A DNA stretch of 64,000 nt from Siniperca chuatsi (taxonomy: Eukaryota > Chordata > Actinopteri > Centrarchiformes > Sinipercidae): the NCBI RefSeq assembly GCF_020085105.1, contig NC_058051.1, positions 17,706,455 to 17,770,454 on the forward strand, written 5' to 3'. Under the pieces are notes generated by a model. The model was given only the letters and a program-made list of their open reading frames with translations, did not search any database and had not been told where the DNA came from. A program made the position numbers and the translations under genes. The first letter of the stretch is position 1. Each line of letters opens with the position of its first letter. Positions 1 through 64,000 of this stretch are shown here, piece by piece.

Positions 1-343
1 TCCTCCACCCTGTCCACCTCTGACTTTTACTGTTTTGACCTCTTCTTCATCTTGCATCCATTTTACATGTATTACTCCTCCCATAATAGACAGTGAACAC
101 TGAAAACCAGTCTGCCAGGATTCCAATGTGACTGTTTCTGTATTCACTGAACTCTTGGGTGGGGCAGAAGGGAAGGGAAAGTGACTGTGTGAGCCAGAGG
201 AGTAATAATAAACACCCACCCATTTCAGCAGCTGTGCTAAGCTTTAACCCGTTACACGGATACAACAGATTTGTGTTGTGTCTGCCTTAGAGAATTAATC
301 ACAGTCAGTCAAGCTTTTTGCATTTCAGTTCTTTCTAATTTAC

Positions 344-3300
344 CTTTTTCACAAAACCTTGCAAATTCTTCTCGTTCCATAAACTGTAGAGCAGCACGGA
401 AGCTGCTTTCCTGCCTTTGGGGAAAGACCTAGCACAGAAGGGCAGAGGTCATTAAGGAAGAACATGGGTGAGCATAAACAGGAAATAAATAAGGCAAACC
501 ACCCACAAACAAAAAAAGGATTGTAAGGAAAAGACGCAGTTTAGGAATTGAAGATGTCACCTGCACTTCTGGTATTTTAGATTCTTTGACAGCAGAAGAC
601 AGAAGTTGACTAAGAGGCAGTTTTTGCATTAAAATAACCTTTTGACAATAAGCTGCCATAGCAGCTGCAGTGATGATGGTAGATTAAAAAGTTCCTTGAT
701 ATATGCTCACTGTAAAAGAGAAAACACTTCAGCAAATGTTTACTTATAATAATTGCATGTTACAGTGTTGTGGGGATGGGCCACCCAAATTATAACCTCA
801 TCAGATCTTAAAACATGGGCAGATAAAACTCATGATCTTCATACCACTGAGTGAGTGGAATTTGAGTGATCCAACACTTAAAGGCAAAGCAAGGTAAGTT
901 AATTCGTATAGCACCTTTCAAATACAGAGGAGGTTCAAAGTGCTTTACACACAGTAAGAACAAATGAACAAAACAAATGCATTTAAGTTGGTCACAGCTA
1001 TGAGAGCCGAATCTCCCACACACAGATGAATAAATGAAAACTCACCCATTCTCGCTGAGGTCAGTCAGTGATGAGACCAGTTCATTATTAATGACCTTCT
1101 TGCTGACCTCAGTGTCCGCCAATATCAGATTCCGTACTGTGCTGCAAGCTGTTGATATAGTTTCGTCAGACTTTCCCATCAAAAGGGGGCCAGAGGAGAG
1201 GAGGCTGGTGAGCTCAGGCAGAATCTGCTTTGCTACAGAGAAGACATAGGAAACATACAGTACATCGGTTTTATGTGGACTAACTCAACATGTATGTATC
1301 TGCAACACTGCCTGCTGCCTGCAAAACAAACATCTCATATCAACATTTCATGCTTTTCCTTACCCATGGTGGTCTGCAAACTGCTGGTCCGAGACATGTT
1401 ACCCAGCAGGGACATGGCAGTCTTCTGCAGGCTGCGGTTAGGGGACTTTAAAAGTGTGGGCATGTGCAGTAGAACCCCCAACTTTTGAACCAGAATTTGG
1501 CTCATGGCACTGGACCCCTGGAAGAGAAGCAAACCCAATAAAGAAGGAAGAAAACACATTAGCTGTAGCTCCCACTTCACTGTAGCAGTCCGTATTTATA
1601 CCATATTTGCATTGTAATTCCGAATCCAACTGACTTTGTAATTATTTGAAATTTTCATGACTCACTTTCTTTTTCTTTCTTCTAACTCCTTCTTTCTTTC
1701 TCTAATAACCTCTGAATCCCTTGAGACAAAACTCCACCCTTTCTTACAAAACCAGTCAGTTCTTCTTGTGAATTGTGCCATTATTCCTATCACCTCTCTG
1801 TTGCTTTTCTCTCTCTCTTTTTTTTTTTTTTTTTTTTTTTTAAATCAATCTTGGATAATCCTGAAATGTCCATTAATACCACACACAAATGGTACGCCTA
1901 ATAATTATCTTCTTTGTACTCACCAGTTCCTTGCTGGCAGTGAGGTTCTGCAGAGCACCACAGCAGGCTTCAAGGGTGGCATTGTTCTGGGAAGAGCCCA
2001 GCAGGGACAGGTAGGTCTGCATGGCTTTGGGGTGGCACAACCACTTCACACCTGATGGGGTGCTGTCCTCTGGCATTCCCCGAGCAGCATCAAATGAAAA
2101 CTGAGGAGAAAGGACGAGAAAGAGATGAAAAGGGGGGCCTTGGATTAAAGGCCTGTCATGATTTGGCCAATAAACAGGGGTGGAGGTGTGGTGGTTGATG
2201 CCCACCTCCTTTTGAGCCTTGCTGCTCTTGGGGCTGAAGCATCCAATCGTGGGGCTTTTCTTACTCCCAGCTTGGCTCCCTGTCTGAGGCTGGAGCTTGC
2301 TGAAGCACTCAGGGGACTCGGTCTCCAGTTGGTAGGTCAAGTTATGGAGGATGCATGCACAGTTCTCCACAGACTACAGGAGAGGAGAGGAGCAGTTATT
2401 AACTACACTGTTAATCTTCTCATCACCATTTTCATTAGTAGTACTTTAAAGGTCTTATTCTCAGATTTTTGTCCATTAGGACTATTGGACATCACTCCAT
2501 ATCTTATCATATCTGTGCACATTTGCCAGTGTGTTTGAAGACAAACTGTAGCAAATACAATAGATAATATGATTCTTGTTTGCAAGTTTTCCAATTGCAG
2601 AAATAAAATGACCTTTCAATCCACAAAGGTAACTTCTTTTCTTTCTTTCTCTGCAATTTGTAGTTTACAATTCCCATTGATTAAGCAAACATCCATCAAG
2701 GTCTTAAGCGAGTGTCAGCTAGTATGTTCATTTAACAGGACATGGAGGAATTCTTCTAGAAACGCAACAGAAACATTCACATGCTGACCAAAAAAGTAAA
2801 TTCACTTAGGTTTAGTTAATGAGGCTTGATTAATAGTAAAATGATTCCTTAATCAAAAAGTCAGTAAAACACAATCAAATGATGAAAACATAGATAAAGC
2901 TAAGAGATTCCATTCACAGTTTACAACAAGAAGAAAAGTTTACAGACACAAATATTTTCTCCCTCTGTCTCTCGCCAATCATACTACACTAGTTCATCAA
3001 AAGAATGGTAAATGGACTGTATAGCGCCTTTCTAGTCTTCCGACCACTCAAAGCGCTTCACACTACATATCACATTCACCCCATTCACATACTGATGGTA
3101 GATGCTAACTGCTCATCAGTCCAAAGAAACTAACTAATCACTCACACACCGAAGGCACAGCCCTCGGGAGCAATTTGTCAAAGTGTCTTGCCTAAGCCAA
3201 CCTTCCGATTGGTGGACGACCCGCTCTACCACTAAGCCAAGCCTGTGTAAACACAGTACGAGCACAGACGTGGAATTAAGCACACATCCACACCCACCCA

Positions 3301-6300
3301 AAACTTGCACAAATGAGGTAGAAATACAAGCACCCACTAAATATATACAAATGCAGACTCCACCTGCAGTATTTACCTGCTTATACATGTGTCTGTTTAT
3401 GTATGTGTGTGTTAGCATGCCAGTGAGTGCGCATACACACATTCAAGGGTGTGTGTGTGTATGTTTGTGTACTTGTGTTGTATGTGTGTGTACATGAGCT
3501 ATAGGATATATTTAGTATCCGGACTGAACACACTCCTGTGAGAGACACAGGAGACACGTGTTCTACAGGAACTATGAGTAAACTAGAATGCGTCACCAGA
3601 CATGAATCCAACCATAGCTGTTCTCACCTGCTCACACATCCACAATTCAGTGTTAGAGGGACAATGTGGAAAAAAACAACAATGCTGTGAGCCAGAAAGA
3701 CAATGTGTCGTCTGATAAACAGACAAATAATCCTTGATTATAAGGCCATTTAAAATAACAAAGTTTTAACTTTCATTGTTGCACTGTAGCGATAGAAATC
3801 AATACTAATGCCAGTTCCTCTCTGTAGTCCTTGACAGTAGGGCTGCAACCAACTTTTTTGCAGCCCTTTCCTCAATTCTTGAATAATCATTCTATAAAAT
3901 ATCTGAAAATACTGAAAAATGCCTGTCACAATGTCCTTAAGCCCAAGATGAAGTCCAACCCACAGTACAAAACCCAAAGATAGTCAGTTTACAATTACAT
4001 AAAACAGAAAATTAGCAAACCCTCACAATTGTGAAGAAGGAACCACTAAATGTATGTCATTTTAAAAAATTACTTCAACAATTAATCTATTTTCAAAATA
4101 GCTGCTTGACAGCATCAGCTTTACTCATAGTGATGATGGTGGTGGTGTAGATGGGAGTGGGGGAATTTAAAGAGACAAGAACTTTAAAAAGTAACTTTAC
4201 ATTTTCTCTGCAGTGGCCTATCAGAGGAGGACAAAATGGGCAAAAGTGCCAGTATAATAATTAGTCTACCGACCCACTATGATGCAATCTGAAGTGCAAA
4301 TTTTAAGTGTTTACAAATAATAGCGGTGAGTGGGAAAAGGTTCTGTTGATAGCGATGAGAAAGTTCACCTTGTCATCAGGGTTTTCTTCTGCCACACAGG
4401 ACTGGATGTAACTCATGAGGGAGTCGATGAGGCCACGGCACTCTCTCATTGCCTGCCTCTCCTTCTTTTTGGCACAGCTCAGGTTCCTACACACATTTCA
4501 TTCATTTAAATCCACATGGAAACACTAGCTGGAAACAATATAATAATAGACACAGAACTGTGTGTGCCTCAACATGTAACTTGCACCATCACACCCTGTT
4601 AGCAAACTCGATCGTGGTGGACAGAAATTTCCAAAGCACGATTTTGCAGTGCCAGTATTAAGTAGTTGCAATTATGTGTTGTGTTTAATACACATTTACA
4701 TTAAATAACTGCCAAATAAGAGAAACAGTCTCCTCTGGTTGATTTCAATTTATGATTTCGATTTAATCCTTCAATTTAGGTAAAAACATGACTGTATAGC
4801 ACGCATATCACATAAAAAACTTTTACAGGTGCTGGATTAAAATAAAAAAGGCAAAGGAACTCGTTGTACTGATCGGTACCAATACATTTAATTCAACAGA
4901 GCATTGTTTTGACAAGGACTACAACTAACTATTATTTTTCACTATCAATTAATCTGTCAATCATTTTTTGGATTAATCGATAAATTGTTTTGTCTACAAA
5001 ATGTCAGAAAATATTGAAAAATGGCTATCACATTTTCACCGAGTCTTAGGCGATGCCTTCAAATGGCTTGTTTTGCAGCAAATCCTCACACTGGAGAAGC
5101 TGGAAACTGAGAATGCTTGGCATTTTTGCTTAAAGAATGACTTAAATCATTTCATAATATTCTGGCTATTGACTAATTGATTAATTGACTAATCACTGAC
5201 ATCACAGAGCCTTGACAAAGATGTCTATGACATCAAAATGTTTTTAACTTATTGGGAACTGTCAGTAGTGGGCAGGTCTTTTGTTTGATCTCTGTCGTCA
5301 AAACATGAAAATAAACCACGTAAAGGCACAGATCTTAATTAAATGTTCTCACCGCAGGCACCCTGTGGCGTTGTAGAAGACATCAGGGTGTATGTTGTTG
5401 ATAGAGCTGTTGTCTGACCAGCAGGTGAATGGCACCACCACATTCTCAGTCAGGGCGGGCAGTGCTGTAGCTATAAGTTCTTCCTTCAGCTCATCGGCGG
5501 AGGACAGGTTCCATAGCAGGCCTTCGCATTGCAAGAATTATTTTTTTTTAAAGTTAAAAAAAAAAGCATTATTTTGTAAATCACATGTTCTTGCTCAGTC
5601 TATGTGATATGTTTCCCATAGGGTTAGAGATTAGGCATGTGCTTTTTTAGGAAAGGCCCACTAGGCCACCCTTCTACCCAATGTTTTGAGGTCCTGTCTC
5701 AATAAAAATTTCCTACCAGTGACTTGTTTCTGGGTCTCAGTAGAATCTGCCTCCTTTAGTAGCTGCAGGGCCTTAGCTATACCGCCACAGTGCTGAACCT
5801 CCAGCTTGTTGTTCTGGTCCTTGAATACTAGGTTCCTCAGAGCGCCAGCAGAAGCCTGGCTCACCCCAGGGTTGGGGCTCCGCAGCAGGGTCACCAGAAG
5901 GGGGATACCTCCTAGTTGGGAAACCTGTGACACAGAAATTTGGAGGGGCGGGTGTTGAAAATATGAGACTTAAAGGTGTGACAATTGATTGACTACACTG
6001 TAAGTTACAAGCAGAACTAGCAGCCAAGTGCGATCATAAATAATTTCTCCTCCCTTTCCCACAAGGCAGGTTACACAAAGGTCTTCACAGAGGGCTCCAC
6101 CAATTGTGTCCCCACTACAAGACAATCCTCACACAAATGTGATGCGAAAATAAACTGCAGTGCATGTGTATGTGTTTGGAGGGTGTGTCTGTACATTTAA
6201 TGAGAAGCGTTTACAGTATATTAGTGTGCGAGTGCTCAGACCTCCTGCTTGGCGTGCTCCTCTTTGAAGGTGAGGTGGTGGATGAAGCTGGCTCCACACT

Positions 6301-9300
6301 GCTGGTAATTCTCTTCAGGGTGAGACAGGAACCCTACAGCCTCCTTTAGGGTCAGGTCTGATGTGTTCACCCTGCGGCAACAGACACAGGAATGGAAGAG
6401 AGAGTTGGAAATGAGATACTAAATTAGTCTGATGCCACGAGTCTAGTAAACAGCATGGATTTAATTTAATGTAAGAAATAGTTTTCATTTAAAAGATAAC
6501 GAGCTTATTGCTCTTTTGTCACATTATCTGGCCAAATTCATGGCTCAGGATGAATATCTCTTTAAAATACTCATGGCTGCCAGCAAGAAAACCATCACAT
6601 GGTAATAATTGCAGCCAAACCCTCCAACAATGGATGACTGAACTGTAATTGTCAATGAAATAAACATTTTGGAGAAATTGACCTTTACCTTAAGACTGTG
6701 ATATGATCAATATGTAAATATAATAAAAATATGTACCTATAAGATTACACATGTCACCCTCATCCTGTACAAATATAATGTTGCCCATGTCAACCCCTTC
6801 TCATAGACTGAAAATGCCGATGAAAGCCAGGGAACCAGGTGAACTCACGCTGATTGCTGCTCTAACTTGGATATTTTGATGGTACCCATCCTGTCCTCAA
6901 TGTGAGACTGGGCAGAGGGCGGCCTGACGATGCGTGTCTGGCTGTTGGTCATCTGAGTGCCGTTGGTCATAGAATAGGTGCTGTGTCTATTTACTCGAGT
7001 CTGGAGGGAGTGCTGGCTCTGGACAGCCTGCCCTTTGGCTCTCTAAAAAAAGGGAGCAATTTACAATGCTTATACAGTATGGTACTGTGGAGTACTTGGA
7101 ATTTTTATGTTATTTGTTTGAAGAATTGGTTCCCTAAAAACCAAATGAAAATGTTTAGGTACTTCAGTAACATTGCAATTTAACATGAAAATAACTGATC
7201 ACCATAACAGGTGCAGGAGCAGGAGCAGGAGAAAATGGAGGAGCCAAGGCAGGGTCACTGCGACTGGGTTTCAGCCGTTGGGGATTGTGGGGCAAGGTGG
7301 AAGCGTTGATTTGCTGTTCCCATGTGCCTGAGGTGCTGACATGTCTTCCTCTCATGGCTTTAGCGGATAGAGTGCGACTCCTCTGAGTATTCTGTAAAAG
7401 ACAGAATGTATGGCTAAGGAGGTTTACTTACAAAAAAAATACACACATGACACATTATAAGAAGTCCACATTAGCATGGAAAACTGTAGCTTACCTGGCA
7501 GTGACAAAATGACAAAACAGGAATACCATTATCTGCTAAATCACTGCAGACTCTATAGCATTCAGGTCACAAAAAAAAAACAAAAACAGAAAGTGGGTAA
7601 CCAACTTTCCACAAGAACAGTTTTCAAAGAACTCCCTGTAAACCAGGACAGAGGAATTTGACCTGACACAAAGTATGCATACCTCTTCTTTTCCTCCTTT
7701 TCATCAGTTTATGTTGACACAATCACACAAACCAAAGTAACTAAATATCTGTCATTGGAGACTAACAACACTTGCGTTTTAAGACTGCTGGTGCAGTTGA
7801 GCAGTTTCTCACAGAGGATCTTTGTGTGTGCAAGTCTGTCACAGCACCTGTTAAACCTGTCTTTACAATCCTGATGTCCCTAAACTGCTTATTCTCACGT
7901 AATTACGTACTGTTTATGTATCAATTTATTTCCAATTTTGTTTTTTGTCTTTGTCTTTGTGTGCTTGTGTGTGTGTGTGTGTGAGTGTGTGTGTGTACAT
8001 AACACATTATTCAAGCTTTGCCACAGTATTCAAGAAAAAACCTGTCATAGCTTGAGCAAAATGACAGAACATGTCTTGCCAATGCTTTAAGGATTAGTCA
8101 TTCTCGCAATTAAACCTCTGTCTCCTATAGGCTTATTTGAAAAATTACAGCAGAATCACAAATCTGTCAGAGAAGAACATTCCTGTCCATCTTTGAACAC
8201 ACTGAATGTTAGTAAGGAGGGAAGCATGCACCACTATCATAAATCATCATAAACATTGCAGCTTAAGAACAATTTTCTCACAATTTATCACTGCAGCTGA
8301 CATGTTAACCTTTTGATTTGTGGACTTTATCAGGAAGGGATATTGGCTAAAAGGGAAGCAGGTGACACACACACACACACACACACACACTGTAGATCCT
8401 GTGTACCTATTCCTGTTTGAAACAGGACTGGTTGCTCAGTTACCAGCCGTACAGCAGCCCTGCTACTTAGCTGCAAAAGCATGATGGAGGACAGATCTGT
8501 TAACAACACATTTGATAAGAACTTACAGCGTGTTTATTTGGGTACAGCCTGACTGAGCCACCAGGGCTCCTTACATCACAGGCTGGACAAGAGAGACGGA
8601 TGTAAATTCAGCAGAGCAAATAAAAGCTGCGCAGAAAAACAGCAGGACACTTCTCTGACTTATTTGGGAACAGAAATTTAGTAAGAAATACTAAAATATT
8701 TGTTAATTAATTTTTTTTGCTGTTATTTTGATAGGAAACATAAATGAGAGCAGGATATACCTGTGTTCTGCAAAAAGTACCATCACTAATGCAGAAATCA
8801 TATTTGAGATTGATGATTATTGAAGTGATGGTGATGCAATAGGAAGGAGGCACACTGACAGCACATCATCAAGGCATCAGCCACGGAACTTTTTTTGTCT
8901 AGATAAAGAAACGTAAAGTAATGTATAATCAAGTATTAATGTCAGCAACCCAAAACTGCAACTCTGCAAATATGACTGGATTGCACGCTGTTTGGTTTTT
9001 ATTTCGAGGGATGTGGCGCTGCTGCTCTATTGTTTATACCAAGTTAGATATTACATTAATATTTCTGGTTGTATATACAGGATTTTTGCATCAATGTGAT
9101 GAAGTACATTCATTTTTCAAGTATCTAATTGAAAGACATTCCCATCTAGTTATTTCATCTAGTTTCTCAATGGGATTTCCACTAAATGTACTGTGACACA
9201 GTAAAATTTATTGTTATACAGTACATCAATATTGAAATATAGAAGCGGAAAGACATGTCACTTCTCTTGCCAAGTGTAAGTTCCCTTCATAGGAATTGGA

Positions 9301-9859
9301 TCGTTCATGATCAACACCACATCAACACTACGAACCAAAAGTCAAGAAATATGAGATGCAAGTCCTATTTAATTTACTTTTAAACTATTAACACGTTAAC
9401 ATTATAGTTAACGTGTTAATAGTTTTGGCTTGCTGTTGTTGTTTGGTTTGTTATCATACATAGCTTTGTGTTCCTTTACTTAGAAAAAATATCTATAGTT
9501 AATGCTTTCAATCGATACAGCAGTGCTAATACATGCTTTACAGTATGACGGGTGTAATTCAAAGTGCTATATACAAGACAAAAAAGTAGACCTTAGACAG
9601 AATTTGTGGTTACCAGCTCTGAAAGGCATCTTTTATCAGGCAACTTACAGTATTACTTTTGCTTGAGGAATTTAGGTGACCGTTAACTCAGACAGAATCA
9701 GATAAAAACAGAATAGCAGAACACAATATGACAGAGATGTATTTCATGAAGTGACGATTATAAGCCTTCAATTGCAATGACACATCACCATGCTCCCTAG
9801 ACATGCCTCAACTCACTGTCAGTAGGTTAGGTCAGGTCAACCCAGAGCGAATACATATT

Positions 9860-9891
<32 letters not shown>

Positions 9892-12800
9892 AAACCACAC
9901 TGACGAAGTCAACATTACTCCTCTGTGGAATTTGGATTAATCCAACACTGCAAATGAGTTGAACTCCCCCTGATTTAGTGACATTATTTTTATTTTGACA
10001 TTATATTTGTCCATCCAGGACACCACACACGCCTGGCTGTTACAAAAATAAAGTATGTTCTGTTAACTTCTGTTAATAAAAAAATACACCACTCCCTTAT
10101 ATCTGATTAAAGGTAATTAAATTGAAAGGTGATGACGGACAAATAAAACCATATAACTGGTTCAGGGTTTGTGCTGTGGCACCAGACAAAGCAATAGGGC
10201 CACAGAAATAAAAAGCTGATTGCCTAACCAGCAAAGCCATGTGGCTATACCATGAGCTCAACCAGTACAGGTATAATATAATGTTTCATGAAACAATGTC
10301 ATAAATCACCCGTGACTGTGACGTCCCTCCTATTTGGTGTTAACACCAACTTATAGAGCTATTGATACTCTCTATTACTGCGTATAATTACACCACCAAA
10401 ATCCAAATTTCTCACAGTTGAGTTCAGAAACATTAACAGTCAGATGGGATGTGTCAACGCGTGGGAGCTATTAGGCATCTTAAATATCAGGGAGTGGATC
10501 TTTAAAGATCAGCATTTTTGCATGTTTAGCCCATTTACAAAAAAAAAGAAAAGAAAAAAAAGCAGAGTTAGATTATAAGATCGATAACACTCTCATGTTT
10601 GTCTATTCAACATGAAGCTAGAGCCAGCAGACAGTAGCAGGCTTAGCTTACACTAGCTTAGCTTAGTATAAAGACTTGACACGGGGAAACAACTTGCCTG
10701 GCTCCATCCGAAGGTAACAAAATCTGCCTATGAGTAACGCTGGGTTATGTGTCAGACTATTTCTTGGCTTCCTGGAGTCTCCGCTTGTTGTCTGAAGTCA
10801 CTGAGCCCAGACAAGAAATAGTCCTGCACATAACTCCTCGTAAAACCACATCATGTCATTTTTAAAAGTTGATTTTTGTATGGATTAAACAAACAAGATA
10901 TGCTCATTAGTGAGCTTTAGAGGTGCTGGTAGGCAGATTTTGTTACAGTTAAACAGAGCCAGGCGAGCTGTTTTTTCAACAAATTATTCCTTTAAATTGT
11001 TCTTTACTTCTATGCAATTAATAGTATTCATTATTTTATTGATTGCCAAAGTTATCTTTGCGCAGTAATGCAGTTTTTAAGTTTCATTTAAGAAGCCTAA
11101 TCTGCATTACCATACAACAGTAACTTTTTTTTATGGATAACAATGAATGCAGGTATAACATATTGACCTACTCCCTGTGATGGATTACTGCAAGCTAGAC
11201 AGAAAAAAATATTCAAACATTTGACATTAAAACTGATCAGCAGTAATGTACCGTAAAGTATTTGTGATTGTTATAAAACCACTGATTTGGTCCTTTAATG
11301 CTGAGTCTGTGAAAGGGAAAAGGGTTTGTGCTCTGATGATCTGTACAACAACAAATGGGGATGTTACATGAGACAAACAATTACCGCTTTGCTGTAGCCT
11401 GTTGACATAGTGGAGTTGGTGTGGCTGAAGGTGCCATTTGCTTTGGATGGAGAAAACTTGAACGATCCAAACTCGGCATATGTTGTCAAAGTCTGGGGAG
11501 ACAGGCCTGTTAAAAGAGCAGACGTGTGAGAACTGAAATAAACAACAGAGAAACAGAGAGAAGAAGAATGCAAGATTGGCAGTCAGACAGAACAAATCCA
11601 GAGATGATGTTTTTTTACCCTCAAGATCATGTTACTAAGAGAAGTATAACAAAAACATCTGAAACATACCTATAAAGATTAATGCTGTCATGGTGATAAT
11701 TGAAGGAACATAAGGCCTCCAATGAGCATCAAACACACTGGCAAGACAGCGTGAGGGTGTTGTTGAAAACTCTGTCATTATGTGGGCTTCAGGTTTCCAC
11801 CACACTGATGATTGGTCAGTTTCATAATATACGTTTTGCTTTCTATTCATTACTATAAGAGGTATTTTATTATTTATGTAAAATATATGTCTACAGATTT
11901 TATGTGGACAAAGATAGCCTTCCACATTTTTACAAAAGCAATTCATTAATTGATATTCAATTGCACAATTAAAAAAGGGATTTGTTAGAGGGATTTCAAG
12001 ACTTAACAAATGAATAACGAAATGCACCAAGACATAAATCAAATTTAAAGAGGCTACAAAAACAACCTATTAAGCAATATTAGATCAATTTCAAAACCTC
12101 AATTAAAAGATTTGGAAACCAATTACACTAAATTTCTATAAAGAGAAATTTATTTATTTAATAGGTATTTAAATGGGAAATTAAAAGGTGGATTTTTTTT
12201 TTCAATTTGCAATTTTATTAACCATTTGGTTCTCCATTTCCCATTCCACTTTTTATTTGGTGGCCTTGTTTTGGCAAAATTTTGGTAAATCTGCCAAGCC
12301 TAAATGGGTCCCTTAATCTAATTATTAATTATTAATACACTGTTTGATCAATTTACTGATGGATTGATTTAATATTTTGTAAAGTATTTTATTAAGTTCA
12401 TGTATACTCTTTGATTAAATGTCAATGATTCAAATGATTAATAATTTGAGCTTTGTTGTAAATAACATCATTCACTTGTAAACTATTAATCACTCTTTAG
12501 TTGTAGAAAGACAGACATGACATAATGTCAGTCACAACCTTTACACATAGCCAGCTTGTTGTAGCATCTTTGCCTGTCTGTCTTGTTGGATGAGTCATGG
12601 GAACATGAGGCTCGCAGCCATATTATGACAAGTAGCTATAGCTGTGACCTCGCAATTATAGGATTATGGTTGTCAAAATAACGGCAAACTCAAGGAAGGG
12701 GAAGAATTCTCTGTAAGTGACTGGACCATCTCACCGAATAAAAAGGCCTTAAAGGGTAAGTTCACCGAAGTCACAAAAAACACATTTTCTCTCTTAGCCT

Positions 12801-14914
12801 GCTCCTAGTACTATCTAGCCAAGCAGATTGTTTCAATTTTATGTGCAGATCAGGTTTTTTACGATATCTGCCTCTGAAACTTCTGCTGCCACTGAAACAC
12901 AATGGAGGTGAATGCTTAAAAAAATTCAACAGCAATATGTCTTTCCAGACACAATGTACCAGTTACTAAGGATAATTCACAGACCTCGCTGTGGACAGTT
13001 TTAACAGAGTCGATTTCCGCTGTAGAAAGCAGTTCCAGTTGTATTGCACACTGAAGGCGGCATAGCTGAATCATCTGTGCATTTTATTCCCTTGTGCTGA
13101 ACATAGAAGCGGAAAGAATAGAGCAGTCTGATTGACTGATTGGATGAACAATCTCTTCTTGTAGACCTACTTGCTGTTTGAGCGCCACAAACAAAAATGA
13201 CCTCCATTGTGTGGGGGCAGCAGCAGAAGTGTCAGGGGCTGATATCTCAAAAAACCTCAGCACGTAAAACCAAAGCTATCTGCATGGCTTGATAGCATTT
13301 GGGATAAGTGGGAATATATGCCTTTCTGTAATTTGGTTGACCTGCCCCTTTAAACATGACAGAACAGAATTGGTCTTGGCTGTAAATAGGGAAATCCCCA
13401 GTGGTGAGGGTCCATTTAATATCAGATATTATCATCTTCTTCATCTGATGTCGCTCCATCACTGTAAGTAATCCTTGAGTAAAAACCTCATGGTTGTGTG
13501 CAACTCTGACCTTATGGTTGAGTTTGTCTACCGTTATGTGTTTTGTAGACATTTGCTCTGGGCAAAGTATTTTACAAGCTTACCGGGCTAAAAAGAAAAC
13601 TAAGCTTGTAAAATACTTTGCTCGGAGCAAATGTTTCTCGCAAATAATGACTGTAAAACAAAAGACAGAATGACAAATGAAGACTTAAGAGACAAACCAA
13701 TTTCAGTTTTCATTGTAAAGGGTTCATTTTGAAGCATGTCATTATGTGGAATAAAGATGATAAAGCATGAATTCTTCAGGTACAGCCTTTAAAGTTTAAA
13801 GTAAAGTTTTTGTTTTCTGGAATCAATGATAGCTGGTTTGGCTGATCACCTTTCATATGGGCTACATTTTTCTATCTGTACTATAAATTACAATCATTTG
13901 TTATCCTTATCATGTGTGCATACAGATAGCATAGCCTACTTTACAGATTACTAACAAATTGATATCTTCTATTTCCATATAACAAACACGCATGCACTAC
14001 ATCTCAACAGGAAGACCTGCACACATTTCACAAGATAAAAATATTGTGTTTCTCAATTTTTAGAACGCCTCTTGCAGTAATGCCAAACAGCAGAGTTGTT
14101 TTTAAAGACTAAAATGTAATTTTCTAAATGTGTGCGGTCTCTAGACTGCATTCCTAACTCCCAGAGAGAAAACAGCTGTGGCACGCTCGCTCAGGATAAG
14201 CAGAATGTGTGTCTGACAGTGTTGTTTTTCAGAGCTCACACTCAAAAATCCCTTTTTTGTTTAACAGCAGCCAAGGATTACATTTCACACCGGTGATATG
14301 GCCTATTTAACTCTGACAAACGTTTATTTTGGCGTTCCCTATCATCGGTTAATACACTTCTGAAACCTACATTCTGTCACGCTAAACTAGCTTTTGCAGA
14401 AATGTTTATCCCCACTTTTAGCCTACAAAGAAACCATGTTGGAGCAGTCTTGTTTCCCCACATTAGTTGGCCAAAAACGCAGCAGCCAACATTAAAACAG
14501 CACGTTCGGCCTGCTAGGAAGATACAACAACTACTCCTGGGGGGAGTTGTGTGACGCATGCTTTCCGGGACACACACAAACGCTCTAATATTAACTAACA
14601 CGTGTAAAAGTAAACTGTTAAGATGCCTGAAAGACAACACCGCTGTTCATAGCAAATAAAGCGGTTACAACATGTTTGGCTTATGTGGTATTATTCTTAA
14701 CATGAAGTTGCATAAAGCTATTTTTCATACTTGTTGGTGAAGGCGACAGTGAGCCGTTCTTCCCGTGTTTGGACTTGCTCCTCTTGATGGTGAACACCTG
14801 ATCCAGCACGCGCTGCTGTCCCGAGCGCTGCTCGGTGTCGGAGGGCAGCGCGAGCGACGTGTCTTCGGCGCCCACGATTGTCAACGCGGATCGCAGCGGT
14901 TCCGGAGCCATCAT
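344..14914 (-). CDS. pkp1: Plakophilin-1, armadillo-repeat desmosomal plaque protein (3' end off window)
   Basis: Thirteen exons join without a frame break: 14914-14731, 11516-11395, 7391-7203, 7042-6849, 6371-6242, 5924-5717, 5521-5353, 4486-4369, 2373-2206, 2100-1924, 1517-1364, 1232-1046 and 428-344, giving 2085 nt or 695 codons. Human PKP1 is about 726-747 residues. The head (1-230) has the PKP1-like motif LALPSD then QRV..QV..IKR.KSK, and SRSDP near residue 150. Armadillo repeats start near residue 231, with blocks LLRSPN, AGALRNLVF, WNLSSADELKEELIA, FYNATGCLRNLS and ALQNLTASK. The last exon found encodes KAASVLLYSLWNEKNLQGF. PKP1 binds desmoplakin, desmoglein and keratin at desmosomes and also acts in the nucleus. 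Two ATGs are adjacent at the start; the second has A at -3 and G at +4. The final exon, about 23 residues in human, is not seen. The a/b teleost paralogue is unresolved. Confidence 0.95.
1818..1841 (+). repeat. T24 homopolymer in a pkp1 intron
   Basis: An uninterrupted run of 24 T follows a CT-rich stretch. It lies between pkp1 exons 1364-1517 and 1924-2100, and reads as poly-A on the pkp1 sense strand. Confidence 0.95.
3005..3242. repeat. Dispersed teleost repeat ('actcaaagcgctt' type) in a pkp1 intron
   Basis: The block starts with TGGTAAATGGACTG and TATAGCGCCTTTCTAG, continues with CACTCAAAGCGCTTCACA, and ends with a ATTGGTGGACGACCCGCTC segment. I recognise this series as a very common interspersed repeat in fish genomes. 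It is followed by a GT-rich low-complexity tract at about 3395-3495. No coding exon falls within it. The class is from memory; a repeat library search would settle it. Confidence 0.65.
3834..4110 (+). repeat. Interspersed 'ggctgcaac...taatc' MITE-like repeat, copy 1
   Basis: It begins AGGGCTGCAACCAAC, contains AAATATCTGAAAATACTGAAA and GCCCAAGATGAAGTC, and ends near AACAATTAATCTATTTTC. The same family appears at 4910-5200 and, inverted, at 34060-34425. It is a degraded non-autonomous DNA transposon of a type common in teleosts (class assigned from memory). Confidence 0.6.
4910..5200 (+). repeat. Interspersed 'taatc' MITE-like repeat, copy 2
   Basis: Shares the signature of the copy at 3834-4110: ACAACTAACTATTATTTTTC at the left, a central AATGTCAGAAAATATTGAAA and GATTAATTGACTAATC near the right end. 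It sits in the pkp1 intron between the exons at 4369-4486 and 5353-5521. Confidence 0.6.
8365..8390 (+). repeat. (AC)n microsatellite in pkp1 intron 2
   Basis: Thirteen uninterrupted AC units; likely polymorphic. Confidence 0.95.
9382..9425. repeat. Perfect 19-bp inverted repeat
   Basis: The left arm 9382-9400 (AAACTATTAACACGTTAAC) is the exact reverse complement of 9407-9425, with a 6-nt AT-rich spacer. It lies in pkp1 intron 2. It could form a cruciform or an RNA hairpin; its function is unknown. Confidence 0.9.
10566..10990. repeat. Diverged partial copy of the repeat family at 62460-63200
   Basis: The two loci share GATCGATAACACT, TCATGTTTG, CAGCAGNC, GCTTAGCTTA, AAAGACT, CTGGCTC, GTAACAAAATCTGCCTA and ACTATTTCTTGGC in the same order. 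The TTAA ends seen at the other locus are not clear here, so this is a degraded or truncated copy. Confidence 0.6.
12749..13353. mobile_element. TTAA-flanked non-autonomous element (piggyBac-like MITE candidate)
   Basis: The left end reads TTAAAGGGTAAGTTCACC. The right end, reverse complemented, reads TTAAAGGGGCAGGTCAACC, so the termini form an imperfect inverted repeat that starts with TTAA. Both junctions carry TTAA, the target duplication typical of piggyBac elements. The 605-bp interior has no transposase. It is inserted in pkp1 intron 1. The class is inferred from the ends only. Confidence 0.6.
13549..13634 (+). repeat. 34-bp inverted repeat (long hairpin) in pkp1 intron 1
   Basis: Arm 13549-13582 pairs with arm 13601-13634 across an 18-nt loop. 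In plus-strand RNA the only two non-Watson-Crick positions are G:U wobbles, so the stem is fully paired over 34 bp. In minus-strand RNA (pkp1 sense) they would be A:C mismatches. It could be a young MITE or a source of small RNA; I do not recognise a known microRNA in it. Confidence 0.85.
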
Positions 14915-15120
14915 CTTTCGGTGTCCTTTCCGTGAACGGATCGATTACACCAGTTTCCAAAAATAAAGTGCAGACCCGGAGAAGAAGTGCGATTCGACTC
15001 AGCGCAACGAATGCAGCGGGCGTGACAAGTTTACAGACCGACTTAATGTTCTCGAGGCAGCGGCGGTGAACTCCACCCTCTGGACCGCGCCCAGTCGAGG
15101 TGGGACCGAAGAGAGTTCAC
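14915..15120 (-). promoter_or_regulatory. pkp1 5' UTR and putative promoter, CpG-enriched
   Basis: The first pkp1 exon and the sequence just upstream are clearly richer in CpG than the surrounding AT-rich DNA (for example the stretch around 14820-14900 with GCGCG and CGGCG runs). This is the expected place for the transcription start. No clear TATA box is seen. The exact start site cannot be placed from sequence alone. Confidence 0.5.
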
Positions 15121-15403
15121 ATGCAGGTGCGGAGTGAAGGGAGGGGCCGAGGCAGACAGGGAGGCAGACAGGCATATTACATGCGTATATCAGTGTGCAA
15201 TCTCTGCACAACTGTGGTGCAAGAGAGGATCAGCACAAGCTTTTCTTTTTTTTTTTTGAAGGAAAACATTATTGTCTTCCCGCAGCCCTCAGCAGGAGCA
15301 TTTAGTGTTGTGCCATATAGTGAAATCAATAGGCCTATAATGAAATAGCCTAAGCTGAAAGAAATAATACATTTTCTAAGTTCATAACTTGTGGTGGTGA
15401 ATA

Positions 15404-15825
15404 ACTCACATTTAAGCTACTCAAGTACTGTATATAAGTAAAAATCTTAGGTACTTGTACTTTACTTGAGTATTCCATTTTAAGCTACTTTATACTATTA
15501 CTTCACTAGCTAACATTTCAATGGGAAATATTGTACTTTTTATTCCACTGCAACAGTAAAATGTCACCAACACATTAATGCATCAGTAATAATAATCCAA
15601 AAATATATAATATAATATAATATATAATTGTATATAGGGGACATTTTCCTGCACTATGAGTACTTTCAGTTTTGATACTTAAAGAACATTTTGCTTATAA
15701 TGTTAGGTACCTTTACTTAAGTGACATTTTAATGCAAGACTTTTACTTGAAATGGAGTATATTTAGATTGCAGTATTGCTACTTCTACGTATGTAAAGGA
15801 TGTGAATACTTTTTCCACCACTGTT
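15404..15825. repeat. Interspersed 'tacttaagta' teleost repeat, copy 1
   Basis: Contains the hallmark strings TCAAGTACTGTATATAAGTA, TACTTGTACTTTACTTGAG, GCAAGACTTTTACTTGAAAT and AATACTTTTTCCACCACT. Related blocks are at 38520-38650 and 54785-54935. I recognise this as a widespread non-autonomous DNA transposon family of teleosts; class from memory. Confidence 0.65.
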
Positions 15826-16489
15826 ACTTGAGTGTGTCTGTTTTATGTTACATTATGGCCCATTTCTAACCCACTACATTACAGAGGGAAATATTGTACG
15901 TTTTATCTGACAGCTGCACTAGTTATCTCTTCAAAGTAATGCTTTACATGCAAAACTTATAATAAACTTATAAAATATAACGCATTGTTACAGAATATAC
16001 TGTACATCCCATACACGTGCACCGCTTTCTAATAAGGAATACTTTATAAAAGGGTGTATTAATTTTCATTAAATACTTTAGATAAATAATAGCTCCTTAA
16101 TAGGAAAAAATTTTTTTATACAAAGTTGTAATAAATCAATTTGGCTGGTACATTCTACACTACAGGTGTTGCTCTTGTGTCCATTCCTATATGTGCTGTT
16201 TTAAGACTACAATGGTCATTTTTATTTTAATTTGAAATTCAGTATATAGGCTACAAAGTACATGATGATTTTTAAATATAGAATTACATGTATTTATTCC
16301 CATAATGGAACGTACATGCAGTTTCTCTTGTTTTATTATCATTCAGTTAGTCATTAAGATCTAACATCCTCTTTTACAACAGACATTTTGACACTTGACT
16401 GTAGGAAAAGCACAGGAGTTACTAATTACATAATGTTCAATCTATTCAATTGTCTCAGTAAGCCATGACAGCCTGACAGTGGGCCAGGC

Positions 16490-17110
16490 TGTCTCTCATC
16501 CCGACTGCTTCACACTCGACTGCATACTGCTCCAGTGCATGTCGAAGGTCTGATGAAGCCAACAGAAACACACGTAACACTCATTCAAAAAACACATGTA
16601 GACTGGATGGGCAAACTCCCCCCGACACTTCCAACACTCCTGCATGGGTAAAGAGCTGGTCCACTGTTCCATGACCAGGATGTTATCTGCATTGCTCCTC
16701 TTGGATCTGAGGTTTGACAAACGTTTGGAGTCTCCTTTCCAGCACCCTGGAATAAGCTTTCCCAGGGAAGTTGAGCAGTGTGATACCCCGATAATTGGAT
16801 AAAATGGGAACCACCATCCCGGTCTGCCATTGTGCAGGCACTGTCCCAGACCTCCATGCGACTCTGAAGAAGGCTGTCAACCAAGACAGCCCAACAATGT
16901 CCAGAGCTTTCTGCATCTCAGGGAGAATCTCATCCACACCTCCACTGAGGAGCTCAGAGACCTCAGCCAGGGATATGGGTTAGGCTTCCCCCATGTCTTA
17001 AAACTCCTTGACAGAGGACGTGTTGGTCGTGCCCAGGAGTTCCTCAAAGTGCTCTTTCCGCCACTTGATAATATCCCCAGTCCAGGTCAGCAGTTCTCCT
17101 CCCCTGCTGA
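16490..17110 (-). pseudogene. Decayed non-LTR retrotransposon (LINE) reverse transcriptase fragment
   Basis: On the minus strand, two overlapping frames give an RT fragment: VDEILPEMQKALDIVGLSWL and WQTGMVVPI, then after a frameshift SNYRGITLLNFPGKAYSRVL and QIQEEQC. This matches the LINE RT finger/palm region common in fish genomes (usual form VPLFKKGD then NYRGITLL). Upstream at 16940-17110 the residues before this block (WTGDI..W, AEVSELLSGG) can also be read. Frameshifts, stops and loss of the GFRPGRG region mark it as dead. Confidence 0.85.
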
Positions 17111-17700
17111 ACACAGCCTGAACCAAGCTCTACTTTCCCTTCCTGAGTTGTCTAACGCTTTGCCAGAACTAGTTGTCAGATCGTCTTATGTGTTCCTTAA
17201 GCATTCTAGCCACTTCATCTGCCTGCTTGTTCCCCGCCAGCTTGATTTTCTACCTGCACTTTGGACTTCTGCCTTTTTGCCTGCCCCTTGCCTGGTTAAG
17301 TTTGCTTTTCTTTGTTTGCCTTCCTGGTTTCCTGACTCAAACGTGATTCCTTGCCTGCTAGTCTCCAGCCTGCTTCCCAGTCTGCTAGCCTTGGGCCTGC
17401 TATCATTCCACCTACCTCTCAGTTGGCCGTCGCTGTCGACCGACGCCTAGCCAGATCTTCCAGATCTCTAGCCCGCCTGCCTGTGGTATCCTGCTCTGCC
17501 ACTGTCTGGCTGCCTAGCCACCTGGCCCCCTGCCTGAGCTTTCCTGTTCTGCTGATCTCCATCGTCCAGGCCACCCACCTTTGGTTCCCTTGGACTCCTG
17601 CCTGTTTTGTGACTTTGAGTAAAGACAAGCTTTTATATTTGTCTGCTTGGTCTCTGGGTTGTACTTTTGGGTCCAAACTTGCATGTTCTGAGTCATAACA
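17110..17700 (+). repeat. Pyrimidine-rich block with fish retroelement-like 3' tail
   Basis: A run of CCTGCCT/TTGCCTG-rich sequence ends with TTTGTGACTTTGAGTAAAGA, GTCTGCTTGGTCTCTG and GGGTCCAAAC. Such an end is common for teleost retroelement 3' regions that join an AATAAA-like signal to a TTTGGGTCC tail. The two long open frames here come from the low-complexity composition and are not genes. Confidence 0.5.
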
Positions 17701-20700
17701 AAACAGTATTTAATGTGCATGTATTGCGTATTTACAAATTCCTGAAATCTTTATGTTAGGACATTTAGATGAAAGAAGGAATTATAGGAATATTGCACAT
17801 ATTACAAAACTTTTTTTCAGGGCCAAGTTTATATCACCGCTAGATGCTATAATAGAAGGTGCATGATGGATTCAGTATCAGACTACACCAGCATATTGAT
17901 GAGACATTTTTCCATTTTCTGATGGTTCAAAATTTGCTGACTGTTTTATGAAAAAGAGTAACTTTGACTGAGGGTTATCCACCCAGTATCTCTGCTGATG
18001 TCTACAGTAAAATCTGAGATAGCATAATAGGTATAAAGCACTTATAGATTTATGTGTTAAAAGCAGGGCATGGTGAACTATTTTTATTCATTATTATTTA
18101 ATTTTTCAAAAGACTTTACAAAAAAAGACACGACAAGATATATCAAGTGTACAGAATATTTTTCAATCAAATGTAAAGACAGAAAAACCATTAAACTAGA
18201 TCACCATCTTCAAATGCCTGTCAGATTTCCTTCACATCAGCAGTTTTAGAAACAGCTAAAATTTTGATCAACCTATGTGTAAGAGAGCCCTCTGGGCTAG
18301 ATTAGGCTGGACTATTCTTTACTATCTGGTTTGCATCTAGGCATATTGTTAAGGATAGAGGTGAGACAGGTCAGGGCATGAGCAAGCAAAAGTAAACCTG
18401 AGGAGAGCAAAGAAACAGGGAAGAATCAGAAATGACAGGAAAAAAAGGAGATAATATGAGCACATGCATAACACGCTCTCTGCATAACCGGATTGCTTTG
18501 GCTAAGTTTCTACAGGTAACATTTTCCCACCACACCCTTTGCTTCAACACTGCCAAGGTAATAAACAAATTTAATGTGTAACGTACCTGTGATGTGTGTG
18601 TGCGTTTCTGACATTGTAAGTCAATTAGGGTGCAGATAAACTCAGCCTCGACTGGTATATACCTACCAGAATGTTTTAATAGAGGCAGGAACATGAGTCA
18701 AATATTTGTTTGCTCCACTGATAATGTAAACTCATTCAAGCATGTGTATAGGTTCAAGACAAGGCCGTATTATTTGATTACAGTTGATAGCTGAAGCAGA
18801 GAATAAAAAAAAAGACAAATCACATTTTTTTAATACACATTTATCAAATTTTAAAGTGACTACCATGTGAAACTAAACCTCTATCAGTGTTCATCCATGA
18901 CTCAATAATTTACTGATTTAACGTGCGATACAGCCACGAACAACCTGTTAACTACGTTAGCTATATTCTTGTACTGCTGCGATGCTGGCAGGATTATGTG
19001 GTGAGTACCACACCTAGCCTGAAGGCTTTGTGTGTGTGTGTGTCACTGTGTACCACTTGAAGTTTTGGCAGCATGGCATTGGTAAGTTGAGCCTTCACAG
19101 ACATAACACTGACTAATGTCTGCCAAGAGCCAAAAGACTGAGTGTGAAGAATACTGGAACAGCCGTACATAACCTTGACAAAGTTACAGTAAGGACATCT
19201 GTAAAGCCAAATGTCACTCTAAAGCTTAGCCATTTTCTGCAGTTGTAGGCAAGTGTGAACACCAATATGCTTGCGTGGTCGGTCTTCATTTATGTCACGA
19301 AAAAATTCTGTGTTGATAACACCTCAAAACCCAAGGAAAAGGTCACAGAGTGAGCAATGTCACCACCAGTGTATAACAGTCCATATGGATACAGACCGTA
19401 TGGAGTGTTGTACAGAATGTGTGTGAAGTCACACCTCAATAAAAGTACCGTTATCACTTACACTTTACTATGTATGCTTTGGGGAGTTGCCAGCACATAT
19501 ACAATGTGCAATATATTACAAATGATCTTTGAAAGATCCTGAAAATGTGTGCACTTTTTGATGGATTTACAGGCCTACACACCCACACTATACAGTATAG
19601 TGTATAGGTACTAGTTCTGGAGGCTTAAGGAGGTGTGTCACTGGATATTCAATTGATGTCAGGACATACATTTGATGTGATCAGGACTGAGCAGATAAGC
19701 AGAAGCTTTGTTGCTGATAAATGTCAGCTTTTGCCTATAGAAGCAGCGCAGTAATGTGTTGCGTATGTAAAGTATGTAGCCGTAGGGATGACACAAAGGT
19801 ATCTGTGGTTAAGCCCATACCTATCATTTCTACGTCATTTAACTTTTCATATCAATAACTTTTTCCCCACAAGGAGATTAAGCTCCTTGAATGGTGCACA
19901 AACACCACAGACAATATAAATAACTTAAAGTAGTAATACTAATAGTAACACAAATCTGTGTTCTTTTGTTTGACCCTTGTGTATCTGATACATAGATACA
20001 TACATGTTTTTTCCTTCAACATTGAGGATTGATTTTATGAGTACACACAAGATCTGTGCAAACAAATGGGTGTTGCGTAAACATACTATTAATGAGGTTA
20101 TGTAACTGTGAAGGGAAGACATGGTATGTGTGTGAGTGACAAGTAAAGAGTCGCACTGATTGGGTGAGGGCATTATGTATGGAGAGAAGGTGAAGCCTTT
20201 ACATGACACACACCAGGCTCTGAACTCATCTATCCACTTAAACAATAAATTGGTAGTCTGTAAAACTGAGGTGACAGCACCATCTAGCAAGCCAAATAAG
20301 AATTGCAACTGCAACCTGTACAAAACCTTTGCCTAAATAAAAGCTATGATTTAGATCTTATCCTCTAATCTGAGACAAAGAATATGACCAAGCATTCACT
20401 GCCAACTTTCATTAATTGACAGTTTGATACTCGATTCTATGACACATTTTGGTTGGTACTCAAAAAGTATTGAGGTTCGATACCCAGCCCTAATCGGGAC
20501 CACATATTGAATTTCATTGAACAAAAGTATTAACAGTTAAAAATGCAGAGGATTTTTAGATAAGCTAAATGTTACTATGAAGGCTACATGATTCTGCAAA
20601 CACCATGTGATTTTATTGGTACAGCATAAAAGGCACAGATTTAATTCACTGAGCATACTTGACCAAAGGAGTGATGAGGCACAGCCAACCAGAGTACACA

Positions 20701-21308
20701 GACAAGAAAAATAAAAGAATAAAAACTTTGGCTGACCACAGAGTGAATATGGTTATTAAAAACTGAACCAGTCGGCTCTTACTTTCATGATCAAGACAAA
20801 TCATTGTCATCTTCCACATAGTTAAAGATAATCCTGCCAGGAGAGGGCGTGATACAGTCAAATAACATTTACCATAAAAAAATGCTGGTAGCCACTTGTA
20901 CCAGAAACTAAAAACATTACATAGAACAAAAAGGAGAAAAAAAAGCAAGTGTAAGCTGGGTACTTTGCTAGTGTTATTGGGCAAAAATCTACCCCAGTGC
21001 ACTGTGGGTGACCTTAGTGTGGTCTGTACCATACATCATTTTGCATACATCGAAAAAGATACAACCGAAACACCCATCATATATGATGTTTAGAGTAACC
21101 CTTCTAGCTGTGCTGGTAAAATACAAAAAAGATCATCTATACAAAAACGAGTCTATTTACCTTGTTTTGGCTTACAAACAGTACCATTACAAGTGTAGTG
21201 TATACATCCTATACATCAGTGCTCCTCAGGTTAAGGCTTTATGAACCAAAGCACATTCTTATCCCAACTCATGTGGAGGTAGAAATACTGCAGCAAGTCC
21301 ACAGTCTA

Positions 21309-21372
21309 AAGCTATATTCACACCAAATCAGGCTTTGCGGCGAAAACGCCTGATTTGGTGTGAATACAGCTT
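21309..21372. repeat. 25-bp inverted repeat hairpin in probable tead3 3' region
   Basis: The left arm 21309-21333 (starts AAGCTATATTCACACC) pairs with 21348-21372 with a single mismatch across a 14-nt loop. The minus-strand form has a G:U pair at the mismatch. It is about 1 kb downstream of the tead3 stop codon, so it may be transcribed in the 3' UTR. It is most likely a very short palindromic MITE. Confidence 0.8.
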
Positions 21373-22408
21373 AAGTACAAAGAGTATTATGACAATGAAC
21401 AGTAAAGATAATTCTTTCATTAAAAATGCTGCTGACACCCGAGTGTGAACTGAATCTGAAACTGGTTGTGAACTGTTTCCAAAGACAGATGAGCCAAACT
21501 TAAACACCTCCTTGAGATTTGATTCCCTCCACACCTTGTACCACTGGAAACCTTTGAACAGCAAATACATCTAAAATGATGGCCCTCTTTACACTATTTT
21601 CAAATATAAATACGACTTTTACGTCTTTACATGTAGTGCATTACATTCTGGGAAGAGGCACACTCATACTTTGTCATATGATGCTTGGAGTTTTGATTAA
21701 ACCAACTGGAGATCATGACTCCACACTAAGCAGTGATAGAGGATACACCATTATAGGCTCATTCAAGTCCTACCTTACAGAGATACTACAAACTGTAGAA
21801 GAAATAGTAATTGTGGCAGAGTTACATTAACACTGATTAAATGGTTTGTTTGCCAACCTATATTCAAACTCGTCTCACATGAGTCACACCTATGACGTAA
21901 ATGCATATGCTGGGAAAATTCCCTAGAAACGATAATATTTATTTGTAGTGCATCACAGCTACATTCCTACTGTATACAATGTATATGATGGAAGACTATC
22001 ACATATTAAACTTGATTGAATGTAGTTTAGCCCTTTTTTGGGATGTTTTTATCATATGTTTGTCACATGCCTAATACCTGTAATGACACTGAGTTTCAGG
22101 TGAGACATTTCAGTGACTGAATAATTACATTACTGATTATTATGCCAAGAATGATACCACATATTCTACAAAAATGAATTTCACTTAAGTGTTTAAATCA
22201 TGGGATGTTGTGGAGAAACATGTGCAGCGATGGAAATGCATACACATTAAACAAACAACAGGTGTGACTAGAGTGTGACTGTTGGTCTGTTAAAAACAAG
22301 TGTGTGTTTAGAGTAGAGGAGTGGGGATTCTCTGTGTTTGAGCAGGAAATAGTGTTTATGCTGTATGTATCAAAAAGTCTGTGGAGAGTCTATCCATGCA
22401 ACATGCTG

Positions 22409-24732
22409 CTAGTCGTTAACTAGTCGATAAACATGGTACTGTGCTCCATGTTCACTAGTGGACACTTCAAACACAAAGGCGATGCACAGCAGAGTCTCTT
22501 GAGTTTCTCTGTTGGACACCACCTAGCAAGAGACAGGAAAAGAGGAAAACATTGTGGAGGTCAGGATTTAATAATAAAACATGCAAACAAACTCCAATCT
22601 GGAGATACAGATGTAGGAAATAACACAGGTGCACAGAGACACATGCACATACCTGTAGGATGGTGAAGTTCTCCAGTACACTGTTCATCATGTATTTCTC
22701 TGGCAGGTGTTTGAGTTTGTGGATGAAGTTGATCATATATTCACACATGGGCGAACGATGGATGCGGAACACGTACTTTCCTCCTTCCATTTGTGCATAT
22801 TCAGTCTTAATGGGAGGAATCCACACATCACAGTTAAACCACATGTTAATATGGTCTGATATGAAGCCCTTTAAGCACATTAAAAAAAAAAGGACAAAAA
22901 GAAAAAGAAAAAAAAGGGTTCATCTTCTCACCTCAACCTTCTCTACCACCTGTTTGCCAAAGGAGCAGACCTTTGTTGAAACACTGATGGTGATGTTTTC
23001 TGTTCCACTGTACTGGCTGCTCACACCGTAGAACACACCAGAACCCTCCTCAATGTCACTGCTCAGGTCGGCCTGAAACAAGCACAAAAAGATGGGCCGT
23101 GTGAATTCCAGCACATATCTGGGTCAGGGTTACTACTGTGGCTCTTGATGCAAAATGTGAGCATTTTCCTGTGACTTTTAGTCCCATTACATGCTCTAAG
23201 CAATAATAAAAATAACTTAAGGCATTTCTTGCTTTCATGTGTATTAAAATATGCAGGATAGTTAAAGGTTCACTGTGGAATTTTTGACCACTAGCAGCGC
23301 TATGGAGTCGTTTTTCTATGAGTAGGTCCACTTTTTGTTTGTCTCGTGTAAGCGCACAAGGTATGCATGTGTGCACATGAAGGTGATGTGGTACACAGTC
23401 CTGCCAATGGTTTCACACTATTCCACTGATCAACAGGTGGAGGTAACAGGCCAAGATATGCTGCAATGTGCCAGCAAAGGCAGGGAAGAAGAAGACTGCA
23501 AGCTAGTAAACATGAATGTAAACAATGCAGGATTTAAAATACTTACTGTTTGTTTACAAGAAAACTCCACAGGGCACCTTTAAATAAAATTGTTTGACAA
23601 GCAACTACCAGTTCCTGTGTAAACCCCTGCTCCAGCATCACATTGGCTTTGCTTCCCCCGTGTGGTGTAGCAGGTTATAACCTCAGACTAAACGGAGCTA
23701 TGTAATGTAACACCAACATAAACCAACCATCTAATGCAATGACTGAAATAAAGATCTAATGCAAAAACTAAAATACATAGGTTACGTTAGTGTCAAAGTT
23801 GTATAATTCCCCAATGACCCCCTGACTTCTTGTGATAATTTACCAAATTCATCGACTTCCTTTTCTGCAGCATACCTCTCAAAATTTGCAGTTAAAAAAA
23901 TAAAATAAAATTCTCATCAGTGAGAACACTGCGTACTGACCCAGAACTTGACGAGAAAGAATGCGTTGTGCGGCCCTTTTTCATACAGCTCCTTCAGGCC
24001 TCCTTTCTTCTCAGAGAACTTGTCGTAAATCTGCCTCACATCTATAGACTCCAACACGGGGTCATTGTAGCCCGGGTTTGTTGGGCCAATGTGTACGAAA
24101 AGGTGTTTATACTGTAGGGAAGGAAGGAGAACTGATAAGAAAGTGAGGAAAGACTTGGTTTGGCAAAATTTTATATTGTTATACTGTATAAATGTCTGGA
24201 TGTCTGTACCGCCTCCCTGTCTCTCTGGGTCTCCAGAAAAGCAGAGTACTCCAGTAGCCGTAGTTTTGCTGAGGCGATGGTTCTGTCTTGCCATACAGGA
24301 GCTGCTATAGCTGCAGGGCGGTGGGGAGGCAGCGGCTCATAACCTGCCAAACATTTAAACCGGGAAAACACAATTAATATAACAATAATCTTTACTAATT
24401 ACTAAAATCTGTGAGTTTGCGTTCACACTTACTGATAGGTGCAGGGACAGGGGCTGGTAGTGTAGTGTATGGTGGCTGTGCAAAGGGCTTGATGCTGTGA
24501 GAAGGAAGAGTAGGAACCCAAAAATGAGCAACTGTACCAGCTTAAGTACAAGACTCTCTCCAATTTTAAACAAACAAAACCAACTAATCTGCCAGTGTTA
24601 CTTACTCCTGAGAATGTCCAGGCTGTCCTGGCATAGGGCCGGGCCAAAACTAAACAAAGGGAAAGAAGGGAAACAGGGCAGATAGTATACTCAGACTTTT
24701 ATCCAGAAGGTAGAAAAGTGTGTGTGAACAGA

Positions 24733-24764
<32 letters not shown>

Positions 24765-26854
24765 TGTCTCACTCTAACTGGTGCAGGGAACGGAGTCTGG
24801 GCTTTCATTACACTAGCTGACACAATCTGTGCTGATGAGAGGTTGGCTACTGTCTGCAGTGCCTTGTCTTTGGATACCTGGTCCTAAATGAGAAAGACAA
24901 AGTATTACACAATGAAAATGCTCCATCTTGAAAAATCCAGTAAAAATTTGGTTAGAAAATGCTCCAGTCAGCCAACCTTCAAGGTGGGTTTAGACAGCAA
25001 GCCAGCCAACATATTATACAGTACTTCAGCATGATGCAGTAACTATGAGGGAAGACAGGACAGAGTGCAAAGCAGAAATGGGGGGGGGGGGCACCAAGCT
25101 AGCAGGCTAGGAGAGCTAACTGGAGCCATCACCAGTATTTAACTAAAGCCACTAAAAACAAGAGAGTAATGAGCAGGATTTTTGAGTCTGGCAGCAGAAC
25201 TGCATTGCAGTAATGTGATGCCAACCACAAAGCACAAAGCCTGAAGCACAAAACTGTAGTTGTATAACCAAAACTTACCAAGTTCATGGCCTATGGCAAA
25301 GAAGACACATTATTAATTAACTTCAGTACATTCAAAATAACAGCAGGTCACAGATTCACTGTTCAATGTAGAAAAACACCTTGCTCACTACATACAACTC
25401 TTTGAAATGACTACACCCTGAACCTACCTTGTCAAACACACACACGCTAAGCTAAAAAAATGAATCTTACATTGACCTGACGAGCTGCATCCTTTTAATC
25501 TGTGCTGTCTGAAAGCTGAGTGCTGATGTTTAAACCAGGAAATACATAGGCCTGGAAATCTGAACAAGTTACACTCTCCAAATGTGTGTTAGAGAGCAGC
25601 AAATTAAATGCTTTTGATGCAAAATTATGTCACAAAGAACTTTTATTACAGGACATGGTAAAACCACAAGAAAACTGCTTAAACAGAAAGATATAAAGGA
25701 CTGAGGGAAATGAGAACGTGGAGATCAGAAGTGATTTAAAAGAGAAAACTGAAATTTGTCATATATGCACATGGATGAGAGGCACATTCAAAAAATCCCT
25801 GCATGTCTGTGTGTACGCAAGCATTCTTGTTAATTACTACAGCCATGCACATGCTTAGGTCAACCAAGACAGCTACTGATTCTCATGCAATTATCTGTCC
25901 AAAGCCACAAGCCCTGTGAACTAAGTAAACAAATCAACATTATTGCCATGCATTATAACAAAACCCTCTTTCCCACATATTGTGACACATAACCGCATTC
26001 AAAACATCTGGCTTTTACAGTGTAGAAGTTAGACTTACACAACAAGTGAGACCTTTAAAGCATATAAGTAAACAAATAAAATGTTTGAAAATATACTGAG
26101 TTTGCAAAATCTGAGGCAGTCATGCCACATTCCCACAGCCATTAACAAGCACTATCTCAGTGCCCTAATGATGGTATTACAGTCATGTACCTAACTATTT
26201 CTAAGCTGGATTTATACTTCTCCATCAAGGTGTTCCAGGTGTTCTATTATTAATGAAAACAAAATGACAGTCCTTCTCTGATTTGTTTCATGCTGTCTTG
26301 GCAGTGAAACTACGTGTAGTTACATTTTTGAGGAGGTGCACGTCAACTATGGCAGAACCCCCAATGTACGAATGGAGCCTTGTTAAGTGCGTACAGTAAA
26401 ACCCAGACAGAGAAGCATAAATCTGCCATAAGCTCTGACAAAGACATCTATGGTGATTTAATGGCAGAGCGAAGCAGCTAGCATGGTCAGTGAGCGTGTG
26501 TACCTTGAGCTTAGACTGAATCTCACGCGACTTTCTCTTGGCCAAGACTTGCAGGTGACTAGAGACCTGACGAAAGACAGGATGAAGGAAAGAAGATGGG
26601 AGGGAAAAGGAAAGGAAAAGAAGAGGGGATGTGACTACAGAGAGAAGGGAGAGTTGATTTAGTGGGCACCCACCTTAATGCTGGTCTGGTATTCTCGTAC
26701 CCTCTTACGTGCCAGAACCTGAATGTGACTAGACACCTATGGGGCCAGGGTTACCCCCATGAAAAAAACACACATTTTCAGGATGATTTTGGCAATTTTA
26801 AATAGACATGGTCCATTAATAATGACTTCAATGAGGTGAATGGGTAAATTACAA

Positions 26855-26888
<34 letters not shown>

Positions 26889-29535
26889 TCTCAGGAGGTT
26901 TGTAAAACACATGTAAACACTGTTGTCTTCAATAACACCTGTGCATACCTGTTTGCGTGTGCGCGTCTTTCCTGTTCGTAGCTTGATATAGCGAGCTATC
27001 AGCTCATTTCGACCTAGAATTGAGAAATTAATAGTTAAAATCAGAAGTGAGCACTTTAAGCAGCTGCATAGGGTATTGCAACTTCTGCGTTTATCACGTG
27101 ATGCATACTGGCCCAAAAAGCGTTTTTAGCAACCTGTGTGTAAAACACACGCATATCTCTTTTGTCCAGGTGCTGACTCCAAAAAGTAGGTACTATCTGT
27201 TTCTGGATTCGCAACACTGTAGAAGACTCCCCGTGCAAAAAGCTTTCCACCCGTACACAAGCAGTGGAAAAGGAGTGGCTGTAAAACGGTGAATGAATTT
27301 ATTTGAGTGTCACAAACCCCCCAAAATAACCTTTTATTTTCAAAATTTGATATAAACAACATTTGAAAAGTCTGCAGGAGCCGTATGGTTAAATTATTTT
27401 ATTCCATTCATGTGCGGGGAGCCAACAGCAAGTCAGCTCTACACTGGCTCGGCGGGAGAAGGACTCTAGTGCGCATGTTCTATACTCAAAAACCGAATTC
27501 TGCAATTTTCTGGTGAAATTATCTAATGTGTGACAATTGATGATAGCCACAATTTTGGACGAAATAAAATGATCGTTGATGTATTACACTGTTCGTTGGC
27601 ATGAATCCAGGGCCGATAAAATAAAATGTGAAAAGGTCCTGCCTTAGTTTTCGTCTGTGGTACGTTCACAAAATAGGCATGTTTTACTACTACTACTACT
27701 ACTACTACTACTCCTCCTCCTCCTCCTCCAACCACGGGTGCAACCAATCTCATTTGTTCACTGAAATAAATACAAACCTAAAAAGGCAATGGTGACGGGA
27801 GTGAGTGCACTAATACATTAACATTAAGCCAAACTTAATCAGTACTTGATCTCAAATCTACTGCAACACAGCAAACCACACAGTCTCTATTTTAATTTGT
27901 ATCTTACAACGTTAATCTTCTTAAGTACAATCATAACACACCTGGCAAGACCATGAGTCCTTCATGTTTTTCAGCCTAGGGATCACTGTGACATTGAGCA
28001 TTTCAACTGGTCGAATGTATGTTTAGGTTGTACTGAACCAAGCCTTGGTATGAAGAAAAAGAAGATGAGAATAGATGTGGATCCTTTTTCCATTCTCAGA
28101 AAGCATTTGAAATGAAGCCAGCATAATATGAAAGTTTAATGTGGCTGCACTTTTAGTGTGAGATGTGAGAAGATAGTGAGGCTCTCATAAGTCTACTGCA
28201 TTCCCACACGCACACGCAATTACAGGGACTGTCAAGCTTTCAATTTATGTATGATATTGTCATTAAGGACAGTGTGTGTTAATTTAGAGTCAGATTTGGC
28301 CTTGCTCGATGGCAGAGCTCCAAAGCAGACAGACAAGAGGTGGGAATGGAAGGAAAAAGAGAGAAGAGGTCATCATATAGTTATGCTTCCAAAATGTGGT
28401 CACAACAGACTGCATGGTCAGCTTTCTTTCTCTGCCTCCCCCAGATCCAACCCACACTTGATGATCTGTTTGTCTCTAATCGTAACTGGTGAGCAACTCA
28501 CTATTCACTCTGCTGTGTTGTCAAAATTAGAGAGATACTAAAGAGAGGTTCAAGATAAAGGTGCCCAAATTAAGCCTTACAGACTGATTCCATGGCTGTA
28601 ATCATTTAATCACATTTACACATGCATTAACATCATCAACATCACCATCCCTCTTTCTGGGAAGTGGTGTCATGCTGTAGGAACTGGAGCAGGCTGAGTC
28701 ACATCAACTGGAGTTACCAGAACACAGAATTCCCCAAAATCAACAGAAGGGGCTGACTCAGACCCAGCAGTCTGCTCCAATTCCCAAAACAGGACACATG
28801 TACTTTCCTGCAGCCTACCGCTACGCCACATAAGGCCAAACGCATGTCCCATTTGTTGTATGTGTGTTGTATCCAAGTCGAAATTAGAGATGAGATTTTC
28901 ATCAAAAAAAGAGAGAGATAAAGGGAGACAGACAGTGCACAATACAGAGAGTGGGCCAGCAAGATAAAACTAAACAAACTCAAATTTATTTGGTCATTAT
29001 TTCAGTGAGGATACACAATTAAAAATAGCAGAAAATAACTGCATAAATTGTATTCGCCAGAGTGACACAATTGGCAAAGCGTCTTGCAAATATCAAGCAT
29101 ATTTCACCAGTGGAGCCTGACCTTCTCACAGCAGGGTTCGTGAAGAGGCCCTGCCAAAAATGTATTTGATAATCTGAATGAGCCTGTCTTTGACCCGACT
29201 TGACTTAGTCCCATCTGTAAATGAAAAAAAATCAACCACATCCAGAAAAGGATTTGATTTGTTCACAGGGGTTGTATTTAGTCAACTGCTGGAAGTCAAT
29301 TTTGGACTTAAAAATGTTCTTAAATTTAAGAGAGCTCCAGTAGCGTGGCATAGAGTAGATCCTAGAGGGCTGCAGTACAGAAACAGAGCTGAACCCACAG
29401 CTTCTGAGACATGTTTTGGAGGAATTGTCCACAAGATCATTGGTCATAATGAATAATACATTAGCTTAGGCAATATGAATAATTCAGAATGACTTTCTTT
29501 GTTTGTTTCCATTACAACAAATGTCCTATTTATTT

Positions 29536-29606
<71 letters not shown>

Positions 29607-32600
29607 AAAATATTGTTGTTAATACATTGTTGTTAATTTCACCTGTTAACTGCTACTGAGACATTAATAGATAAAATAAATATAGATGTTTTGGCAGAAA
29701 AACATATCCCTCAGTAAAATGCAAGAATAAAAAAAATCAACAATATGGCATATGTGGGGTAAATCCTTGTCTCTGATTGGGCCTTCCTACTCTGAGTTTA
29801 TATGATCACATGAGAACTACTCTTAAAATGGTACTCTTACACTTGGCTGCAAGTAGCAGTAAGTTTCTTGTTACATGTGTCTTATTCTTCACACAAGGTA
29901 CATTTTACTCCTAAAATAGCTCTCTAGAGCATTCTTAAGTGTAATTCTTAGAAGTTTGATAAATACAGGCCATTAAAAAAAGAAAAAAAAAAAGTGGACA
30001 CAACATCAAGAACACCTATGCAATCTACTGCAATCCACCAAAATAGGCCAGCATTAAATATGACCTTACTGAACCTTGTAGTGTTTAGTTTTTGTTGAAA
30101 CTGGGTCATTAAACTCTCCTTTAATTTCCAAGGTCATAGTTTTAGATGTTTTGATCTGAATTACATTTTAAAATGTTTATTGCATCTCCCACCTATGTGT
30201 ATGAGGGACAAAAACTCAAAATTACAATATAATGCTATCAAATCGAAACCACCACAAAGTACTGAATCAAAAACAACCCAAGTGTTAAAACAACACAACA
30301 AACTAGTACCTATCACCAACATGATACTAAAACAACATCATTAAAACAAGTAGCCTCTGTTTTATCTGCGTCACCCTGTAAGTGCAAGAGCAACTGATCT
30401 GTCTGCTGATCATCCTAATTTGGGAATACATGCTTGACACCATAATCCAGGGTGACATCATGGCAGTAACATACAACTGTGAGCAAAGACGGCACAGAGA
30501 CTGGAGCTCAATTACAACTGGCCTAGTTAAGCAGGAGGAGGTAAATACAACATTTTTAAAGCAGAGTCTGGGATTTTGCAGATGATAACATTTTTATATT
30601 AATTTAAATGTCATCTTTTCCTGGTTTTAACATCTGCACTAAGTGATCCACACACTAAATGGTTCTAATTGCTTGATCGTGATATCCATATGAGCCACTT
30701 TCAGACATGAGATAATCCATAAATGCTCTGCCAATTTTAGCAGTTGACTTGTGATGTTTGAAAAGGACTTCAATTTGGTAATCTGTAAAAGAAGCACTAG
30801 CAATCTGCCAATTTAGGACCTTCTAGTAACATTTCTGTAACATCAGTTACGCTGCTCTAGTGTGATAAAAGCAGTCACACTGAAAACAGTGGGCACATAC
30901 AAGATTAAAAAGTACATTTATAATATACAGTAATTCAAAAATTGCTATGGAAGTTTGTAGTCCCTTGATACACCTTGACTTCTTGGTGAATTTTATGAAG
31001 TAGGTTGGGATTAATTTAAGACAATGTGATCATAGTGTATGATATAAAGAACACCGCTGGGTGGCGAATATGACCCTGGAGTAGCACAGACTGAAATTCT
31101 GATAAAGTATTGTCAGTTGACAATCAAACTGTAATGAAACAAGTTAAGTAGTTTCCTTTCTTCACCCTGTTTTTGATATTATTTTAATTTTATAACCTGC
31201 AAAATAAACTGATATTGTTTGTATTTTATTTACAACAGAAAACAATGTATATGTTAAGAAATAAAGTATTGAAGGAAATGTCACAAATCACATCATGCAA
31301 GCTTTTAAAACAAGAAGGGGTATTCAAAGTTTCTCAAAGTTTTGTATTTAGAGGCAGTGACTCAAAAGTCTGGGGGTGGTGTTCTACAGGCTAGTTTGAA
31401 AATGAAAGACCAGTGGGTTACTGAGAGCATGGGGATTATGTTCTAAGTGTCACTGTAGCTTTCCTATGTGTGAATGTGTGTACCAGTGGGACTGTCCTTG
31501 TTTATTGAGAAGGAAGTGGGGGTGGTCAACACAGTGAGCACACACTTCCACAAAAGGAGAAAATGCTGCAATGTTAAAACACACTTTCCTTTTCTGTTGC
31601 ATGGAATCACACATCCCGTTCCTCTCACAACACACACTCATACATAAACAAATGCATGACACAGGCTGTTGCAGGCGGGAATACCAACCCTCAGGGGGAA
31701 AAAAAAGAGAAAGAAAGACAAAAATGCTGGGAATGTTGGATGCTAGCCAAGGCCTTCAATAAGGTAGAAAGAAACGATCAAAATACACCAAAGCTCTACT
31801 CGTAGGCAGCATCCTGAACAGATCCTAATAAAAACAAACACTGGTTATGCAGTCCCATTGACGAATAGTCTTTAAGTAATTAGTTCCCTGGGGAATGAGC
31901 AATCAAGCAATTTATTCATATGCTAACCCTAACCTGAAATGTCAACCTGCTCTATACTTTGACACTGTCTGTGACTGTGGCTGCCCTTTGACCTCAAAGA
32001 TAAATAGCTGCAGATCACCTGGGCACAAACTAAGAGGTCTTTACAAGACCGATCAATAACCCACTGGGTTCCAAAGTGCATCCAGCGGATCACTACTGGC
32101 CTTTGTTGGGGTTCCTTGGAAAACCAAACCATATCAGGAATAAAGTTTCATCATTCTGTAAAAGGCCCTTTTACTTATTAGTTATGTAATCAGTGTCACC
32201 GCAGTTATGTAGTACTGTAATGTACTGTAATTAGTTATGTAAATCAGTGTCACTGTACAGCTTGCAGACAGGGACTCCACTAAACACAAAAGCCAGACAT
32301 CACAAGCTGAATGCAATGCAATGGCGAATTAGATTGGGTATTTTCACTTCCACATCCAAATAAGTGCTTTATATAGATTAAAGGACTGATGCTCCTGTAC
32401 TATATGTGCAGTTGCAAATCTGTGTCCTGCAGAGACCCTGTGCCCACAATCTGTACAGTGAACCTTGTGAAAACCTTGCTGTTATTACTAGAAATGAAGA
32501 CCCAAGTTGTAAAAACAAACATACAAACAAAAAAACATAAAAAATAGTGACAAATTTTCTTAAAATTCTGCCATTGTAAGAGCATGATCTAAAATGTTTC

Positions 32601-32880
32601 GGTTTGCGGTTACATGACAGAAAATGTTTCATTATGTTAGGACAGAAATTTGCTGTTCCTCACCATACATCTTCCCTTCATCTGAGAGTATGATCTTCCT
32701 CCTGCCGCAGGGAGGGTAGATGGCCAGAGCTTCCTGAAAGCTCTGCTCAATGTCTGGACTCCACACTCCCTCAGGGTCGCCGTCCAATCCACGGTCCGGC
32801 CCGTCTCCCAGTGCTTCTCCATCGCCACCCTCCTCCTGCGCCCCGTCAGGGCTGCCACGGCAACTCCACTCCGACGCAAT
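22409..32880 (-). CDS. tead3: TEAD3, TEA-domain transcription factor (Hippo/YAP effector)
   Basis: Coding exons 32880-32664, 27013-26949, 26736-26674 (or 26566-26504), 25290-25279, 24883-24773, 24649-24606, 24494-24433, 24343-24210, 24111-23941, 23072-22932, 22805-22653 and 22522-22409 join in phase to 428 residues; human TEAD3 has 435. Residues 38-115 are the TEA DNA-binding domain ([40 protein letters not shown]). From about 210 to 428 is the YAP/TAZ-binding domain ([44 protein letters not shown]). Cys361 in SPMCEYM aligns with the palmitoylated Cys359 of TEAD1. The AMNL insert, the VREYQ helix and the acidic head ending [18 protein letters not shown] are TEAD3 traits. The start is taken as ATT at 32880 because the exon has no in-frame ATG before residue 70. 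TEADs drive growth genes with YAP/TAZ in the nucleus. The tead3a/b assignment is open. Confidence 0.96.
23262..23583. mobile_element. TTAA-ended MITE in a tead3 intron
   Basis: The left end TTAAAGGTTCACTGTGGAAT and the reverse-complemented right end TTTAAAGGTGCCCTGTGGAG form imperfect inverted termini, with TTAA at or next to both ends. The 0.32-kb interior has no coding potential. It lies in the intron between exons at 22932-23072 and 23941-24111. Confidence 0.65.
24733..24761 (+). repeat. (GT)n microsatellite beside a tead3 exon
   Basis: About fourteen GT units lie 12 bp from the end of the exon at 24773-24883, on the donor side. On the sense strand this is an AC run directly after the donor site. 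Confidence 0.9.
25080..25091 (+). repeat. G12 homopolymer in a tead3 intron
   Basis: Twelve G in a row followed by CACC; a likely sequencing and replication slippage site. Confidence 0.9.
25279..25290 (-). other. tead3: tead3 12-nt microexon encoding AMNL
   Basis: Twelve bases (GCCATGAACTTG) sit between a CATAG acceptor and a GTAAGT donor, and translate to AMNL. This is exactly the tetrapeptide that follows the TEA domain in mammalian TEAD3 and is equivalent to the alternatively used VTSM exon of TEAD1. Gene finders usually miss it. Confidence 0.92.
26504..26566 (-). other. tead3: tead3 alternative exon B (TEAD2/1/4-type end of TEA domain)
   Basis: A second 63-nt, phase-0 exon, 107 nt downstream of exon A, encoding [17 protein letters not shown] plus four residues ending KLK. 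Acceptor TTTCGTCAG and donor GTACAC are intact, and no stop or frameshift is present. The SREIQSKLK form is that of TEAD2, close to TEAD4 and TEAD1, and differs from exon A at the C-terminal half. Both exons are multiples of three, so either one, both or neither keeps the frame; mutual exclusion is inferred from homology, not proven. Confidence 0.88.
26674..26736 (-). other. tead3: tead3 alternative exon A (TEAD3-type end of TEA domain)
   Basis: A 63-nt, phase-0 exon encoding [17 protein letters not shown] plus four residues, flanked by a TAG acceptor and a GTGGGT donor. The VREYQ form is specific to TEAD3. It is the first of two tandem exons for the same 21 residues, which include the recognition helix of the TEA domain. 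Confidence 0.9.
26856..26886. repeat. A31 homopolymer upstream of tead3 exon A
   Basis: On the tead3 sense strand it is a run of 31 T, about 120 nt before the acceptor of alternative exon A. It could bind polypyrimidine-tract proteins; this role is inference only. Confidence 0.95.
27685..27729 (+). repeat. (ACT)n then (CCT)n compound trinucleotide tract
   Basis: Nine ACT units pass directly into six to seven CTC units inside the tead3 intron. Confidence 0.9.
29536..29603. repeat. (TA)n tract of about 68 bp
   Basis: Alternating TA with a single phase slip at about 29559. It is self-complementary and may extrude as a cruciform. Confidence 0.95.
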
Positions 32881-32905
32881 GATGACGGCTCCGGCCACAA
32901 CACAC
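32664..32905 (-). other. tead3: tead3 first coding exon, with non-AUG start
   Basis: The acceptor CTAG at 32909-32906 opens the exon, which reads in frame [16 protein letters not shown] without any ATG until KMYG at its end. ATT at 32880-32878 lies in a strong context (A at -3, G at +4) and is followed by GCG TCG, so initiation there gives MASEW, the counterpart of mammalian MASNSW. Mammalian TEAD1, TEAD3 and TEAD4 are known to start at non-AUG codons. Confidence 0.8.
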
Positions 32906-35900
32906 CTAGAAAACACAGGACATTTAAAATAATTCACAGTTTGATAAGCCCCGGCCTTTTAGTTACTGTTGCTACGCCTGTAAAACTTTCCGTTCTTGCA
33001 TGGCATGCAGTATACAATAACAGAGGCAGATTTAATTTAGTAATTTTTAAAACAATGGCTCCTTGACTTCACACAGAGGTAGACAAAAGCAGGGTTTTCA
33101 TTTAGCCAGCAGATTTTAATTAGCTGTAGCTAGCTGCCTAATTAACCTAATGTTAGCTCCATTAATTGGTTGAAAACTCTGTCTCCAGCTGATTTTTTAA
33201 TTTTCGTACTTCTGATGTTACTAGAAAAAAGGCTTTTAGGACGAGGCCTAACCAACGTGTTGGAAAAAGTAACGCTATCTTGGATAAGAGATGAATTAAG
33301 GAGTATAAACTTCACCAAACCCAATAAAGATCAGGACATAGCTGCTAACATTAGCCTAAACTCTAGAGACTCTAGAGATGGGGCACTGGACATTTGTCTC
33401 ATTTAAGAATTCCTTTGATTGGTTATATTACTTATAGGGATAAATAAATAATTCCATTTCCATAATTCCATTATGGATCATCAACAAAAATAGAAATGAT
33501 GCAAATAGTAATGCTTGTCCTGAACCCAGGTTTCAGGACAGATTTTCTTCCACATTAAAAAAGCATTACACCTAAATATCTGCCACAATGTAAGAGCAGT
33601 ATTTGTTTTGATAGCTGATGAATTTAGAGAACAATCAGCCGAGGTTTAAAGAACTTAATGCAGCCGTCTCCTGGATTTTGAAAACACAGTGCAGCTTTAA
33701 ATCATCTATTAAAGTAACATATACAAACCCTTTACAGAAATTTTCTGTAATGACTTCAACACAGCACACACCACTAGTAGCCTGGAAATGTATTTTGTTT
33801 CTTCAATTGGTTAGCAAGGAAATGTTTTTAACACCCTACATCTAATACCATATAGGAGGATGCCAAAGCAGCCTTCAATGTTGTATCAGTACCGAACCAC
33901 ACATGTAATAAAGTTATAAAATGCAGTTTAATTTAAAACTACAACCAAAAATATCAAGGCAAAGTATTAGAGCCTAACTCTCAGGTGTCTGAGTCTAATG
34001 TGCCACTGGACAGAGAGAGATCTACCAACAACTCTGTTCCAAAAAATGATGATATGTAGTAGAGCTTAAACAATTTGTCAGTTAATCCAGTAGTTGATTT
34101 ATTCATTAATCAATCTGCAGAGAATTCACCTGCAACTATTTTGATGATCAGTAAGTTGTTTCAATCATTTTTCAAGCAAAAATTCTCTGCAGCTTCTCAA
34201 ATGTGAGGATTTGCTGTTTTTCTTTCTCATATATAATAATGAATTGAATATCTTTGGGTTTTGGATTGATGAAACAAGGAATATGAAGATGCCACTTTAG
34301 GCTCTGGGAAATTATAGTGGGCAGTTTTCACTATTTTCAGGCATTTTAAAGAACACAATTAATTGAGAAATAAATCGGCAGATTAAACAATAATGAAAAT
34401 AATCATCAGTTGCAGCCCTAGTATGTAACCATGCAAATTACATATAATTAAGCAAACTTTATATGCACTTAATTTCATGGGAATTATGTTGAAGCTTTAG
34501 GGCCTTACTATTATCACTATTAGTGGTGCTGACCTCTCAAAAATGTTCTTACCTACAAACTTTTCAGAGGAATATTTTTGAATTTCACTGAAGTTCCTAA
34601 TTTGTACATGCTCACGAATATAAAATAAATTCTGAATTCTATGAATGAGGCCCAACGACAGGCAGGTCAGGAAAATCAAAAGAGTGGGCCTGCACTATGT
34701 CTTGCTAATCAACATCACACACATTGTGACGGATGGACAGGACCAGGATTAACTCTGCGCCTGACGAGAATGATGACGGATTTCTTGGACTCCAAATGTC
34801 TCCACACTTCACCAAGACCGAGATCAGATTCATCTGAAGTTGTTTACAGCTTCCTTGGGAACAGGGAGTATTAACAGTCCTGGCATTAATGGTTAAAGAC
34901 TTAACGAGAAAAATGGCAAAACATTAAGAGCTTGCAAATTTCTAAAGACACTGGCCAAGGTCAATGAAGACACCACCAGTTGGTCTAGCTAATAAGGTTA
35001 CACCAGTGGATGAAAGAGGATAAATGACAAATTGACCACAGTTAGTGACGGCGAGACCAGTTAGTAATTTTCCTTAGCTACTCATCCTAGGGAAACTAGT
35101 TTAAAAGGCAGTACTTGAGCCATATGAACTTCCCAGAAGCCTGCAACTTTGCCTGCATGGGCCACATGAGGAAATTACACATTCTTTTGTTATTGTTGAG
35201 GATGCTCCAAGTCTCCTCAAACACCGACACACATATGCAACATGAATGCTGCCTGGTGTGTAATGTTTTCCAGAGTGTGGCTAACATGGCCCCTGCCACA
35301 GAAGGACCACAGAGGATCTGTGTGGTCGCAGATCTTCCCCTGCTGTGGTGGGCTTATTGGACACACTCTGCACAGGGCCTTCCCAGTTTCAAATCACTGC
35401 TGATGGGACTGTGCTGTTGCCATAGACAACAGACAGACCCTGGTGAGATGGTTAGGAAAGAGCAAAGCCTAAAAGAGCATTGTGAAATTCAAGAGTAGAA
35501 GATGTGAAGGTATTGAAGGTTTTTACTGTGTGAGAAGTCTGCAACTGGGAAGATGTTTATTTGTCCTGACTGGTTCTGATTAACCTTAATGTTCTGTTTG
35601 AGGTCCTGGAGACCCCTGGGCCCCTTTAACAGCGTAAAAAACAACAACATACTAATCATTGTTTTATCGCCTTGATACTTCATGACTTTTATTAAATTAT
35701 ATTAGAATTACTTATAAGGACTTTTGTAACAGTTTGAGTTAGACCTCTCTGGGGTATAATTGACCCCAAAAGTAACATCACAATGGTTCCGAAACTTTTG
35801 TTTAATATTTGTGAAATGCTGGATACTTTCACCTATTCAGGCATATAGAAGCCTTCAAATTAAACAATCTGAGATGGAAATATCCCATTTTGGTTGAACT

Positions 35901-38043
35901 ACTCAAAGCTCATGCCCACATGACGCCATAACCTGTGATGATGGGCCATAGGTATACATTGCTCAATTCTAGGGGGTCACAAGACAAAAATGTTGGGAAC
36001 CTCTGCTATATAGGATAACATATTCTACAGTTCTTGGTCTGTGAATGGCTTTTTGGCAACAAAAGGGATTATAAATATGTTCATGCAACATCAAATATGT
36101 CCTTCTTTGGTGTAATAACAATGCTTTATGGTAATTTCCATATTGTCTCACCATAAACAAATTGCAAGCTCAGTTTGTGGTAAAAGCTAAGTTACCACTT
36201 CAATAATTTTCACTTATAGGGTTTTAATAAGGTCAAAGCAAAAAAAAAAAGAAAAAGAAAAAAAACTGGTTGTTTAAAATATTATATATTGTATTATATA
36301 TATTGTATAAAATTATTTAAATGTTTTACACATACAGCAGACGGGTCTGTGAGACGGCAACCAATGAGGAAGTAAAGCCAATGTCAACAACAAAATAAGA
36401 GTTAACTTTGATTAAATCACTTCAGTTAACTGTAATTGATATACAGTATTGACAGTAAGTAGTGTAGTATTGTACACTCAGTGGCCACTTTATTACGTAT
36501 ACATGTAAAGTCTAATGCAATCCAATACAACAGCTCAGCTATAAATTTTACCTTTGCAAAGATAGGTTCTGTTTTGATTAACACTGGCAGAGGTGTATTC
36601 ATTTGACTATATGTTTATTACTGAGGCTGTAGTTTGCTGTGGTGAAATGGTCTGCATTACATTGAGGTGTTTCTACTGTTTTGCCCTCCCCATTTACATA
36701 CATGAGCGGGGAAGGATATTAGACACACATTTCAATATATTGCAGTCCAGTACAACACCACCACTAACTATGACCTCGATAATAAGTTGAATTAACAGTG
36801 TTAACAAAACTGAACATTATGAGCTTTAGAAGTATAGAATTTGTGGCAGATCTGTTGTATTGTATTTCATTATAATGTATAGGTGTATGTGATGGTGGCC
36901 AGGGAGTGTATATCAAGACTGAGTGTAAGGTTACTGCTGAGCAATTTGGCTAAGATTTGGGAAATCATGCAACTGAGGTATCACAGCCACAGTTTTGTCA
37001 TTTGCCAGAGTAGAGGTGATATAAAGTTAGGACATTTTGAACTGAAGGCATATGCAGCCCTGGCAGTTTCAAATAGCTCCCAGTGGCCAAAAGGTCAGGT
37101 GTTTAGTGCACTGAGGAGCCAGTAGAGCATTGAGCTAAATTAAGCTATGAGCTCAGCAAACAGACAAGACACATGCACATTACAGGCTTCCTTCTGCTCC
37201 AATGGGAACAGCAGTGACATTATGATTAACCAAGCTAGATTTCATCACAGTACTTTCAGATTTCCATGCCCACTTATGCTGACTAGTACTACTACTACCA
37301 CCACAGACCTTTGTAGATTTTGGACAGTAAATCGATCAGGCTTTAAGCACTTGAATGAACTTCATATGAAACTAAAGGTCCAATCTTAAACTAATTTGAT
37401 AATCCAGTCAGGATAGTTGTGCTGGAAACTAAAAAATGTGTCTCTTTTTTTTCCTCGTCTGACTTCTGTTGAGCCCGTAAGACCAGTTTCACATGTTTGT
37501 GACACTTTCACAATAACTAAGAAATGAATCCCATCTGCTAGCATGTAGAGTGAAAAATGAAATCACGTTCAACGGTTGGAAGCCGTTTAGCCAACTGTGA
37601 GTTGGCAAAATCTGCCTTTGATCCAAAGTGGGGGAAAACTTACATGTAACCGGGCCAAGCACTGGTTAAAACACCGTACAAACACTTTAAAGTGTAAGAA
37701 GAAATGTTATTTACTATATTTCAGTAGATGTATTACAGACAATCTACTGATAACACACTCGAGCTGGCATGCTAGTTAGTTAGCTTGCGCGCTAATAATA
37801 CCTCAACAAACTACAAACTAAGTCCGAGAGACGCCTAAATAGTCATTACAATTACAGCACGGGGGCTGAGTAAATAAAAGAGGAACTCCCTGCTAAACAC
37901 ACAAGGCTGAATCAGCAAAGCGTCAGCGGGAAAATGCGAAATATGTCAAATATCCCAACACTTCAAGCGCACACGAAGCGAAGCAGCTGCTGCAGCATGA
38001 AAGTTGTTGCACACAACAAAGAACTATCTGAGAGCGCACTCAC
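32906..38043 (-). other. tead3 first intron: no gene seen; MITE copy and AT-rich sequence
   Basis: It separates the non-coding first exon from the first coding exon. It contains an inverted copy of the 'ggctgcaac' MITE family (34060-34425). The longest open frame (35115-35498 plus strand, 127 codons) has no recognisable domain and unremarkable codon use, so it was not called as a gene. Enhancers may be present but cannot be told from sequence alone. Confidence 0.55.
34060..34425 (-). repeat. Interspersed 'ggctgcaac' MITE-like repeat, copy 3 (inverted)
   Basis: Reverse complement begins AGGGCTGCAACTGATGATTA and then GATTTATTTCTCAATTAATT, the same order as the plus-strand copies at 3834 and 4910. 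It lies in tead3 intron 1. Confidence 0.65.
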
Positions 38044-38380
38044 CTCACAATGGCTTTCCTGCCCCGCTGCTACAAGCACACACTCCTTTCCTTATACTTT
38101 TGTCTCAACAGCAGGTTTGCTTTCCGAATCGCGAGTATTTCCACGACAAAAATAATCGTGTTTGACAGAAAAAGGCGGAATGCCAAGTATGAGTTTGGTA
38201 TGAAATCAACGCGCGGAGGAAAACGCACAGAGGCGTGGCGTCGAAACACGCGCACACGCAAAAGTTTTGTGGGACTCAATGCAAACTCCTCCCACGACAG
38301 TAGACTCTTGATGGGTGAAAAAAGCGATAGGGGAAAAGTGGCGGTGGACATAGACGTTATTGTTCTCTCCCACAAAATAT
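38044..38380 (-). promoter_or_regulatory. tead3: tead3 non-coding first exon and promoter region
   Basis: On the minus strand a donor reading ATTGTGAG/GTGAGT ends an untranslated exon at 38044. The DNA just upstream (38150-38350) is the most CpG-rich part of this neighbourhood (CGCGCGG, GGCGTCG, ACACGCGCAC), as expected for a promoter of a widely expressed gene. The exact start site and any TATA element are not clear. The exon was placed by its donor and by position, so its upstream limit is approximate. Confidence 0.55.
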
Positions 38381-38519
38381 AGGCTAGATACTGTGTCTTT
38401 AGAGTTTACGATGATTTCTGCTCCTGTAACATGTCCTGTTCTAGTGGTCTTAATGATTTTCTCCCTGATATTCAGCTTTTACTGTATACATACTGTATAT
38501 GCGCTGATAGTGTCTCTCT

Positions 38520-38650
38520 GACAGTGGTGGTAGAAGTATTCAGATCTTTAGTCTAAACATACTTAATTAAAAGTTAAAGTCCTGCATTCAAAATAAAATA
38601 AAGTAATAGTATAGAAGTATTATCAAGTAAAAGTATTCATTATGCAGAAG
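38520..38650. repeat. Interspersed 'tacttaagta' teleost repeat, copy 2
   Basis: GGTGGTAGAAGTATTCAGAT, AAAGTCCTGCATTCAAAAT and AGTAAAAGTATTCATTATGC are hallmarks of the same family as 15404-15825. Confidence 0.65.
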
Positions 38651-41600
38651 CACTTCTTTCAGAGTGTTAATTAAAAATATATTGTACTATTGGATATTAT
38701 TACTTACTTACTCTCAAGCACAATATCAACTAATATGATAAGGGTCTTAGGGTGGGTCTTGCTTTATTATCAAATCTTGGATCTTGAAGAGGTGTCAAAA
38801 TACAGAAAAATTTTGTGCTCATACCTTGCATATTTCTAGGTTGGGGGGGGGGGTTAAAAGGGGCACAGCAACATATTTTTACCCCATCATATGTTCATAT
38901 GTTAATCCGGCCATGGCATAGGTAAATTCCACTTGCATGTCTTCGGTATTTGGTGACATCCAAAGTTTGTACACAGTCACACACATGCACACAAACACTG
39001 TTTCTGTCATAACTGTATTGGTTTAATAGAAATATCACATGATATGAAAATAATTCACAGTAAAAGGACAAATCCCCAGAAGCTATTTTTATTGTAGTTA
39101 ACAATGATTTAATTTACACAGTACACACAGTAGGCCTGGGTGGACATTCATGCTTTTTTTTTAATAGGACCAATATCAGTCCAATCACAGAGTAATTGAT
39201 TATTTAGCAGTATTTTCTGTACTAATTATATATTCACATTCTTCACATAAGAAGACACATCTATTGTTAAAGTTTAATTTCCTTGGTTTGTTTATTTTCT
39301 TACTTTCTGTGGTGAAGTATCCTCCTATGATGTCACATATTACACAACATTGTGAAACAAATTATAGTGATGTGCTGGGACACAGGGGCAGAGGGCTGCC
39401 AAAGCTGCTCAGAGATCCAAATAGGCTTGGGTCAGCCCTGGTTAATGATTTACATCACCTACAGTATACACTCACTGACGAGGTGAGTGTAATTAGAGGA
39501 AAAGCCCCCCTGGTTATGCAGCAGACACATAACAGTGATTCTATTGTAAAAAGAGAAGTAAATAGCCTCTGAATGAAATGTCACAAGACAAAGAGACTTA
39601 AACCCTCTTATTCTCAACATGTCCCTCAACTGCTGACAATAAGCTCCTGTTTAATGGCACAGATTAAAGGCTGACATCTGATCTGGAATCCTGCAGGACT
39701 CTCAGTTACACCTATTTTTGAGAGTTGGAGTCAGATCAGTACTGGTCAGTGAGGTTTCATGCAGAACTCTCAACATTATTAAGACTTGCTTGCCCTACCT
39801 GCACCTGCCTGGGTTCTTTAACACTCTGAACTGATTGATAGAAATGTGACTGGGTATAAAAGTGAGAGGACAGGCAATGACAAAAATTTACAGGACTGGC
39901 TGGGAACGGAAGACGAGCACAACCAGGACAGGGGAAAAATGTCACCCTCCTTGACATCCTATTGGGCTAGTGTTGCTCCTGCATATGGCCACTGGAGGGC
40001 AGTATTACCATAGCCATTGGCATTTCAGAGAACTAGTTGACATGGCAATGATTTATGAAAAAAAAATGGATGACATTTACAGCCAACAAGTGATTTATTT
40101 AGGTTTTACTGGTCCTGTGAGTTTATGAAAGCTGCTGAGAACACAAAGGGCTATGTCATCTTTTAGTTGGATTAACATGAATGACTTAGCCAAAATTTTA
40201 ATGTTAAAAAAACACACATATATTTGGAACAAACAAATCTGATCAAAATAATTATGCTTATAATGATGACTTACTCATGTGTAAGGACTGGTGATGGACA
40301 AGAGTGCCTCAGAGTGAAATATACAGTAGATGCCAGATTGCCTAACTTCAGTTGGATTTCTTTTTGACATGTACAAACATGCTTATATCTCAACATGCCT
40401 ATACAAAGTTCTTTCCCTTCCCCAGTGAGGTCTGCGGCATCAGTGGAGATCAGGTAGTTAGAGGTAGCTCATTTTCTTTCCCAGAAAGAGTGAAGGAGAA
40501 GTAAAAAAAGGGATTTTTAAATTCAAATCTGTCAGAAATAATGGCTATAATACATCTTGGCATTGGCATGAATTTTAAAGAGGTCAACTCCCTACTTTTT
40601 ATCATTGTTCTGTTCAAATATAGAAAGTACATGAGTAGTAAGTCTCAATCTATCTTTCTCATCCTTCAATACCTTCCACTCACTCAGGAGCTGGCTAGAG
40701 GGCAGACTCTTCAGGATTATTAATTTCAGTCTTCAGAGGGGTTAGGCTACTCTTCATACTGGGAAAAAAGAAAAGGAAATTGAATGGCCATTCCAGTGCT
40801 CCCTCCCTTCTTCATTCCTATTTTTCTTTCCCACTTCTGTGTTGTTGTCATTACTTTTGCCTGACTTTATATTGATATTTGACACTTCATCATCATTTAG
40901 TGACATTGATATAGTACAATAGAAATATGATTGTCCAAAGCCCTATAAACACATACACTCATACATACAACTGTGCTTGTTTACTGTGCAAAGAGAATAT
41001 CTAACTAACCTTAACCCAGTGCCCCTGGATATTTACTACAATGTATGTTTTTTTCTCTCTCCCCCCTAATCTTTACTTGTCTTGTCTCCTATGTCTTATT
41101 TACCTCCTGCATGGATAACAGTTTTCTTCTCTGTTTAATGGGTCGTGTTTATAATTTAAAAAAATACAATGGGACTAATAATCATTTATGTTGACAGACT
41201 GGCAAATAATGCTACATATCTTTCGGTGAAATATCCTTGTTAGTGTGAAATAGTTCCATATATCAGAGCTGAGACATACAGTTTGCATCTTATATTAGAG
41301 AAATTCATACACTTAAGAGGAAATTAGGAGGGGGAAAAACAGTATGTGCAGTAAAGTGGGATTATTCTTCAAGCATTCCCTTTTCAGCTCACAAAATGCA
41401 TTTACACAAGTTTGCCACTAGATGGGGCACCCATCTTTCTAGAGTGAAAAGTGACAGTGACAGTGAAAAAATCTATATATCTTTGTGAGCAGATGTTCTG
41501 TTACATTGTTAAAATGTTTACTTCAAGCCTTTAATCTGACTATTACTGACCTCTGTTGGTGAACAAGGAGTTGCATTTTTGTACTAAAGCATGGAGGGCC

Positions 41601-43889
41601 TACAAGCCAAAAAAAATAAAAAATCACAATAGACAAATTTATTGGGCTCAGTTTAATGCCTGCCAAGCTTTAAATGCTACAATTATTCCTTTTTCAAGTA
41701 GGCTCAGACCCAGCCACTCTAGTGCAGCATTTGATCTCACACTTTGTTACTACTGGCTACTATTTTCTGTCCATGTGCCAATCAGAGCAAAGCAAAAACT
41801 GCATCAATCCACCTGTTGAACAGCTACTGCATAAACTTGTACTCATTATCTAAAACTTGAAAGAGTCATAGGCCTATAGGATTCAATTGCCACTTACACA
41901 TGCGGAACAATTATGTAATGCAGATGTGGTCATAAGCAGATAGCCTATAGAGCCCCTCAATCCGCCTCCAGCATCATGCAAAGTGTCTCAGCCAGGTAAG
42001 CAGTGGGCTGTTTAGCTCTAATGTAGGACTTGTCAGAAGTTTATTTTGCTTGATTTGTTTACTTTAAAGTTTAGCATTTTCAAAAGTCCAAACTTTTTTT
42101 TTCAAGTTGGTAAACATCTGGTGAAATTCTTCCAATTGGGCATGCTAGTAGCTTGTGGCTATCATTACTGCTAGTGGCTTTTAGCTAGTAGCTGTTAGAA
42201 AGACCTCCATATCATTTAGAAGATACTTTGCCAGGACTCTAAAATCATTCAATGAATGAGCTATATCCCTTTAATTAAACCACATTTATTTGCAAAAATG
42301 ATCAGTAGGCTATTCTTGTCCTGAGCTACACTAGAAAACAAATAATATTGGGCCTCTCACATGACTTTGCACTTCATGACCTACTGTACTGACATTACTT
42401 GATCCACTAAAGAAATAAGTGAGCAAAATTAAAATTAAAATGTCTTCTTTATTAAATGCTTCATACAATATCTAAACAAAACGTCACTGCAGACAAGACA
42501 ACAGCATTTGCATCAAAGTATCTTACAATATATCTTTATTGTTGGTCTTTTTTTATTCAGTTAATAACTTAATGCACATGTATTTATTCTTGGATATTAT
42601 AAATCAGATTTCGGTAGTTATTGAACCACTGAAAACACAATAACTGAAGAATGCCTTTAGAGTATTTCAGCTCATAAGCTAAAATGTGGACACATTAGAT
42701 GATTACCTATAAACATTATGGCAGAATATCGTTAGGAAACGTGATAATAAAAAAGAAGTTGTACATTTTGGAAACAGTGTGATTAAAAAAATGGGAGTAC
42801 TCCTTAAGTTTCTTCACTGAAAAGTAAGAAATTAAAAGCTAATGCTTTAATTAGTCCTTAAATTAGGCTAATTAACAGAGCATGATAATTAGATTAAAAC
42901 TACAGTTTAGAGAAAATAATTATTAAATGATTAGGCTTCTTTTTCTGATAAGCTACCTCAACATTACAGTATTAAACCCCCTGTGCACCAAGATGAGATT
43001 AGTAAATAAGTAACAATATATCCTCCGCTTGTGCATGTGTTGTGTGCGTGTACCTATGCAATGAAACAGAAGGCCCACTTAGCTTTAGGTTTTAAAATAA
43101 TGTAAATATTTGGCGTTTTGAATCTGTGCATATGTAAATCTGCCTGTACATACAAGCAACTGAGCTGCTCATGTTATTGATACCAGGAGAAATAAAAAAA
43201 CGAGTGTCCCTGTATGAACTGGGTGTGAGCACCAAAACACACTGTAATCAGATTCAGCTGTCACACTCAGTTAAAGGCAGACATCACAACTGCGGCACAT
43301 CCTTTTGAAACTCTGCATGATGTCTCGAGCAATGATTAGCTTGTATTTATCATGTGATCTGCCATATAATGCTTCCCTGTTGCTCATTGTAAATGCTGAA
43401 GGAATGTCACAAACTTCTCTCTTCCTGTGTTTGTTAGTATGAAAATAAAAGTGCATTCAGAGTACATCTGCCTCTACAACTATACAGTACAGTCTAGCTG
43501 TGACTATATTTGTCCTCCCCTCCCTCTCTTGCAAGGGGACAGGAGAGTCAAGAGTTGAACTGCTGCCAAAAGAGGCCGGCCCGCCATGCAGCTGAAACTT
43601 TTACAAGCCAAGCAGGAAGAGACACAGGGAGCGATCGAAGAAGAAAAGAAGAAAAAGAAAAAGTGAGAGAGACATTTAAGCTCCTTTCTCTCCCTCTCCC
43701 TGTCTCTCTCCCCTCTGTGTCTGTCTGTCTCTCTTTCTTTTCTTATTCCTTGTTAAAGTCATACTGTATTTGCCTGCCTTCATTGGCAGGGGGCAAGTGA
43801 GCTGGAGGACAGGACGGGAGGGGAGGAGGGGGGAGACTTTGGGTTCAGAGAGTTCAGCTGAGGAGAGAAATAAATGCATAAACAACAAA

Positions 43890-44460
43890 GGAGACGTGAC
43901 GTCAGGTTGAGGGGCTGTCCAACCTGCTGGCTGAATCTGAGCCTCCATGGAAGAACCGGATTGTTCGTACCACGTGTGTGTGTGCGCGTGTGTGCATGTG
44001 TACAGTATGAATGTGTGTGTGTGTCCTATCTTCGAGAAAAGACTTGTGGAGTTTAAGCAGGGAAGCTGGACTATTTTGTTCTGTTTTGTCTCCGTGGTGA
44101 GTGTTTGAGGACTGGGAGAACCCTCCAAAAATGTGTGTGTGTGTGTGTAAGTGAGTGTGTGTTTGGTCAGTTTGAGGACTCAATAACTCAGTTATTACAG
44201 CAGCCGCAACAAGGAATGAAATGTTTCACTTACCAAAGACAAAACAGGTTTTGTTTGAGTTTTAAAATAAGAGAAAAAGTATCTGTTTGCAATTTAATGG
44301 TAAAAGGTATTCCTGTTTTTTTAGAATTAAACTTAGCATTTTTTAAATGACGTCGGCTCAGAAGTGAGCTTTGATTGGTTGGCTCAGCTTGGGATACCCG
44401 CTCAAACGGCAGTGATTGGTCCATGAGCAGGCTATAGAGAAGGTCGGCCATTTATGAACA
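43890..44460 (+). promoter_or_regulatory. Promoter-like patch (CRE and inverted CCAAT boxes), candidate pri-let-7 promoter
   Basis: A perfect palindromic CRE, TGACGTCA, is at 43897-43904 and an E-box CACGTG lies near 43972. A second TGACGTC is near 44347. Two inverted CCAAT boxes (GATTGGTTGGC and GATTGGTCC) follow within the next 80 bp, then CTATAGAGAAGG. This density of proximal promoter motifs is unusual for the region. It lies about 7.5 kb upstream of the let-7 hairpins on the same strand. The link to let-7 is inference. Confidence 0.35.
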
Positions 44461-47400
44461 GATGGATTTATGTTTTCTCTCCTAATGATTGAGGTCATCT
44501 AGAGGCGACAGCTCGCTGATCCAAGATCTGCATTGGTGTTCAACTGTCTTGCTGGTGTGAGACAGCAAAGGGAGACCTGGGAAAGATGCCAATGGCTGGA
44601 GAGAAAAAAAGTGACATTCTCTGAAATATCCACACTCCTCGCTCATTGATTCATTTAGCTGAACTCCCTCAAACCCCTCCCACTCCCGATGGAGGGAGAG
44701 GACAAATTGACGGAAGGATAAAGGCAGACGTGGAGAAAAGCAGGCAGAATAAAGATGTCGAAAAGAGACAGTTACTCTCCCGGGACTCCTCTTTGAGGCG
44801 AGGGAACTTGACAACAAATGTCTGTCAGTTTAGAGTTCGTATCTCAAGCCAGTTTGGGCTTCTTTGATCTGTTGATTGTACAAATATGGTGAAATGGAAA
44901 AATATGGCAAAAGTGTCGGGATCTGCTTGTCTCTCTCGCCATCTGTCTGTTGCTGCAGGATAGTATAAGTACAGTACAAGGTGAGAGGTGTGTTTTGGAT
45001 GTTAGATGATTAACATACAAATTCTCAGAGTGCTCCCAGCTGCTGTACCACTGTTTTGTGTCACCACGTCTGCTCACGACACTTTACGCTGCTTCTCCTT
45101 TCTTGTCTTTCTGTGTCTCACTCTCTTCCTTAACTCTTTTTCTCTGACTCCTCCTCTTTCTGTTCACCCTTCTCTCGCTACAGCATGTCCCTCCCTTCCT
45201 CTTTCTGTGTCTCTACACCTCCCTCCTCCCCTCCTTTTTCTCCCCTTCCCTCTTGGCAGCAGTGCCAAAGTGGGCAGGCGGAGCGAGGCAAACACAGCGC
45301 AGGGCAGAGCAGAGGGCGATCCAAAGGCTGGAGAATTGATTATGTGTATGTTTGTGTTCTGAAGTGTCCTCTGTCTGTGTGTTTGTCTCCGTTTTGGTCG
45401 TACGCAACTGCAAGTACTGTGACTCTGTTTTGGAGCTTTTCTCTTTTTGTTGTGTACAGTGTGTTTATACCGTGGCTTGTGCGCGTTTTGTGTGTGTGTG
45501 TGTGTGTTAAAGCGCCGTGTGTGAGCAGACGTCCCTCTGTCACCCTGTGTACGGACAGACGCACTCACGCCAGTAGGAGGGGATTGTGGGAAGGGGGTGT
45601 AGCTCACAGAGGGTGTGCTCCACTCTTCTCTTTTCCCTTCTTCCCGCCATCACGGCCCTCTTCTCCTCCAGTCCTCCGGCCCAGCCCGCCGCTCACGTAC
45701 AGGCTCCAGGTATTTTTCTTTTTTATCCTGCGACACCTCTTCCCGTCTTTTTCACTGCCCTGTAATCTTTCTCCTCCAGTCCCTCTCACCCTTTTCTCTA
45801 TCCTTCATCATGGTCTTCTTACTGTAAATGTGTCTATCGTCGTCGGTTGCCACGCTGCACTCCGCTCGCCGCCATTTTGGCTCAATGGACATAACAGGAG
45901 AAACTTTTCTAGAGCTCAGAGGGAATCCTTGACTCCCTGCTGACCATCTTCTTTCTCCTGATTCCATTATCTCTTTTTTCTCTGTCCCTGTCCTCTTCCT
46001 CCTCTCCCCTCTCTGCTCTAGGACAGCAGGCTCTGACAGGGTGGTGAATCTTTCTGTGGCTTTCCGTACTGAACAGGTGTCTCTTTGTAGACTGGCAGGA
46101 GGAAGGACAGGCCTTCTCCGTTGCTTTCTGACCTCAGAGGGTCGACCGAGCCAGAGCGCTGTTGTTGTGTTCAGGTCAGTACAAGTTTAGCTGCTGACCA
46201 CAGGACATGCGAGACACTTGGCAGGTCTCTTATCATCCAGAGCAGTTATGATAACTAATATGAGGGAAATATTTACTTAATTTCTCATGCCCTTCACACA
46301 CTGTTTGCACTTTCTGCCACTGTGAAAACTCAGATATGTGGTCGTTGTTTCAGAGGAACACACGTGTTTGTGCACGAGTTTTATCTTTCTGTGATCTAGA
46401 GGTGGCATCTGTAATGTTTGTCTTGACACACTGCGTAGTAGGCTACTGTGTATGATACTTTGCACTTCAGAAGAAACTAAGACAGATATGAAACACAGTT
46501 AGGTCAGACAAACAGGCAACGCTGTAAAGAAAACGGCAGATTGTTAAAGAAAAATTGCTGTTTAATGTTGCTGCTCTTCAGTAGTTCTTTCTCATTTTAT
46601 CAGTAAAGCTGTTTTAATTTCAAGAGTGTGACCTGAAAATGTAAACGAAAACAGTAGCATTTGTCTGATTGATGTGTATCTCACCTAGCGGCAAGAAAAC
46701 AAGCATATTCTTCATATTACACTGCATATTTTGATTACAGTCTCATGTCACAGGCCAGAATGCCATGAAACCAATGTAAAAAATTAATGTTGCACTCTCC
46801 GAATGAGATAGAACAGGAGATGCAAATTAATCAACAACCGATTTGATCTTTCGACTACTTTTTTGAGGGGAAATTTAATACAGATTGAATTATATGAAAT
46901 ATCTGCAAATTGTGTGTACAATTAGGAATATAACTGGACTGTTTATTGTGAGTACTGTATCTTGATCTAAATATGGGTTGGTGTTAAGATGGCGCCTTCG
47001 TGCCACGTGTTTAAGGCAGACCCTTTCAACATGCCCCTCACAATTTGTGGGTATACTACTATTCCTCTGCATCAACCTCTGTCATTTCAAATCTCTCAGC
47101 TCTGGCATTAAGTGGCAAATCAATTCATAAAAAAAGAACCAAAAGAATCTCTCTTTATGTATATCGACATGTGACAGTGACAGAGAGGAAAATGTTAAGA
47201 AAGAAGAAGCTGGAGAAAAAGAGAGAGAACAAGGGTTACAGAGACAGAGAGAGAGAGGTAGGAGTGGGAGAGCTCTTTCCCCGCCCTTCTCTTATCCTCA
47301 GATGAACTTATCGTGTTGCCTCATAATGTTTCTGAGTTTTTCTCCTAGAGGCAGTCAGGCTAACTTCCTGCATTCAGCCTCAACATAGCTGATTGGTTGA

Positions 47401-48892
47401 TATCTTGGCTGACCGGCCGTGGTTTGCAGCGAGGCTACAGGAAGTTTCTCTTCTCATGCAGGAAGCTGCAGCTGTTGCGTCCTGACATACACCACTTTGC
47501 ACTCTTGCACACATACTCTTTGTGTACATGCACAGAAATATGCATGCACACCGTTTTTGAAAGGGCATAGCTTTCAAAGTGTGTTTGCGTATGTGCATGT
47601 GCATGTGTGTGTATGGCCTGGTCTGTGTGGCATTAGTGAATGCTGTAACATGTGGGCGTGTAGCAACATGCCAGGCCAGGCATCTGAGCTATCAGAAACA
47701 TTTGAAACCATGGCAACCACACATCTCATCAGCACATTAGCAAAAGCATAGACAAGTGGAAAAGAAGAGAGGGGATAGAGAGATTAAATGAAGAAGAGGA
47801 CAGAAACCTTTGATGTATATTCTCTCCATTTAGAGGTTTTAGAAACACATCTGGCCATCCGGGTAGTTGGAGGGTATACTGTAGCTAATAGTGATTCAGA
47901 AATTGTCATCTTTTTTTTTATCAGCTAATAACTCATTCTCTTGAAGAAAGCAATTCATATTCATATTTTAAAAATGGATTTATAATGTTGTGACAATCTA
48001 ACCTGAGATACATAAGTATTCATCTAAAAATTGGAGAAGTGGAATGAGTGTGTCCGTTTTCGAATACTGATTATTCAACTTATCTCCACTTCTGTGTGTG
48101 GTTGAAATGATTGTTGGACACTGTGATAGTCAACACAATGGCTCTCTTATACTCCTGCCTTATCTGGGTCATGCTATCTTTTCATCAAACATGTTTACCT
48201 AGCTCTTATGCCTGTGAGTCCAACATTTGTGTGTGCAGCCCTCTAGCTCGCAAAAGAGAGGAGTTGATGGCAAAGGACTGGAAGCATTTTCATTTAATTA
48301 ACATTTAGTAAATCAGGATCAGAGAGAATGAGCTCCGTTCGCGTACACAGGTCAAGCAACTGTGCTGTGTTGTGTCTACCAATGTGTGGTTGTGTGTAAG
48401 TATGTGCATTTGGCAGCATATTTCTGTATACACACATGCATGTGAGCCTTGTGTGTTTGCGCTTGGTTAATGAGGATATAAAGAACATCAGAGCTGGCAC
48501 CATGCCAAGTGGGCACGGAAGGGGCTCAGTGCTCCCATCCTTCGTCCTTTAATGTAGGAATCAGGCATTACTTAGGGAGTGGGGAAGATGAAAAAGCAGG
48601 TATGATAAAATCACCATAGCGCTCAGCGCTCTTATTCGGATCTGCCAGATGCCTGGATACAATTTTTCTCTAGATTAAGACTGGACATGAGTAAGACAAG
48701 ACATCCCTTCTGCGTCTTTTTAACTGTGGGAATTCTTCATCCTGCCATTTATTGTGTGGCATACTTCCTCTGCCAACTCCAGCTCCCCCACACCGCTCCT
48801 CCTCTTTGCCCACCATCACCACCACCTTCCTCCCTCATTGAAATTCTGCCTGGCACACAGACACTGCCCATTCTTGGCACAAAGCTACAAAG

Positions 48893-48895
<3 letters not shown>

Positions 48896-48935
<40 letters not shown>
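48896..48935 (+). repeat. (GA)n microsatellite
   Basis: About twenty uninterrupted GA units in the intergenic interval upstream of the let-7 pair. Confidence 0.95.
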
Positions 48936-48940
<5 letters not shown>

Positions 48941-51874
48941 CACAAGAACCTGTACCAATCGTCTGGTGCCCCGTCCGTTGTGTCTGCCAAGCATTCATCC
49001 CGTCTCGCGGACCAAGGGACCAGGCAATCCAATAGGTATTTCCCTGCCTCTGCTTCCTGCGAAACTCTGCTCCAATTCAGTGGAGTTTTGTTGGCAACTG
49101 AGTGCGCTGTGTGTGTTTGGGGATTTGCTGATTAATCTGTGTGTTTACATCATTTGTATCGGGTGAGGAATAAATCGGACGAATCCTGCATCCTTTCACA
49201 GTATAGGGGAGGAAGCTAAGGCCTATTGTTTCCACAGTATATTTCTTCTTAATTTTCGCATGGGTTTTGATTTGTTAAAGATGGCACAGTAGTGGTGATT
49301 TTTCATGTGTTCTTGATAGCATAGCAGGTTGATGTTAGAAGTTTTTAAAACCTAAATAATAAACACTGGTAATTCAGTTTAGCAGCCATTTTGATTTTGT
49401 TCTTTTAACTTAATCCACAAAAGAGCGGAATAAGTAGATAATTTGATTGTTTTTTTGTAGGTATTCACTTTTTAATTTTCTTAAAAGGCCTTCCTATTTT
49501 ATAGTTTTAGCAGTATTATATAAATTAATTTATTTAAAACAAACATTGGATGTTGCATGTCTGAAACAGAATCAGGTATGGGCATTATAGAAGCTGTTGC
49601 TGTAGATCTGTTCGAAACATATTGCAAAATATTAAATTTCACAGCGCTGCAACTGAAGAAGAACCCATGTAACTGTCACCCACAGAAAGATTAACATATC
49701 AAAGCAGGAAATTGTCTCCAGAAAAATATATCCTGGTTGGTCACAGTAGAGCAGCGTAATCAGAGGGCAAGAGAGGACAAGGTCCGTGTTTCCTGGCTTA
49801 CACAGAATACTGCTAATATGAATTTACTACCATTTAGCCATAATTCTGCTGTGACAGATGCACAGACAGACGGTCTGATAGGCAGAAAAGATTAACTCAA
49901 TAGGCCACATTTCTTCCTTATCTCATCTTTTCTTCAAGATTCTCTCAGCTGCCCCACTGGCTGGAGGCACTTTTATTTTGGAGCTGTTGACAGAGAAAAT
50001 GATTAGCCCCAGCTGAGCCATATGTACCCCGCCACGACCACAGACAATAGCGCCCAATAGAGCTCACATGACTGACCGAGTTTGGCCTCAGTGTTTCCAA
50101 AATAGTCGGGAGTTGTGCAGGGGAGTGGGATGCCAATTTTTGCAATTAACCCAGAAGCCCAGAATTCCCCACAAGCATTTAATGGTTAAAACTTTTTTTT
50201 TAATTCGAGGCCATGCTTAGATGTCTTGTTAAATCTTCATTAATTTGACCCATTTCCCCCAGTACACTGTGTCATATCACTATTAGTCTGTCCCCCTTGT
50301 CCTCTGAATACAGCTCCAGTCAGAGGATGTTTCTCGGCAACCAAACAGAGCTCGTAGATCTGTCACTGGCACGGTGGCAGAGTTGGGCATCATGCCAACA
50401 GACCCCCACCCCCTTCTGTCTGTCTGGTCTTCTGTAATCAGACTAGCAGGGTCTACTGCATGCTAACTATGGGCTGGTCTGGATCAAGTCTCAGGGGTTG
50501 TGGCTGTATGCTAATTTATGCAAGCAGTGTACCTCCTAACCCCTTCTCTGTCTATCTGAGGCCCAGGTCTGGCATTTAGTCTGGCACTCATTAACCCTTC
50601 AGTCGCTGCAATGTTAACCCGCTGGCCCATCCCAATCTTTTTCCCATATGAGTTTAGCAGTTAGCTGCCTGAGGATGAGCAAGGTCTTTCTTTGTGAAAT
50701 TAATCAAAGTTTAAAAAATGAAAAATACAATCTACATGTTCAGTGAGAGTGACAACGTTTTGATTGAACCAAAGCTGAACTGTTAATGGTACGAGTAAAT
50801 TCACAGGAACATGGAGATGCTGTATGTGATGATGCTTTTTCTCAGTGAACTTTGAAGTATGGTTAGGTTTGCTCTCTTACTTTGTTTTTGTGATTGTGAG
50901 TGTGTCGTCTGGGTCTCTTGGCTTCGTCGCAGTGCTTGGCACAAGATTGATTCTCCATCACTCTCGATTGAACAGCCGCTCTTTCTTAATCATGAGACAG
51001 CAGGCTCGGAAAAAACCCCCTGAAAGTTAAACCTTATAGTGTTTTTGAGCAGACCTAAAATGGCCGATGTGCGAGACGCCATTTTATGTTTCCTTGTTGT
51101 TTTTTGGGGGGCAGAATCCCAGCCTTGTATTCAATCAGAGGCAGCTGGTGGAAGCCATATTTGCAGGCATCTGTGTGTGTACCTCCGTCTGAGAAGCAGC
51201 AGCCAGCCTACACAGGGATAGCCCACTGGAATGAGCTCAGTTTTTTGGCAAAAACGGAAATGAATTCCTGGCACAGAGTCGAGCAGCTCTTTTTTCCCCC
51301 TCTTTCGATCACATGCCAGTCTCAGGAAGCCAGTGAGTTGTTTGATGGGCTTTCTCACATCACTCACTTGCTCTCACTTTCCGATGTCTGCTTACCATTA
51401 AATTATTTGTCTTTGATTTATTTTTATGGAACGGATTTCTTAAAGACATTCAGCTCCGCATAAAAAAAAGAAGCTTGGGTGATCGGTGAGGATTGTGCCA
51501 ATATGCAAAATCTCAGAAGGTCTTCTTTTGTTATGAAGTGATAAACGTTTCTCCAAATCTCAGCAGTTGAAGACTTGTTAGCAGTTATCAGCCATAAGTC
51601 GCGATTTTGAACCATTTCCAGGAACAAAAACAAAGAATCAGACACAGAGATAAAACTGAAACTACGATGACATGCCTTTGTACAGTGACTGAATTTGAAC
51701 ACATCAGTCGAAAATGTAACGTAAATATACACTTCAAAATTCACAGTGCTATTCAGTTTTATCTTGCATGTATTTTACACAGAAGAATAGTTAGAATAAC
51801 CCTCTCTTTTTTTTGTACCATTGCAGGACAGTTACCTTTGTGGATCTTTGATGCTGAAGCAACATGGATGCTGT

Positions 51875-51962
51875 CCTTGGGGCTGAGGTAGTAGATTGAA
51901 TAGTTGTGGGGTTGTGTAACCTCTTTTTGAGATAACTATACAATCTACTGTCTTTCCCAAGG
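51875..51962 (+). ncRNA. let-7e: let-7e-type microRNA precursor
   Basis: The 5p arm at 51884-51905 starts with the let-7 seed TGAGGTAGTAG and continues ATTGAATAGTT. This differs from let-7a at two positions and equals the zebrafish let-7e mature sequence as I recall it. The 3p arm at 51936-51957 starts CTATACAATCTACTG and pairs with it. The stem base is closed by CCTTGGG with CCCAAGG. let-7 represses lin-28, ras-type and other growth mRNAs through 3' UTR sites and marks late development. It is followed on the same strand, 253 nt from 5p to 5p, by a let-7a hairpin. Confidence 0.96.
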
Positions 51963-52126
51963 AGACAGCAGAGTCAGCCACTCACCGACTGTCATCTCCG
52001 GATGGGCAATCATGCTGTCCAATCAAACATAATGTACTGTGACAAGCATTGTTTTTTGAAGGAGCAGCTAAATTAGGTTGCATGTTCCCTAACAGGACGT
52101 GAACGTGTGGTGTGTTTGATTTGGGC

Positions 52127-52222
52127 TCTCTCAGGGTGAGGTAGTAGGTTGTATAGTTTGGTGGGTGGGATTGCACCCTGCTCAGGTGATAACTATACAG
52201 TCTATTGCCTTCCTTGAGGAGC
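52127..52222 (+). ncRNA. let-7a: let-7a-type microRNA precursor
   Basis: The 5p arm at 52137-52158 matches the canonical let-7a sequence (TGAGGTAGTAGGTTGTATAG then TT). The 3p arm at 52193-52214 begins CTATACAGTCTATTG. Flanks CTCAGGG and CCTTGAGG close the stem. It shares a primary transcript with the let-7e hairpin, most likely. Plus-strand AATAAA motifs at 52382-52387 and 52688-52693 could end that transcript. The numbered paralogue (let-7a-1 and so on) cannot be decided. Confidence 0.96.
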
Positions 52223-52808
52223 TCACTGAACACTCATGAATGTTCAACACACTCTCAAGGCTAAGTATCACATTTATTCTTAGATTTCAGAAAAACAGGA
52301 GCAAATAGATATGTGCTGCAAAAGGTTAGCGATACATTGCTTGAAGCTGTCAAATGACTTACTCAAAAATATGTACATCTCAATAAAGTTATACCTGCAT
52401 CAAATCAGTTGTCCAAAAAGCAGTAAATGAGATCTTGATATTGTTTGTTTGTCACCTACTGCAATTCTGATGGTTTCATGGTTTGTGTACAACAGCAGCT
52501 ATTAAGTTTGTTAGTCTAGAGCACCCTCTAGTGGAGACTTATGAGATAGCTTTGACTTAAAGTTTGCAGACAAAGTGTAGGCAACCGAATGCCATAGCAT
52601 ACTAAGAGTATGCAGGGTTTCATTCAAACCAAACACTACAAAACTCAAACACACAGGCTGCCTGTGTGTCCTCAGTTGGTTATCTGTAATAAAGCCTCAA
52701 ATGATTGTTGGACATTTTCTTGTGTGAGTGAGTAAAAAACCGTCTTACAAAGTCCCATGAACTCAAACCTCAAAGATACTGGGCTTATAATGACCCTGTG
52801 GTCTGTTG

Positions 52809-54094
52809 TTAGGGCGTGGTCTTCCCTCCTGATCCACACATCTCTGTGTGATTGGCTCGGCTGCCAATTCTCGATCGGCGAACTTGCTTGTCCCTATGGC
52901 AACAGTTTATGTTCATGAGGAAGCGCCTCCATATTTGACTGTAGGCCTGTTGGATCTTTGGGATGCGATACGCATAAACCACAGGGTTGACTGCTGAGTT
53001 GGCATGAGACAGGAGAATACCTGGAAAAATGGATTTGTTACTGTCAAATTTCACAGTAACTGCTGGTAAGTATTGTGTATAAAGCCTCAGGGGGAACTTT
53101 GCAAACAAATCTCTCAACATGAATAAAAAAAACCTCCCACTAACTGTGTAAGTACTAGAAAAGCTACTGTCACCTGCCTGTATAGAGTGTCCCCTGTGTG
53201 ACAGCTTGAGGACCATGAAACAACAGCAGACAGTTCATCAGGTGCAGAGGAATCCAGCAGCCAGCAAACAAACTGAGAATCAGAGCCAGGGAGCAGGCCA
53301 GCCTCTTCTCCGTGAGCAGAGAGGCCTGGGCTTGAGGACAGCTCTCCTTCAGACGGCCCTGCAGGCTCCAGAAGATTCGCGTGTAGAGGAGGGTCATGAC
53401 CAGCAGGGGTGCCATGACACATCCGAGGAAGTTGAAGTAGACCATGAAGGGGAGGGAGATAACTGAGAGGAAGGTGCAGGGTGGAGAGATGAAGGAAGTG
53501 GAAGATGTATTTGTGGAATCAGATGCTAGAGAGGAGTAGTTGTGCCACCCAAACAGAGGGGTGAACCCCAGTAGGCAGGAAAGTGTCCAGCACACAGACA
53601 CAGCCATCCATGTACGCCTTTGTGTGGCCAGTGCTTTGTATCTGAGAAAGAAGGAAGGAAAGATAGAGGATTATTTCCACAAATCAACAAGTAAGCATGT
53701 TATCTATATAACTTTTCTACCTGTAAACCTGTGTTTCAGACTGCAAACCTTACCTGAGCGGTGTTTGTAACCGGAGGTATCGGTCCACGGCGATAGCTAG
53801 CAGTGACAGCACAGAGGCCTGAGTCAGCACGAGCACCACACAGCTGAGAAGTAGGCACAGGTCAGGGGTCAGATTCACCCAGCCATCCAATAGTACAGAC
53901 AGGGGCACAGCGGCCACACCCACTAGGAAGTCAGCCACTGCCAAGGAAACGAGGAAGCAGAAGGTTGGCTCTCGAAGGGAATCCCGGATACCAATACATA
54001 CCGCACACACTACCAACGCATTGCCAAAGCAACAGGCCACAGCAATCAGCACTTCTAGTACAGTGTAGGCCACCCAACTCCACTCAGCCATCAC
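52809..54094 (-). CDS. Adenosine receptor, A3-like class A GPCR
   Basis: Three exons, 54094-53754, 53641-53178 and 53020-52809, join to 338 residues (human A1 326, A3 318). Seven membrane segments are visible, with GN in TM1, SLAVADFLVG in TM2, LAIAVDRYLR (DRY) after TM3, CWIPLH in TM6 and SHANSAVNPVVYAYR in TM7. Adenosine-pocket residues are kept: Phe after the ECL2 Cys (CTF), Trp and Asn of TM6 (W..LH..NC), and Ser-His of TM7. The ECL2 Glu of A1/A2 is Leu here, as the A3 type has a hydrophobic residue. N-glycosylation sites (NYS, NTS) lie in ECL2. The first intron, after Leu-Arg of QTPLR, is the conserved adenosine-receptor intron. A1 and A3 signal through Gi. The subtype is uncertain (A3 over A1). 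A minus-strand AATAAA at 52273-52278 would end the mRNA about 50 bp from the let-7a hairpin. Confidence 0.92.
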
Positions 54095-54784
54095 TGAAGA
54101 TGGAGACCACGGAAGACAAAGAAGCTATGAATTTTGATAGAGAAGGTTTCCTTGAGAGCTGTGGACAGGTGGGTTGAATTCCACAGCGAGAGTTAAGTCC
54201 AACATAATCCTGTGTTTGCTGTTCAGATAGTGTATTCCTGCTCTTGGCTTCAAATGACCAGAAAAAGCTTTGGACAGATGCTTTTTATATGCAAACATGC
54301 ATGCGCTTCTGTGTGCACACACAACAACAGGCGTGCACTCCATGGAGACACCATCTGTATTTCATTAGTGAGTGAACATCATTTCCTCACTCTAATAAAT
54401 GTGCCTCAGTAGCCATAGAGGAGAGGACTTCTGAATGAGCCATGGCACATTTTTCACACAACAGGAGTGTTTGATATAGCCAGCGGTTCTCACAATATTT
54501 TAAAAGTATTAATACTACAGTGTTACAATACTGAATAAGTAAAGCAAAATGTATTTAAAATCTAAAAAAAATCACAAAATATCCCCTTTTAGTGTCATAT
54601 TTTGATATATATTATATTACTAATGCATTAATTTGTAAGCAGTATTTTAATGTTGTAACTGTTTGAACTAATTTGAACTACTATATATGATATTGGGTAG
54701 TTTGATCTGTCATAATGCATCACATATTATAAGTTGATCATGTGTTTTATATGTAAAATCTAAATCTCCAAAGTAACTAAAGCT

Positions 54785-54935
54785 GTCGAATAAATGTAGT
54801 GGAGTAAAAGGTAGAAAAGTAGTACAGTATAAAGTAGTATAAAATGGAAATATTTAAGTAAAGTACAAGTACCTCAAAATCATACCTAAGTACAGTACTT
54901 GCGTAAATGTACGTAGTTACTTTTCACCATCATTA
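54785..54935. repeat. Interspersed 'tacttaagta' teleost repeat, copy 3
   Basis: AATATTTAAGTAAAGTACAA, GTACCTCAAAATCATACCTA and GTACTTGCGTAAATGTACG are typical of the same family as 15404-15825. It lies upstream of the adenosine receptor start. Confidence 0.65.
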
Positions 54936-55173
54936 CTGTAAATATGTCATAGCAGAACAAGTTTGTGACTGTTACCAGAACAAAAAAAAAACCTGTTTTG
55001 CAGTACAAGCTGCATAGTCAGGAATGACAGTCCCTGTGTGTTGAACATTATGTAATTTGTCCCTGTGTCACATAGTTTTGTGTGTGGCCCCATCATTTGA
55101 CTGTGGAAATTTTATTGCTTTATTTTGGCAGCGTTATACATGAAATTAATACTCAACATCTCGAATGTGTTCA

Positions 55174-55202
55174 GTGTGTGTGTGTGTGTGTGTGTGTGTG
55201 TA
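55174..55202 (+). repeat. (GT)n microsatellite
   Basis: About fourteen uninterrupted GT units. Confidence 0.9.
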
Positions 55203-55409
55203 AGTTCTGCTACTCTGTGTTAGGGAACTTTGTAGATGTTACTGATTAACAGGTCTGTTTTTAATGGCGGTTTTTCAATGCACGCTTACTTTGCATACAA
55301 TTTTGGCTATGAGTGTGTGTTTGTGTGTATCTGTGTATGTTTGCTTCAGTTTATAAGCACATCTGTGTTTGCTTGGCTGATATGCATTACACAGTATATC
55401 TTTTTTCAC

Positions 55410-55474
<65 letters not shown>
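55410..55474 (+). repeat. (GATA)n tetranucleotide microsatellite
   Basis: About sixteen perfect TAGA/GATA units; long enough to be highly polymorphic. Confidence 0.97.
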
Positions 55475-56021
55475 CAAAATATATCAGGTATTCTGAAAAT
55501 ATTTTCAGATTTATTTATTCATCTTAAAAAAAGATATTTTAACACAAATAGATCATGTTTAAACAACCTAATTTTGTTAAGAAGTCTATAAAATGATCTG
55601 ATATCTGCTGAATATCTGCAATACAGAATCACAAAAAAACAGAAAACCACAACTTTTATTTTAAGAATGATGTAAGTTCTACTTATAAAGTAGATATTCT
55701 GTGACAACCTTCTAGATTTACATTATTTTTAATGCCAGCTGACTTTTCACACATTAGCTTGAATTTGCTTTCTCTCATAACTATCAACATTTCCTGTTCA
55801 GCCCTTATACCAACTCCAATATGGTTCTGTATCTACAGAAAGCTCTAACCTACAGCGTTTCATCTTCTGGCTTTTTAAATACTCAGTATTCATTTGTTTC
55901 TACATGCCGTAGAATTAGAATCAGCAGAACGGACATTAATGGGACAACCACAGCGATTTTCTCTGAATAGCCATTGTGCTTATTCTATTTCTATGCTTGT
56001 ATACACTCTCCATCATGCTTA

Positions 56022-58024
56022 CTACACTGCATTAGAGTCTCCTTGTAGGCCTCGCAGTGTTTTCTCATCGAACCGGTAAGTGAGCTTCCTCTTCACCTTC
56101 TGAATCTCGCCAGTGCGGGAGTAGTTCCTCAGCGCCCGTGCCATTTTCTGGTAGGTCATGGTCTTGCGATTACCCTTTCGCTGGCCCCACAGCTGCGCCA
56201 GGCGCTCCTTGTTTTGGGAGGAGAACTGGAACGTGCCGGCGGAAGACTGGACCCACCAGATGCAGCTCCGCATCGATGGCGTCTGGAGCATCTCGAACAG
56301 GAACTGGAACAACCGCTCCTTCCTCTTTCCTGCCAAGGAGGAAGGGGATATAAATATGACAATGACTCATACATGTGTGTATGTGTGAACATGCATTCCC
56401 CAACAGAGGGCTTTACACTAAATACATAGAAGTTTGGTGTGTAGATATGTCAAAATTTTGTCTTGTTGAGAGTTTTGGTGCACTTGGAGATGTGTGTGTA
56501 TACCTGAAAGTGGGGCAAGAGGTAGGGAATCTCTGTCCTTCCTGCCTCCCCTGTCAGATGATGGTGACGGGGAATCTTGGTATTCCTGGTACTGGGAGCT
56601 ACTGGACTGGGAGTCTGAGTCAATGTATGCAGGTGCCTCGTAGGAGTACGAAATGTGGTCCTGAAGCAAACACATATAAACCCATATTCATAATTCACAA
56701 ATGTAACCATTCTCATAAATCATGAATAGAGTCAATCAAAAAGGCTAAATTCAGCATCAAAATATGAAATGTGTCACACAGTGATGTGTAGTTGTATTCA
56801 GCTATGAAAGAGGTAATTAAGCTTTAATTTACTAAGAGATTGAGGTCCTTGAACTCACCCATTGGTTGTCACGGCGAATAGGCCAGGCTGTAGCCAGGGC
56901 TTGCTCTTCATATTCCTCGTTTGGAGTGTGAGAGCCATAGTCCCACTCATATGGACGCTGACCTAACCAGCTATTCTCTATAGAGAAACAGGCAAAAGAT
57001 ATGGTCAGATAAAATATACAGAAATATATAAGCACTTACATCATCCAGTTAGCAACGCTGCCGCCCTCACACTAACCTATGATCCTGGTGCCCTGGTGAG
57101 AGTGTGTGTGCGTTTGTTGCCCCATCGTGGCTGGAGGTGACGCAGGTGTGTGCGCAGGCTGGACCTCCAGTGAGTGCTCCTGCAGGTACTCCTCGATGAC
57201 CTCCAGGTCCACCTCAGGGCAGGAGGAGGGGGGAGCCACTCCGCTCCACGCCCCCCGGTCTCCACTCAGCCTGATGTCAGGCACATAAGCTATCTGACAG
57301 ACACAGACCAGGACACCGGCTTTCAGAAATCATACACACTCTGGTTTTTACCTGTGCGAGGTTGTTGTGTGATGCTGACGGAGAGAAAACACTTTGCATG
57401 ATGGGTGGCATTTACCTTGTGTCGGTCATAGCCTGAGGTGTTATTATTATCAGACCACACATCTGCTGTTTTTTTCATGAAAACACTATTGTACTGTGGT
57501 GCATCATACAGTGAATGATTTTGCTCTGGGAGCTGAAGATCATTCATCAATTTTAAATGAGCTGTGAATTGTCTATAAACCATGAATTCTACATAACATT
57601 AAACTGATCATTATTGTAATATGGTTAATTTTTAGCAAAGATTTGTCAAACTCCACTATACAGACAGGTGACACTAATGACATTCGCATTCAGCAGTGAA
57701 GTGTTTGATATTTATTCTGTTTGTATGACATTCTGTTTGTGCCTTGAAAATGAGCCAAGTGTGACCGTGTGTTTTAGTTTGACTGGCAAATTTATGCAAG
57801 TGTTTGTGCGTTCACCAGCACAGGTAACATTCAGGTAACAGTGATGTGTGGCTTAGCTGCTACTCTTACAAATAACCCTTTACCCTCAGCCAACATCCAG
57901 TTGTATAAATATAAACACTTTTCTTTGTCATTCATGGGCTGACTTTAAAAAACAAAACAAAAACAAACACACACTTTTTAAAATAAAATTATATCTGACT
58001 CACCATCTCCATATCTGCCAGCAT
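56022..58024 (-). CDS. PU.1/Spi-B/Spi-C subfamily ETS transcription factor (Spi-C-like)
   Basis: Five coding exons, 58024-58004, 57293-57077, 56977-56859, 56660-56504 and 56329-56022, join in phase to 273 residues (human PU.1 270, Spi-B 262, Spi-C 248). The first encodes only MLADMEM. Residues 172-258 are the ETS domain: [23 protein letters not shown], then [20 protein letters not shown] (recognition helix with RALR) and VKRKLTYRF. The [18 protein letters not shown] segment and the RLF start favour Spi-C; FQFSS and RKLTY.FD also resemble Spi-B, so I give no symbol. The middle is rich in Ser, Tyr and acidic residues, like the transactivation and PEST parts of the family. These factors bind GGAA sites and direct myeloid, B-cell and macrophage programmes. 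Confidence 0.93.
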
Positions 58025-58380
58025 ACTAAAAGGACAATCTGGAAAGAGAAAAAACCTATGTGAGACACAAGAATCAAAGCTCAAAACTCACAACATAAAC
58101 AGAGAAGTGAAAGAAGCTGTCACACATGCTTCTCTAACTTATCAGATGCTGATAGACAGTCATATGACAGCAAAAGACAAATAGACCAAGTCAGAACCTG
58201 ACTGAACGAGCATAACGAAGAAGATATCTGTACCTTGTTAAGTCAGAGGTGTATTCCTGTGTCTGGTACAGTGAAGTAGTATCCTCAGGCAGTAGAGAGT
58301 GGAGACATGAGAATGTGAATGCTCACCTGAATGATGCTCCACCTGGACGTCACTTCTCTTATAAGTCTTTTGGCCAAGCC
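58025..58380 (-). promoter_or_regulatory. 5' UTR exon and TATA-like promoter of the ETS gene
   Basis: The exon with the start codon opens at 58038 after TTTCCAG. An untranslated exon ends at 58234 with the donor AACAAG/GTACAG. On the minus strand TTATAAGA (58357-58364) followed by GAAGTGACGTCC lies about 30 bp before the likely start of that exon. A purine-rich AGAGAAGTG stretch near the start could be an ETS site, which would fit family autoregulation; this is inference. Confidence 0.45.
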
Positions 58381-59822
58381 CCTTTGGCCAGGAGTGTTGT
58401 AAGAGTGGGAGTGGTATAAAAAATAAAGGGTTTTTTTTCTTGGCAGATTGTTTGTCTATTTTGTATAACAGTTAGACTTTCAGTGAGTGTTTTTAGCTTG
58501 TGAAGGTTTATTTCATGGAATCAAAACTTGTGGTGTATCTGTGGTTTCTTATCATTTTATTTCCCGCAGTAGAGGTACCATGAAAGATAATGATGTGGCT
58601 TTATGTTTTTGGCTTGACATCCTGGTGGAATCAAACATGACACACATTTGCAGAAAGACTGAACAATGCAGTGATAATTGAATCTAGGAAGTGGGGAAGG
58701 TAATGATATTATGGGAGAAATATGCAATACTACCTATATGTTTTGAAAAAAGATGGATGTAATAAAAACTTTTCCACACACTTGCTCACATATCCATTTT
58801 AATGTTAAAATGTAACTTTACCCATACCCACTGGCTGCACACTATTCAATAAGGAAATGTTCCAAGACCAAATGAGAACCATGTTTGTGACAGCTTTGGC
58901 CTTAAGGCGGTAACAATTTACTTTAACCCCCCATTCATCATCTATAAGCAATATATAAACATATAACAAATTGTTTATAACACATTATAATGTAGTTATA
59001 AGCAGACATAAGGACATTTGTTAATGTTAATGAACAGTATTTTCAACAATTATAACTTCTCCCATTAAGACATATTTTATACAATTACAACTGTGTTATA
59101 GTATATTGTCACTCATTATCTGTTTATATACAAGCATCCATTATATACTTAACCTCCTACAACAGTTAGTGGTAACAGTTTTCTTTTGTTTTTCTGGCTA
59201 TAATGACAGTGTTATAGCAGGCTTATTGATCATCAACTCCGCTTGGCATGCCATATATGGCCTGGCTCATAGATAATCCACAACATTTCTAGAACATTGC
59301 TTTGGACAGTGGATTAACTAACTAGTTACTGAATAAAAGTCATATACGGTACCTCTCCTTCCCCTTTAAGAACCTTCCCAGGCTCAATTCTGTGAACATA
59401 ATTGTAACTCTGATACTCAGTATTGTTTTAATTTGCTTCCTAAGGCTGCTACGTAGAAATTACATTGTTCTTCATAAACCATTGTGGCGACACATGATGT
59501 CATTCATAGTTCACTTTCAATGCTACACTGTGCGTTGCAAGTGAGCATGTTCCTTTTTGATGTTGTTACGTGTAATATTATTTCAGACGTGGATTCCAGT
59601 ACGCTACTGGCAGTGCAACTTGTGTCTTTTTCAAAGGGTGTGTGTAGCAGAGGGATTTCCCCAAAACTTTCTAGGTCTGAGACACGCAGACTCTAATAGT
59701 GAAGTAGCAGACGTACTGGACTGTAATACAACAAACTTGTCCAGCTGATAGTAGGCTCAAAGAGCCTGCTGTATAAACAGAGACTATATGCTGTATGTCT
59801 GGGTTTGGAGTTAAATAAGACC

Positions 59823-60015
59823 GTTAACTAATTCTGAAACTTCTACCCCAATTCAGTGCCTCAGAACTCACAGTAAGGAGAGTGATTCAGTCAAGACATT
59901 ACGACTGAATTGGAATCAAAGCCTGGTGGTGAAACGTTGTTGCTGGCAGAATTTTCTTTCCATTTAACCGCAACTCCTATTTCAACTATTTTCTCAGATT
60001 GGAGAGTATATTATT
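59823..60015 (+). repeat. 190-bp repeat, copy 1
   Basis: Begins TAATTCTGAAACTTCTACCC and contains CAGTGCCTCAGAACTCACAG, GAATTGGAATCAAAGCCTGG and TATTTTCTCAGATTGGAGAG. It aligns throughout with 62843-63035. Confidence 0.85.
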
Positions 60016-60835
60016 GTCAGTAAAACTGTGAAAGCTGATAGTCAGAACCGTCAGTTTCCTGTACACTGGTCCTACTCTGTTTGACCTGTTTTCACGTGAC
60101 TTTCTTCAAACAGTCCAAAGACATGTAAAACGGGTCAACTGCAAACTCTTATTGTTGATGTATAAATGTGTTAATCCTCTGATAGACTTGTGACCTGTTT
60201 AAGGTGTTTCACTGCAATGCATGCTGGGATGAAGCATGTAAATGTTGACCGATACATTTAACATCAAGAAATGAAACAAAACAGCAATGAATAATGTTAA
60301 AAAAATGCCTTTGACACCGGTATTTATGACCTGATAAGCAGTGTCATATTAAGTCCAAGTGCAGTGCCAGTAGCCCGTGACCTTCTTGGACTGATGATAT
60401 ATGATGCGCATGTAATGGGACTTTCATAAAAACTCAAACAGTGCTTACAGGAAATGGCATCAGTAACTTTACAACTTGTCAAGGTTTAGTGTAGAAATTC
60501 ATCACACTGAAATTTTACCACAAGCCCCTACACTGTAAACCTATCAGAGTACACAACGAAACAATTCAGGGTCATGGAAGGTCAATATGTCAAAGTGTAT
60601 CAGCAATTACTTTATATGTTTTTTGTAACTTTTAAATATTGTGAATTTCTTTCTTTCTGGTTCTGGACAGTACTTATAAAAATGTGTACACATGTGAACA
60701 TACTGTATATGCTTATGTGTAAAACTAAAAGATTCATTAAAACAGCGCAGCAGCTGAGCAAATAGTGCCAGTGATTTACCCCAGTGTGACAGGCTGACCA
60801 TCTGGAATATTGCAGTCTTTATGAACCTCTGTCTC

Positions 60836-60855
60836 TGTCTCTCTCCCTCTCTCTG

Positions 60856-60890
<35 letters not shown>
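60836..60890 (+). repeat. (CT)n(CA)n compound microsatellite
   Basis: CT-rich units pass into about ten CA units (CTCTCTCTCACACACACACA). Confidence 0.9.
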
Positions 60891-61279
60891 TACACCTGAC
60901 ACAAATGCAGATACACTCCCATACACTTACAGTATATGCACATGCATAAACTGCCTTGCACTGTGAAATGTTACTGCTCTTCATGTATGCACATTGCACA
61001 GTTTTGTTTACCCTGTGCATGTTTGCTCATGTGCAGGTACAAACAATTAGAACCTACTGTACACAAATATTTTGATTCTGATTTGATTGATAAATCTGAT
61101 CATGGATTGATCGCTTCACACAAGTTGTTTTTTTTTTCACAGTGCGCTGTGGTTTTTAAAGCGAAGTCAGAAGCAGTCGGGAAACCTGTTCAGCAAGGTG
61201 GATAAATAGCTTCCCTGAAATATCAGGACAGTTTCCCGTACTTGATGCACATGTAATACACCCTTTTTAACCCTCAGGA

Positions 61280-61845
61280 TGCTAACTGTATATGTAAAAC
61301 AACAACCTGGAGCTTAATGCCCTTAAGATAGTGGAGATGGTTGTGGATTTCAGAAAGAACCCAGCCCCACCTGCCCCCATCACCCTGTGCGACTCCCCTG
61401 TCGACACTGTGGAGTCCTTCCTCTTCCTGGGCACCATCGTCACCCAGGACCTCAAGTGGGTTCATCAGGGTCAAAACATCACACTACAAAAATAGTTTAT
61501 TTCCGTCTACAGCCAGCCTCATCAACAAGGCCTGGGACCCCCACTGACACTGACTCTCATACCCACCCAACCTCCCACTTATAGAACAATATACTCAACT
61601 TTTGCACATTCCCATGTAAATATTTTGCACATTTCACATCCCTGCACAAACTGTAATTTAAATATCTTACATATTCTTTATTATTTTCTGAGAATATTTA
61701 TTTATTTTTTATATTCTTTAATATCTTATTGTCAATTTTATATTTTACATTTATGATTCTTGACCTGCAGGACTTGCTTTATATTTCTTATATTTCTACA
61801 ATGTTTATTGTTTTGGCAATAAAGCTGATTCTGAAATGCCAATGC
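61280..61845 (+). mobile_element. 3' fragment of an L2-like LINE
   Basis: Plus-strand frames give NLELNALKIVEMVVDFRKNP and CDSPVDTVESFLFLGTI, which match the end of the L2/Maui-type ORF2 protein, followed by frameshifts. The sequence ends with GTTTTGGCAATAAAGCTGAT TCTGAA and a degenerate AATGCC tandem tail to about 61915, typical of L2-type 3' ends. It is truncated and not functional. Confidence 0.8.
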
Positions 61846-62459
61846 CATTGCCAATAAAAATGCAAATGCAAATGCCAACACCAACACCAATACCATTAGA
61901 ATTACCAATGGCGGACACCCTGGTAGCTCACCTGGTAGAGGATGTACCATGTATCAAGGCTGAGTCCTTCCTGCAGCGACTCTCTCTACCCTCTGCCTTT
62001 CCTGTCTATCTTCAGCTGTCACTATCTAAATAAAGCAGAAATTCCTTAAAAAATAATCTTTAAAAAAAAAGAAGAAAGAAAGCCACATAGTGCAGTAAGT
62101 CAAGTCTCACAGCAGACAAGTTCAAATCAAGTCTTAAATCCAAATTAAAGCCATTACGTGTAGGATATCGGACAAGGCGACACTGAGTTGAATGGGCTGA
62201 AGGCAGAACACAGACTGCACAAATTTTCACCTGTATTGTCTAATTTTTCCACAAAAAACCCTGACCACTATCAGAATAATTTGAAAGATTAGAAAATATT
62301 AGAAAAATTCTACACATAGTGGCTTTAACTTAATTCAGACTTTAGTCCAAGTCTCAAGTCTACAGTTCTGGGTGTAAGACTTGACATGGCAGAATTTAGG
62401 TATAAAGCTAAAACACATATCTTTACATTAAGATTACAGATTAAAGAGGGTTTGTGTGG

Positions 62460-63200
62460 TTAAAGGAACAGTTTGACATTTTAGAAAATACGCTTATTCG
62501 CTTTCTTACTGAGAGTTAGATGAGAAGATCGATAACACTGTCATGTTTGTTAAATATAAGGCTACAGCCAGCAGTCGGTTAGCTTAGCTTTGCACAAAGA
62601 CTGGAAACAGGGCGAAACAGCTAGCCTGGCTCTGTCCAAAGGCAACAAAAATCTGCCTACCAGCACTTCTAAAACTCACTAATTAATATGTTATATTGTA
62701 TTTATTTAATCTGTACATATATTGTATTTATTTAATCTGTACAAAGCAGTGTAATAACAACACATTTTTTTACGGAAGGTTATGTACCAGACTATGTGCC
62801 AGACTATTTCTTGGCCGGGCGCAGTAACTTCCTGCAGTCGCTGCTAATTCTGAAACTTCTACACTAATTCAGTGCCTCAGTACTCACAGTAAGGATAGTG
62901 ATTCAATCAAGAAATTATGACTGAATTGGAATCAAAGCCTGGAGATGAAGCTTTGTTGCTGGCAGAATTTACTTTCAATTTAACAGCAACTATTTCCACT
63001 ATTTTCTCAGATTGGAGTGCATATTATTGTAACGACACTGTAAGGACAAGACTCCAGTCTTTGCACTAAGCTAGGCTAACTGTCTGCTCCCAGTAGCTTC
63101 ACATTTATTGTACAAACATGAGAGTAGTATTGATCTTCTTATCTAACCATCGGCAAGAAAGAAAATAAGCGCATTTCCCAGTGTCAAACTATTTCATTAA
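62460..63200 (+). mobile_element. TTAA-flanked non-autonomous element containing a second repeat
   Basis: The left end TTAAAGGAACAGTTTGACAT and the reverse-complemented right end TTTAATGAAATAGTTTGACA form imperfect inverted termini with TTAA at both junctions. The left half is the family also seen at 10566-10990. The right half includes the repeat copy at 62843-63035, which interrupts the family sequence after GCAGTAACTTCCTGCAGTCG. Confidence 0.65.
62843..63035 (+). repeat. 190-bp repeat, copy 2 (nested)
   Basis: Aligns with 59823-60015 in the same orientation, and carries small indels such as a shortened AGCAACTATTTCC. It lies inside the TTAA-flanked element. Confidence 0.85.
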
Positions 63201-63339
63201 AGTCGGGGAAGGGAAGCCCATCTCTATCCATAATGACGCATATAGGTAATAAAAACTGTGGCAGCAGTGGAAGTAGTGGATGTCAGAGGCAGACTTTATC
63301 ATTATGCAATGATAGGCAACTGCCTGAGCCCCCAGAAAT

Positions 63340-63490
63340 CCATCCCCAGTTGTAGTAGTGGCAGGGGTAGTTGCAGTACAGTAGAAGTAATAGTAGTTAC
63401 AGTAGCACTAGTAGTATTTGTAGGAGTAGTGGTGCTAGTAGTGGAAGTAGACGTTGCAGTATAGTAACAGTAGTGGTTGAAGGAGCAGCA
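63340..63490 (+). repeat. AGT/AGC-rich trinucleotide tract
   Basis: Degenerate GTAGTAGTGG-type trinucleotides run for about 150 bp and give a spurious Val-rich frame on one strand and a Thr-rich frame on the other. Confidence 0.8.
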
Positions 63491-64000
63491 GTAGAAGTTA
63501 TTGATTGTCAAAACATAAAGACACAAGAGCTTTATAAAAATAGCACTTGATAAACATGTTCGGAAAAACCCTGAGTGGAATGGTTGACGGTTAGGATTCC
63601 TATAACTCAGCTTGCACCTGGAGGATTTAGACAAGGTGATAAGGCCAGAGAGACACTGGACCCTTGCAGTTTGAAACACACAGAGTGAGGCAGGTAAAAC
63701 CTGTGAAGTGTTGCTTTGCCAGAAAAAGTACTGTAGGTATTACACTTATCTGATCTGTTTTTTGGAACTGCCGTAAAAATGTTGTTAACCCTCTTTTTTT
63801 AAGAATGAGCGAGGAAGTCTGAGCTAAAAATAAGAGTTTGCTTCTAAAAATAAACTCAAGGTATTGAAGGGATTTACAGAGATTGATTTCAAGAAATGTG
63901 CAGGTATATGGGCCAAACAAACTCTCTTTCATACATGAAACACTACTACTACTACTGGAGTTACATAACAGCTACTACATACTATATATTACACTATTTC

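Follow-up and report, generated by a model that had tools for sequence, protein, structure and literature searches.

Alternative exons can rewrite the DNA-binding domain of a transcription factor. One such example is the exon 18/18b switch of FOXP1, in which the choice of exon alters the DNA-binding domain, its DNA-contacting residues and its specificity. In alpha-tropomyosin, a branch point lying near the upstream donor can stop exons 2 and 3 from being joined to each other, and joining of neighbouring exons is barred where the branch point sits less than about 50 nt beyond the donor. Hippo signalling reaches DNA through the TEADs, which are drug targets, and helix 3 of their TEA domain is described as the recognition helix (PMC12672301, PMC5876656). 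Tandem-duplicated substitution exons are a recognised class in vertebrates: 236 such events have been counted in human, more than 90% of them with orthologous teleost events, in the account of Martinez-Gomez et al. (2022, PMC9741552). Tead1 has also been named as a potential Mbnl splicing target in a mouse craniofacial paper (PMC7498679).

A tandem exon pair and its gene

The window, the whole stretch of 64,000 nucleotides of Siniperca chuatsi DNA that was analysed, carries on its minus strand a gene identified by sequence comparison as tead3, since its YAP-binding domain is closest, among solved TEADs, to TEF-5 (TEAD3; up to 362 bits), with TEF-3 and TEF-1 next at 342 bits. The initial annotation had named the gene in the same way. 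A hand-joined peptide matches the TEA family (Pfam PF01285) at 99.5 bits with exon A, 99.0 bits with exon B and 106.0 bits with both, the cut-off being 25.1. The first half of the domain lies in an exon at 32664..32905 (-), which ends in ...GKMYG and is covered by that PF01285 match, and the domain continues in an exon at 26949..27013 (-) that ends in frame after ...RTRKQ. Because this upstream exon closes after the Q codon of RTRKQ, exons A and B both follow it in phase 0. Downstream of the pair come a 12-nt microexon encoding AMNL, placed between B and the next exon (25279..25290, minus strand; splice scores 9.2 and 9.0), and the remaining exons from DQVSKDKAL... to the stop (22409..24883, minus strand), which include the YAP-binding domain; their edges between 24883 and 24111 are not all fixed.

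Exon A (26674..26736, minus strand) is of the TEAD3 type, is preceded by CCATAG and is followed by GTGGGT. Exon B (26504..26566, minus strand) is of the TEAD1/2/4 type, with CGTCAG before it and GTACAC after it. The intron between them spans 107 nt (26567..26673, minus strand), and its last 70 nt are 86% pyrimidine. Each exon is 63 nt long, in phase 0, free of stops and bounded by AG and GT, so the tandem arrangement described in the initial annotation stands; its statement that both exons encode the same 21 residues has to be narrowed to the same segment, as 12 of the 21 residues are identical. The differences lie mainly after VLA, as it had said, with eight of the nine differing residues found there. 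At the DNA level 36 of 63 bases are identical, and the differences fall 7, 6 and 14 on codon positions 1, 2 and 3, the pattern expected under protein-coding constraint. The pair is real, coding and conserved. Its two exons are homologous neighbours that agree in length and phase and have intact splice sites, the features by which tandem-duplicated exons are recognised.

The reading frame of the gene seemingly begins at AUU (IASEW...; window 32880, minus strand), and the sole in-frame ATG of the first-half exon lies 7 nt from the exon end, which makes a non-AUG start likely. ATT stands at the start position also in a second tead3-like gene of this genome, C2 (GCCACCATTG), and in a tead1-like gene, C1 (ACGATTG); another tead1-like gene, C4a, has ATG. 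A non-AUG start common to TEAD1, TEAD3 and TEAD4 has been called likely (PMC11317171). The AMNL microexon following the helix-3 exon is found in the window gene and in C2, and C1 has VTSM at that place. We take AMNL after the helix-3 exon to be the form of human TEAD3. This microexon could be alternatively spliced along with A and B. Elsewhere in the window are a rhodopsin-family receptor (7tm_1; 53173-54124, minus strand), in two open stretches at 53753-54124 and 53173-53670, and an Armadillo-repeat stretch (PF00514; 1876-2373, minus strand) that probably belongs to another gene.

Recurrence, constraint and age

The 719-Mb Siniperca chuatsi genome holds at least five tead genes with TEA-domain matches, the window gene included, and the A-then-B pair occurs in three of the five found, in the same order, phase and length. 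In addition to the window gene, it is present in C2, in which A and B are separated by 141 nt, and in C1, in which A reads VSSHIQVIARKKVREIQAAIK and B lies 90 nt away. B stands alone in C4a, called tead1-like from its N-terminus and C-terminal exons, and in C4b, called tead4-like from its DQAAKDKAL exon; the B exon of C4b shares 20 of its 21 residues with human TEAD4. C1, C2, C4a and C4b were named by comparing short segments of each with human sequence, the family test applying to the window gene only.

A scan of both strands of six 9.9-kb stretches from tead loci, looking for open frames of 63 nt that share 8 or more of 21 residues with exon A or exon B of the window, returned two A/B pairs (L009, which is C1, and L010) and two single B exons (L011 and L012), all with AG and GT edges. 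Identities to the window exons are 16 and 18 of 21 for A and 17, 20, 18 and 17 for B. Outside these exons the scan gave three matches at 8-9 of 21 residues, none with both AG and GT edges, one of them being the only match in L014; L013 had no match at all. That the remaining matches were so weak and lacked such edges argues that the exon pair is not a product of chance. A motif scan of L013 did not reveal the first TEA exon of C4b. Relatives were absent from viral contigs, prokaryote genomes, plasmids and phages, as expected for an animal gene.

A has been lost in one of the two tead1-like genes, and this suggests isoforms divided between gene copies. The idea that exon B compensates for lost tead2 and tead4 was rejected, as the Siniperca chuatsi genome has a tead4-like gene; zebrafish has been reported with only tead1a/1b/3a/3b (PMC6759317).

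Both exons are constrained at the protein level. Between the two tead3 gene copies, window and C2, A has a pN of 0.06 and a pS of 0.76, and B has 0.05 and 0.84; synonymous sites are saturated or nearly so and the protein is held, alike for A and B. Comparison between gene copies of one species thus indicates that both exons are under purifying selection. Relaxed selection on B had been named beforehand as the sign that would speak against a functional pair, and the low pN against the high pS of B, taken between gene copies of one species rather than between related species, shows no decay and argues that B is not a decaying relic.

The exons group by type rather than by gene. Pairwise identities, of 21 residues, are 16-18 in the three A-A comparisons, 17-20 in the ten B-B comparisons and 12-15 in the fifteen A-B comparisons, and every within-type value exceeds every A-B value. 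In unrooted trees of three A and five B exons, built on this 21-residue alignment, the split between A and B has bootstrap values of 91% for protein and 97% for DNA (200 replicates), and TEAD4 from entry 5gzb, included in the protein tree, groups on the B side. Positions 11, 13, 18, 19 and 20 separate the three A from the five B exons. This grouping most simply places the duplication before the tead1/tead3 split, and the simplest history, for which the case from sequence is strong but not proof, would be one duplication, with A later lost from some of the descendant genes.

The exon pair appears to be older than the initial annotation supposed. Exon A had been suggested there to be a TEAD3 innovation; this is not supported, as the tead1-like gene C1 carries an A-type exon, which falls on the A side of the tree. 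The same annotation had ascribed the SREIQ form of B to Drosophila Scalloped as well and had proposed B as ancestral. At the key exon position, the Scalloped NLS as published has L, where window B has S and window A has V (PMC3121794), so the ascription is not supported. Over 14 exon residues Scalloped is equally near window A and window B (11 each). The counts are 12 and 12 for A and B of C2, 11 and 13 for A and B of C1, and 13 each for the B exons of C4a and C4b; B is slightly nearer Scalloped in three genes, and on these counts neither A nor B appears favoured as ancestral overall. The human TEAD3 reference protein is, we assume, of the A form. Solved structures show the B form in TEF-3 (TEAD4) and, as far as the first residues beyond the serine, in TEF-1 (TEAD1).

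Splice signals and the proposed choice between A and B

Splice-site and branch-point scores are relative only. In all three pairs the A acceptor is weaker than the B acceptor (2.3 vs 11.3 in the window, 7.6 vs 10.7 in C2, 7.5 vs 10.6 in C1) and the A donor is stronger than the B donor (9.8 vs 3.8, 9.9 vs 8.1 and 9.1 vs 8.1, respectively). Of the nine acceptors and six donors ranked in the window gene, the weakest acceptor is that of A and the weakest donor that of B; the rankings leave out the donors of FWV and VEKVE and the acceptor of TEYAQ and cover only part of the exon edges. Complementary splice-site weakness of this kind is usual for regulated exons. The A acceptor of C1 (L009) ends in GAG, an unusual base at position -3, which fits a weak regulated exon.

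The three best branch-point candidates in the A-B intron of the window lie 91, 15 and 42 nt from the A donor. The top-scoring one, 91 nt from that donor and 17 nt from B, leaves A free to be joined to B in the window gene. In C2 the best candidate lies 35 nt from the A donor, and in C1 37 nt; an AG that intervenes between the C1 candidate and B makes it less likely to serve B, but the next plausible candidate is also near the A donor, at 49 nt. Exclusion of A-to-B joining by spacing is plausible for C2 and C1, and mutually exclusive use of A and B is likewise plausible from the splice-site asymmetry together with the branch-point spacing in two of the three genes.

Two other features were considered and set aside. 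Motifs of the PTB type are enriched in C2 only (shuffles reaching the observed number, of 2000: 3 in C2, 217 in the window, 1773 in C1), and PTB repression was rejected as a general mechanism. In the three pairs the A and B acceptors, six in all, have AG-free zones of 36-135 nt (median 69.5), against a median of 31.5 and a maximum of 73 in 14 control acceptors; long zones were rejected as a feature specific to pairs, because the B acceptors of the genes without A have zones of 149 and 58 nt.

An arrangement in which B is constitutive and A is added before it in some tissues, or the reverse, would double the helix segment by 21 residues. All junctions are in phase 0, so A+B would stay in frame, and the 107-nt intron of the window has its candidate branch point 91 nt from the A donor; the best candidates of C1 and C2, at 35-37 nt, are by the tropomyosin precedent too close to the A donor for such joining. 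Additionally, Table 1 of a study of epithelial-mesenchymal transition enters TEAD1 as a case of in-frame exon skipping rather than of mutually exclusive exons, with an inclusion change of 0.61 and the description 'internal repeat downstream of TEA domain' (PMC3158048). This wording would fit A+B double inclusion in human TEAD1, but the table entry gives no exon sequence or length, and the 12-nt VTSM microexon is another candidate. Taken together, we regard such a cassette arrangement as unlikely. It is highly improbable that Siniperca chuatsi uses one exon and carries the other as a silent leftover. The weak B donor (3.8) and weak A acceptor (2.3) of the window could be read in that way, but both exons keep protein-level constraint between the tead3 genes despite near-saturated synonymous change, and their AG and GT edges are kept in all three pair genes. 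Moreover, C4a and C4b, which lack A, hold no trace of it: in the introns before B (2000 nt in C4a, 1779 nt in C4b) no A remnants were found, with none of six Smith-Waterman scores above the maximum of its own 20 shuffles.

The origin of the pair in tead1-like genes can also be read differently, as A being born in tead3 and later copied into tead1 by gene conversion or the transfer of an exon. The tree has no root and is built on just 21 residues, and in the DNA version the tead1-like B exons do not pair, that of C4a joining those of tead3 with a support of only 20%, which leaves some room for copying. The protein tree instead pairs the tead3 B exons (67%) and the tead1-like B exons (83%), and the two tead3 A exons pair at 68% for protein and 61% for DNA, as expected for inheritance. 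The tead3 and tead1-like pairs also agree in position, order, length and phase, and their introns are no more alike than chance in eight of nine comparisons, the exception being the A-B intron of C2 and C1 (14, where the highest of 30 shuffles gave 13). Later copying appears, on this evidence, quite improbable.

The differing segment and a comparison with known switches

The reading we consider likely is that A and B descend from an ancient tandem exon duplication within the TEA DNA-binding domain, which most likely occurred before the tead1/tead3 split and was kept as an either-or splice switch. Exclusive use of the exons, its regulation and the effect of the choice we infer from the features of the sequence. 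The upstream exon ending in ...RTRKQ would join A or B, and then the AMNL microexon or the DQ exon. B would probably be the default because its acceptor is stronger, and use of A would probably be regulated because its acceptor is weak. The tead4-like gene and one tead1-like gene of Siniperca chuatsi would have kept only B, and human TEAD3, presumably of the A form, would have settled on A.

The start of helix 3, VSSHxQVL, is common to A and B, save for I or L at position 5 and, in exon A of C1, an I at position 8. The pattern of the bipartite NLS is kept, with 4/5 basic residues in A, B and Scalloped, and since both products retain these two elements, each is expected to reach the nucleus and recognise the same core DNA site. 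The bipartite NLS was tested in Scalloped (PMC3121794). The two types differ chiefly at exon position 13, which is serine in B of the tead1-like and tead3 genes, alanine in B of C4b and valine in A, with basic residues preceding it. The segment ends in SKLK in window B vs TSIK in A, and the serine of B stands in a K-R-K-S-R context of the phosphorylation type. Presumably, the position 13 serine is the PKA site (Ser102 of TEAD1). According to a review, PKA and PKC phosphorylate TEADs within the DNA-binding domain, and this disrupts the binding of DNA (PMC6628201). Given this inhibition and a position 13 serine in B only, B may make a kinase-sensitive form and A an insensitive one. The switch would thus change kinase control and the contacts with DNA or partners at the end of the helix, not the core recognition sequence.

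A wider proposal can be put forward tentatively, with slightly more doubt than belief. The ancestral vertebrate TEAD gene may already have had a two-position switch in the recognition helix, and the difference at the helix-3 end between mammalian TEAD3 and TEAD1/2/4 may reflect fixation of opposite exons, A in TEAD3 and B in the others, rather than paralogue-specific mutation. Fish tead3 and tead1 would still splice both, turning a kinase-controlled helix-3 serine on with B and off with A, and tying splicing to cAMP control of Hippo output. If true, one TEAD gene would give two DNA-binding forms, possibly under different kinase control, and setting the "same" helix exon of different human TEAD paralogues side by side would amount to comparing non-orthologous exons.

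Compared with described systems, the likeness to FOXP1 is that a transcription factor would have its DNA-binding domain altered by the choice of exon; specificity changes there, whereas the helix-3 start of window A and B is the same save for I/L at position 5. The candidates of C2 and C1 have the donor to branch-point spacing of alpha-tropomyosin exons 2 and 3, whereas the best candidate of the window lies near B and would allow joining. Splicing is also known to affect the TEAD DNA-binding domain in TEAD4-S (PMC4909989) and other TEAD4 splice forms (PMC5867882, PMC3382240). As described there, TEAD4-S is without the DNA-binding domain and TEAD4-216 without the third helix, whereas A and B would swap the end of the helix. 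Among the literature matches listed, seen as titles and abstract starts and with subscription journals thinly covered, none reports such a pair of exons for TEAD1 or TEAD3; existing animal gene models may already contain both exons. A close likeness is to the tandem-duplicated substitution exons of vertebrates described by Martinez-Gomez et al. (2022, PMC9741552), which are homologous neighbours of equal length and phase, each encoding one version of a given protein segment. The main text of that work does not name TEAD, and the proposed TEAD swap differs in concerning part of a DNA-recognition helix. The A/B pair adds TEAD to this known class of tandem duplicated exons, in an unusual place.
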